In this document: positions 1 through 38,809 of the stretch, piece by piece
How positions within the stretch are numbered: the stretch's first letter is position 1
How the letters are laid out: each line of letters starts with the position of its first letter
Origin: Candidatus Omnitrophota bacterium
GTDB lineage: Bacteria > Ratteibacteria > UBA8468 > B48-G9 > DTJG01
Length of the DNA: 38,809 nt
Assembly (NCBI GenBank): GCA_023484085.1
Contig: JAMDAS010000026.1
Coordinates: 1-38,809 of the forward strand
Direction: 5' to 3'
Notes under the pieces: generated by a model
Database searches by the model: none
What the model was told of the DNA's origin: nothing
Seen by the model: the letters and a program-made list of their open reading frames with translations, nothing else
Made by a program: the position numbers and the translations under genes

Positions 1-222
1 GTTCTCTTTGGAGCTTTTGGAAAGGTTGACCCTGACAGACTTCCTGATGCAATTGTCTGTTATGGAGATTCTACAATAACTCTTCCACTGATTACGCACT
101 ATGCACTTGCAAAAAAGGATAAAAAACCGTTAAAAAAGCTTTACTTCAAAAGAAAAGAATTATTTGAAAAGATGAAAAAAGAATATTTTGCTCATAATAA
201 AACAAGGCTGAAAATTACTTAA
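1..222 (+). CDS. Deoxyhypusine synthase-like protein, C-terminal fragment
   Basis: Frame 1 is open from the window edge to a TAA at 220-222, giving 73 residues with no start, so the gene begins outside the window. The stretch around CYGDSTITLPLITHYAL resembles the C-terminal gDAT(i/v)xxPLL motif of the deoxyhypusine synthase family, in which this segment helps form the NAD/spermidine site. Bacterial members are often deoxyhypusine-synthase-like enzymes acting in polyamine metabolism (homospermidine-type reactions), because bacteria lack eIF5A; that is family knowledge, not visible here. The tail is very lysine-rich. It converges with and overlaps the end of pntB by 8 bases (215-222). The assignment rests on one motif, so another nucleotide-binding enzyme cannot be excluded. 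Confidence 0.6.
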   Translation, partial: VLFGAFGKVDPDRLPDAIVCYGDSTITLPLITHYALAKKDKKPLKKLYFKRKELFEKMKKEYFAHNKTRLKIT

Positions 223-1636
223 TTTTCTTGACCTCATTTACCAATTTGGATACAGAATCTTTTGCATCACCAAAAAGCATCCTGGTGTTTGGCTTATAAA
301 AAAGCTCATTCTCAATTCCTGCAAAACCAGGGTTCATACTCCGTTTTAAAACAATGGTCTGTTTGGCCTGTTCAACATCTAAAATCGGCATACCGTAAAT
401 AGGGCTGCCAGGACTATTACGGGCAGCAGGATTTACCACGTCATTTGCTCCTATGACAAGAACGACGTCTGCCCGCTTAAATTCAGGATTAATCTGGTCC
501 ATCTCATAAAGACGGTCATAAGGCACGTTGGCTTCAGCAAGAAGAACGTTCATATGCCCCGGCATACGTCCTGCAACCGGGTGAATTGCATATTTTACGT
601 CAACCCCTCTTTTTTCCAGTTCAATCTCCAATTCCCTGACTTGGTGCTGTGCCTGGGCAACTGCCAGTCCATAACCGGGAACGATTATGACAAGCTGGGC
701 ATAGGCAAGCATAACAGCCACGTCATCTGCCGTAATTGGTTTAACATTTTGGTCTTTTATGGAAGCAGAAGGAGAAGTCTTAGTGGCAACCTTTCCAAAA
801 GCTCCAAAGAGAACATTTGTAATGGAGCGATTCATCGCCTTACACATCAAAATGGTAAGCAACGTACCTGAAGAACCGACAAGAGTTCCGCCTATAATCA
901 TGGCAACGTTATTTATGGTGAATCCATCAGCAGCTACGGCAATACCGGTAAAAGAGTTAAGAAATGAAATAATTACAGGCATATCTGCACCGCCAATAGG
1001 TAATACCATCAGTACTCCAAAGAGCAATGATATTATAAAAAACCAGCCAAAAATTACGGGATTATGGGCAATACCTGCTAAGTATATACCCAATAAAACA
1101 ATACCAAACAAAATAATTCCATTAACAATCTTCTGAAGGGGATACGTTATCGGCCGCTCTATTAATCCCTGTAATTTACCAAAGGCGATTAAACTCCCTG
1201 TAAAAGAAATGGAACCAATAAAAGAGGCAAAAAGCATCGTGATTGCAAAGGAAGACGAAATAGTTCCCGGATGGTGCGCATGGGTAAGAAATTCCATTGT
1301 TGCAACTAATGCTGCTGCACCACCGCCAACTCCATTAAACAGAGCCACCATTTGAGGAATCGCAGTCATTTTAACCAAATACGCTCCTAATGCTCCGATA
1401 ATCAACCCTATTAATATACCTGCAATAATTAAAATATAGTTAAGCAGGTGGTGATGAAATGCGGATTTACCGGTTACCCCGGACAATAATGGAATGGTAG
1501 AGACAATTGCAATAAACATCCCTGCTGCTGATATTAGATTCCCTGAACGGGCTGTTTCCGGGGAACTCAACCGTTTCATACCCAAAATAAATAAAACTGC
1601 GGAAACCAGATAGAGCAAGCCAATTGTCAAATTCAT
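215..1636 (-). CDS. pntB: NAD(P) transhydrogenase subunit beta
   Basis: This 473-aa protein is full length for PntB. The first ~260 residues form a run of hydrophobic membrane helices that build the proton channel, with glycine-rich segments such as GALGAYLVKMTAIPQM and NGVGGGAAALVA. The C-terminal ~180 residues are the NADP(H)-binding domain III: GYGLAVAQAQ near residue 320, GRMPGHMNVLLAEA, and GANDVVNPAA near residue 400, ending in FGDAK. With PntAA and PntAB it couples hydride transfer between NADH and NADP+ to proton movement across the cytoplasmic membrane, supplying NADPH. Its ATG overlaps the pntAB stop by 4 bases (1633-1636), so translation is probably coupled. The 3' end overlaps the convergent upstream-strand gene by 8 bases, leaving no room for a separate terminator. 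Confidence 0.95.
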   Translation of the reverse strand: MNLTIGLLYLVSAVLFILGMKRLSSPETARSGNLISAAGMFIAIVSTIPLLSGVTGKSAFHHHLLNYILIIAGILIGLIIGALGAYLVKMTAIPQMVALFNGVGGGAAALVATMEFLTHAHHPGTISSSFAITMLFASFIGSISFTGSLIAFGKLQGLIERPITYPLQKIVNGIILFGIVLLGIYLAGIAHNPVIFGWFFIISLLFGVLMVLPIGGADMPVIISFLNSFTGIAVAADGFTINNVAMIIGGTLVGSSGTLLTILMCKAMNRSITNVLFGAFGKVATKTSPSASIKDQNVKPITADDVAVMLAYAQLVIIVPGYGLAVAQAQHQVRELEIELEKRGVDVKYAIHPVAGRMPGHMNVLLAEANVPYDRLYEMDQINPEFKRADVVLVIGANDVVNPAARNSPGSPIYGMPILDVEQAKQTIVLKRSMNPGFAGIENELFYKPNTRMLFGDAKDSVSKLVNEVKKIK

Positions 1637-1926
1637 TTTTTCTTCCTTTTAAACATTTCCAGCATACGATTGGTGACCATGAATCCTCCAAAAACATTGA
1701 TTGAACCAAAAACAACTGCAATAAAACCAAAAATAAAAGCCAAAAGACTAGATGCAGAAGCAAGTACGAGAATACCGCCAATAAGAATAATTCCATGAAT
1801 GGCATTTGTTCCTGACATAAGAGGCGTATGAAGAATTACAGGAACCTTGGATATAACCTCAAATCCTACAAAAATTGCCATAATAAATATATAAAAAAGA
1901 AAAAGACCAACTGTAGAGCCTGTCAT
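1633..1926 (-). CDS. pntAB: NAD(P) transhydrogenase subunit alpha 2 (membrane part)
   Basis: This 97-aa protein has three hydrophobic segments (about residues 5-25, 40-62 and 65-85) and the conserved block FEVISKVPVILHTPLMSGTNAIHGIILIG, which marks the membrane domain that E. coli carries at the C-terminus of PntA. Here it is a separate subunit, as in the three-gene Rhodospirillum-type enzyme. The start is supported by a strong Shine-Dalgarno (AGGGAGG, about 6 bases upstream of ATG 1926). It is followed by pntB with a 4-base overlap. The gap to pntAA upstream is unusually large (189 bases) because a copy of the dispersed hairpin repeat sits there. Confidence 0.93.
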   Translation of the reverse strand: MTGSTVGLFLFYIFIMAIFVGFEVISKVPVILHTPLMSGTNAIHGIILIGGILVLASASSLLAFIFGFIAVVFGSINVFGGFMVTNRMLEMFKRKKK

Positions 1927-1957
1927 ATAATTATCCTCCCTGGTACATTTTATTTTA

Positions 1958-2114
1958 GTAAATATTTAGTAAACCCCGTCTCAGTGATTGAAATGAAAAT
2001 GTTCAGAGATAAGTTATGGATTGCTCTTTATATCTTTATAAAGATAAATGCTTCAAATAAAGATTTCAAGACAATCCAAACTTATTTCAAGCACCGTTCT
2101 ACTTGAGTATTTAC
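1958..2114. repeat. Dispersed hairpin repeat, copy A (inside pnt operon)
   Basis: The element starts with GTAAATATT and ends with GAGTATTTAC, so its ends are short inverted repeats (GTAAATA / TATTTAC). Inside, the arm with GGATTGCTCTTTATATCTTT pairs imperfectly with the arm AAAGATTTCAAGACAATCC, and the centre ATCTTTATAAAGAT is itself a palindrome, so the whole can fold as one long hairpin. It fills the pntAA-pntAB gap and its right end lies one base from the pntAA stop codon. Closely related to copies B, C and D. Confidence 0.85.
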
Positions 2115-2115
2115 T

Positions 2116-3237
2116 TTATTTTTTAAGTATCTCCCCCTGGTGTGTAATACAGGTCTGTTTAATAATCGGGTCATTAAAATCCATGTTCAGTCTGCCTTCT
2201 TGGACAATAAGATTAAAAAAACTGAAAATATTGCGTGAATACATTTGACTGGCATGGCAGCTCATCATGCTGGGTATATTAACCGGACCAAGTATTGTAA
2301 CATTATTATGGAGTACCGATTTGTCTGCCTGCGTCAGTTCACAATTTCCACCCTGTTCCGCGGCAATATCAACAATAACAGAACCGGGTTTCATTGTTTC
2401 CACCATTTCCCTGGTAATAAGAATAGGTGCCCGTTTACCGGGTATCAGGGCAGTGGAAATAGCAATATCTGCATCTTTTATATATTGTGCAATGAGTTCC
2501 TTTTCCCTGACCTGGTGTTCCTGGCTTACCTCTTTTGCATAGCCTGTGGCAGAGGCGGCTTCTTCTATAGCCAAACCAACAAATTTTGCCCCTAAGCTTT
2601 CCACCTCCTGTTTTACTGCCGGCCGGACATCAAATGCCTGAACAATGGCACCTAACCGCCGGGCAGTAGCAATAGCCTGCAACCCGGCAACGCCTGCCCC
2701 CAATATAAAAACTTTAGCAGGAATAATCGTTCCTGCTGCAGTCATCATCATTGGAAAAAACCTTTTAAGTTCATTCGCAGCCAATAAAACTGATTTATAT
2801 CCTGATATACTGCTCTGGGATGAAAGAATGTCCATTGATTGGGCACGGCTTATACGCGGGATAAAATTCAGACTGAAACCGGTAATTTTATTTTTTGTCA
2901 GCATCTGTATAGTTTCAGGATCAGAACCTGGCTGAAGCAGACCAATCAAAACTGCCCCCTGTTTTATCATATCAATCTCATGTTTATTGATGGATTGATT
3001 AAGAACCGGTTTCTGAACCTTAAACACAACATCTGAATCGCTTAACAGTGTTTGCACGTCCGATACTATTTTTGCCCCGGCGTCAGCATAGAATTTATCC
3101 GGAAAATCGGCGTTTTCACCTGCCTTTGATTCAACAGATACGTTCATCCCTGCCCTGACTAATTTTGCCACTGTTTCAGGAATGATTGCAACACGATGCT
3201 CATTAACTACAATTTCTTTTGGAATAGCTATTTTCAT
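2116..3237 (-). CDS. pntAA: NAD(P) transhydrogenase subunit alpha 1 (NAD-binding)
   Basis: This 373-aa soluble protein belongs to the alanine dehydrogenase/PNT family. It opens with the typical MKIAIPKEIVVNEHRVAIIPE; the Rossmann fold has GAGVAGLQAIATARRLGA at about residues 180-197, followed by QAFDVRPAVKQEVESLGAKF and, in the mobile loop region, CELTQADK. It binds NAD(H) as domain I of the transhydrogenase. The length fits the split-alpha form, because the membrane part is encoded by pntAB. Alanine dehydrogenase is the main alternative, but the following pntAB and pntB settle the role. No strong Shine-Dalgarno is visible before ATG 3237. Repeat copies lie at both ends (A at the stop, B just upstream of the start). 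Confidence 0.95.
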   Translation of the reverse strand: MKIAIPKEIVVNEHRVAIIPETVAKLVRAGMNVSVESKAGENADFPDKFYADAGAKIVSDVQTLLSDSDVVFKVQKPVLNQSINKHEIDMIKQGAVLIGLLQPGSDPETIQMLTKNKITGFSLNFIPRISRAQSMDILSSQSSISGYKSVLLAANELKRFFPMMMTAAGTIIPAKVFILGAGVAGLQAIATARRLGAIVQAFDVRPAVKQEVESLGAKFVGLAIEEAASATGYAKEVSQEHQVREKELIAQYIKDADIAISTALIPGKRAPILITREMVETMKPGSVIVDIAAEQGGNCELTQADKSVLHNNVTILGPVNIPSMMSCHASQMYSRNIFSFFNLIVQEGRLNMDFNDPIIKQTCITHQGEILKK

Positions 3238-3256
3238 AATTTTCTATTCAAACCCC

Positions 3257-3402
3257 GTAAATATTCCAGGTATAATGGACTGAGCTGAAGTAAGAAATAA
3301 GTTCTGGATTGCTCTTTATATCTTTATAAAGATAAATGCTTCAAATAAAGATTTAAAGACAATCCAAACTTACTTCAGACGTCGTTCTACTTGAGTATTT
3401 AC
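3257..3402. repeat. Dispersed hairpin repeat, copy B
   Basis: This 146-base copy starts with GTAAATATT and ends with GAGTATTTAC. It is the clearest hairpin: the arm around 3298-3325 (containing TCTGGATTGCTCTTTAT) pairs with the arm around 3347-3373 (containing TAAAGACAATCCAAACTTA). Its central 80 bases are nearly identical to copy A. It lies 20 bases upstream of the pntAA start codon, so it must sit in or near that operon's promoter, and its right end is directly followed by the tRNA 3'-end duplication. Confidence 0.85.
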
Positions 3403-3403
3403 C

Positions 3404-3450
3404 AAACCCCTTTCTCGCAGTAAGAATTACCAAAAGCGGAAAACGGGATT
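3404..3450. repeat. Direct repeat of tRNA-Gly 3' end and trailer (distal copy)
   Basis: These 47 bases match 3555-3601 at 44 positions. Read on the minus strand they carry the last 15 bases of tRNA-Gly, with base changes, followed by its trailer. The two copies start 151 bases apart. Duplicated tRNA 3' ends of this kind are typical of integrase attachment sites, but no integrase is present in the window. Confidence 0.7.
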
Positions 3451-3554
3451 GTGCTGGAACTATCAAAGATGCACCACTGACGCACACTCTCCGCCTTCTT
3501 TGGAAAACAACTACCTATATGGTAAAAACAGGCGTCGTGGTGAACCCATGGTTC

Positions 3555-3601
3555 AAACCCCTTTCTCGCAGTAAGAATTACTAAGAGCGGGAAACGGGAT
3601 T
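3555..3601. repeat. Direct repeat of tRNA-Gly 3' end and trailer (proximal copy)
   Basis: This is the intact copy: on the minus strand it runs from the T-arm and acceptor 3' strand of tRNA-Gly into the trailer. It matches 3404-3450 with three substitutions, two of which alter the acceptor-stem part in the distal copy. The 104 bases between the copies (3451-3554) contain no recognisable gene. Confidence 0.7.
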
Positions 3602-3657
3602 TGAACCCGCGACTTCGACCTTGGCAAGGTCGCACTCTACCGCTGAGTTATTCCCGC
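3586..3657 (-). tRNA. tRNA-Gly (anticodon GCC)
   Basis: On the minus strand the 7-bp acceptor stem GCGGGAA / TTCCCGC closes a full cloverleaf. The D-arm region is CTCAGCGGTAGAG; the anticodon stem CGACC / GGTCG encloses the loop TTGCCAA with anticodon GCC; the T-arm is GCGGG TTCAAAT CCCGT. The discriminator base is T, as usual for bacterial tRNA-Gly, and CCA is not encoded. A 47-base duplication of its 3' end and trailer lies downstream. Confidence 0.96.
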
Positions 3658-3732
3658 ATATAAAAGAAAAATATTGCATATAATATAAATAAATCTTATA
3701 TCTCTGTCAATAGACTGTGAAAATTATGTTTT

Positions 3733-3882
3733 GTAAATATTCACTAAACAGTGTTAATAATTTACTGAGCTGAAGTAGGAAATAAGTTTTAGATTGCTCT
3801 TCTCATCTTTGTAAAAACATTCTTTCAAACAAAGCCTCAAAGACAATCCAAACTTATTTCAAACACCGTTCACTTAGCATTT
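3733..3882. repeat. Dispersed hairpin repeat, copy C (degenerate)
   Basis: This copy starts with GTAAATATTCACTAAACAGTG and keeps the TGAGCTGAAGTA, AGATTGCTCTT and AAAGACAATCCAAACTTATTTCAAAC blocks of copies A and B. The centre is diverged and the right end has decayed to TTAGCATTTT. It stops one base short of the epimerase stop codon (3884), again abutting a stop codon. Confidence 0.75.
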
Positions 3883-3883
3883 T

Positions 3884-4849
3884 CTATATTTGTATTCTTG
3901 AAATCTGTTTTTTATTTTCAATATACCATTCAACGGTTCTTTTTAATCCTTCATTAAACGAAACTGCCGGTGTCCAACCGAGTAATTTCTTTGCTTTCTC
4001 AATACCTGCCCAGGTTGATTTCATATCTGAAGGATGAAAAGCCTTATATATAATTTCCGCTTTTTTTCCGAGGAGATTTTCTATCGTACGTATAACCTCT
4101 TTTAAATCATGCGGGTCATCACTTCCAAGGTTTATAATTTCAAACCCGAGACTTTTCTTTGCCAAAAATGTTCCTTTGCCTATGTCATCAATATAAGTAA
4201 AATCCCTGCTTTGTGAACCATCACCATAAACAATAATTTTTTTACCCTCGTCAATCTGTTTTATAAATCTGAATATTGACATATCAGGTCTGCCCCAGGG
4301 CCCGTATACGGTAAAATAACGGAGAATTGTTATGTCTATTCCATAAAGATAATTGTATGTATAACAGGTAACCTCAGCTGATTTTTTTGATGCAGCATAT
4401 GGAGATATTGGTTCATTTACAGGTAAAATTTCAGTAAATGGCATCTTCTGGCCTGCATACAGTGATGACGTGGAAGAAAATATAAATTTTTTAGATTTAT
4501 ATTTTTTTGCCAGTTCAAGCAGGTTAAGGGTTGCCATGGTATTTACCTGAAAATATATATAAGGATTCAATATACTTGCTCTTACACCCGCCCGTGCCGC
4601 CAAATTTACGATAATATCCGGTAAAAAATTCCTGACAATCTTTTCAACAGAATTTTTATTGGTAACGTCAACCTTTTTGAACGTAAAGTTTTTTTTGGAG
4701 GTAAGGGTTTTAAGCCGTAAAAGTTTTAGTTGAACGTCATAATAATCATTAAGGTCATCTATTCCAAAAACCTCATACCCCTTATTTAAAAATTCCTCAC
4801 ATGTTTTATGTCCGATAAAACCAGCACAGCCTGTAATTAAAGATTTCAT
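3884..4849 (-). CDS. NAD-dependent nucleotide-sugar epimerase (UDP-glucuronate 4-epimerase-like)
   Basis: This 321-aa short-chain dehydrogenase/reductase of the extended type has the NAD motif TGCAGFIG at residues 6-13, an acidic DDLNDYYD at 31-38, NLAARAGVR near 82-90, the SSTSSLYAG catalytic-site strand, and the catalytic pair Y151-xxx-K155 in SPYAASKKSAE. The block FTVYGPWGRPDMSIF, followed by IYGDGSQSRDFTYIDD-like residues, is typical of UDP-glucuronate 4-epimerases, which make UDP-galacturonate for surface polysaccharides; UDP-glucose/GlcNAc 4-epimerase is the alternative. It is the last gene of a three-gene minus-strand run with the rhomboid protein (19-base gap) and the P-type ATPase. 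Repeat copy C abuts its stop. Confidence 0.88.
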   Translation of the reverse strand: MKSLITGCAGFIGHKTCEEFLNKGYEVFGIDDLNDYYDVQLKLLRLKTLTSKKNFTFKKVDVTNKNSVEKIVRNFLPDIIVNLAARAGVRASILNPYIYFQVNTMATLNLLELAKKYKSKKFIFSSTSSLYAGQKMPFTEILPVNEPISPYAASKKSAEVTCYTYNYLYGIDITILRYFTVYGPWGRPDMSIFRFIKQIDEGKKIIVYGDGSQSRDFTYIDDIGKGTFLAKKSLGFEIINLGSDDPHDLKEVIRTIENLLGKKAEIIYKAFHPSDMKSTWAGIEKAKKLLGWTPAVSFNEGLKRTVEWYIENKKQISRIQI

Positions 4850-4868
4850 TTTATTATTTTATCATATA

Positions 4869-5495
4869 TTAAGATTTTTGGATAAATCCCGAATTATTTT
4901 GTCCTATAATCTGTCTTGCTGAAAAAATAAAAACTGCTGAAATCACTCCCGCCAGGTGGCAGACAAAAACAGGAATACCCACGCGGCCCAGAAGAAGAAA
5001 CTGAAATGGAAATTTCCGGGTAATCATTTCATAAGATACAAGCCATAACATAAATAAGAAAGAAAATATACCGGCCGTCCTGATAATTTTATCCCTCCTG
5101 TTAAAAACCAGTTCAAGAGCGGTAATTACTATAAATCCATACGTAATTCCTGAAAGACCTCTTATACTTGTAATATTTACCGGGTGAAAAAACAGGACAG
5201 CAAGAATATTAGCCATCCAGATAATAAGAAAATATACCATTCTCCAGAGGATATTTTTTTCATCAAGAAAAAAATAAAGCACAAGAAAGGGTATAACGTC
5301 AATAAAAAAGTGAAACACGGTAAGATGTGCAAAAACAAAAGTAAGGATTTGCCACCAATGCCCTGTACCCATGAAATAAAAAGCAAAATAATTGGTATTT
5401 CCACCAATAAAAAGCGGGAAATTGATAATAATCAGTATTAAAAAAAATAAAATAAAATCAAAATGCCCAATAAAAAAATGCTTAATATATTTCAT
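4869..5495 (-). CDS. Rhomboid-family intramembrane serine protease (rhombosortase-like)
   Basis: This 208-aa protein is almost wholly hydrophobic with about six predicted membrane helices. It shows the rhomboid signature: HWWQILTFVFAHLTVFHFFID (H57, H62) in helix 2, the catalytic serine S115 in GLSG, and the catalytic histidine H180 in CHLAG of the last helix. The helix-2 asparagine usual in rhomboids is replaced by D66, and the protein is short, as in the rhombosortase branch that processes C-terminal sorting tags. It sits 8 bases after the P-type ATPase and 19 bases before the epimerase. The substrate is unknown; no tagged target is evident in the window. Confidence 0.78.
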   Translation of the reverse strand: MKYIKHFFIGHFDFILFFLILIIINFPLFIGGNTNYFAFYFMGTGHWWQILTFVFAHLTVFHFFIDVIPFLVLYFFLDEKNILWRMVYFLIIWMANILAVLFFHPVNITSIRGLSGITYGFIVITALELVFNRRDKIIRTAGIFSFLFMLWLVSYEMITRKFPFQFLLLGRVGIPVFVCHLAGVISAVFIFSARQIIGQNNSGFIQKS

Positions 5496-5503
5496 GTTTT
5501 ATC

Positions 5504-8047
5504 CTAAATTATGTTTTTTATTGTTTTTAAAATTTCAAACCATAACAGACTGAAAATCCCGCCAACAATTACAACAACCCAATCATGTAAAGGTAATGCG
5601 GAAAAATAGAAAAATTTTTGTATCTCAGGCATATAAATTGTAAAAATTAATGCAGCCAGCGATATAAAAGATACAAACCAGATTGACTTGTTTTTTGTTT
5701 TTATAATTTTAAATATATTTTGTGACCATGAAAAATTTACAAGGATTAGCAATATATTTGCAAAAACAAGCGTGGAAAATGTAAGAGCCCTTATTTCAGT
5801 ATAACTTTTTTTCATAGCCAGTGCGAATAAAAAAACTCCAAGCACAACTGTCAGGACACTAATTCCCTGTAATAAACTAATAGTTAATGTTTGCCTGTTA
5901 AGTAATGGCTCTTTTAAGTTCCTTGGAGGCTTTTTCATAATATCTTTTTCTTCAGGCGCCGATTCAAAAACAACTCCGCATACAGGGTCAATAATCAACT
6001 CTAAAAATGCAATATGCACAGGGAATAACATAATCGGCAGATTAAAAATAATAGGAAATAGGACCATACCTGCTATTGGAATATGAATCGCTATAGCATA
6101 ATCTATAGCTTTTTTAATATTTCCAAAAACCTTTCTTCCGGAATTAATACCATCTATAATAGAAGAAAAATCATCATTAAGAACTACAAGTACAGCAGAT
6201 TCCCTTGCAACATCTGTTCCCCTTTCGCCCATAGCGATTCCAATGTTGGCTGATTTTAAGGCGGGAGCATCGTTTACTCCATCTCCTGTCATTGCCACTA
6301 CTTCCCCATTTTTTTTTAATGCAGTAACTATTTTCAGCTTTTGTTCGGATGTAATTCGAGCAAACAGGTTAACTGTTTTTATCTTATCTTTTAATCTTTC
6401 AGCATCCATTTTTTCTAATTCTTCGCCTGTAATATATTGGGATGGATTTTTTAGTCCAATTTCATTCGCAACATAAATAGCCGTCTGGGGATAATCCCCG
6501 GTTAACATAATAATCCGTATACCTGCATCGTACGCTTTTTTTATTGATGCTATAACTGTTGGTCTGATGGGGTCGCTGAATCCAATTAAACCTATAAAAT
6601 TAAAATCAAAGTCATGCTGCCCTTCCGGAAGCCCTGTTTTTCTAAAAGACGCTTGAGCCACCCCTAATATTCTCAGTCCATTTTTAGTCATATTCCCTAT
6701 TGATACTTTCAAATTATTTCTTTGTTTATCATTAAAATGACAAAGGTCTGCAATAGATTCAGGTGAACCTTTTGTAGAAATAATATAATTTTTTCTATCA
6801 GGAGATTCCCAAACATTTGATATAGCAAGTAAATTTTTTGAAAGAGGATACTCTTTTATAAATTTCCAGTTTAGATGTATATGTTCTGTTCCTTTAAGAT
6901 AATCTTCTCCTATCTGTTTTATTTCTTTTTCAATAGGGTCAAATGGGTCTTTTTGGCTTGCAAGAATACTATATTCTATAAGTTTATGGGCATCTTCAGA
7001 TAATAAATCAATATTATTCTTGTCAATATTATAAAAAGTGTCATTTGCAAACAATGTTATAAGTTTTGTTGTATTTAAGGTAAGTGTGCCTGTTTTATCC
7101 ACAGCCAAAGTTGTTATATCTCCAAGTGTTTCAAAGGCATATATGTCTCTGGTTAAAACCTGATTTTTTGAAAGTCTCCAGGCTCCCAATGTCAAAAATA
7201 TCACAAGAATAACAGGAATTTCCTCTGGAAGAATTGACATACTCAATGTTAGGCCTGAAAGAATACCGCCAAGCCAGTTATCCTTTATAAAACCATAAAT
7301 TAAAATTATAAATGCGGATAGGATAAGACTGCCAAGAGAAATATTATAAACAATTTTTGATACTTCTTTTTGGAGCGGAGTTTTTTCATGGGTAATATTC
7401 TGAAGCGATTTCCCGATTTTGCCTATTTCTGTATTTGAACCTGTAGCATATACCTTTGCAATTCCTGTCCCTTGCACAATAAGGGACCCGGAATATACAA
7501 AAGGCAGGTCATCTCCACCAGGTTTTGAAAAAATTTTTTCTCCATCCCATTCTGATTTTCTTACAGGAATAGATTCACCTGTTAAAAGTGATTCATCTGC
7601 CAAAATATTTATACATGATAAGACAATAGCATCTGCGGGAATTCTATCTCCGGTTTTGAGAATAATAATATCATTACAAACCACTTCTATTCCCGGTACT
7701 CTTTTTTGCCTGCCATCTCTAACAACTATGGCTCTTGGACTGGCAAGAGTCCGTAAAGATACAAGAGCCTTTTCTGTTTTCCATTCCTGATAAAAGACAA
7801 TATAGATAATTACTAATATAAAGCTCATCAGGACAAGGGCATTATGGGGTTGACCAAGAATAAAGTAAACAATACCAATCCCAAGAATCAATAAAAGCAT
7901 GGGTTCTTTTAAGACACTAAATAAAATCAAAGGTATATTGCGTTTTTTCTGGGATGGTAATTCATTATAGCCATTCTCCTTAATTTTCTGAATGGCTTGT
8001 TTTTCAGAAATCCCTTTAAGATTTTTTATATCAATAGAATTGTCCAT
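5504..8047 (-). CDS. Cation-translocating P-type ATPase
   Basis: This 847-aa integral membrane pump has a cation-ATPase N-terminal domain (KGISEKQAIQKIKENGYNEL), an actuator domain with LTGESIPV around residues 157-164, the phosphorylation motif DKTGTLT with D near 316, and the hinge MTGDGVNDAPALKSANIGIAMG near 588. Helix 4 carries ILPEEIP near 273-277 instead of the PEGLP of classical Ca2+ pumps, so it belongs to a P2-like branch whose ion cannot be read from sequence. It is the first gene of an operon with the rhomboid and epimerase genes and is transcribed divergently from marR. A palindrome covers its likely -10 region (8062-8079). Confidence 0.9.
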   Translation of the reverse strand: MDNSIDIKNLKGISEKQAIQKIKENGYNELPSQKKRNIPLILFSVLKEPMLLLILGIGIVYFILGQPHNALVLMSFILVIIYIVFYQEWKTEKALVSLRTLASPRAIVVRDGRQKRVPGIEVVCNDIIILKTGDRIPADAIVLSCINILADESLLTGESIPVRKSEWDGEKIFSKPGGDDLPFVYSGSLIVQGTGIAKVYATGSNTEIGKIGKSLQNITHEKTPLQKEVSKIVYNISLGSLILSAFIILIYGFIKDNWLGGILSGLTLSMSILPEEIPVILVIFLTLGAWRLSKNQVLTRDIYAFETLGDITTLAVDKTGTLTLNTTKLITLFANDTFYNIDKNNIDLLSEDAHKLIEYSILASQKDPFDPIEKEIKQIGEDYLKGTEHIHLNWKFIKEYPLSKNLLAISNVWESPDRKNYIISTKGSPESIADLCHFNDKQRNNLKVSIGNMTKNGLRILGVAQASFRKTGLPEGQHDFDFNFIGLIGFSDPIRPTVIASIKKAYDAGIRIIMLTGDYPQTAIYVANEIGLKNPSQYITGEELEKMDAERLKDKIKTVNLFARITSEQKLKIVTALKKNGEVVAMTGDGVNDAPALKSANIGIAMGERGTDVARESAVLVVLNDDFSSIIDGINSGRKVFGNIKKAIDYAIAIHIPIAGMVLFPIIFNLPIMLFPVHIAFLELIIDPVCGVVFESAPEEKDIMKKPPRNLKEPLLNRQTLTISLLQGISVLTVVLGVFLFALAMKKSYTEIRALTFSTLVFANILLILVNFSWSQNIFKIIKTKNKSIWFVSFISLAALIFTIYMPEIQKFFYFSALPLHDWVVVIVGGIFSLLWFEILKTIKNII

Positions 8048-8061
8048 ATAATAATTATATA

Positions 8062-8079
8062 TTACAAATTATATTGTAA
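8062..8079. promoter_or_regulatory. Palindrome over the P-type ATPase -10 region
   Basis: TTACAA-ATTATA-TTGTAA has perfect 6-base inverted arms. On the minus strand its centre reads TATAAT, a consensus -10 for the ATPase gene that starts at 8047. A protein bound here would block that promoter. No convincing -35 is visible at the right distance. The regulator is unknown; the adjacent MarR protein is one candidate. Confidence 0.5.
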
Positions 8080-8092
8080 AAAGTACAAAAAC

Positions 8093-8121
8093 TTGACAGG
8101 TTTTTTATCCTGACATATACT
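8093..8121 (+). promoter_or_regulatory. Sigma70-type promoter of the marR-efflux operon
   Basis: TTGACA at 8093-8098 is followed by a 17-base spacer and TATACT at 8116-8121: a near-consensus housekeeping promoter. Transcription should start near 8128, inside the palindrome at 8121-8133, about 27 bases before the marR ATG. Confidence 0.8.
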
Positions 8122-8133
8122 TTGATTATCAAA
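8121..8133. promoter_or_regulatory. Candidate MarR operator
   Basis: TTTGATTATCAAA is a perfect inverted repeat (TTTGAT / ATCAAA around one base) at the predicted transcription start. It is followed by an overlapping CAAA-CTA-TTTG (8130-8140), so three half-sites lie in a row. The position is right for autorepression by the MarR-family product encoded immediately downstream. Confidence 0.6.
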
Positions 8134-8154
8134 CTATTTGAAAGGCAAATTAAA

Positions 8155-8601
8155 ATGAAAAATAACAGGAAAGAATGTGCAAGGGTTTTACTTGAGGTTA
8201 TGCCGCAGATGTTCTGTGCCATCAAGGAAGTTGTCCTGAAAGAAAAATTTTCTGAATTTTCTATGCCTCAATTCAGGACGTTACGATTTATAAGAAGGAA
8301 TAAGGAGATTTCTCTTTCCAATTTATCAAAACATCTTGGAACAGGGCTTCCTTCCACATCAAAACTTATAGATGGTCTCGTGGAAAAAAAATTAATAAAA
8401 AGAGAGAGAAACAACAAAGACAGGCGATACATAACAATAACACTTACTGATAAAGGGAAAACAGTAATGGACATGATGCAAAAAGTAGCCTGCAATTACC
8501 TGGGGAAAAAAATATCCCCACTTTCAGATTCCCAATATTCATTGATAATAGAGGCTATGAAAATATTAAAGTCCACTTTACAGAATAATAATAAATTATG
8601 A
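8155..8601 (+). CDS. MarR-family transcriptional regulator
   Basis: This 148-aa protein has the MarR winged-helix fold: ISLSNLSKHLGTGLPSTSKLIDGLVEKKLIKRERNNKDRRYITITLTDKGK, covering the helix-turn-helix and the DR-containing wing. I chose ATG 8155 because AAAGG lies nine bases upstream; a TTG at 8122 in the same frame would overlap the promoter and operator. MarR proteins usually repress their own operon and release DNA on binding a phenolic or other small ligand. It is the first gene of an efflux operon; its stop overlaps the tolC-like start by 4 bases. Predicted role: repressor of the downstream pump, perhaps also of the divergent ATPase. Confidence 0.9.
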   Translation: MKNNRKECARVLLEVMPQMFCAIKEVVLKEKFSEFSMPQFRTLRFIRRNKEISLSNLSKHLGTGLPSTSKLIDGLVEKKLIKRERNNKDRRYITITLTDKGKTVMDMMQKVACNYLGKKISPLSDSQYSLIIEAMKILKSTLQNNNKL

Positions 8602-9881
8602 AAAAAATTATTTTTTTATGTTGTGGGTTTCTTCTTTTCAGTCTTGGTAATGCCGGAGCAGAAGTGATAAAAAAAGGGGAAACTCTTACGTTAACCCGAT
8701 GTATATCCATTGCTTTAAAATACAGTCCAATTATTGCAGAAGCGGAAAATACGGTTAAGGTTAATGAAAGTCAGATTGGACAGGCAAAAGCAGGCTATTA
8801 TCCGCAGGTTTCAGCAACAACCAATTATTCCAGGCAGTTACCTGCAAGCCCGTCAAACGTAACTGTATCCAGTGGTGTATTCAACCAGTATTCTGCAGGA
8901 CTTGGATTGCAACAAAATATCTATGATTTTGGTAAAACATCTTCAAAGATTAATATCGCAAAATCTAATACAAGAGCCTCTTATGCAACACTTTACAACA
9001 CAGAGCAACAGGTAATATTTAATGTAACCCAGGCATATTTTAATGTTGGACAGACACAAAAAGTTGTGGATGTGGATAAACAGGCCATTGCAGAATACCA
9101 GCAGCAGTTAAACCAGGCAAAAGCCGGGTATAATGTTGGAGTAAAACCGCTGATAGATGTTACAAATGCCCAGGTTTCTCTTGGAAATGCCAAATTAAAT
9201 CTTATCAACGGAGAAAATAATCTTAAAGATGCAGAAATAAGTCTTAATATTGCAATGGGAATACCAAATCCACCATCTTATACATTAAAAAATACACTTT
9301 CTTTTAAACCATACAATATAACTTTAAATAAAGCTTTAACCTCAGCATATCAAAACAGGCAGGACCTTAAATCCCTGCATTTCCAGGAACAAGCAGCAGT
9401 ATATAATGAACATCTTGCAAAGACAGGATACTACCCCACAATATCCGGAAATGCAGATTATGACTGGGGGGGACAGGATTTTCCACTCAGCCATGGCTGG
9501 AGTGTCCTGTTAACCTTTTCATTACCCATCTTCAATGGATACCTTACAAAGTATCAAATAAAACAGGCCGAAGCAAACTTAGAGGTTCTAAGGTCAGATG
9601 AAAACCAGTTAAGACAGAGTATATATTCTGTCGTCCAACAGGATTATCTTAACCTTCAATCAGCCATACAGCAGATACAGGTTGCAAAAACCACGGTAAA
9701 ACAGGCAAAACAGAATTTAGACATAGCCCGGGGAAGTTATAAAGTCGGTGTTGCAACGTATCTTGATGTAACTACGGCGATTGTATCTTATTTAACTGCT
9801 CAACAAAATTATATCCAGGCTCTGTACAACTATAGAATTGCACAGGCAGGGCTGGAACAGGCAATGGGGGTTATAAAATGA
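8598..9881 (+). CDS. TolC-family outer membrane efflux protein
   Basis: This 427-aa protein has an N-terminal signal peptide (MKKIIFLCCGFLLFSLGNAGA) and two repeated OEP domains. Each contains a long alpha-helical stretch (for instance ITYNTEQQ-like VIFNVTQAYFNVGQTQKVVDV and YSVVQQDYLNLQSAIQQIQVA) and the hallmark segments GYYPQVSA and GYYPTISG. TolC-family trimers form the outer-membrane and periplasmic exit duct of tripartite pumps. It overlaps marR and the membrane-fusion gene by 4 bases on each side (ATGA), showing tight translational coupling. Its presence is good evidence for a diderm cell. Confidence 0.93.
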   Translation: MKKIIFLCCGFLLFSLGNAGAEVIKKGETLTLTRCISIALKYSPIIAEAENTVKVNESQIGQAKAGYYPQVSATTNYSRQLPASPSNVTVSSGVFNQYSAGLGLQQNIYDFGKTSSKINIAKSNTRASYATLYNTEQQVIFNVTQAYFNVGQTQKVVDVDKQAIAEYQQQLNQAKAGYNVGVKPLIDVTNAQVSLGNAKLNLINGENNLKDAEISLNIAMGIPNPPSYTLKNTLSFKPYNITLNKALTSAYQNRQDLKSLHFQEQAAVYNEHLAKTGYYPTISGNADYDWGGQDFPLSHGWSVLLTFSLPIFNGYLTKYQIKQAEANLEVLRSDENQLRQSIYSVVQQDYLNLQSAIQQIQVAKTTVKQAKQNLDIARGSYKVGVATYLDVTTAIVSYLTAQQNYIQALYNYRIAQAGLEQAMGVIK

Positions 9882-11047
9882 GAAAAAGTTTAAAAAAAAT
9901 TATAAGCCTGATAATTATAGTAGTGGTTTTAATAGCAGGAACATATTTCTACAAGAAGCATAAAAAAGGAAATACTTCAGCCTTTCAGACGGCAAAGATT
10001 ACAAAAGGCGGCATCACAGAAACTGTTGAAACCACAGGAACGGTTAATCCTATAATCACCGTCAACGTTGGAAGCAGAGTTTCAGGAACAATAACAAACC
10101 TGTATGCTGACTATAACTCTGTTGTAAAAAAAGGAGAGGTTATTGCCGTAATAGACCCATCCCCTTATGAAATTGCGCTAAACCAGGCAAAAGCGACTCT
10201 TTTACAGTCAGAGGCAAAACTTACAGGGGATGAAGCCACACTTGCAAATGATAAGCTAACAAAGGAAAGGGACCTGAGTCTCTACAAACAGAACTTTATC
10301 GCCAAAAACCAGCTGGATAATGACACTACTGCCTATAATACTGCCAAAGCCAACGTATCAGCCGATAAAGAGGAAATTGATGGAAATCAATATGCTGTAC
10401 GAAATGCTGAACTGAATATCAGCTATACAAAAATTATTTCACCGGTAAACGGTATTGTGATTTCACGAAACGTTGATGTGGGGCAGACAGTAGCTGCAAG
10501 TTTCCAGACCCCAACACTTTTTGAGATAGCACAAAACCTTAAAAAAATGGAGATAGATACCAATGTCAATGAAACAAACATAGGAAGTATAAAACCCGGG
10601 CAGGAGGCGGATTTTACTGTATACGGATACCCGGATACAACCTTTAAAGGAACAGTATACCAGGTAAGAATAGCGCCCACCACAATTCAAAACGTTGTTA
10701 CCTATGATGCTGTTATAAACGTCAGCAATCCTGATTTAAAATTAGTACCGGGCATGACTGCCAACGTGTCTATAATAGTGGCAAAAAAGAATAATGTTTT
10801 AAGAATTCCAAACTCAGCCTTAATAGTACGTATGCCAAAACAGTATCCTGTGCATAAAAAAACAGGTATATGGCTGATTGAAAAGGGAAAGCCCCTGTGG
10901 GCTGCCATAAAAACAGGAATAAATGATGATAATTATACACAGCTCGTATCAGAAAACATAAAAGAGGGTGAAAAAGTCATTATTGGGGTAAGCCTGCAGA
11001 CAGGCCAGGGTTTTAATAGAGGTCCAAGGGGACCGGGAATGTTCTAG
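9878..11047 (+). CDS. macA: MacA-like periplasmic membrane-fusion protein
   Basis: This 389-aa protein has an N-terminal membrane anchor (residues about 6-26). The lipoyl/barrel-sandwich half-motifs are VNVGSRVSGTITNLYADYNSVVKKGEVIAVIDPSPYE and INYTK-like SYTKIISPVNGIVISRNVDVGQTV, separated by a coiled-coil hairpin (about residues 100-180). Beta-barrel and membrane-proximal domains follow (VPGMTANVSIIVAKKNNVLRIPNSALIV). It links the inner-membrane ABC transporter to the TolC-like duct. Operon position, directly between tolC and the ABC ATPase gene (2-base gap), matches MacA. The gene symbol reflects the architecture; the substrate (macrolide, lipid or peptide) is not known. Confidence 0.88.
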   Translation: MRKSLKKIISLIIIVVVLIAGTYFYKKHKKGNTSAFQTAKITKGGITETVETTGTVNPIITVNVGSRVSGTITNLYADYNSVVKKGEVIAVIDPSPYEIALNQAKATLLQSEAKLTGDEATLANDKLTKERDLSLYKQNFIAKNQLDNDTTAYNTAKANVSADKEEIDGNQYAVRNAELNISYTKIISPVNGIVISRNVDVGQTVAASFQTPTLFEIAQNLKKMEIDTNVNETNIGSIKPGQEADFTVYGYPDTTFKGTVYQVRIAPTTIQNVVTYDAVINVSNPDLKLVPGMTANVSIIVAKKNNVLRIPNSALIVRMPKQYPVHKKTGIWLIEKGKPLWAAIKTGINDDNYTQLVSENIKEGEKVIIGVSLQTGQGFNRGPRGPGMF

Positions 11048-11049
11048 AA

Positions 11050-11739
11050 ATGCCACTTATAAAGGTTGTAGATATCCGAAAGATTTATAAAATGGACGGC
11101 TCATTGGAGATAAATGCCCTTAATGGTGTTTCTGCTGCTATAGAAAAAGGGGAATTTGTTGCAATAATGGGACCTTCAGGTTCAGGAAAATCAACATTTA
11201 TGCATATACTCGGATGTCTTGACATTCCTACAAGCGGACAGTATTTTCTTGATGGGGAAAATGTAAGCGAGCTTAAAAAAAATCAGCTTGCCGACATAAG
11301 AAACAAAAAAATAGGTTTTGTGTTCCAGGGTTTTAATCTTCTTTCAAGAACGTCTGCCATTGAAAATGTAGAGCTGCCGATGTTTTATGCCAAAATAAGC
11401 ATAAAAGAGAGAAGAGAGAAGGCACTCCAGGCGCTAAAGACTGTCGGGCTTGAAAACAGGGTAAATAATTATCCAAACCAGTTATCAGGAGGACAGCAGC
11501 AAAGAGTGGCAATAGCAAGGGCTCTTGTGAATAATGCACCAATAATTATGGCAGATGAGCCTACAGGAAACCTTGATACAAAATCAAGTCATGAATTAAT
11601 GGAACTTTTTGTAAAACTAAATAATGAAATTGGTTTAACCATTATTCTTGTTACGCATGAATCAGATATTGCAGGTTACAGTAAAAGAATAATAAGATTT
11701 CTTGACGGGCTTATTATAAATGATGAAAAAACCAAATGA
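11050..11739 (+). CDS. MacB/LolD-type ABC transporter ATPase
   Basis: This 229-aa nucleotide-binding protein has Walker [10 protein letters not shown] near residues 39-47, Q-loop [18 protein letters not shown], signature [15 protein letters not shown] near 140-154, Walker [13 protein letters not shown] and the switch histidine in VTHE. The insertion pattern is typical of the MacB/LolD/FtsE group, which works mechanically on periplasmic partners rather than importing solutes. In E. coli MacB the ATPase is fused to the permease; here they are separate genes overlapping by 4 bases (11736-11739). It should power the MacA-TolC pump encoded in the same operon. Confidence 0.93.
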
Positions 11740-12965
11740 TTGATATTAATTCCACTATAAAAGTTTCTATAAGGGCATTAAAGGTCAACAAGATGCGCTC
11801 TTTTCTGACAATGCTGGGAATAATTATTGGCGTATCTGCCGTAATTACCATGCTTGCCGTAGGCTTAGGGGCAAAACAGAGAATAACCCAACAGATAGAA
11901 AACATAGGAAGTAATCTTATTATAATTCTACCAGGTTCAATGACAGTAGGCGGGGTCAGAACAGGTTATGGCGGTGCCTCAACCCTTTCTATAGGTGATG
12001 CACAGGCAATCGTAAAAGACTGTCCTGCTGTACTTAGAGATGCGCCTATGCTTTCCGGCAGCGAACAATTGGTTTATAGAAATCAAAACTGGTCAACAAA
12101 CGTCCAGGGGACGACTTCTTCATACTTTAAAATAAGAGAGTGGACGCTGGCAGAAGGAAGAGGGTTTACACAACAGGACATGCAGGGGGCCACAAATGTA
12201 TGTATATTAGGTCAGACTGTAGCAACAAATCTCTTTGGAAGTACTGACCCTACAGGTAAAACCATAACAATAAAAAACATCCCTTTCCTGATTATCGGTG
12301 TTTTAATTAGCAAGGGGCAGTCATTGATGGGACAGGACCAGGATGACGTGGCTTTTGTTCCTCTATCAACAGGACAACAGAAACTTTTTGGGACAACGTT
12401 TCCGGGTATGGTCAGGAATATAATGGTCCAGGCAAAAAATTCAACGGACATAAATTTTGCACAGCAGCAGATTGAGGCGCTTTTAAGACAAAGACACCAT
12501 TTGCTTCCCAAGCAGAATGATGATTTTTTTATCCGTAATCTAACAGAAATATTAACGGCAGTGCAGCAATCTTCCAGTATAATGACACTGCTTCTTGCTG
12601 CTATTGCATCCATATCATTAATTGTAGGCGGTATCGGAATTATGAATATTATGCTTGTTTCAGTTACAGAAAGAACAAGAGAAATAGGGATAAGAATGGC
12701 AGTAGGCGCAAAAACACCTGACATAAGACTCCAGTTTCTTATTGAGGCGGTCCTGTTATCCCTGATAGGAAGTATTATTGGTATTATAATCGGTTCTATT
12801 GGTTCAAAGATAGTATCTGTCATTGCCGGCTGGCCCACGATAATATCTTTTTATTCAATTATTATTGCATTAGGCTTTTCTGTCTTTGTGGGCGTGTTTT
12901 TTGGATACTATCCTGCATACAAGGCATCCTTGCTTGACCCGATAGAAGCCCTCCGTTATGAGTGA
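11736..12965 (+). CDS. MacB-type ABC transporter permease
   Basis: This 409-aa protein has the MacB layout: one N-terminal membrane helix (MRSFLTMLGIIIGVSAVITM), a large periplasmic domain of about 230 residues (MacB_PCD), and a C-terminal FtsX domain with three helices (GGIGIMNIMLVSVTERTREIGIRMAVGA, then LIEAVLLSLIGSIIGIIIG, and a last helix before YPAYKASLLDPIEALRYE). The ERTREIGIR coupling motif is intact. It is the last gene of the marR operon. No clear intrinsic terminator follows; the next 110 bases hold the promoter and operators of the AAA ATPase gene. Confidence 0.93.
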   Translation: MIDINSTIKVSIRALKVNKMRSFLTMLGIIIGVSAVITMLAVGLGAKQRITQQIENIGSNLIIILPGSMTVGGVRTGYGGASTLSIGDAQAIVKDCPAVLRDAPMLSGSEQLVYRNQNWSTNVQGTTSSYFKIREWTLAEGRGFTQQDMQGATNVCILGQTVATNLFGSTDPTGKTITIKNIPFLIIGVLISKGQSLMGQDQDDVAFVPLSTGQQKLFGTTFPGMVRNIMVQAKNSTDINFAQQQIEALLRQRHHLLPKQNDDFFIRNLTEILTAVQQSSSIMTLLLAAIASISLIVGGIGIMNIMLVSVTERTREIGIRMAVGAKTPDIRLQFLIEAVLLSLIGSIIGIIIGSIGSKIVSVIAGWPTIISFYSIIIALGFSVFVGVFFGYYPAYKASLLDPIEALRYE

Positions 12966-12995
12966 TAATTTTATCTTTTAAACTACAAATAATTT

Positions 12996-13025
12996 TTGAC
13001 AGATAGAAAAGGATTGTATTATAAT
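12996..13025 (+). promoter_or_regulatory. Promoter with -10 embedded in a palindrome, upstream of AAA ATPase gene
   Basis: TTGACA at 12996-13001 is followed by an 18-base spacer and TATAAT at 13020-13025. The -10 box lies in the middle of the perfect palindrome at 13012-13031, so a repressor bound there would exclude RNA polymerase. Confidence 0.65.
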
Positions 13026-13031
13026 ACAATC
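13012..13031. promoter_or_regulatory. Perfect 20-base palindrome, operator 1
   Basis: GATTGTATTATAATACAATC is self-complementary over all 20 bases. The 16-base core TTGTATTATAATACAA recurs at 13048-13063, centre to centre about 34 bases away. Two identical palindromes in a 60-base promoter strongly suggest a dedicated DNA-binding regulator. Confidence 0.7.
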
Positions 13032-13047
13032 TGAATATAGATTTAAT

Positions 13048-13063
13048 TTGTATTATAATACAA
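13048..13063. promoter_or_regulatory. Perfect 16-base palindrome, operator 2
   Basis: TTGTATTATAATACAA repeats the core of operator 1. It contains a second TATAAT (13054-13059) and ends 12 bases before the ATG of the AAA ATPase gene. If that -10 were used, the transcript would have almost no leader. Confidence 0.65.
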
Positions 13064-13075
13064 TCTGATAATCCA

Positions 13076-14551
13076 ATGAACGAGATAAAATTAGACGATT
13101 TTTATAAAAACTGGCTTAAGATTCTACCTCAATTAAATGATGGTTATGTTTATACTGATGATAAAAATTTAAAGCCAACCAGGCACATTTTCTCTTATTT
13201 TAAGAAAATCTTCAATGATTTTTTAAACAACAATTTAAACGAATTTGAAAAAATTATTCTTCTGCCTGGCATTAGAGGTGTGGGAAAAACCACTTTTTTA
13301 ATGCAAATTTTAAAAATTGAAAAATTTTTAAATCCCGCCGAGCCATTGGATGCAAAAATAATTCAGAATTTCAATAAACTTGATTATAGATTTTATTTTG
13401 ATATCAGTAAATTTCATTTTGAACAAATTACTCTAAAGGAATTTTTTAAATTCTTTGAAAAAGTAAATAATCTGAATTTTGTTGGTTTGGACAAAAAAAT
13501 ATTGCTTTTGCTTGACGAAGTGCATTTTGATATGCAGTGGAATCTGTTTCTCAAAATCCTATTTGACGGCATAAAAGGGCATAAAAATTTACTAATTATT
13601 GCTACAGGTTCTTCTGCTATCAATATAAAAATGAGTGCTGATTTAATGAGAAGAGCAACAGTAATAGAACTTTTTCCGATGAAATTTAATGAATATTTGA
13701 TATTGAAAAATAATGTATGTCCAATAAAAAATTTATCTGAAAATTTAAAAGAAATTATCTTTAACTCAAAGGATGCAAAAAAAGTTTTTGCCGGACTTAA
13801 AAATAAAGAATCTGAAGTAAACAAATTTTTTATAAATTTGCCGGCTGGGTGTGAAGATGAATTTTTTAAAAATGGTGGTTTTCCTTTTGCTGTTGAGCTG
13901 CGAAATCAAATTGAAATAGTTGAGCGAATAAAAAATGTGATTAATGGAATTATTACAAAGGATATAATTACATTGAGAAAATTTAAAACTGAAACAGTAA
14001 GTAAGATATATGATTTACTTTATATATTAGCAAATTCTGATTTAATCAGTTATGACAAACTTCAAAAATCTTTACACATAGAAAATATCAGGACTTTATC
14101 TGCTCTTTTAGATGTATTGGTATTGAGTGGTATTATTGTAAAAGTCAAAAGTTATGGACAAACTTATGGAACAACAAGAAAAACCCCAAAATATCTTTTT
14201 ATTACTCCTTCATTACGCAGTGCTATTTTAGATAATAACTTCCCTTCAGGAATAGAGGGCAAAAAATTAGAAGATTATTTTGCACTGATTTTTGAAAAAG
14301 ATCTGAAAAAGTTTTTTGCCTATGATTTACGATATGATTTTGCCGCAGGCGGGGCGGATTTTACGCTGACCCTGAAAGACAGAAGCAATATTGTGATTGA
14401 GGTTGGATTTAATAAAGAGGAAACTGAACAGGTTGAAAACACAATGAGAAAAGTAAAAAGCCGGTATGGATTAGTTTTTGGAAGCAGCGGATTAAAATTA
14501 GTTAATGATTCTATTGTAAAAATTCCATTAAAATTTTTGTTATTAATGTAA
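13076..14551 (+). CDS. AAA ATPase with DUF4143-like C-terminal domain
   Basis: This 491-aa protein has Walker A LPGIRGVGKTT around residues 62-72 and Walker B ILLLLDEVHF around 142-151. A sensor-like ATGSSAINIKMSADLMRRA follows, then PMKFNEYLIL, which is typical of the AAA_14/ExoN-related ATPases. The C-terminal 90 residues (GGADFTLTLKDRSNIVIEVGFNKEE) resemble the restriction-nuclease-like DUF4143 tail. Members are widespread, fast-evolving accessory genes of unknown function, often linked with defence or mobile elements. The gene is more AT-rich and more lysine/phenylalanine-rich than its neighbours. No Shine-Dalgarno precedes ATG 13076. A second, distantly related AAA_14 gene follows. Confidence 0.8.
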   Translation: MNEIKLDDFYKNWLKILPQLNDGYVYTDDKNLKPTRHIFSYFKKIFNDFLNNNLNEFEKIILLPGIRGVGKTTFLMQILKIEKFLNPAEPLDAKIIQNFNKLDYRFYFDISKFHFEQITLKEFFKFFEKVNNLNFVGLDKKILLLLDEVHFDMQWNLFLKILFDGIKGHKNLLIIATGSSAINIKMSADLMRRATVIELFPMKFNEYLILKNNVCPIKNLSENLKEIIFNSKDAKKVFAGLKNKESEVNKFFINLPAGCEDEFFKNGGFPFAVELRNQIEIVERIKNVINGIITKDIITLRKFKTETVSKIYDLLYILANSDLISYDKLQKSLHIENIRTLSALLDVLVLSGIIVKVKSYGQTYGTTRKTPKYLFITPSLRSAILDNNFPSGIEGKKLEDYFALIFEKDLKKFFAYDLRYDFAAGGADFTLTLKDRSNIVIEVGFNKEETEQVENTMRKVKSRYGLVFGSSGLKLVNDSIVKIPLKFLLLM

Positions 14552-14584
14552 CATAATATAAATCTTTTACATTGAAAATAAGGA

Positions 14585-14613
14585 TTGACATTCCTGTTTT
14601 TCAATGATAAAAT
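14585..14613 (+). promoter_or_regulatory. Promoter of the second AAA ATPase gene
   Basis: TTGACA at 14585-14590, a 17-base spacer and TAAAAT at 14608-14613 form a good promoter. Only nine bases separate the -10 box from the ATG at 14623, so the mRNA would be leaderless or nearly so; the sequence before the ATG (TTCCTCCTAT) has no Shine-Dalgarno. Confidence 0.55.
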
Positions 14614-14622
14614 TCCTCCTAT

Positions 14623-15771
14623 ATGATACCACGGAATAGATATTTACATTTATTGCAAAATGCTTTAAAACGGACACCAATTACTGTTTTACTTGGTCCC
14701 AGACAATGTGGAAAAACCACCCTGGCTCATATGCTGACTAATCTTCAAAATATCACCTACCTTGACCTGGAATCCCATGAAGACTTATCAAAATTACAAA
14801 ACCCGACTCTGTATCTTGAATCATTAAGAGGTCTGGTTGTTATAGATGAAATTCAGCAAAAACCCGACCTGTTTCCGGTTTTAAGGGTATTAGCTGATAA
14901 AAAAAACAAATATACCAAATTTTTAATTCTTGGTAGTGCATCCCCTTCATTAATAAAACATGCATCTGAATCGTTGGCGGGACGAATTGAATTTATTGAA
15001 TTGGGTGGGTTTGATATGGAAGAGACGGGTGTAGAAAATCTTGAAAAACTTTGGTTGCGTGGATGTTTTCCACGTTCATTTTTAGCAAAAAATAATAAAG
15101 ATAGCATGGACTGGCGGGAAAATTTTATAAATACGTTCCTTCAAAGGGATATCCCCCAGTTGGGCATTTTTATTCCTGCACCTGCCATGCGAAGATTCTG
15201 GACAATGTTAGCGCACTATCATGGCCAGATATGGAATGCATCTGAACTTGCACAAGCATTAGGCCTTTCAGGCAAAACCGTACGAAATTATCTTGATATT
15301 CTGACACAAACTTATATGGTAAGACAACTCCAGCCATGGTATGAAAATATTCATAAACGTCAGGTGAAATCCCCTAAAATTTATCTGCGTGACAGTGGAA
15401 TTTTCCATACCCTTATGTCTATTCCAGAAAAACAAATTTTATGGTCTCATCCTAAAATAGGGGCATCATGGGAAGGTTTCATGTTAGAACAAATATTGAA
15501 AACGTTTCCTTCCCAAAATATATATTTCTGGTCAAGTCATAGTGGAGCAGAAATAGATTTGGTTATTATGTCCGGTGGAAAACGTTATGGAATTGAATTT
15601 AAATGGAATGAGGCTCCAACTATTACCCGTTCTATGCAGATTTCAATGCATGACCTCAACTTAGAAAAAATATGGGTTATATATCCAGGAAAAAATATTT
15701 ATCCTGTTCATAAAAAGATTACAGTGGTTTCTGCCACAAAAATATTGCAAATTATAAAAGACATATATTAA
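14623..15771 (+). CDS. AAA_14 family ATPase with DUF4143 domain
   Basis: This 382-aa protein is a typical AAA_14-DUF4143 protein: Walker A LLGPRQCGKTT (residues about 18-28), YLDLES, Walker B GLVVIDEIQQKPDLFPVLR, and sensor LGSASPSLIKHASESLAGRIEFIELGGF. A winged-helix region follows (NASELAQALGLSGKTVRNYLDILTQTYMVRQLQPW), then the C-terminal domain with GAEIDLVI and YGIEFKW, a PD-(D/E)xK-nuclease-like arrangement. The cellular role of this family is not established. It follows the first AAA ATPase gene by 71 bases and has its own promoter. Together the pair looks like an accessory insertion between the efflux operon and the peptidase gene. Confidence 0.88.
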   Translation: MIPRNRYLHLLQNALKRTPITVLLGPRQCGKTTLAHMLTNLQNITYLDLESHEDLSKLQNPTLYLESLRGLVVIDEIQQKPDLFPVLRVLADKKNKYTKFLILGSASPSLIKHASESLAGRIEFIELGGFDMEETGVENLEKLWLRGCFPRSFLAKNNKDSMDWRENFINTFLQRDIPQLGIFIPAPAMRRFWTMLAHYHGQIWNASELAQALGLSGKTVRNYLDILTQTYMVRQLQPWYENIHKRQVKSPKIYLRDSGIFHTLMSIPEKQILWSHPKIGASWEGFMLEQILKTFPSQNIYFWSSHSGAEIDLVIMSGGKRYGIEFKWNEAPTITRSMQISMHDLNLEKIWVIYPGKNIYPVHKKITVVSATKILQIIKDIY

Positions 15772-15792
15772 AATTACAGTAAGTTTTCAATT

Positions 15793-16830
15793 ATGGCTGA
15801 TTTCAATAAAAGACTGGAAAAAACAAGGAATTATTTATCAAGTACAAAAGGGAATGGTCTCCTTGTGGCATCTTATCCCAATGTAGTATATCTTACAGGC
15901 TTAAAGGATGTTGAAGGATTATTATACATTACAAAAAGTTCCTCCTGCTTTTTTACAAGTTCAATATATCATGATTTTGCGAGCCGGAATATCAAAATAC
16001 CTTCAGAGGTTATAGACCCGTCTAAAAAACGAAATTTCAAAAAGGTACTGTCCTCATCAGAAAAAATCTTTTTTATTCCATCTGAATCTTCCTGTGAAAG
16101 AGTTGAAAACTGGGTAAAAATCTCAGACAAAAAGTTTCTTCCTGTAAAAGCAGACCCTGTAAAAAAACTACGCGCAATAAAAGAAAAAGATGAAATAGAA
16201 ATAATAAAAAAATCTGTTCAAATCTCAAAATCCGTATTTAAAGAACTGAAAGAATTCATTAAGCCGGGGATAAAAGAAATTGAGGCAGTGGGATACTTTC
16301 TTTATTTGGTAAGAAAAAAATGGAATGCAAAAGAAAGTTTTCCTCCCATTGTCGCCTTTGGAGAAAACGCCTCCTTCCCGCACCATGCATCAAAAGACAG
16401 GGAACTAAAGGAAAATGATGCCGTCCTGATTGATTTTGGTGTAAATTTTGAAGGTTATCATTCAGACCTCACAAGAACTTATTATGCAGGACGCCCCACT
16501 CAGGAATTTAAAAACATTTATAAAATCGTTGAAGACGTCCAGAAAAAGGTCATTGAAAACGTAGCAGAGGGGAAATCATGTAAAAAACTGTTCCTGTATG
16601 CTTACAATCTGTTTGAGAAAAAAGCACTTGGTAAACAGTTTCTTCATGGACTGGGTCATGGTATCGGGCTGGAAATACATGAAGCTCCATCTTTAAGTTC
16701 CAAAAGCCGGGACATCCTAAAAGAGAATATGGTTATCACAATTGAACCCGGATTATACATAAATGATAGTTTTGGTGTCCGGATTGAAGATGACATCCTT
16801 ATAAATAAAAACACCCTCCAAATTCTATAG
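15793..16830 (+). CDS. Xaa-Pro aminopeptidase / M24 family metallopeptidase
   Basis: This 345-aa cytoplasmic peptidase has a creatinase-type N-terminal domain (residues 1-125) and the pita-bread catalytic domain. The five metal ligands can be placed: two aspartates in VLIDFGVNFEGYHSDLTRTYY, the histidine in HGLGHGIGLEIHE, and glutamates in ITIEPGLYI and VRIEDDI. The family removes N-terminal residues before proline (PepP) or splits X-Pro dipeptides (PepQ); the size is closest to the short PepQ/YpdF type. It starts 21 bases after the AAA_14 gene and converges with the Nramp gene (12-base gap). Confidence 0.92.
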   Translation: MADFNKRLEKTRNYLSSTKGNGLLVASYPNVVYLTGLKDVEGLLYITKSSSCFFTSSIYHDFASRNIKIPSEVIDPSKKRNFKKVLSSSEKIFFIPSESSCERVENWVKISDKKFLPVKADPVKKLRAIKEKDEIEIIKKSVQISKSVFKELKEFIKPGIKEIEAVGYFLYLVRKKWNAKESFPPIVAFGENASFPHHASKDRELKENDAVLIDFGVNFEGYHSDLTRTYYAGRPTQEFKNIYKIVEDVQKKVIENVAEGKSCKKLFLYAYNLFEKKALGKQFLHGLGHGIGLEIHEAPSLSSKSRDILKENMVITIEPGLYINDSFGVRIEDDILINKNTLQIL

Positions 16831-16831
16831 C

Positions 16832-16856
16832 AACACAGGACGCTATAAGCTGTGTT
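16832..16856. terminator. Weak hairpin between convergent genes
   Basis: AACACAG at 16832-16838 pairs with CTGTGTT at 16850-16856 around an 11-base loop, just after the peptidase stop and overlapping the end of the Nramp gene. It lacks a strong U-tract, so a role in bidirectional termination is uncertain. Confidence 0.3.
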
Positions 16857-18084
16857 TAATCAATAAAATCATGGTTATAAGTCCTGTAAAGAATATCAGT
16901 ACAAGTATAATCCAGTAAATCCACTTGTTCAATCCATGCAGGAAATAATCCCCCATCAGCTTTTTATCGGAAGCCATCATGCCTAATATTACAGCAGGGA
17001 CCACCAGCACAACGAGTTGCAATATCATCAGGTTAATCGCAAGGTTGATAAGATTTAATGATAGCATCGGGATTATCACGGCAGGTATGGATTCAAACAG
17101 GTATATCTTGAACCAGTTTTTTCTGCCCCATCCTAATGCCTCTACGACACCCCATGAACTTCCCAGGGAGATAACTATCAGTGCGATGAATGAAGCCGTG
17201 AGCAGACCAATACCGAAAAAATACGGGGCAAAACCTCCAGCCACAGATGCCAGCCCATGAGACAGAACTTTAGGTGATGCAAATTGAAGAGAACTTGCGC
17301 TTACCCCTACAGTCGCAATCAGTATTGCCACCATTATCACCTCTGAGGCAAAAGCGCCTATAAAAGTTTCTAATCTCACTGCCCAAAGATTATTTATCGT
17401 AATGCATTTCTCGGCTGTGGCTGAAGCCTGGTAGAACAGCATGAAGGGCATAATTACCGCTCCAACGTTTGCTGCTAACATATAAATAAAATCTGGTGAA
17501 GCAGAGAAATAAAAAGGCGTAAACGAAATTCCATGCCGTGCTCTTAAAAATGCGGATATTATCCATGCGAGGGCAAACAATACGGTGATTGCTATCAATG
17601 GTTTTTCGGCCTCAATGTATTTCTTTTTATACACAACGCTGATATGAATTAAAAACACCACTGGAACAGAAATCAAGGGTGGGATTCCAAAAAGCTGGAA
17701 GCCTATGGCACAGCCGGTATACTCCACAATATAGCTGATTGTATCAACCAGAGCCATGGGAACCGCTGCAAAAATCGCCATCCGCCTGCTATAGTTCTCC
17801 TTTATAAGCTCACCTAATCCCTTACAGGTCACAGTTCCCACCCTGCCTGCCACCTCCTGTATAATATACAGGGGAATGATAAGCACCATCAGGAACCAGA
17901 CAAGTTTTGTTCCATACTGGACTCCGCTTTCAGCCGCGGTTATGGTACTGGCTGCATCAACGTCAGCAATCATTACCAGCCATGCAGGTCCCCATACCCT
18001 GAACAATTCCCTGAGTCTTAATGCATGCCTGTCTTTTAATTTCAACCCTGATTTGAGTTTCCGTAATAATTTTAGACTTTTCAC
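16843..18084 (-). CDS. Divergent Nramp-family divalent metal transporter
   Basis: This 413-aa protein has about 11 membrane helices and aligns with Nramp/MntH. The first helix reads WGPAWLVMIADVDAASTITA, where classical family members have the metal-binding DPGN: here it is D43-A-A-S, so the aspartate is kept but P, G and N are lost. In helix 6 the MPH motif is M212-P213-F214, keeping the methionine but not the histidine. It should import a divalent metal with protons or a related ion, but selectivity may differ from Mn/Fe. It follows the Fur-family gene by about 69 bases on the same strand, which supports a metal role. Confidence 0.85.
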   Translation of the reverse strand: MKSLKLLRKLKSGLKLKDRHALRLRELFRVWGPAWLVMIADVDAASTITAAESGVQYGTKLVWFLMVLIIPLYIIQEVAGRVGTVTCKGLGELIKENYSRRMAIFAAVPMALVDTISYIVEYTGCAIGFQLFGIPPLISVPVVFLIHISVVYKKKYIEAEKPLIAITVLFALAWIISAFLRARHGISFTPFYFSASPDFIYMLAANVGAVIMPFMLFYQASATAEKCITINNLWAVRLETFIGAFASEVIMVAILIATVGVSASSLQFASPKVLSHGLASVAGGFAPYFFGIGLLTASFIALIVISLGSSWGVVEALGWGRKNWFKIYLFESIPAVIIPMLSLNLINLAINLMILQLVVLVVPAVILGMMASDKKLMGDYFLHGLNKWIYWIILVLIFFTGLITMILLIKHSL

Positions 18085-18153
18085 GGAATAATTTCTCCGG
18101 TTATATTTATGATTTTGAATTTCATTATCAATATATGATTAAAAAAACATGCC

Positions 18154-18588
18154 CTACTTCTTACATTTTTTGCATATCCCATAGAGTTCCATCCTGTGTC
18201 TTTGCGGGGCAAAACCGAACCGTTTAAACAATTTTTCCTGTAGCCGCTCTATGTCCGGGTCAACGACCTCAACAAACCTGTTGCATTTTACGCAGATAAG
18301 ATGGTCATGATGCCTGTGCCCGTATAAATGTTCATACCGGGTAGTTCCATCGTCAATCTTTAACTCAAGGCAGAGTCCGCATTCACAGAGTAATCTGATG
18401 GTTCTGTAAATAGTTGCATACCCGATTGATGGATATTTTTTCCTGACAATCCCATACAGTTCATCAGCGGTTATATGTTTATCTGTGTTTAAAAAAACAT
18501 CCAGTATTTCTTTCCTCTGCTCGCTGTGTTTAAGATTTTCCCTGGCAAGATAATCTTCAAATATTTTTTCCTCGTTTTTCCGTATCAT
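18154..18588 (-). CDS. fur: Fur-family metal-responsive regulator
   Basis: This 144-aa protein from ATG 18588 has the N-terminal winged helix (LKHSEQRKEILDVFLNTDKHITADELYGIVRKKYPSIGYATIYRTIRLL), the metal-binding HRHHDHLICVKCNRFVEVVD, and two CxxC pairs (CVKC and C-terminal CKKC) for structural zinc. A GTG at 18600 would add four residues; neither start has a strong Shine-Dalgarno. Family members include Fur, Zur, Mur and PerR, and sequence alone does not fix the metal. A Fur-box-like site lies at its own transcription start and the following gene is an Nramp transporter, so a Fur or Mur role in metal uptake is most likely. Confidence 0.92.
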   Translation of the reverse strand: MIRKNEEKIFEDYLARENLKHSEQRKEILDVFLNTDKHITADELYGIVRKKYPSIGYATIYRTIRLLCECGLCLELKIDDGTTRYEHLYGHRHHDHLICVKCNRFVEVVDPDIERLQEKLFKRFGFAPQRHRMELYGICKKCKK

Positions 18589-18610
18589 AGGAATCCACAC
18601 CCAAAAATAT

Positions 18611-18629
18611 AATAATGATAATAATAATC
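18611..18629. promoter_or_regulatory. Fur box-like operator
   Basis: AATAATGATAATAATAATC matches the 19-base Fur consensus GATAATGATAATCATTATC at 16 positions. It covers the predicted transcription start region of the fur-Nramp operon, the expected place for repression and autoregulation. Confidence 0.7.
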
Positions 18630-18636
18630 AAAATCA

Positions 18637-18664
18637 ATAATATCACAAGCAAAAAATCCGTCAA
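18637..18664 (-). promoter_or_regulatory. Promoter of the fur-Nramp operon
   Basis: On the minus strand TTGACG (18664-18659), a 16-base spacer and TATTAT (18642-18637) form a sigma70-like promoter. The sequence TTGACGGATTTTTTG is identical to that at the rpsP promoter (37168-37196), which supports both assignments. Confidence 0.65.
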
Positions 18665-18686
18665 ATATTTTAAAGAAGGGGTGCAA

Positions 18687-19982
18687 TCATGCCCTGAATA
18701 CTTTTTTCAAGGGTTTCTTATATACGTTTCTTGTATCAATAATCATGCGGCTGTGCTTAAGAAGTGTCTGATAATCAATATTTGAATGGTCTGTGACAAT
18801 CACTACGGCATCGTAAGAGGAAATTTTTTTATTTGCAGGATTTATTGAATATAGAGCATGCTCTATCTGCCTGCTTTTTATTACCTGCGGAACATAAGGG
18901 TCATAATAATCCACTCCTGCACCACTATGCTCTAATGTTTTCATTATTTTTATTCCCGGCGATTCTCTTATGTCTTCAGTGTTTTTTTTATATGCAATCC
19001 CGATAATCAGAATTTTACTTCCCGGAAGCGCCTTGCTGTTTTTTCCCAGAGCCTCTGTAAGCCGTTGAATAACGTAATAGGGCATTTCTGCATTAATCTC
19101 ACCTGCAAGTTCAATAAAATTTGTATGAAAATCATATTCTCTTGCCTTCCAGGTAAGATAAAAAGGGTCTATGGGAATACAATGTCCGCCAAGGCCCGGG
19201 CCGGGGTAAAATGGATGGAACCCGAATGGTTTTGTTTTTGCCGCTTCAATAACCTCCCATATATTAATGTCCATCCTGTCAAAAAGAACCTTGAGCTCAT
19301 TAACAAGGGCAATATTAACCGCTCTATATATATTCTCAAGAAGTTTTACTGATTCTGCAACCTCAACAGACGAGACAGGAACGATTTTTTCAATTATACT
19401 TTGATACAGGAGTATACCTAATTTTTTACAGGCGGGTGTGATACCTCCAACAACCTTGGGGATTTTTCCCGTTGTGAACCGGGTGTTTCCCGGGTCCTCC
19501 CTTTCAGGCGAAAAAACAAGAAAAAAGTCTCTTCCCGCTTTCAGCCCTGTTTTTAAAAATTCTGCGAGAAGTATTTCCCTTGTTGTACCGGGGTATGTTG
19601 TTGATTCAAGGGCTATCAATTGACCCTGTCTTAAATTTTTTGCTATTTGCCTGGTTGTTTCCTCTATAAATCTGATGTCCGGTTCCCTATGTTTCGTAAG
19701 AGGCGTGGGAACACAGATTATAATGGCATCAGGCTTTGAAAGCAGGTCCATGTCTGAGGTTGGAATTAATCTATCAAGTATACTTTTTATCCGCTGCCCG
19801 GGTATATGAGAAATATATGACTTCCCTTTTTTAAGATTCTCAATCTTTTCTTTATCCGTGTCAAATCCATATACCTTAAAGCCCACCTCGGCAAACTTTA
19901 AAACAAGAGGAAGTCCTACGTACCCCAACCCAATAACCCCAATGACAGCCTGTTTATTTTTTATTTTTTGCTCAAAAGACAT
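18687..19982 (-). CDS. wbpA: UDP-N-acetyl-D-hexosamine 6-dehydrogenase (WbpA-like)
   Basis: This 431-aa protein belongs to the UDP-glucose/GDP-mannose dehydrogenase family. The N-terminal NAD site GVIGLGYVGLPLVLKF lies at residues 15-30, then CVPTPLTKHREPD, ESTTYPGTT, FSPEREDPG, and the catalytic cysteine C268 in GPGLGGHCIPIDPF; the C-terminal UDP-binding domain contains GIAYKKNTEDIRESPG. The N-terminal block closely follows WbpA, which oxidises UDP-GlcNAc to UDP-GlcNAcA for O-antigen or other glycans; UDP-ManNAc dehydrogenase (WecC) is the alternative. It starts only 5 bases after the small glycyl-radical ORF, so it is probably co-transcribed with nrdD although the functions are unrelated. 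Confidence 0.9.
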   Translation of the reverse strand: MSFEQKIKNKQAVIGVIGLGYVGLPLVLKFAEVGFKVYGFDTDKEKIENLKKGKSYISHIPGQRIKSILDRLIPTSDMDLLSKPDAIIICVPTPLTKHREPDIRFIEETTRQIAKNLRQGQLIALESTTYPGTTREILLAEFLKTGLKAGRDFFLVFSPEREDPGNTRFTTGKIPKVVGGITPACKKLGILLYQSIIEKIVPVSSVEVAESVKLLENIYRAVNIALVNELKVLFDRMDINIWEVIEAAKTKPFGFHPFYPGPGLGGHCIPIDPFYLTWKAREYDFHTNFIELAGEINAEMPYYVIQRLTEALGKNSKALPGSKILIIGIAYKKNTEDIRESPGIKIMKTLEHSGAGVDYYDPYVPQVIKSRQIEHALYSINPANKKISSYDAVVIVTDHSNIDYQTLLKHSRMIIDTRNVYKKPLKKVFRA

Positions 19983-19987
19983 ATTGT

Positions 19988-20302
19988 TTATTGTACCGAA
20001 ACTTTTTCTATATTACTTCTATACCTGTCCTTCAGCTCAGCTTTTTTACCCTTGTTCCAGGAACCCACCTTTGAAAAATATCCTGTAACCCTTGTAATCT
20101 GTTCAACGTTTTTCCCATGATGTGTCTGTTTTAAAAGCTCCTCAATGTTATTATCAAGGATTGCCTTTTCTGAAAAAAATGTCATGGTATCAAACTGCCT
20201 GTCCTGTACCATAATTCCTGATGTTTGAGCTTCCATTCTTTCTTTAACCTCATAATTTTCAGAAAACTTTTTCAAATACTCAACAAATCTTTCTTTTTCC
20301 AT
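19988..20302 (-). CDS. Stand-alone glycyl-radical subunit of class III ribonucleotide reductase
   Basis: This 104-aa protein starts at ATG 20302, preceded by a strong AGGAGG; a longer in-frame reading from 20368 lies inside nrdD and is unlikely. Its C-terminal part TRVTGYFSKVGSWNKGKKAELKDRYR corresponds to the glycyl-radical tail of NrdD (E. coli RVCGYLG followed by NAGKQEEVKRR), with the candidate radical glycine at G74. The catalytic chain encoded 17 bases upstream ends just after its zinc ribbon and lacks this tail. The first 65 residues are charged, probably helical, and not recognised. I infer that it docks on NrdD and carries the radical, much as GrcA/YfiD can do for pyruvate formate-lyase. 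No activase (NrdG) gene lies in the window. Confidence 0.85.
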   Translation of the reverse strand: MEKERFVEYLKKFSENYEVKERMEAQTSGIMVQDRQFDTMTFFSEKAILDNNIEELLKQTHHGKNVEQITRVTGYFSKVGSWNKGKKAELKDRYRSNIEKVSVQ

Positions 20303-20319
20303 TTTCCTTTCCTCCTGTG

Positions 20320-23300
20320 TTATCTTAAAATTTTTATGCCTTCTTTTTCTGCGGAGCAGTGTGGACACCGGGAATGTAATCCTCTGTAAACTTTACCACA
20401 GTCAAGACATGACGTAAATTCCGGGCTGAATGCCACTTGTGAATTTTTGGTGTATCTGAAAATTCTGATAACAAAATCTGAAAGAGACCTGACATCCGGG
20501 TTGGATTCTCCCAGCCATACATGCGTTAAAGCCCCTGCATCAATCAGGGGATGAAAAACCCCTTCTTTCCTGACCCTTTCAACAGGCGAAATATTTTCAG
20601 AAATATTCAGATAGGTTGAATTTGTATAATAAACGTTGTCCGACAGGGTCCCTTTTATAACCTCTTTTGTCTGCTCATAATAATGCCCAAGATCAAGCCT
20701 GGCAAACCTGTATGCAGTGGATTCAGCCGGAGTTTGTTCAAGAACAAACTTTAATCCTGTTTGCCGGCTATATTTTTCACAGGCAATCTTCAGATAAGAA
20801 ATAATCCTAAGCCCCATTTTAAAAGCATCCTCGCTTTCATGCAATTGCAAGCCCGTATGGTACTGTACCATTTCATTTAATCCAAGCAATCCTATAAGAT
20901 GCGTAACCCTGTGCATTCTTAAATAAGATTCTCCATCAAGATTCATTGTCAGGAGCGCAAGTGGTCCGTTCTGTCCCAAGGCAAGAATTTTTTCAATGAA
21001 TCTTCTTTTTTCAATGTGTGCTTTTACGACCCGCTCCATAAATTTATCCATGGTTTCAAACAGTTTTGTTTCATCATGTTCAGCAATATAGGCACAGCGG
21101 GGCAGATTGAGAGTAACGTTCTGCAATGCGGAAAATCTCATCTTCCATGGATGTTTTGCATCCTCAAGGTCAGAGGCTTCAAGCTTGAACTGCAAACGGC
21201 AGCACTCGCTTATTTTTGCCGTGTTATCCCTGTCAAAAACAAAATACGTATTTCCCTTTTCTGAACCAACAAGACAGGCAAGCTCAAGAAATTCATCTGC
21301 TCCTTCAGTCTGAAAAAACTTGTTGGTAATGTGCAGCAGGGGTTTGGGGAAGAAAAAAGGTCTTCCCATTCCATCCCCCTGGAGGTATACCTCAAAAAGA
21401 GCCTTTATAAATCCCTGTGATTCTTTTTCATATTCCCCATAAACCTTACCTGTTTCGGTTCCGCCGGGCCCAATCGCCTTCACATTAACAAAGTGTTCCG
21501 GTATTTCCCAGTAAAGATTTACGTCACTGAATATTGCCTGCCCCCCCCTTGCAACGGCCTGCTGGCTATATTCGTAAATAAGCATCTGTGCAAGCTGTTT
21601 TATTTCCCTGTCAGAAACCCCTGTAAGGAAAGGCGCAAAAAATACGTTAATGGCATCCCAGCCGATAGCCCCGTTAAAATGCCCCTGCAGGGCTGCTGAA
21701 AATTTTACCATGTGTGCTAAAAGCGTTTCCGGATGTTTTGCAGGTTTTGCCATTGATAAAGAGTTGGGAAGGTTAAGTCCGAATTTCTTAATATATTCCA
21801 AACTTTGGCCACTGCAATTATGTGCCCAGATACCACTACAAATAAAAGTCTTACTTTCTGTTGTTATGTCATAAACATAACTATCAATGTTTTTTATTTC
21901 TTTTATTTTAAATACAGGCGAAAATTCAGAGTGGCTTATATTTTTTTTACAAGATTTAAATCCTCCATTAAGTTTATTTATCTTATTACACATCTTGAAA
22001 TATTTTTTATCTTCCCGGGTTAAATAAATTCTCAATAAAAATAAAGGCAACCTGGATTCAATTTTTTTCCCTCTATACCATCTTGGCCCATAACTATTTA
22101 TATGTCGTAAATGATTTCGTATTCCTTTAATATCAAGCCACAATTGTATTTGAGAAAGTAAAGTTTTTGATGTTACACGAATCATAACTTCTGTTACATA
22201 ATTATCAGTCCTTATAGTACCATCACCATCTATTATTCCGGAGATAATTGCTGATTGAATATTTTCTTCCATTTCGTAAAAGTTTGAAGGTAGTGTTTTA
22301 TTTTGAGAATAAATACCAATTTGTAAATCTTGTTGAAATTTATCCGTTAGACTCTTACTATAGATTCTAATTCTTTCTTCATCTCCAGCATATTTAATAT
22401 TGTTTTTATCAAGATAGTTTTTTACCCTTACCAATTCTTTACTTCTTATTGCCATTTCATTTTTACCGTAAAATCCTTCTGCAATAAAGTAACCTAAAAA
22501 CCATGCTTTTTCTTCATTATTGATAAATTCATCCTTATATAAACCTGAACATGCCACATTTGTAATTAAGGGTGTTAAAATAAAATCATATGTAGTTAAT
22601 TTTTCCGCTGAAACAGTTTCAAAGATTAGACTGTCAACCTTTTGGATATTTCCTCTAAACCTTTTGCCACACTTCTTACACCAATAAATCCTTGTATTCT
22701 CTCTTCTTCCACCATCTTTAACAATATTTTCTTTATTCCCACAATATTTACATTCTATACATTTAATTTTATCTTGTAACCTGATAAAAGGATGGTCTTT
22801 TGTTACAACTATAGTTTTTCCATTTTTTGTACTTATAGATAAAAGAGGTTCTGATATTTTATGTCTTATAACCCTTTTTAAAGAAACAAATCCGCCTTTA
22901 TCTAATACTTTAATATCTTGAGGTTCTTTAAATTCAAAATCATTACCCTTTATTACATCTGAATCAGCAAACTCAAAAAATTGTTTTAAATTAAAACAAT
23001 TTATAAATCCATTTTCTTTTATAATAATAGTTTCATAGGGGGAAAAGGAATAAGGTCTGTCTATGAAACCAAGGTCGTGCAGGTGAATATCACCTCTCAT
23101 ATGGGCATCAGAAACCTCCGGAGAAAAAACTTCCAGCAGGGCAAATTCTTTTTTTATGTTTTCTGCAAGTGTAAGATTGGTTGCTTCAGGATTATGCGGA
23201 ATATTGGCATTTTCCTTGTTTGGATGGATTATAATATTTCTTACATCTATAAGAGGAAGACCCAACCGTGTATATTTTTTTCTTTCTTGTTCAAAACCGA

Positions 23301-23898
23301 GTTCAATGAGTTTTGCATTGACCATTTCTCTTATAAGAGGAGACGTAAGAAATTTCACCTTTGAAGTAAAAATCCCCTTTTCAACTTCAACAGCAATTGT
23401 TCTTGCAATTCTTTCATCAAGGGACGTTTCTCTTACGAGTGAAGATACTATTTTTTCCCTGTTCCATGTGATAATATCCTCTCCGCTGGTCCTTACAAAA
23501 AGGCTCAGGTCAGTGGATTCTTTCGTTTTTAGCAGTGTATCAGGTTCTTCCGAAATTTGAATACCCTGTTTTATTTTTCTTATTCTCTGCCTTTTTTCCC
23601 TGTAGAGAATATATGCCTTGGCGGTTTTTGCATGTCCAGTCTTTATAAGAACTTTTTCCACGGCATCCTGTATTTCTTCTACAGAAGGGATTCTATCTTT
23701 AAATTCTTTGTTCAAATACATTGTTACTGCTTCAGCAAGGTCTTCTGCAAGATACCTGTCCTGTCCGCCAACGCTCTTTGCAGCTTTAAATATTGCCTCT
23801 ATTATTTTATCTTTATCAAAAGGCACGAGTCTGCCGTCTCTTTTTTTGATAGATATAACTATAGTTTTGGAGGGTTCATTATTGTTTTTGTTCATCAT
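20320..23898 (-). CDS. nrdD: Anaerobic ribonucleoside-triphosphate reductase, intein-containing, lacking glycyl-radical tail
   Basis: The precursor is about 1192 aa from ATG 23898. Positions below count from a farther upstream in-frame codon at 23955, which I reject as a start because it precedes the predicted transcription start. An ATP-cone (ISIKKRDGRLVPFDKDKI, near 35-125) and a second cone-like domain (near 150-245) precede the NrdD catalytic barrel (HMRGDIHLHDLGFIDRPY ... CSGQSLEYIKKFGL). A 411-residue intein separates RPY from CSG. The mature chain of about 780 aa ends in a zinc ribbon, CLDCGKVYRGLHSRCPHC, and stops 13 residues later without the RVxGY radical site. It makes dNTPs without oxygen, presumably with the next ORF and an unlinked NrdG. 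Confidence 0.93.
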   Translation of the reverse strand: MMNKNNNEPSKTIVISIKKRDGRLVPFDKDKIIEAIFKAAKSVGGQDRYLAEDLAEAVTMYLNKEFKDRIPSVEEIQDAVEKVLIKTGHAKTAKAYILYREKRQRIRKIKQGIQISEEPDTLLKTKESTDLSLFVRTSGEDIITWNREKIVSSLVRETSLDERIARTIAVEVEKGIFTSKVKFLTSPLIREMVNAKLIELGFEQERKKYTRLGLPLIDVRNIIIHPNKENANIPHNPEATNLTLAENIKKEFALLEVFSPEVSDAHMRGDIHLHDLGFIDRPYSFSPYETIIIKENGFINCFNLKQFFEFADSDVIKGNDFEFKEPQDIKVLDKGGFVSLKRVIRHKISEPLLSISTKNGKTIVVTKDHPFIRLQDKIKCIECKYCGNKENIVKDGGRRENTRIYWCKKCGKRFRGNIQKVDSLIFETVSAEKLTTYDFILTPLITNVACSGLYKDEFINNEEKAWFLGYFIAEGFYGKNEMAIRSKELVRVKNYLDKNNIKYAGDEERIRIYSKSLTDKFQQDLQIGIYSQNKTLPSNFYEMEENIQSAIISGIIDGDGTIRTDNYVTEVMIRVTSKTLLSQIQLWLDIKGIRNHLRHINSYGPRWYRGKKIESRLPLFLLRIYLTREDKKYFKMCNKINKLNGGFKSCKKNISHSEFSPVFKIKEIKNIDSYVYDITTESKTFICSGIWAHNCSGQSLEYIKKFGLNLPNSLSMAKPAKHPETLLAHMVKFSAALQGHFNGAIGWDAINVFFAPFLTGVSDREIKQLAQMLIYEYSQQAVARGGQAIFSDVNLYWEIPEHFVNVKAIGPGGTETGKVYGEYEKESQGFIKALFEVYLQGDGMGRPFFFPKPLLHITNKFFQTEGADEFLELACLVGSEKGNTYFVFDRDNTAKISECCRLQFKLEASDLEDAKHPWKMRFSALQNVTLNLPRCAYIAEHDETKLFETMDKFMERVVKAHIEKRRFIEKILALGQNGPLALLTMNLDGESYLRMHRVTHLIGLLGLNEMVQYHTGLQLHESEDAFKMGLRIISYLKIACEKYSRQTGLKFVLEQTPAESTAYRFARLDLGHYYEQTKEVIKGTLSDNVYYTNSTYLNISENISPVERVRKEGVFHPLIDAGALTHVWLGESNPDVRSLSDFVIRIFRYTKNSQVAFSPEFTSCLDCGKVYRGLHSRCPHCSAEKEGIKILR
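21817..23049 (-). other. LAGLIDADG intein within nrdD
   Basis: The insert runs from Ser (TCC, 23047-23049) to Asn (AAT, 21817-21819), 411 residues, and is followed by a +1 cysteine. Block A is SFSPYETIIIKENG, block B TIVVTKDHPFI (TxxH), block F YVYDITTESKTFICSGI and block G WAHN/C, all expected for protein splicing. The middle holds a LAGLIDADG homing endonuclease with both motifs, LGYFIAEG and ISGIIDGDG, each keeping an acidic residue. Splicing would rejoin FIDRPY to CSGQSLEYIKKFG, a conserved NrdD block. The A+T-rich DNA of the insert contrasts with the surrounding extein. Confidence 0.93.
22653..22763 (-). other. Zinc-ribbon insertion inside the intein
   Basis: Just after block B, the intein carries C-x2-C-x2-C at KCIECKYCGNKE and CKKCGKRFRG about 22 residues later. 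The layout CxYCG...G...R...YWCKxCGKRF is the pattern of zinc ribbons at the N-terminus of InsA/IS1-type transposase regulators. It lies between the splicing and endonuclease domains, where it could add DNA-recognition capacity. Confidence 0.65.
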
Positions 23899-23918
23899 AT
23901 ATTTGTTTTTAATAATTA

Positions 23919-23934
23919 ATACGATATATTGTAT
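23919..23934. promoter_or_regulatory. NrdR-box-like site, proximal
   Basis: On the minus strand ATACAATATATCGTAT matches the NrdR-box consensus ACACWATATATWGTGT at 13 of 16 positions. It lies downstream of the -10 box, at the transcription start. Confidence 0.55.
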
Positions 23935-23941
23935 TTTACAA

Positions 23942-23970
23942 ATTATAAAACACAATATTCAGGTCTGCAA
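23942..23970 (-). promoter_or_regulatory. Promoter of the nrdD operon
   Basis: On the minus strand TTGCAG (23970-23965), a 17-base spacer and TATAAT (23947-23942) form a promoter, with the start near 23935. This fixes the nrdD start codon at 23898 rather than farther upstream. Confidence 0.65.
23950..23965. promoter_or_regulatory. NrdR-box-like site, distal
   Basis: On the minus strand GACCTGAATATTGTGT matches the NrdR consensus at about 11 of 16 positions, with a perfect right half. It lies between the -35 and -10 boxes. The two sites are 31 bases apart centre to centre, the three-helical-turn spacing known for NrdR box pairs. Confidence 0.45.
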
Positions 23971-24013
23971 ATTTTTTGATTATCTTCAATAAATATAAGG
24001 ATTTACCCTGACC

Positions 24014-24475
24014 TCACTGGAAATTAAGTTTCATTCCCCCAAACCTGTATATCTCCCATTTGAAGTATTCTTTTTTTAGCTTGAGCTCAAATCTTCCCGC
24101 TTCCTCAGATTCAGAACCACCTGACCATGCAGTAGCATAAGCAGCAAATTTAACGTCCGCTCTTTTCCCGTCAGGTGTATTTTTTATTTTAATTTTAATC
24201 TGGCTTAATTTTATACTAATACTTCCTGCCTGCGATAAATAATATTTTACAGCAAAATCAAGAGTCCCATAGGTGTTTCCATAACTATCCGTATAGTCAG
24301 GAGAAAACTGTTGCATAAATTTGGGAATATTTTTATCTTCAAGACTTTTAACTACAGTATAGATGGTCTTTTTTATCAGCTGTTTATCATCCGGGAAAAA
24401 TATTTTTTTTATAAGGAAGCCTGATATGCCTCCAATTATAAGAATCAAAAGCCCGATTATAATAAACCTTTTCAT
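24014..24475 (-). CDS. Membrane-anchored NTF2-like protein, function unknown
   Basis: This 153-aa protein has one N-terminal membrane helix (residues 3-25) and then a soluble domain outside the membrane. The opening QLIKKTIYTVVKSLEDKNIPKFMQQFSPDYTDSYGNTYG and the later alternating beta strands ending KKEYFKWEIYRFGGMKL are typical of NTF2/SnoaL-like cone folds, often lipid- or ligand-binding. I do not recognise a named family. It overlaps the signal peptidase gene by 4 bases (24472-24475), so it is translated with it. Confidence 0.75.
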   Translation of the reverse strand: MKRFIIIGLLILIIGGISGFLIKKIFFPDDKQLIKKTIYTVVKSLEDKNIPKFMQQFSPDYTDSYGNTYGTLDFAVKYYLSQAGSISIKLSQIKIKIKNTPDGKRADVKFAAYATAWSGGSESEEAGRFELKLKKEYFKWEIYRFGGMKLNFQ

Positions 24476-24984
24476 CTGTATCCTATTACCTTTCCTATAA
24501 CATCTTTTATATTTACCTGCGCATGAAACTGTTCATTCCAGGAAAAATGTCTGTTATCACCGGCAACAAATATAAAACCTTTTTTGACCTTGAATGGTTT
24601 TACTGTCCAATTATCTTTAAAGGAAATATACGGCTGGGATTTTTCAATCCCGTTTATGTAAAGACTGCCATCCTTAAAAGATATGGTCTCACCGGGAAGA
24701 CCGATAACCCGTTTAACAAAATACAGGTATGGCCTGTTTGACGTTCTGAATACTATTATATCGTCTTCTGCAGGAATATGATGAAGGTAAGCGAGCCTGT
24801 TTACAAAAACCAGGGAATAATTTCTGATTGTCGGCTCCATACTTTTGCCAACTGTCCTGAAAACTTTTACAAAAAATGCATTAATACAGATTATCAGAAT
24901 TATAACAATAGAGGTTCTGATTATTGCTTTCTTCCAGTTTTTCAGAGGTATTATCCATCTTAAAGGTATGATAGTTTTTTTCAT
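24472..24984 (-). CDS. lepB: Signal peptidase I
   Basis: This 170-aa protein has one membrane helix (about residues 21-40) followed by the catalytic serine S48 in GKSMEPT, the general-base lysine K91 in YFVKRVIGLPGE, and the GDNR motif at 142-145 (GDNRHFSWNEQ). It removes signal peptides from exported proteins at the outer face of the cytoplasmic membrane. The length fits the short Gram-positive-like form rather than the 320-residue E. coli enzyme. In place of the usual GDNRxxSxDS it has W-N-E. It lies 26 bases downstream of yifB and overlaps the NTF2-like gene. Confidence 0.93.
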   Translation of the reverse strand: MKKTIIPLRWIIPLKNWKKAIIRTSIVIILIICINAFFVKVFRTVGKSMEPTIRNYSLVFVNRLAYLHHIPAEDDIIVFRTSNRPYLYFVKRVIGLPGETISFKDGSLYINGIEKSQPYISFKDNWTVKPFKVKKGFIFVAGDNRHFSWNEQFHAQVNIKDVIGKVIGYR

Positions 24985-25010
24985 TTTTTTATCATTCTTT
25001 CTTCAGTTTC

Positions 25011-26534
25011 CTATAGGCCCTTGTCAAGGCTTCTATAGTGAATGGCTTCTGTAATATGATGTGCCTGGATATCCCGGGAATTATCCATATCCGCAATAGT
25101 TCTTGCAATCTTTAATATCTTATCATAACCTCTTGCTGAAAGATTAATCTGTTCAATTGCCTTTTTGAGCAATGCCTGGCATTCAGAATCTAAATGGCAA
25201 TATTTTTTTATCAATGAGGAATTCATGTGCGCATTAAAAAAAATCTTCTCATTTTTAAATCTTTTCTTCTGTATCTTTCTCACTTTTTCCACTCTTTTCC
25301 TAATTATATATGATGGTTCCTCTTCATTATTTCCCATGAGTACAGAAAATGGGAGGGAGGAAACCTCAATGTGAATATCTATCCTGTCCATTAAAGGGCC
25401 CGAAATCTTCTTTCTATATTTTAGAATCTGCGATGTACTGCATGAACAGACATGCTGATGGTCTCCATACCAGCCACATGGACAGGGATTTAAGGCTGAT
25501 ATTAAAAGAAAACGGGATGGATAAATAATCTGTGTTTTTGCTCTTGAAATACTGACTATTCCATCTTCAAGCGGCTGTCTTAAGGATTCAAGTGCATTCC
25601 TGTGAAATTCCGGCAGCTCATCCAAAAACAGCACTCCATTGTGTGCCAGGCTTATCTCTCCCGGCTTTGGAAAACTTCCCCCTCCAATCAATGCAATATC
25701 TGATATAGTGTGATGTGGATTGCGGAATGGTCTTACTGCAATTATCCCCCCCTGTCTGATTAATCCTGATACGCTGTAGATTTTGGTGATTTCCAGGGAT
25801 TCTTCCATGGTAAGTGATGGCAGGATTGTGGAAAGCCTTTGGGCAAGCATTGTTTTACCACTTCCAGGGGAGCCTATCAGCATAATGTTATGGAACCCGG
25901 ATGATGCCACTTCTGCGGCTCTTTTGACATACGTATTGCCTTTTATTTCTTTAAAATCCACTGCATAATGCTTTTTTTCTTCAAATAACTTTGTAATATT
26001 GGCCTTGAATCTTTTAATCTTTATTTTACCTTCAAGAAACTGAACTGTTTCATTCAGGGTTTTTACAGGATATACTTTCAGTTCCTTCAGCAGTGCCGCC
26101 TCATTTGCGTTTTCTTCAGGCAGAATAAAAGAAACGATTCCATGTTTTTTTGCAGCCAGAGCCATTGGAAGAATGCCCTTTACCGGTCTTACTGAACCAT
26201 CCAGTGCTAATTCCCCGGCAATAAAGAACTCATTTATACCAGGACAATTTATCTTCTTTGAAGAGGATAAAATGCCAATGGCAATGGGCAGGTCAAAAAC
26301 AGGGCCCTCTTTCTTTAAGTCTGCCGGGGCAAGGTTGACGGTAATTTTTTTTGCAGGGAATTCAAAGCCTGAATTTCTGATTGCGGGTTTGAGTCTGTCC
26401 TTACTTTCCTTTACTGCCTGGTCCGGCAGTCCGACAATGGAAATACCGGGTAATCCACGTCCTATGTCTATCTCCACTTCAACAGGAAAAGCTTCAATTC
26501 CGAAGTGAGTCAGCGACCGTATTTTTGACAGCAT
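25011..26534 (-). CDS. comM: YifB/ComM family Mg-chelatase-like AAA+ ATPase
   Basis: This 507-aa protein has the N-terminal ChlI/Lon-protease-like fold (FPVEVEIDIGRGLPGISIVGLPDQAVKESKDRLKPAI), Walker A GSPGSGKTM near residue 222, Walker B GVLFLDELPEFHRNALESLRQPLEDG, the NPCPCGWYGD cysteine motif typical of the family, and the C-terminal Mg-chelatase domain (LSARGYDKILKIARTIADM). ComM works as a hexameric helicase that promotes branch migration during natural transformation in Vibrio; in other bacteria its role is less clear. It is the first gene of the operon with lepB. A truncated repeat copy (D) lies 26 bases upstream of its start. Confidence 0.94.
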   Translation of the reverse strand: MLSKIRSLTHFGIEAFPVEVEIDIGRGLPGISIVGLPDQAVKESKDRLKPAIRNSGFEFPAKKITVNLAPADLKKEGPVFDLPIAIGILSSSKKINCPGINEFFIAGELALDGSVRPVKGILPMALAAKKHGIVSFILPEENANEAALLKELKVYPVKTLNETVQFLEGKIKIKRFKANITKLFEEKKHYAVDFKEIKGNTYVKRAAEVASSGFHNIMLIGSPGSGKTMLAQRLSTILPSLTMEESLEITKIYSVSGLIRQGGIIAVRPFRNPHHTISDIALIGGGSFPKPGEISLAHNGVLFLDELPEFHRNALESLRQPLEDGIVSISRAKTQIIYPSRFLLISALNPCPCGWYGDHQHVCSCSTSQILKYRKKISGPLMDRIDIHIEVSSLPFSVLMGNNEEEPSYIIRKRVEKVRKIQKKRFKNEKIFFNAHMNSSLIKKYCHLDSECQALLKKAIEQINLSARGYDKILKIARTIADMDNSRDIQAHHITEAIHYRSLDKGL

Positions 26535-26559
26535 TCCACATCCTTGTTGTGAATTTTTA

Positions 26560-26639
26560 GTAAATATTCACTAAAACAGTGTTTTCGCCTCAAAGACAAT
26601 CCAAACTTATTTCAAACTCCGTTCTACTTGAGTATTTAC
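26560..26639. repeat. Dispersed hairpin repeat, copy D (internally deleted)
   Basis: This 80-base copy has both ends, GTAAATATTCACTAAAACAG and CTTGAGTATTTAC, and the right arm AAAGACAATCCAAACTTATTTC. The left arm and centre present in copies A-C are missing, so it cannot form the large hairpin. It sits between the divergent starts of comM and the glucan synthase gene. Confidence 0.8.
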
Positions 26640-26681
26640 GATTTTAAAAAATTTGATGATGAATTTTATCACATTTTAGGG

Positions 26682-26687
26682 TATAAT
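26682..26687 (+). promoter_or_regulatory. Probable -10 box of the glucan synthase gene
   Basis: TATAAT lies 11 bases before ATG 26699; no matching -35 box and no Shine-Dalgarno are visible. If used, the transcript would begin only a few bases before the start codon. Confidence 0.4.
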
Positions 26688-26698
26688 AAAAAATATAA

Positions 26699-29600
26699 AT
26701 GATAAATGAAAATTTTATAAAACAGCAGTTTAAATGGCTGCAAACCCATCTAAAAAGGGAAAAATCCAACACTAAATATCCTGTAGAAGAACAGGTTATC
26801 CAGACGGATATTTTAAGCATTGAACAGATTAAAGACAGGGCAGAAACGTTAGCGGGCTGGCATAAAACAGAAGAGGTTTTATACACAGAAAAACTTCTTT
26901 TCAGCCTGGATAAAAACAAAAAGGTTTTATTCCAGTCTTACCAGGTAATTATTGATTCCATAGAAAAACAGCAGAGAATTACCCCGGCCGTGGAATGGTT
27001 CATAGATAATTTTTATCTCATTGAGGAACAAATAATCATTATCTATCAACACTTCTCTAAAAGCTACAGCAGGCAGCTCCCCCGTTTAAAAATAGGTCCA
27101 AGAAAAGGATATCCAAGGGTTTATGACATAGTTTCTGACCTGATTTCACACGTGGATGGCAAGGTAAACATCCAGAATCTTTCTGTATTTATAGACTCTT
27201 ACCAGAAAATAACCTCACTGAAATTAGGTGAACTATGGGCAATTCCAATTATGCTCAGATTAGCATTGATTGAAAATCTGCGCAGAATCGCCGTAATACT
27301 GATAAATGAAGTCAATGACCGTTCAAATGCCGATACATGGGCTGAAAAATTGATTGATACCGCAGTCAAATCTCCAAAGGATCTGATACTTGTAATGGCT
27401 AAATTATCGCAGACAGAGCTAACCATGACGGATACCTTTGTATCAGAGTTTATACATAAAATACAGGGGCAAAGTCCTGAGCTGGTTTTTCCGCTTACGT
27501 GGCTTGAACAGAGACTTTCTGAAGATGGCAAAACGAGTGAACAATTAATACAGGCTGAAACCCGGCGTCAGGCAATAAACCAGGTTTCAATAGCAAACAC
27601 AATAGCCAGTTTGCGCTTTATAGACTCGGTAAACTGGCACGAGTTCGTGGAAACTCACAGCGTGGTTGATTCAGTTTTACGGACAGACCCGTCCGGTGTG
27701 TATGAAAAGATGGATTTTTCCACGCGCGATAAATACAGGCGCACTATTGAACAGATTGCCAAACACAGTTCATTTTCAGAAGAAGAAGTGGCAAAAAAAA
27801 CCATAGAGCTCGCAAAGAGAAAAAAGGGGGAAAACCCATCAGATTATCGCATCCATCACATTGGATTTTATTTAATCGGACAGGGTAGAACCGAATTAAA
27901 AAAAATCTTGGGTCTCCACTGTAAATGGGAATGTTTTTCAGGCCTTGGACAAAATTTCAGATTGATGGTGTACCTGGGTTGTATCTTTTCCATCTGTATT
28001 ACAATTACAACAATAATGGCACTGTATTACTACAACTATCTTTATTTTTTACCGGACTCTTTATTTTTCACGCTTATCACATTATTAAGTTTGCTGATAT
28101 TTATATCAATAAGTCATCCAGCGGCCGCGATTGTAAACAGAATAGCGACTTTACTGATAAAACCCGAAAGTCTTCCCCGTATGGACTTTTCCAAAGAAAT
28201 ACCTTCACAGGCATGTACCGCGGTTGTTGTGCCATGTCTTTTAATAAATCACCTGCAGGCTAAAAATCTTTTGGAGGGAATTAAAATAAGATATCTTGCC
28301 AACAAGGATAAAAATCTGTTTTTTGGACTTTTAACCGATTTCCGCGATGCGCAAAATCAAAACATGCCGGATGACGAAAAACTTCTTGCCATTGTCAGTG
28401 ATGGAATCCGGTCTCTCAATAAAAAATACGGCACTGAAAAATTTTTCCTTTTACATCGCAATCGTCAATGGAATCCCGTAGAACGTAAATGGATGGGATA
28501 TGAACGAAAACGCGGCAAGCTGATCGGATTTACTCTATGGCTCAGGGAAAGGAACAAGGGCGGGTTTTTGGTTCAGACAGCTGCAGAAAAAATTCCTGAA
28601 ACAATAAAATACGTGATAACTCTGGATACCGATACAAATCTGCCGCGTGACACGGCACGCTCAATGATAGAGATAATGGAGCACCCTTTAAACAGACCCG
28701 AATATGATGAAAAACGGCAATGTGTTTCCTCTGGTTACGGGGTTGTTCAGCCCAGGTTAGCAATAAATCTTTCTTCCACGAACGTTTCACTTTTTTCCAG
28801 GATTTTTTGTTATGAGCCCGGTATAGATCCGTACACGCGCGCAGTTTCAGACGTTTACCAGGACGTATTCAGGGAAGGCTCTTTTACAGGAAAAGGAATC
28901 TACGATGTTGACGTTTTCATTAAGGTGCTGGCACAAAGATTCCCTGAAAACAGAATCCTGAGCCATGACCTCCTGGAAAGTTGCTACCTGCGTTCCGGGC
29001 TGGCAAGCGACATACAGATTTATGAAGATTTCCCCTCTAAGTATGACACGGATGTAAACAGAAGACACAGATGGATACGTGGAGACTGGCAGATAGCCGT
29101 ATGGCTGTTCCCAAATGCGCCGGGAGCAAAAATTAAAACACGCAGTCATATCTCACTGCTGTGCAGGTGGAAGCTCTTTGATAACCTGCGGCGCAGTATT
29201 GTACCACCTGCCTTATTTATTATCACGATTACAGGGTGGTTATTTTTTAACCCTGCATGGTTCTGGACATTTATGGTTATTTCTATAATCTTAATCCCTT
29301 ACGTTCTTCACGTATTGGATGATATTTTCAGAAAACCTCAACGTGTGCCTGCAATAATGCACATTCGTACGATAAGCCGGCGGATTTTTATCCAGGCTTT
29401 TACGGGTATATTTCAATTTATTTTTCTGCCTCATGAAACGTTTTACAACCTTGATGCCATTATTAGAACAATTAACCGCATACTGTTTACCAGACGCGGG
29501 CTTCTTGAATGGCAGACTTTCCAGGAAGCAAAAAACACCGCCACACAAACGACGTTTTATCGTTCAATGCTTGCGGCTCCTGCAGCAGCAGTTGTCTTAA

Positions 29601-32600
29601 TGATTTATTTTGCCCTGAATCATTTCTACGGGGCGGCATCTCTATATATATGGCTCCCTTTATTTTTATGGTTTATAAGCCCGGCAATTGCATGGAAACT
29701 CAGCCAGCCGATAAAAACAAAAACCTACAGATTAACCGGGACACAGAATCTGTTTCTTCACAAACTTGCCAGAAAAACATGGAGATATTTTGAAGATTTT
29801 GTCAGTGAAGAAGATAACTGGCTTCCCCCGGATAATTATCAGGAATATCCGGACCCCAAAATAGCGCACAGAACCTCACCAACAAACATCGGAATTTACT
29901 TAGTGTCAAATTTATCGGCTTTTGACTTCGGGTATCTTTCCACACAAAAATTCCTGTCAGGAATTGAAGAAACTTTTAGAACAATGGGAAAAATGGAACG
30001 ATTCCGCGGACATTTTTATAACTGGTATAACACCCGGTCCATGGAACCTCTTCCTCCGCTATACGTATCCACAGTGGATAGTGGAAACCTTGCAGGATAC
30101 CTTCTTATTCTCAAGCAGGGACTATTAGAACTTGCGGAAAAAAACGTTCTTCCTGATAATCTGTTCCAGGGTTTAGAGGATACGCTTTTTGTAATCCGTG
30201 AATGTTTTGAAAAATCAAAAACACTATTATCAAGGGAAAGAAATTTTCTAAGATACTGGCTGTCAAATATTTCCGGAAAACTCAGAGAATGTAAAAAAAT
30301 GCACCCGGGTTTTTCCACACCAACAAAAGCTCCAGAAAATGGAAAATGGAATTTTATTGAAATAAAAGCTCAAATGAGCTGGTTTATCAAACAAACAGAA
30401 GAACTTATAGCATATCTTCATGAACAAAATGACAGGGAAATAATGTGGTGGACTTCTGCCTTTTTACAACAAATCAAAGATAATTTTGATGATTTGATTT
30501 TTTTACTCCCATGGTTAGAGCTGGAAATCCCGGCTGAATTAAGTTTCCTGACTGCAGACTTATTAAAAAGCCCTTTATCCCTGAATACCCTGATTAAAGC
30601 CACAAAGAAGTCCATATCTGAGATTGAAAAAATAATGGCTTCCCCATCCCGGCAAAATTTAACATCACAGGAGAAAGATTTTCTTACAGAGCTTTCTGAA
30701 AGTTTTCATTCCACGATTGATAGAGCAGGAAAAAGGCTCATAACAATAGAGGAAATGTCTATTTTATGTGAAGAATTTTCAAACTATGAGTATGAATTTT
30801 TGTATGATAAGCATAAGCTTCTTCTGTCTATCGGGTATAACGCAAGCGAACATCTCCGTGATAAAAGCCTTTATGATCTTTTATCTTCAGAAGCCAGGCT
30901 GGGAAGTTTTCTCGCTATCGCCATTGGCGCTCTTCCTCAAAAACATTGGTTTGCTCTTGGAAGACCCCTGACAACCGTAACGGGAAATCCTGCCCTTCTT
31001 TCATGGAGCGGGTCCCTGTTTGAATACCTGATGCCCCTTCTGATAATGCCTTCATATCCTGATACTTTGTTGGACAATACCTATAAAACCGTAGTAAAAA
31101 CCCATATTGAATATGCAAAAAAGCAGGGTGTGCCATGGGGAATTTCAGAATCATGTTATGGTTTGATGGATGCTGACCAGAATTACCAGTATGGTGCATT
31201 TGGCGTACCATCCCTGGGATTCAAAAGAGGTCTTGCTGAAAATCTTGTGATAGCACCTTACTCATCAGTCATGGGATTAATGGTTTTTCCTGAAGAATCT
31301 TATGAAAATTTGTACCGGATGGAGCATGAAGGATTTATAGGAACATATGGATTTTATGAATCTGTGGATTATACACCTACAAGAGTATTACGGGGACAAT
31401 CCCGCACTATAATACGTACGTTTATGTCCCATCACCAGGCAATGACTTTGCTGTCTTTATGTTACCTGCTTCTGGATAAACCTATGCAAAGACGATTTTT
31501 ATCCAATCCTGTATTAAAATCCGCGGAACAGCTTCTCCAGGAAAAAGTGCCTGAATCAGAACCATTTTATCCAAGAATACCCAAGTCAACGTTTGCAGAA
31601 CAAAATATTATGGACTATGAAAAAGCCTTAAGGATTTTTCATAGTCCAAACACACCTGTGCCGGAAGTTCATTTGCTTTCCAATGCACATTATCACGTTA
31701 TGATTACCAATTCCGGGGCAGGCTACAGTAAATGGAATGAAATTGGTATAACAAGATGGCGTGAGGATATCACGTGCGATACAAATGGATTATTTTGTTA
31801 TATCAGGGACATAGACAGCGGAAAAGTGTGGTCCGCATGTTACCAGCCTACAGGAATAGAATCAATATTATATGAAGCGATTTTTATGCAGGGCAGGGCG
31901 GAATTTCGCAGGCATGATGGTAATTTTATAACTTATACTGAAATTGCTGTATCCCCGGAAGACGACGTGGAAATAAGAAGAATAAGCATTACCAATCGTT
32001 CTCACGTTTCAAAAGAATTGGAGTTAACTACTTATACGGAAATTGTATTATCTTTATTATCGGACGATGCCACCCATCCTGTGTTCAACAATCTCTTCGT
32101 TCAGTCAGAAATTATCCCTGACAGGAAATCAATCATATTCACCCGGAGAACAAAAACTGAAAAAGAACGTCCTTTATGGTTATTTAACATGCTTTCCACT
32201 AAACAATATCCTTATGGAGACGTTTCTTATGAAACTGACAGGCTGAAGTTTATCGGCAGGGAAAGAACACTGGCAAACCCTGTGATTCTCGATTCACCAG
32301 GCCGACTTTCCAATACGTCCGGTAATGTGTTAGACCCCATTTCAGCCATACGGATACGTTTGACTATCGCCCCGGAGGCAACTGAAAGAATAAACATTGT
32401 AATGGGAGTATCTGAAAACAGAGAGAATATATTGAAATTGATAGAGAAATATAGTGATTATTCCGCTGCTGAACGTATTTTTGACTTAGCCTGGACGCAT
32501 AGCCATGTAGTCCTTAGTCAACTGAATATTAACGAATCTGATGCACAGACGTATAACAAACTTGCAGGCTCTATTATATTTTCAAGCTCTTTACACAGGG

Positions 32601-35488
32601 CTTCAAGTGAAGTCATCTCAAAGAATAAACGGCGTCAATCTGATTTATGGGCTTATGGAATATCAGGCGACCTTCCAATCGTTCTTTTACGGATGACAGA
32701 TGCATTAAGAATAAATTTTGTGAAACAGCTTTTGAAAGCGCATGCTTACTGGCGCTCCAAAGGATTGAACGTTGACCTTGTCATCTGGAATGAAGAGGTG
32801 GCAGGATACCAGCAAATGCTTCAGGATAACATAATGGGGGCAATCTCTTCCGGTCCGCAGGCACATCTACTGGATACACCCGGCGGAGTTTTTGTCCGTA
32901 AGATTGAACAAATTTCGGAAGAAGGACGTATACTTATACAGGCAGTATCCAGGATAGTAATCACGGACAGAACGTTCAACCTTATAGACCAGATTGAACG
33001 CCGTGGCAAACCAGAACAAAGCATTTCCAAATTTAAACCCGGTTATTTCAAAAAAAGAAAAACTGATTTATCTGCCAAACGTCCAAGAACAGACATAATT
33101 TTTAATAACGGATTTGGAGGATTTACTCCTGATGGAAAAGAATACGTCATAAACCTTTCACGAGACAACAAAACCCCTGCTCCATGGGTAAATGTTATGG
33201 CAAATCCATATTTTGGAACCATTGTTTCGGAAAATGGAAGCTCTTATACGTGGAAAGAAAACTCACATGAATTTCGTTTAACTCCGTTTTATAATGACCC
33301 TGTAATAAACCCGGGCGGTGAAGCAATATACATCAGAGATGAAGACAGCGGCGATACATGGTCACCCGCCCCTTTCCCAGTCAGAGGCAACCAGTTTTAC
33401 GTATGCAGACATGGATTTGGCTACACTGTTTTTGAGTATGGCCAGACAGGTATAGTTTCTGAATTATACATATACACGGATATATCCTCTCCGGTTAAAT
33501 TTTTAAGATTGAAAATATCCAACCATTCAGGTACACCAAGAAGGATGTCAATAGTTGGATATGTTGAATGGGTTCTCGGGGAGCTGAGACAAAAATCCGC
33601 AATGCACGTTACTACCACGATTGACCCTAAAACCGGCGCGATTTTTGCCCGTAACGTCTACAGCATGGAGTTTTCGGATTTTGTAGCTTTTTTTGACGTC
33701 AGCGAGATTAACAAGACGTTCACCGGGGACAGAACCGAATTTATCGGGAGAAACAGGAACCTGACAAATCCTTTATGGTTAAGCAGGTCGCACCTGTCGG
33801 GTAAATTGGGTGCCGGTATGGACCCATGCACGGCAATACAGACATATATAGAACTATCAGAAGAAGAAGACAAGGAGATTGTTTTTATTCTCGGTTCAGG
33901 GAAAAACACCAGGGAAGCGCAGGAGATTGTGCAGAGATTCCGCGGTTATGGACCGGCAAAAAAATCTTTGGAAGACGTATGGCAGCATTGGAACAACATT
34001 CTCGGCACCGTTTACGTGGAAACCCCGGATATCCCGGTTAATACCCTAACTAACGGATGGCTGCTCTACCAGACAATTTCCAGCAGGCTCTGGGCGCGCA
34101 GTGGTTTTTATCAAAGCAGCGGTGCTTATGGTTTCCGGGACCAATTACAGGATTCCCTTGCAGTTTTACATACACAGCCGGATATTTCCCGTAGCCATAT
34201 TCTTTATTGCGCAAGCCATCAATTCAAAGAGGGCGACGTTCAGCACTGGTGGCATCCACCGTTTAACAGGGGCATCCGGAGCCGTTTTTCAGATGACCAT
34301 CTCTGGCTGCCTTTTGCAGTATGCAGGTACATTGACATAACCGGGGACGCAAAGGTTCTTGATGAAAAAACCAGTTATATCCAGGGCCGTCTTTTAAACC
34401 CTGAAGAACAGGAATATTACGATTTACCGGGAACAACCAATGAAACGGATAGTTTATACCAGCATTGTGTATGCGCCATCAAATACAGTCTGAGATTTGG
34501 CATACATGGACTGCCATTAATAGGCAGCGGTGACTGGAATGATGGAATGAACCGGGTTGGCAGGAATGGTCAAGGTGAAAGCGTCTGGCTTGCTTTTTTC
34601 CTGTATGACGTTCTGACAAAATTTGCAAAATTGGCAAAAAAACATGGCGACGTTTCATTTGCCTCGCAGTGTGAGAAAGAAGCCGTCCGCCTTAATGATG
34701 CCATAAACCAGACTGCATGGGATGAAGAATGGTACGTCAGGGCGTTTTTTGACGATGGAAAACCCCTGGGTTCAAAAATCAACACGGAATGTAAAATTAC
34801 CTCACTGCCCCAGTCCTGGGCGGTTATTTCCGGTGCGGGTGACACTGATAAACGCGCCCGTGCCATGGCATCCGTGGAAAAAGAGCTTATTTCATGGGAT
34901 AACAGACTTATAAATTTATTGGCTCCCCCATTTGATAAGTCTGATTTAAATCCCGGCTATATAAAAGGGTATCCGCCAGGAATAAGAGAAAATGGCGGAC
35001 AATACACCCACGCGGGCGTATGGGTAGCCATGGCATTCTGCCTGTTGGGGGACAAATCAAAAGCATGGAAAGTCTTTTCTTTGATTAATCCCATAAACCG
35101 CTCTTCCACAAAATCCGATGCAACTGTTTATAAAGTTGAGCCTTACGCCGTCACAGCTGACGTTTACTCTTTCCCCCCCTATACGGGCAAAGGAGGCTGG
35201 ACGTGGTACACGGGCTCATCAGGATGGATGTATCAGCTTATTCTTGAATATTTTTTAGGTGTCCAACGAAATGATAACAGAATAATTTTTTCACCGTGCA
35301 TACCTGAAAACTGGCAGACATACAAAATTCATTACAGATACAAGGAAACAATATATCACGTCAATTTTACCCGCGTTCAAACAGATAAAATTTCCGGCAT
35401 GTCCATGGATGGAATACCGATAGAAGAAAAGTGGCTCACCTTAACGAATGATAAAAAGGAACATTTCGTAGAGGTAAAAATCCTGTGA
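26699..35488 (+). CDS. ndvB: Cyclic beta-1,2-glucan synthase-like protein (GT84-GH94)
   Basis: This 2929-aa membrane enzyme resembles NdvB/Cgs, which builds, elongates and cyclises periplasmic beta-1,2-glucans from UDP-glucose. Membrane helices lie near residues 421-477, 830-880 and 960-1000. Between them is the GT84 glycosyltransferase domain with TLDTDTNLPRD near 641 and RRHRWIRGDWQ near 788. A glycoamylase-like domain follows (PLPPLYVSTVDSGNLAGYL, then YGAFGVPSLGFKRGL). Two large beta-sandwich/GH94 modules come next, with the phosphorylase catalytic block GSGDWNDGMNRVG near 2611 for chain-length control. All expected blocks are present and the frame is open over 8.8 kb. It is monocistronic and converges on yraN. 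Confidence 0.93.
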   Translation: MINENFIKQQFKWLQTHLKREKSNTKYPVEEQVIQTDILSIEQIKDRAETLAGWHKTEEVLYTEKLLFSLDKNKKVLFQSYQVIIDSIEKQQRITPAVEWFIDNFYLIEEQIIIIYQHFSKSYSRQLPRLKIGPRKGYPRVYDIVSDLISHVDGKVNIQNLSVFIDSYQKITSLKLGELWAIPIMLRLALIENLRRIAVILINEVNDRSNADTWAEKLIDTAVKSPKDLILVMAKLSQTELTMTDTFVSEFIHKIQGQSPELVFPLTWLEQRLSEDGKTSEQLIQAETRRQAINQVSIANTIASLRFIDSVNWHEFVETHSVVDSVLRTDPSGVYEKMDFSTRDKYRRTIEQIAKHSSFSEEEVAKKTIELAKRKKGENPSDYRIHHIGFYLIGQGRTELKKILGLHCKWECFSGLGQNFRLMVYLGCIFSICITITTIMALYYYNYLYFLPDSLFFTLITLLSLLIFISISHPAAAIVNRIATLLIKPESLPRMDFSKEIPSQACTAVVVPCLLINHLQAKNLLEGIKIRYLANKDKNLFFGLLTDFRDAQNQNMPDDEKLLAIVSDGIRSLNKKYGTEKFFLLHRNRQWNPVERKWMGYERKRGKLIGFTLWLRERNKGGFLVQTAAEKIPETIKYVITLDTDTNLPRDTARSMIEIMEHPLNRPEYDEKRQCVSSGYGVVQPRLAINLSSTNVSLFSRIFCYEPGIDPYTRAVSDVYQDVFREGSFTGKGIYDVDVFIKVLAQRFPENRILSHDLLESCYLRSGLASDIQIYEDFPSKYDTDVNRRHRWIRGDWQIAVWLFPNAPGAKIKTRSHISLLCRWKLFDNLRRSIVPPALFIITITGWLFFNPAWFWTFMVISIILIPYVLHVLDDIFRKPQRVPAIMHIRTISRRIFIQAFTGIFQFIFLPHETFYNLDAIIRTINRILFTRRGLLEWQTFQEAKNTATQTTFYRSMLAAPAAAVVLMIYFALNHFYGAASLYIWLPLFLWFISPAIAWKLSQPIKTKTYRLTGTQNLFLHKLARKTWRYFEDFVSEEDNWLPPDNYQEYPDPKIAHRTSPTNIGIYLVSNLSAFDFGYLSTQKFLSGIEETFRTMGKMERFRGHFYNWYNTRSMEPLPPLYVSTVDSGNLAGYLLILKQGLLELAEKNVLPDNLFQGLEDTLFVIRECFEKSKTLLSRERNFLRYWLSNISGKLRECKKMHPGFSTPTKAPENGKWNFIEIKAQMSWFIKQTEELIAYLHEQNDREIMWWTSAFLQQIKDNFDDLIFLLPWLELEIPAELSFLTADLLKSPLSLNTLIKATKKSISEIEKIMASPSRQNLTSQEKDFLTELSESFHSTIDRAGKRLITIEEMSILCEEFSNYEYEFLYDKHKLLLSIGYNASEHLRDKSLYDLLSSEARLGSFLAIAIGALPQKHWFALGRPLTTVTGNPALLSWSGSLFEYLMPLLIMPSYPDTLLDNTYKTVVKTHIEYAKKQGVPWGISESCYGLMDADQNYQYGAFGVPSLGFKRGLAENLVIAPYSSVMGLMVFPEESYENLYRMEHEGFIGTYGFYESVDYTPTRVLRGQSRTIIRTFMSHHQAMTLLSLCYLLLDKPMQRRFLSNPVLKSAEQLLQEKVPESEPFYPRIPKSTFAEQNIMDYEKALRIFHSPNTPVPEVHLLSNAHYHVMITNSGAGYSKWNEIGITRWREDITCDTNGLFCYIRDIDSGKVWSACYQPTGIESILYEAIFMQGRAEFRRHDGNFITYTEIAVSPEDDVEIRRISITNRSHVSKELELTTYTEIVLSLLSDDATHPVFNNLFVQSEIIPDRKSIIFTRRTKTEKERPLWLFNMLSTKQYPYGDVSYETDRLKFIGRERTLANPVILDSPGRLSNTSGNVLDPISAIRIRLTIAPEATERINIVMGVSENRENILKLIEKYSDYSAAERIFDLAWTHSHVVLSQLNINESDAQTYNKLAGSIIFSSSLHRASSEVISKNKRRQSDLWAYGISGDLPIVLLRMTDALRINFVKQLLKAHAYWRSKGLNVDLVIWNEEVAGYQQMLQDNIMGAISSGPQAHLLDTPGGVFVRKIEQISEEGRILIQAVSRIVITDRTFNLIDQIERRGKPEQSISKFKPGYFKKRKTDLSAKRPRTDIIFNNGFGGFTPDGKEYVINLSRDNKTPAPWVNVMANPYFGTIVSENGSSYTWKENSHEFRLTPFYNDPVINPGGEAIYIRDEDSGDTWSPAPFPVRGNQFYVCRHGFGYTVFEYGQTGIVSELYIYTDISSPVKFLRLKISNHSGTPRRMSIVGYVEWVLGELRQKSAMHVTTTIDPKTGAIFARNVYSMEFSDFVAFFDVSEINKTFTGDRTEFIGRNRNLTNPLWLSRSHLSGKLGAGMDPCTAIQTYIELSEEEDKEIVFILGSGKNTREAQEIVQRFRGYGPAKKSLEDVWQHWNNILGTVYVETPDIPVNTLTNGWLLYQTISSRLWARSGFYQSSGAYGFRDQLQDSLAVLHTQPDISRSHILYCASHQFKEGDVQHWWHPPFNRGIRSRFSDDHLWLPFAVCRYIDITGDAKVLDEKTSYIQGRLLNPEEQEYYDLPGTTNETDSLYQHCVCAIKYSLRFGIHGLPLIGSGDWNDGMNRVGRNGQGESVWLAFFLYDVLTKFAKLAKKHGDVSFASQCEKEAVRLNDAINQTAWDEEWYVRAFFDDGKPLGSKINTECKITSLPQSWAVISGAGDTDKRARAMASVEKELISWDNRLINLLAPPFDKSDLNPGYIKGYPPGIRENGGQYTHAGVWVAMAFCLLGDKSKAWKVFSLINPINRSSTKSDATVYKVEPYAVTADVYSFPPYTGKGGWTWYTGSSGWMYQLILEYFLGVQRNDNRIIFSPCIPENWQTYKIHYRYKETIYHVNFTRVQTDKISGMSMDGIPIEEKWLTLTNDKKEHFVEVKIL

Positions 35489-35493
35489 GTGTT

Positions 35494-35838
35494 TTATTCA
35501 ATAGGTATAATTTCAAAAAGCCAGCTACCGGCATTTTTTATTATTGATAAGACTTCATATCTAACAGGTATTTTTATTTTGGACTTTTCAAGATATACAA
35601 CTGATGCCTTTTCAATTTTATTTATTTTCAATCTATTCACTGCTTCCTGGGGCTCACCAAAAAGATTGGACGTGCGGGTTTTAACCTCTATAAAAACAAT
35701 CTCATTTTTATCTTTTGCGATAATGTCAATTTCAGCAAATCTTGTTCTGTAATTTCTTTCAAGAATTATATAGCCCTTTTCTTTCAAAAAAGATACTGCT
35801 AAATTTTCCCCTAAATTTCCAAAGTTTCTTTTATTCAC
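35494..35838 (-). CDS. yraN: YraN family (UPF0102) nuclease-like protein
   Basis: This 114-aa protein shows the UPF0102 pattern: GNLGENLAVSFLKEKGYIILERNYR, AEIDIIAKDKNEIVFIEVKTRTS and PQEAVNRLKINKIEKAS. The E...D...ExK arrangement (AEID, FIEVK) is a PD-(D/E)xK nuclease-type site as in Holliday-junction resolvases; the physiological role of YraN is unsettled. It is the last gene of the rpsP-trmD-rplS run, a common neighbourhood for it, 23 bases after rplS, and its end is 5 bases from the stop of the giant glucan synthase gene. Confidence 0.92.
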   Translation of the reverse strand: MNKRNFGNLGENLAVSFLKEKGYIILERNYRTRFAEIDIIAKDKNEIVFIEVKTRTSNLFGEPQEAVNRLKINKIEKASVVYLEKSKIKIPVRYEVLSIIKNAGSWLFEIIPIE

Positions 35839-35861
35839 CTATTTCCCGATAAAAGAGATTA

Positions 35862-36188
35862 TCACTTATCTCTCATATAATACAATTTTGCCCGTGGAGC
35901 TATTTTATTTTCTTCCCTTGTCTTTAAAATGTTTATTTTGGTAATAGACGGACTGTCAACAGGAAAAATTCTTTCAACCCCTTCTCCATAGGAAATTTTT
36001 CTTATAGTAAACATTTCTCTGTTTTTTATTCCTTTTTTTGCTATACATATACCTGAAAAAATCTGTTCTCTTTCCTTTTCCCCTTCTTTTATTTTTACGT
36101 AAATCTCTATCTCATCCCCGGGATAAAAGACAGGAAATTCTTTTTTGTGTAGAATTTCATTTTCCAGCATAGTAATTTTTGGGTGCAT
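35862..36188 (-). CDS. rplS: 50S ribosomal protein L19
   Basis: This 108-aa protein matches L19: FYPGDEIEIYVKIKEGEKEREQIFSGICIAKKG, then TIRKISYGEGVERIFPVDSPSI and RAKLYYMRD at the end. L19 lies at the interface of the ribosomal subunits. It follows trmD by 8 bases, with an AGGAGG Shine-Dalgarno just before ATG 36188. The family block usually contains RKIS-GVGVERIFPLHSP; here it is YGEGVERIFPVDSP, a small departure. Confidence 0.95.
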   Translation of the reverse strand: MHPKITMLENEILHKKEFPVFYPGDEIEIYVKIKEGEKEREQIFSGICIAKKGIKNREMFTIRKISYGEGVERIFPVDSPSITKINILKTREENKIAPRAKLYYMRDK

Positions 36189-36196
36189 GTTTCCTC

Positions 36197-36877
36197 CTAT
36201 TTCTTCAGGTATAACCTGTAAAGGTCAGGCCTTTTTGCCTTTGTTATTTCTATAGCTTTTTTAAGTCTCCACTGCTCAATTTTTTTATGGTCCCCTGAAA
36301 GTAAAACTTTTGGCACTTTCATTGACCTGTATTTTTCCGGTCTTGTCCAGCATGGCCAGTCAAGAAGATCGTTGATAAAAGATTCATACTCAGGTGCTCC
36401 TTCAGGAAGAACCCCGGGTAAAAGTCTTGTTACCGCATCCGTTATGACCATCGCGGGAATCTCTCCTCCTGTCAAAACATAATCGCCAATTGAAATCTCT
36501 TCATCAACAACACGTTTTATTCTTTCATCCACACCTTCGTAATGCCCGCATATTATTATCAGCCCTTTTTTCCCGGAAATCTTTTTCGCGGTATCATGGT
36601 TAAACACTTTACCCTGCGGGCTGGTCAAGATAACCCATCCTTTGGGATTTTCTTCTTTTACTTTTTTTATGCTTCTAAAAACAGGGTCACACTTAAATAC
36701 CATCCCTTTACCGCCGCCATAAGGGGCATCATCAACTTTTTTATGCCTGTCTGTGGTAAAATCCCTTAAATTCCAGATTTTTAAGAGTAAAACGTTTTTA
36801 TCCTGAGCCCTTTTTATAATACTGGAGTGTAACGGCGTAAAAACATCAGGAAAAATACTGATAATATCTATCCTCAT
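36197..36877 (-). CDS. trmD: tRNA (guanine-N1)-methyltransferase TrmD
   Basis: This 226-aa SPOUT-class enzyme methylates G37 of tRNAs with a G at position 36, preventing frameshifts. Visible blocks are MRIDIISIFPDVF, DDAPYGGGKGMV, ICGHYEGVDERIKR, EISIGDYVLTGGEIPAMVITDAVTRLLPGVL (forming the trefoil-knot SAM site) and YTRPE-type WTRPEKYRSMKVPKVLLSGDHKKIEQWR. Length and motifs are complete. Its ATG directly abuts the rpsP stop codon with no intervening base. The usual rimM gene between rpsP and trmD is absent. Confidence 0.96.
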   Translation of the reverse strand: MRIDIISIFPDVFTPLHSSIIKRAQDKNVLLLKIWNLRDFTTDRHKKVDDAPYGGGKGMVFKCDPVFRSIKKVKEENPKGWVILTSPQGKVFNHDTAKKISGKKGLIIICGHYEGVDERIKRVVDEEISIGDYVLTGGEIPAMVITDAVTRLLPGVLPEGAPEYESFINDLLDWPCWTRPEKYRSMKVPKVLLSGDHKKIEQWRLKKAIEITKAKRPDLYRLYLKK

Positions 36878-37123
36878 TTATGAGAAAAGATTTGCTTTTT
36901 TAATAAAACTTTTTACCGTGTCAGAGGGTTGTGCCCCCAATTTCAGCCAGTGCTGCAGCCTTTCCGGTATTACCTGGAACAGGGCAGGTTCTTTCAGCGG
37001 GTCATAATAACCAAGATTTTCTATAACATTTCCCCTGCCATCTTTTTCATCACTTATAACAATAATCCGGTAAAAAGGCCTGTTTTTTTTCCCTTTCCTT
37101 ACAAGCCTTATCTTTGTAGACAT
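36878..37123 (-). CDS. rpsP: 30S ribosomal protein S16
   Basis: This 81-aa protein matches S16: MSTKIRLVRKGKKNRPFYRIIVISDEKDGRGNVIENLGYYDPL, then ERLQHWLKLGAQPSDTVKSFIKKA. It is the first gene of the rpsP-trmD-rplS-yraN run. The start is supported by AAGGAG about 5 bases upstream, and a consensus-like promoter lies at 37168-37196. Confidence 0.96.
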   Translation of the reverse strand: MSTKIRLVRKGKKNRPFYRIIVISDEKDGRGNVIENLGYYDPLKEPALFQVIPERLQHWLKLGAQPSDTVKSFIKKANLFS

Positions 37124-37167
37124 ATATCTCCTTATATTTTTTTAAAAAATAATGATTCAACTTATGA

Positions 37168-37196
37168 ATTATATATCAAATCAAAAAATCCGTCAA
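37168..37196 (-). promoter_or_regulatory. Promoter of the rpsP operon
   Basis: On the minus strand TTGACG (37196-37191), a 17-base spacer and a perfect TATAAT (37173-37168) form the promoter. The leader to the rpsP ATG is about 40 bases. TTGACGGATTTTTTG is identical to the fur promoter. Confidence 0.8.
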
Positions 37197-37274
37197 AACA
37201 CCGCACTTGTTGATATCCTATTATTTCATTCTATTGTTCAAATTAATCTTCTACCAGTGAATATTTTCCCCGTC

Positions 37275-37487
37275 TCAAAATAAAACTTCTTTTGACCACA
37301 CCCTTATAAAATTGGCAAGTGACCTGTCATAGGTTTTTTCAATCTCTGCAGGAAAAAGACATGCTGGAAGTTCCCTGTTTTTCCAGTGAGAACGAAGACA
37401 TTCACAGCAAACAGCATGATTTGAACAACCATTATAGGAACATGTACATAATTCAAGATTCTTTTTCTTATTAATACATTCAACCAT
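37275..37487 (-). CDS. Small cysteine-rich protein (DUF6485-like)
   Basis: This 70-aa protein has six cysteines in its first 30 residues (C4, C14, C16, C21, C27 and C28) and a seventh in CECLRSHW, then the block ELPACLFPAEIEKTYDRSLANFI. The pattern of paired cysteines followed by ELPACxFP and TYDRS is that of a small family of unknown function found in anaerobes, which I recall as DUF6485; metal or iron-sulfur binding is likely. A Shine-Dalgarno-like GGAGG lies just before ATG 37487. It stands alone, upstream of and parallel to the rpsP operon. Confidence 0.75.
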   Translation of the reverse strand: MVECINKKKNLELCTCSYNGCSNHAVCCECLRSHWKNRELPACLFPAEIEKTYDRSLANFIRVWSKEVLF

Positions 37488-37509
37488 TTTTATCCTCCAT
37501 CTCTTATAA

Positions 37510-37612
37510 GTAAAGATTCACTACAGGTATATTTACAGGCACAAAGGCACAAAGTTTTTAAATGTTTTATTTTTTACTTTGTGCCTTCAGTTCGTCAGGA
37601 CTGAGTATTTAC
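37510..37612. repeat. Repeat copy E: shared ends, different hairpin
   Basis: The ends GTAAAGATTCACTACAG and CTGAGTATTTAC match the termini of copies A-D. The interior is different: AAGGCACAAAGT (37544-37555) pairs perfectly over 12 bases with ACTTTGTGCCTT (37576-37587) around a 20-base AT-rich loop, and GGCACAAAG is tandemly repeated at its left. It lies in a 429-base stretch without genes. Confidence 0.6.
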
Positions 37613-37846
37613 AATGTTTCATTACAGATGTATTTTACCTCATTATACAAATTTTTGAAAACATTTTGGCCGTACTAATAAGTACTTTCTTAATCTGATG
37701 CTCTCTCTTAGATCAAAGTTTCTCCATGGATATCTTCTCCTCGTATACTATGTTTTTAGTTAGTAAATAAAGTTTAGTTAATAAAAGCAATAAAAATGTT
37801 TATAAAAAACTTGATAAAAGTATTAATTGCGTATTTGCAAATCAAT
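37613..37846. other. Gene-free AT-rich stretch
   Basis: I see no credible gene here. On the minus strand GAGGAG is followed by an ATG (near 37720) that runs into a stop after three codons, which could be a decayed gene start. A small inverted repeat GTACT-AATA-AGTAC lies near 37672-37686. The right part is very AT-rich and leads into the promoter of the 81-aa gene. Confidence 0.4.
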
Positions 37847-37873
37847 TTGACAATTTTAAATTTATGGTAAAAT
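37847..37873 (+). promoter_or_regulatory. Promoter of the 81-aa / retropepsin-like gene pair
   Basis: TTGACA at 37847-37852 and an extended -10, TGGTAAAAT ending at 37873, are separated by only 15 bases; AATAAT (37871-37876) with an 18-base spacer is an alternative. The leader to ATG 37917 is about 35 bases. Confidence 0.5.
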
Positions 37874-37916
37874 AATACGATAATAATAAATAACAAAAAA
37901 AACTGCGGAGAAAAAA

Positions 37917-38162
37917 ATGAATATGAAAAAAATGGAAAAAGAGGTAAAAAAGAATTCTTTAATGCTTGATAAAGAAATGGATAGTTTTATTAAATCAGCT
38001 GAAAGTAAATATGTAGTATATAACAAGGGAAAGTCTTATATAGCTGATACATTAAAAAACGGCGTAGAATTAGGTATTAAAAATTTCGGAGAAGATACTG
38101 GATTTGCTGTTAAAAAGATAACCAAATCAATGCCCATCCTTTCTTCGTTGGTTAAGATATAA
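37917..38162 (+). CDS. Small protein of unknown function
   Basis: This 81-aa protein is lysine-rich at the start (MNMKKMEKEVKKNSLMLDKEMDSFIKSAES) and appears helical, without a membrane segment or known motif. I do not recognise it. GGAG lies 6 bases upstream of the ATG and a promoter precedes it. The retropepsin-like gene follows after 8 bases, so the two are probably co-expressed. Confidence 0.7.
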   Translation: MNMKKMEKEVKKNSLMLDKEMDSFIKSAESKYVVYNKGKSYIADTLKNGVELGIKNFGEDTGFAVKKITKSMPILSSLVKI

Positions 38163-38170
38163 GTTAACTT

Positions 38171-38560
38171 ATGAGATTAATAAAAAACAGTTCCGGATTA
38201 TACGAATTTGATGTCCATGTCAGAGGTCCCAAAAAAGAAAAAACGTTAAAAGGCCTTATTGATACAGGCAGTACAGATTGTGCTTGTACCTATAAGTTAA
38301 TTACTACTTTATGGATTCGTCCTATATCTTTTACAAAAGTAAGTACTGTCAATGTAAACGGAGCTGTTCAAAATACGTCAAAACCGGCATGGGTTTATTC
38401 AGCATTAATAAAATTTGATAATAAAGAAGATATGTTTAATATAATAAGGGTAAGCAGTCTGCCCCAAAATATTTCTCTTCTTTTAGGGATGTCGTTTTTA
38501 TCAAGATGTCAATTAAATTTTGATGGCGATCGTTATCTTGATATTAATTGGCTTACTTAA
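38171..38560 (+). CDS. Retropepsin-like aspartic protease (clan AA)
   Basis: This 129-aa single-domain protein has the active-site motif LIDTGSTDCA near residues 32-41 (D-T-G-S) and, about 75 residues later, the hydrophobic-hydrophobic-glycine block LLLGMSFLSRCQLNFDG of retropepsin-like folds. Such enzymes act as homodimers, each chain giving one aspartate. Bacterial single-domain members exist but their substrates are mostly unknown. No signal peptide is visible, so it should be cytoplasmic. It follows the 81-aa gene by 8 bases and its end overlaps the minus-strand 41-aa ORF by 8 bases. Confidence 0.8.
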   Translation: MRLIKNSSGLYEFDVHVRGPKKEKTLKGLIDTGSTDCACTYKLITTLWIRPISFTKVSTVNVNGAVQNTSKPAWVYSALIKFDNKEDMFNIIRVSSLPQNISLLLGMSFLSRCQLNFDGDRYLDINWLT

Positions 38561-38678
38561 TTGAATTCTTAAAATGTTTTGTAAGAAAAGTTGCTACTTT
38601 ATATATAGCCTCTCTTTTCTCTTTTTTTTCGTATTCTTTTATACCTTTTAAAAATTTTTTTTTAGTTGGGATACACAT
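38553..38678 (-). CDS. Hidden 41-aa basic protein
   Basis: On the minus strand an AGGAG lies 5 bases before ATG 38678, opening a 41-codon frame: MCIPTKKKFLKGIKEYEKKEK, then REAIYKVATFLTKHFKNSIK, ending at TAA 38553. The product is strongly basic and probably helical. TTGACA lies shortly upstream (near 38694-38699). It ends inside the last codons of the convergent retropepsin-like gene. The function is unknown; the good ribosome site and convergent layout make it credible despite the length. Confidence 0.55.
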   Translation of the reverse strand: MCIPTKKKFLKGIKEYEKKEKREAIYKVATFLTKHFKNSIK

Positions 38679-38705
38679 AAAATCTCCTATGTTAATTGTC
38701 AAATT

Positions 38706-38731
38706 TAGTCTACTCGTGAGACTATTTTTTT
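38706..38731 (+). terminator. Possible intrinsic terminator
   Basis: TAGTCT and AGACTA (38706-38711, 38719-38724) form a 6-bp stem with a 7-base loop, followed by a run of seven T on the plus strand. It could end the 81-aa/retropepsin transcript. The stem is short, so this is tentative; it also lies in the upstream region of the 41-aa ORF. Confidence 0.35.
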
Positions 38732-38809
38732 AAGTGCTTGCAACAACAAATTTAAAGTTTGTAAAATCCTTAAAAATCCAGTTGTTTTTTAAGGTACGAT
38801 AAATAATAG

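Follow-up and report, generated by a model that had tools for sequence, protein, structure and literature searches.

Hairpin-bearing miniature elements with IS66-type ends in a Candidatus Omnitrophota bacterium, and the orientation lock of one of their subfamilies

Overview

The genome of a Candidatus Omnitrophota bacterium (GCA_023484085.1) harbors many dispersed copies of a gene-less, hairpin-forming unit of 80-190 bp. The mobility of these elements is well supported, and one subfamily, distinguished by its young left arms, shows an orientation lock relative to the neighboring genes. Very probably they are MITEs mobilized by an IS66-family transposase and co-transcribed as hairpins that would affect mRNA in an orientation-dependent manner; this effect on RNA is the part that we infer.

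Copies in the window

The window is a stretch of 38,809 nucleotides (JAMDAS010000026.1, contig C12 of the own genome, G000) from an assembly of 906 kb that is 62.6% complete. Four copies can be found in it, with the dimensions reported in the first-pass annotation, namely A (157 bp), B (146 bp), C (about 152 bp) and the internally deleted D (80 bp), and all four indeed lie on the plus strand. D falls outside the coordinates given in that annotation. The ends described as common to all are only partly so: the left end GTAAATATT is present in A, B, C, and D and the right end GAGTATTTAC in A, B, and D, the right end of C having decayed. The long imperfect hairpin is confirmed, with fold z-scores of -6.2 (A) and -7.2 (B) against dinucleotide shuffles.

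Copy A (1958-2114, plus strand) lies between pntAB (1633-1926, minus strand) and pntAA (2116-3237, minus strand). Its left arm, GTAAATATTTAGTAAACCCCGTCTCAGTGATTG, resembles the end of an IS66 element of the sister genome, and its flanks display an imperfect duplication of TTTATTTT, offset by one base. Copy B (3257-3402, plus strand), with a short left arm of the L4 type, is bounded by an exact 8-bp target duplication, CAAACCCC, read from the sequence at 3249-3256 and 3403-3410. Copy C (3733-3884, plus strand) combines an L2-type left arm with the decayed right end TAGCATTTTC and a 6/8 duplication, and is found between tRNA-Gly (3586-3657, minus strand) and an epimerase-like gene (3884-4849, minus strand). 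Copy D (26560-26639, plus strand) retains the left end, the right arm, and the right end, likewise with a 6/8 duplication. R1, a covariance model built on the internal hairpin, matches the plus strand at 2001-2090 (A), 3289-3378 (B), and 3774-3862 (C). The genes adjoining A, B, and C are all on the minus strand. The earlier remark that several copies end within one or two bases of a stop codon applies to A and C, whose right ends abut the stop codons of neighboring open reading frames (ending at 2116 and 3884). A putative fifth copy at 37.5 kb was dropped owing to its poor alignment.

Next to B, at 3403-3600, the flank of tRNA-Gly is partly duplicated (TTCAAACCCCTTTCTCGCAGTAAGAATTAC occurs twice), and the syntenic block of the sister genome is devoid of this duplication. 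Between B and tRNA-Gly, at 3481-3545, a GC-rich module, CTCTCCGCCTTCTTTGGAAA...AAACAGGCGTCGTGGT, has 10 matches in the own genome and 15 in the sister genome; at C17:29481 and C14:49645, its reverse complement takes the place of the hairpin tip.

Distribution among genomes

DNA searches, each with 40 candidates scored, located the element at more than 40 places in the own genome. The R1 model, searched in this genome, in the sister genome (G001, a draft of the same genus, 90% complete, and the sole same-genus genome compared), and in eight genomes of the same family, returned 97 rows in the own genome, many of which are one palindrome counted on both strands. After merging all searches, the genome-wide count proposed in the first-pass annotation stands at 53 loci in 906 kb, and the family is thus dispersed. 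At least one recognizable IS66-type end (GTAAATATTC / GAGTATTTAC) is present at 41 of these loci, and at the other 12 the hairpin occurs without such ends. About 16 copies can be found in the sister genome, none in the eight same-family genomes searched with R1, and none in 59 other relatives searched with a DNA query; among the relatives tested, the hairpin MITE family is genus-specific.

The alternative on which the earlier reading would have had to be given up, i.e., that the copies are local only, is refuted by these genome-wide copies. That A, B, and C all lie inside 2 kb, with the partial duplication of the tRNA flank adjoining B, is what a duplication around tRNA-Gly and pntA without any mobility would have in its favor. 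Against it stand not only the 53 loci but also their differing flanks and arms, the 8-bp duplications, and the empty orthologous sites described below.

Evidence for mobility

The element is bounded by terminal inverted repeats, the left one being GTAAATATTCA and the right one the reverse complement of TGAGTATTTAC. For the 33 copies in which both ends could be located, the 8 bases preceding the left end were compared with the 8 that follow the right end. A target duplication at 7/8 or 8/8 identity was observed in 12 of the 33, against 0.16 expected when the flanks of different copies are paired. This signal is confined to a width of 8, there being little or nothing at widths 4-7 and 9-12. The look for target-site duplications that had been suggested therefore gave a positive answer.

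Empty sites were searched for with pntAA as query. In the sister genome, locus L145 keeps the gene order epimerase-like gene, tRNA-Gly, pntAA, pntAB, and A, B, and C are all absent there; a loss from the sister genome is formally possible as well. Together with the 8-bp duplications and with an IS66 element of the sister genome that has a near-identical end, these empty sites bear out the MITE reading.

An IS66 element with matching ends

IS66 was suspected because of the GTAA ends and the 8-bp duplications. An IS66 study describes 8-bp repeats and inverted repeats starting with GTAAGCG (PMC11946415), where the start here is GTAAATA. A profile search with PF03050 gave no match in the own genome (62.6% complete) and one in the sister genome. 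The latter match belongs to an IS66-family element of 2487 bp (L081:1163-3649), which is flanked by a perfect 8-bp target duplication, ATAGAAAC, and encodes a 587-aa IS66 transposase (PF03050, E = 2e-48). Inside the element, beside the transposase, a 111-aa DUF6788 protein is also encoded (L081:3039-3374; PF20586, E = 5.5e-16). The GTAA ends, the 8-bp direct duplication, and the DDE_Tnp_IS66 transposase of the sister-genome element are shared with IS66-family insertion sequences (PMC11946415), whereas the element has a transposase and a DUF6788 open reading frame, with no separate tnpA/tnpB pair recognized in the list of open reading frames. Unlike IS66 elements, the MITE is without any gene.

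The right end of the L081 element, GTAAATATTCACTGAACCCCGTCTCAGTTATTGA, matches the A-type arm of the copy at C14:75066 at 32 of 34 bases and the arm of copy A at 30 of 34; elsewhere in the L081 locus, the C14:75066 arm reaches 18 at best without gaps. Over the first 20 bases, agreement with the IS66 element is 12-16 for the right ends and the younger arms (L2-L4) taken together, and 15-16 for the young arms. Past the first 15-20 bases, both resemble it weakly. The transposase with matching ends that the first-pass annotation had proposed to look for is found in the sister genome. In the own genome as assembled, no transposase of the IS66, Y1, or DDE_3 families was matched, and that annotation had seen none in the window. 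From these sequence likenesses, we infer that the MITEs with IS66-type ends are moved by a transposase of the L081 type, or by a close relative that is lost or unassembled in the own genome. Such an enzyme would move the non-autonomous MITEs in trans, leaving the 8-bp duplication. In the open-access papers on IS66 and MITEs that were consulted, no description of an IS66-derived MITE was found, and a literature search on IS66 passengers or orientation-biased miniature elements returned nothing.

The core hairpin

The outer arms of the core hairpin, TAAGTTNTGGATTGCTCTT and AAGACAATCCAAACTTA, are near-constant in the own genome. In the sister genome, the stem varies on both sides (GGATTG/CAATCC, GGATTT/AAATCC, GGGTTT/AAACCC), while the unpaired C between the outer and the next stem is kept. 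Over 60 distinct sequences, 96% of cells pair, and double changes occur at 10 of 24 pairs against 3.6 in shuffles, none of 500 shuffles scoring as high; in slid versions of the hairpin alignment, pairing drops to 25-52%. These results support a conserved pairing of the internal hairpin. They fall short of proving an RNA function: the structure had guided the alignment, and the arms of a palindrome can correct each other, arm-to-arm template switching or correction being able to give paired changes as well. A search of the window against Rfam matched tRNA only, and a known RNA family was consequently rejected. The structured-RNA reading offered in the first-pass annotation is therefore retained in part, as a possible second layer: pairing is conserved and orientation follows the genes, without any Rfam match.

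Neither a terminator nor a promoter could be assigned to the copies, since the sole terminator-like site of 1880-3960 sits within a gene and the counts of promoter-like sites are inside the shuffle range. An IS630/mariner origin of the core with a TA duplication was also discarded, given that PF13358 (DDE_3) is absent and that the TA at the core ends is lost in variants of the sister genome.

The hairpin is modular. Its tip is interchangeable, some copies having a simple loop there and others a CCGCC...GGCGG hairpin or an extended GC-rich insert, and at C10:10753-10887 in the own genome the core is inverted relative to the IS66-type ends. L3-type left arms (e.g., C15:84131 and C14:61925 in the own genome) contain a small CCGCC(A/T)AAAAGATTGGCGG hairpin, which is also the hairpin tip in C13:32521 and in several copies of the sister genome. 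The core itself occurs in three settings: between GTAAATATTC ends, within elements of a second family bounded by CTGAAATTCYGACATAAG, and free of both. This second repeat family, with ends CTGAAATTCYGACATAAG / CTTATGTCRGAATTTCAG, gives 21 pattern hits in the own genome and 2 in the sister genome (control, 0 and 1); L154 (C6:37958-38086) and L170 (C14:47412), both in the own genome, are examples. Several of its members enclose the same core hairpin as the IS66-ended MITEs, and one has a possible 8-9 bp duplication (ATACCTGA).

Orientation relative to genes

Flanking genes were taken from uncurated open reading frames and from tRNAs predicted by ARAGORN. Among the young-arm copies located between co-directional genes, the genes run against the element in 22 cases and with it in none (p = 4.8e-7). 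The corresponding ratios are 3:2 for A-type copies and 3:5 for copies without IS66 ends. Counted earlier in coarser classes, the ratios were 26:2, 3:6, and, for all copies of the sister genome, 9:3; the few end-bearing copies of that genome include both orientations. Since the lock is absent from A-type and end-less copies and the sister genome is mixed, it belongs to one subfamily only, and the mode of insertion rather than selection could account for it. The young copies are mostly situated in short gaps between co-directional genes, just past a stop codon or tRNA, and in the 22 cases a median of 13.5 bp separates the right end from the stop codon, or the 3' end of the tRNA, that precedes it.

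Taking the presumed lagging strand to be that with the lower third-position GC skew, about 34% of genes lie on it in seven contigs. Replication direction alone would yield 0/22 with a probability of about 1e-4, or of 2e-3 for a share of 25%, so that, on the basis of these seven contigs, replication strand is unlikely to be the cause of the lock. Of 25 copies, 18 have a gene-sense strand whose fold is more stable than that of the complementary strand. Wobble events on pairs predicted for both strands amount to 3 vs. 1 distinct events, counts too few for this asymmetry to be accepted as proof of RNA selection.

Explanations for the lock

In the favored explanation, transcripts would run through the copies and form hairpins in the mRNA, one orientation being tolerated or useful and the other not. 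Copies in the opposite orientation would then be purged by selection, for example since they terminate or destabilize the transcript. The main rival for the orientation lock is directional insertion, whereby the transposition machinery or an asymmetry of the target sets the orientation of the young subfamily in transcribed gaps, the RNA hairpin being functionless. This is a tenable account to which we give less than even credence. The lock is already present in young copies with exact duplications, which are presumably recent, and same-core copies without IS66 ends are unlocked, as directional insertion would have it; for this last reason, the core hairpin alone fails to explain the lock. However, the A-type copies, whose ends are nearest to those of the IS66 element, are unlocked too, and the greater stability of the gene-sense strand hints at RNA selection, with the small wobble counts noted above.

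A proposal that we hold to be possible to the same degree makes the core hairpin itself the mobile or functional unit, as a structured RNA or as a DNA element recognized through its hairpin, the IS66 ends merely carrying some of the copies. The three contexts of the core point this way, as do the doubly changed pairs and the unpaired C that stays as the stem changes. Yet no target duplication of its own was recognized for the core, the Y1 and DDE_3 transposases are absent from both genomes, the window has no Rfam match for it, and paired changes in a palindrome also arise by template switching or in co-evolving end repeats.

Comparison with known repeats

Like REP/BIME elements, the copies are imperfect palindromes situated between genes; they share a conserved leader on the 5' side, ACTAAAGTAAGA, and the first-pass annotation had considered a REP-like reading. 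This reading, with movement by a RAYT transposase, is now highly improbable. REPs measure 20-40 bp (PMC3733652) and depend on RAYT transposases, neither of which holds here: the units of 80-190 bp have terminal inverted repeats and direct 8-bp duplications, and a search for PF01797 (Y1_Tnp), with positive controls, found none in either the own or the sister genome, the latter being 90% complete. Moreover, where REPs have a GTAG/GGAG tag, the leader here varies between GTAAG and GTAGG.

ERIC from Yersinia is a co-transcribed MITE with an orientation-dependent effect on mRNA involving RNase E, and NEMIS/Correia from Neisseria is a co-transcribed MITE processed by RNase III (PMC2229807, PMC10969869). 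Both are short, gene-less, intergenic, and hairpin-forming, as are the present elements, and can be regarded by analogy as precedents, ERIC for an orientation-dependent effect on mRNA and NEMIS/Correia for RNase III processing. They differ in their ends and sequence, and here a 22:0 lock is seen in one subfamily, with an RNA effect that is presumed. BOX from Streptococcus pneumoniae likewise consists of hairpin repeats built from modules, of which the internal ones can be exchanged, and at times it supplies a stop codon (PMC3049150). BOX, RUP, and SPRITE merely mirror the coding bias (61-63% on the leading strand), and convergent gene pairs hold more of them than expected (PMC3049150). Most copies here, by contrast, lie between co-directional genes, in one orientation.

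Significance

IS66-derived MITEs seem little described in the papers accessible to us. In a further reading, which is on balance unlikely, the hairpin module common to two MITE families would have turned into an orientation-locked intercistronic mRNA element in the youngest IS66-ended subfamily. If true, only one sense of the hairpin would survive in operons, and a mobile element would be in the course of being sorted by selection, or co-opted, into a regulator acting on RNA in many operons. The 22:0 lock is a simple and testable sign of an interplay between a mobile hairpin and transcription, for which the unbiased A-type copies and the copies without IS66 ends provide built-in controls.

Follow-up and report, generated by a model that had tools for sequence, protein, structure and literature searches.

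Oxygen destroys glycyl-radical enzymes at the radical glycine. Repair of this damage by a spare protein has so far been shown only for pyruvate formate-lyase (PFL), and YfiD and Y06I are stated to be the only validated spare parts, with others for different glycyl-radical enzymes considered a possibility (PMC8683613). Ribonucleotide reductases (RNRs) that are distributed over more than one protein or coding piece have also been described. In the split class II enzyme NrdJa/NrdJb, the C-terminal part of the RNR resides on a separate protein, although this enzyme belongs to another class and what has become separate there is not the radical carrier but a region of zinc-finger and IscU-like type that serves re-reduction (PMC9669993). 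Similarly, phage nrdD genes can consist of more than one coding piece, as a consequence of introns, inteins or fragmentation of unexplained nature (e.g. in Aeromonas phage phiAS4), and a radical domain that stands alone and has gained a further conserved domain is not mentioned in the pertinent passages of that study (PMC3653736). Here, we describe a family of small proteins that provides a concrete and testable candidate for spare-protein repair of the class III RNR NrdD, the DNA-precursor enzyme of anaerobes. One of its members is encoded in a 38,809-nucleotide stretch of DNA from a Candidatus Omnitrophota bacterium (referred to as the window), a bacterium whose enzyme for making DNA building blocks without oxygen appears to have its oxygen-sensitive 'spark plug' on a small, replaceable protein of its own.

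On the minus strand of the window, the nrdD gene is directly followed by a small gene located in a different reading frame (Table 1). The nrdD open reading frame can be extended upstream to a TTG codon at position 23955 (ORF 20320-23955), but a start at position 23898, yielding the N-terminal sequence MMNKNN and followed by an ATG three bases later, or at a nearby site is more likely. The Shine-Dalgarno sequence of the small gene, AGGAGG in CACAGGAGGAAAGGAAAATG, lies in the 17-base intergenic gap, in agreement with a first-pass annotation of the window and with its coordinates, except for an end position of 20440 that extended into nrdD. The NrdD chain terminates with CPHCSAEKEGIKILR, 11 residues beyond the final zinc cysteine; its early stop had been recognized previously, but the remaining tail had been put at 13 residues. 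The protein also contains a LAGLIDADG intein (21817-23049, approximately residues 303-713), which ends with HN before the sequence CSGQSLEY and is absent from the relatives L034-L041 and L095, and from the eight relatives read over their full length. Elsewhere in the window, positions 26699-35488 comprise an ORF of 2929 residues that, by eye, resembles proteins of the cyclic beta-glucan synthase/cellobiose phosphorylase type.

Table 1. Features of the nrdD locus and their positions in the window.
Feature	Position	Strand	Description and basis
nrdD	20320..23898	-	Two ATP cones, barrel (intein-interrupted), cysteine finger loop and C-terminal zinc ribbon; without glycyl-radical motif
nrdD stop codon	20320-20322	-	
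Finger loop ECCRL	21193..21207	-	Catalytic cysteine(s); from sequence, double-cysteine type of T. maritima
Zinc ribbon CLDC...CPHC	20353..20409	-	Final structural element before the stop codon; homologous to the ribbon of fused NrdDs
Gap between nrdD and small gene	20303..20319	-	17 bases, containing the AGGAGG of the small gene
Gene of small glycyl-radical subunit	19988..20302 (including stop)	-	104 residues; ATG at 20302, stop codon at 19988-19990, own Shine-Dalgarno sequence
N-terminal domain of small subunit	20123..20302	-	Residues 1-60; predicted alpha-beta3-alpha fold; alignment of split and stand-alone relatives, dN/dS
Codon of G74	20081..20083	-	Predicted radical glycine of RVTGY; aligns with the glycyl-radical domain of PcNrdD, chain residues 705-736

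Domain matches and structural alignments indicate that the two chains add up to a single NrdD. The larger chain matches the PF13597 (NRDD) model with an E-value of 8.6e-127, covering model positions 1-53 and 54-535 in two blocks, together with two Pfam ATP-cone domains, and it scores above the cut-off with TIGR02487 (367 bits). It also possesses the finger-loop cysteine, in a double-cysteine loop of the type described for Thermotoga maritima (PMC9669993), and the C-terminal zinc ribbon. In its domain and motif content, the enzyme therefore agrees with a class III RNR, the one exception being that the radical motif is not in the same chain, and its catalytic chain is an NrdD and not a B12-dependent class II catalytic chain, unlike in the case of NrdJa/NrdJb. 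As proposed in the first-pass annotation, the RVxGY motif is absent from NrdD and located on the next ORF, where residue G74 corresponds to the glycine of the sequence RVTGY. The assignment of this ORF as the missing glycyl-radical tail is borne out by a match to the end of the PF13597 model (positions 531-560/562; E=1.2e-7). PF13597 alone passed the cut-off in a Pfam search with the small ORF, whereas the PFL-type Gly_radical domain (PF01228) did not, so that the protein is not filed as GrcA. When compared with the NrdD of Prevotella copri (8p23), whose radical glycine is Gly711 (PMC11226230), the NrdD of a relative from the same genus (L034) aligns up to residue 704, and a profile of the small proteins aligns to residues 705-736, the stretch that includes Gly711. 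Therefore, the two chains tile one NrdD. A second complete, in-frame NrdD C-terminus, named in the first-pass annotation as an observation that would contradict a two-chain enzyme, was searched for in the 62.6% complete assembly of the window genome, and none was found.

Two chains that together make up one NrdD would also result if an error in sequencing or assembly had disrupted an ordinary nrdD gene, or if its parts were joined by programmed frameshifting or stop codon read-through, and the nrdD stop codon and the small ORF indeed share the same frame in three relatives (L037, L040 and L041). However, frames and distances between the nrdD stop and the start of the small gene vary among the nine loci compared, and three in-frame cases out of nine is the share expected by chance. 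As suggested earlier, other genomes were searched for the same split. Apart from the window, it is present in eight genomes of the family, which corresponds to all of those in which the gene was found (8/8), with one further family genome (63% complete) being without the gene. It is also found in f5, a sister family of the same class, in which one genome (G029) shows the complete arrangement and another (G031) an arrangement interrupted by a contig end. This recurrence goes far beyond chance. The small proteins are 49-72% identical to that of the window, and the split NrdDs form one clade (99/96), which has single-chain NrdDs from WOR-3, Eisenbacteria and Desantisbacteria as its neighbors. Moreover, the small ORF has a dedicated start codon and Shine-Dalgarno sequence, includes about 60 conserved extra residues that are absent at this place from every fused NrdD compared and, in other phyla, is located on another contig, far from NrdD. 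Since the split and the extra domain are conserved across two families, they reflect neither a frameshift, which had been judged unlikely from the outset, nor an assembly error. We therefore reject a broken or recoded gene as an exceedingly improbable explanation.

The small gene, including the region coding for its N-terminal domain, is under purifying selection. A comparison between the window and its relative L034 yielded a dN of 0.15 and a dS of 1.5 for the gene as a whole and a dN of 0.22 and a dS of 0.74 for the N-terminal domain. These low dN/dS ratios, the intact finger-loop cysteines and zinc ribbon as well as an NrdD identity of 89% inside the genus argue against the idea that both the truncated NrdD and the small ORF have lost their function and are undergoing decay, with the class II RNR of the genus doing the work. 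In favor of decay, a second RNR is present in the window genome and in G001, a genome of the same genus (class I/II-type RNRs in G000 and G001), and the window NrdD is additionally interrupted by its intein. By contrast, no class I or class II RNR was found in the sister-family genomes G029 (90% complete) and G031 (86% complete), whose only RNR thus seems to be the split NrdD, or in the less complete genomes G005 and G008. Decay is hence a very unlikely scenario. All nine split loci examined show the gene order nrdR-nrdD-small gene; in the window itself, nrdR is not adjacent to nrdD. The activase NrdG2 scored above its cut-off in 17 of the 22 genomes, G001 being one of them, and a strong NrdG2 candidate was not seen in the 62.6% complete window genome.

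The N-terminal part of the small protein had initially been described as about 65 unassignable residues. This extra sequence proved to be a conserved predicted domain of about 60 residues. AlphaFold2 models residues 1-60 as a helix, three strands and a second helix (alpha-beta3-alpha) with a pLDDT of ~82, and an alignment of split and stand-alone relatives shows that the pattern of this segment is kept from the phylum of the window to archaea. The radical tail of the small protein, when predicted alone, is disordered. In a search of the PDB for similar folds, no significant match was obtained for the small protein (best E-value 0.023, for a designed protein). Because the N-terminal domain is thus without a match among solved folds, its designation as a putative docking domain for NrdD is a guess. 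A read-through pseudo-complex, modeled for L037 with the stop codon as Gly and 34 sequences, was of too low a confidence for interpretation, with a mean pLDDT of 64 and values below 50 in the radical loop.

Small proteins with the same architecture are also encoded by separate genes away from nrdD. A scan of genome contigs and surveys of the Thermoplasmata, Margulisbacteria and Desantisbacteria identified such stand-alone genes in 19 of 74 Margulisbacteria, 7 of 300 Thermoplasmata and 1 of 19 Desantisbacteria genomes, and they also occur on viral contigs. Sixteen of the 19 Margulisbacteria holders contain NrdD-sized frames that include the radical tail, mostly two in tandem; of the other three, one contains a fragment and two lack such a frame. 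The nine complete NrdDs that were inspected in archaeal, Desantis and WOR-1/Margulis holders all retain the motif TR[VI]TG[YF]. The stand-alone relatives in these three groups therefore combine a separate gene with a complete partner, as in the case of GrcA, a combination that is not found in the window. In a tree of the small proteins, the split ones group (88/83) among the stand-alone ones, which is too weak as proof that the spare part came first. As a separate observation, Margulisbacteria often possess two different complete nrdD genes in tandem beside nrdR (L122/L136, L123/L138; G108, G109). In one archaeon (G103/L046), the gene for NrdG2 is located directly upstream of the stand-alone small gene.

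Some of the stand-alone genes occur without a recognizable partner. No NrdD was detected in three archaeal holders (G100, G104 and G106), whose assemblies may be incomplete, and a small gene without NrdD is a poor fit to a spare part. Small proteins of the same plan are also encoded on IMG/VR contigs (L181, L182, L185, L186, L191, L193 and L196), and in 17 of the 21 viral records checked, the match to PF13597 is confined to such a small tail and a complete NrdD is absent, although this absence is no proof because the records are fragments of uncultivated viruses. A tblastn search of an annotated phage collection with two of the small proteins returned no match. Copies without NrdD would be consistent with the notion that the small protein serves a different enzyme as an autonomous glycyl-radical protein, or that it acts as a regulator or as a decoy competing for the activase. 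However, its radical loop is of the NrdD type (PF13597, TIGR02487), not of the PFL type, and exactly this part is missing from the window NrdD. Furthermore, the small gene is always found directly behind the truncated NrdD in the families f1 and f5. We thus give little credence to a role outside NrdD. Among the viral sequences, an ORF of 806 residues (L187:2914-5331) joins a glycyl-radical small protein and a phage DNA polymerase (PHROG 17, E=1.1e-45) in a single frame, making it a candidate for a physical link between dNTP synthesis and the polymerase.

The genomic context of the stand-alone genes points to a connection with oxygen. Using a panel comprising Fur/PerR, flavodiiron protein, rubredoxin, rubrerythrin, superoxide reductase and peroxiredoxin, we found at least one oxygen-defence gene in 13 of the 28 stand-alone loci (266 kb) but in none of 20 loci with a complete NrdD (248 kb), which mostly came from the same genomes (an overlapping set). 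The difference (Fisher p=0.0002) persisted upon omission of the four loci that had supplied the queries (9/24 versus 0/20; p=0.0018), with both p-values serving only as a guide because loci of related genomes are not independent. This oxygen-defence context and the co-occurrence with complete NrdD suggest that the stand-alone small proteins act as a spare part for oxygen-cleaved NrdD, and they strengthen the analogy to GrcA/YfiD drawn in the first-pass annotation. Around the split loci, the panel was absent (0/9), so that we infer oxygen repair in the lineage of the window only from its relatives. A Fur gene in the window (18154-18600) was considered as oxygen-defence context but rejected, as it is not conserved beside the split gene in relatives (0/9).

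NrdD tails have been split on several occasions, and in different ways. In Hydrothermarchaeota-type archaea (L057, L069, L071, L072, L077, L080, L082 and L083), NrdD is split inside the zinc ribbon, and the second protein combines the other half-ribbon and the radical loop with a glutaredoxin/thioredoxin-like domain at its C-terminus, thereby uniting the radical carrier and the presumed reductant in one protein. Patescibacteria (Moraniibacteriota and others; L090, L091, L092, L079, L086, L088, L089 and L094) encode proteins of ~60 residues that comprise the radical loop together with one half of a zinc ribbon, with the genes located behind a truncated NrdD in L090-L092 and behind another gene in L079, L086, L088 and L089. 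In L022 and L023, NrdD is extended beyond the ribbon by a helical tail, and the small protein opens with a matching helical stretch before the sequence EVYSR[VI]VGY, perhaps forming a coiled-coil link.

Such repeated splitting, inside the ribbon or behind helical extensions, indicates that a split at this place is easy, and the small gene of the family sits in the nrd operon rather than in an oxygen-defence locus. It is thus conceivable that the enzyme does consist of two chains but that the split is neutral, reflecting a broken gene whose parts stayed together by the chance of their operon position, without any role in exchange or repair. However, a neutral split leaves unexplained why complete NrdDs are found alongside stand-alone relatives, and the added domain of the small protein is conserved between bacteria and archaea. 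We consider this possibility unlikely, albeit far from negligible.

Collectively, we favor the view, with a probability of about 0.8, that the window encodes a two-chain class III RNR whose small subunit is replaced after oxygen cleavage and that the stand-alone relatives are spare parts of NrdD. The two-chain enzyme was already proposed in the first-pass annotation, and the conservation of the split and the added domain now supports it. In this model, the ATP cones, the zinc ribbon and the barrel that carries the catalytic cysteines would all come from NrdD, whereas the small protein would contribute the glycyl-radical loop with G74 and the C-terminal tail, forming a complex with NrdD by means of its N-terminal domain of ~60 residues. 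The NrdG2 activase would generate the radical on G74 in trans, and the loop of the small protein would then enter the NrdD barrel to give rise to the thiyl radical. Upon oxygen cleavage at G74, the 104-residue subunit alone would be exchanged. Given that the window NrdD ends near the position at which oxygen would cut a normal NrdD at its glycine, it resembles a permanently pre-cleaved enzyme, which would, in effect, always use the spare part. With somewhat less confidence, although still with odds better than even, we propose that a family of NrdD spare parts exists in bacteria, archaea and viruses, often in oxygen-defence clusters, and that in the lineage of the window such a spare part turned into an obligate subunit and replaced the built-in radical domain, which would make this enzyme the first RNR whose radical carrier can be exchanged. 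A natural two-chain NrdD would make radical loading, insertion and replacement separable for study, unlike the one-chain enzymes. Neither an NrdD radical domain on a separate chain nor a spare part for NrdD is described in the literature searched, which covered few subscription journals, and entries for such small proteins in sequence databases may well carry no label other than NrdD.

Counting both chains, the enzyme has the same elements as the NrdDs of Prevotella copri (8p23) and Thermotoga maritima (4coi), i.e. an ATP cone, a barrel, finger-loop cysteine(s), a zinc ribbon and RVxGY (PMC11226230). In contrast to these single chains, its zinc ribbon and radical loop lie on separate proteins, with a new domain added. 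The small protein, in turn, resembles GrcA/YfiD of E. coli and Y06I of phage T4 (PMC8683613). Like these, it is small, is made separately and carries a glycyl-radical loop that replicates the one of its partner enzyme, along with an extra N-terminal part of ~60 residues; its partner, moreover, would lack the loop after oxygen cleavage, and stand-alone copies exist in cells with an intact partner and in viral contigs. For the viral small proteins, Y06I, which acts on PFL, represents the obvious parallel. There are, however, differences to GrcA/YfiD. The radical loop belongs to the NrdD family and not to PFL, the N-terminal part is predicted to be folded, whereas that of YfiD is disordered, and the partner in the lineage of the window is without a loop of its own, so that the small protein must be obligatory. 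It probably works like GrcA, yet stands outside the GrcA family.
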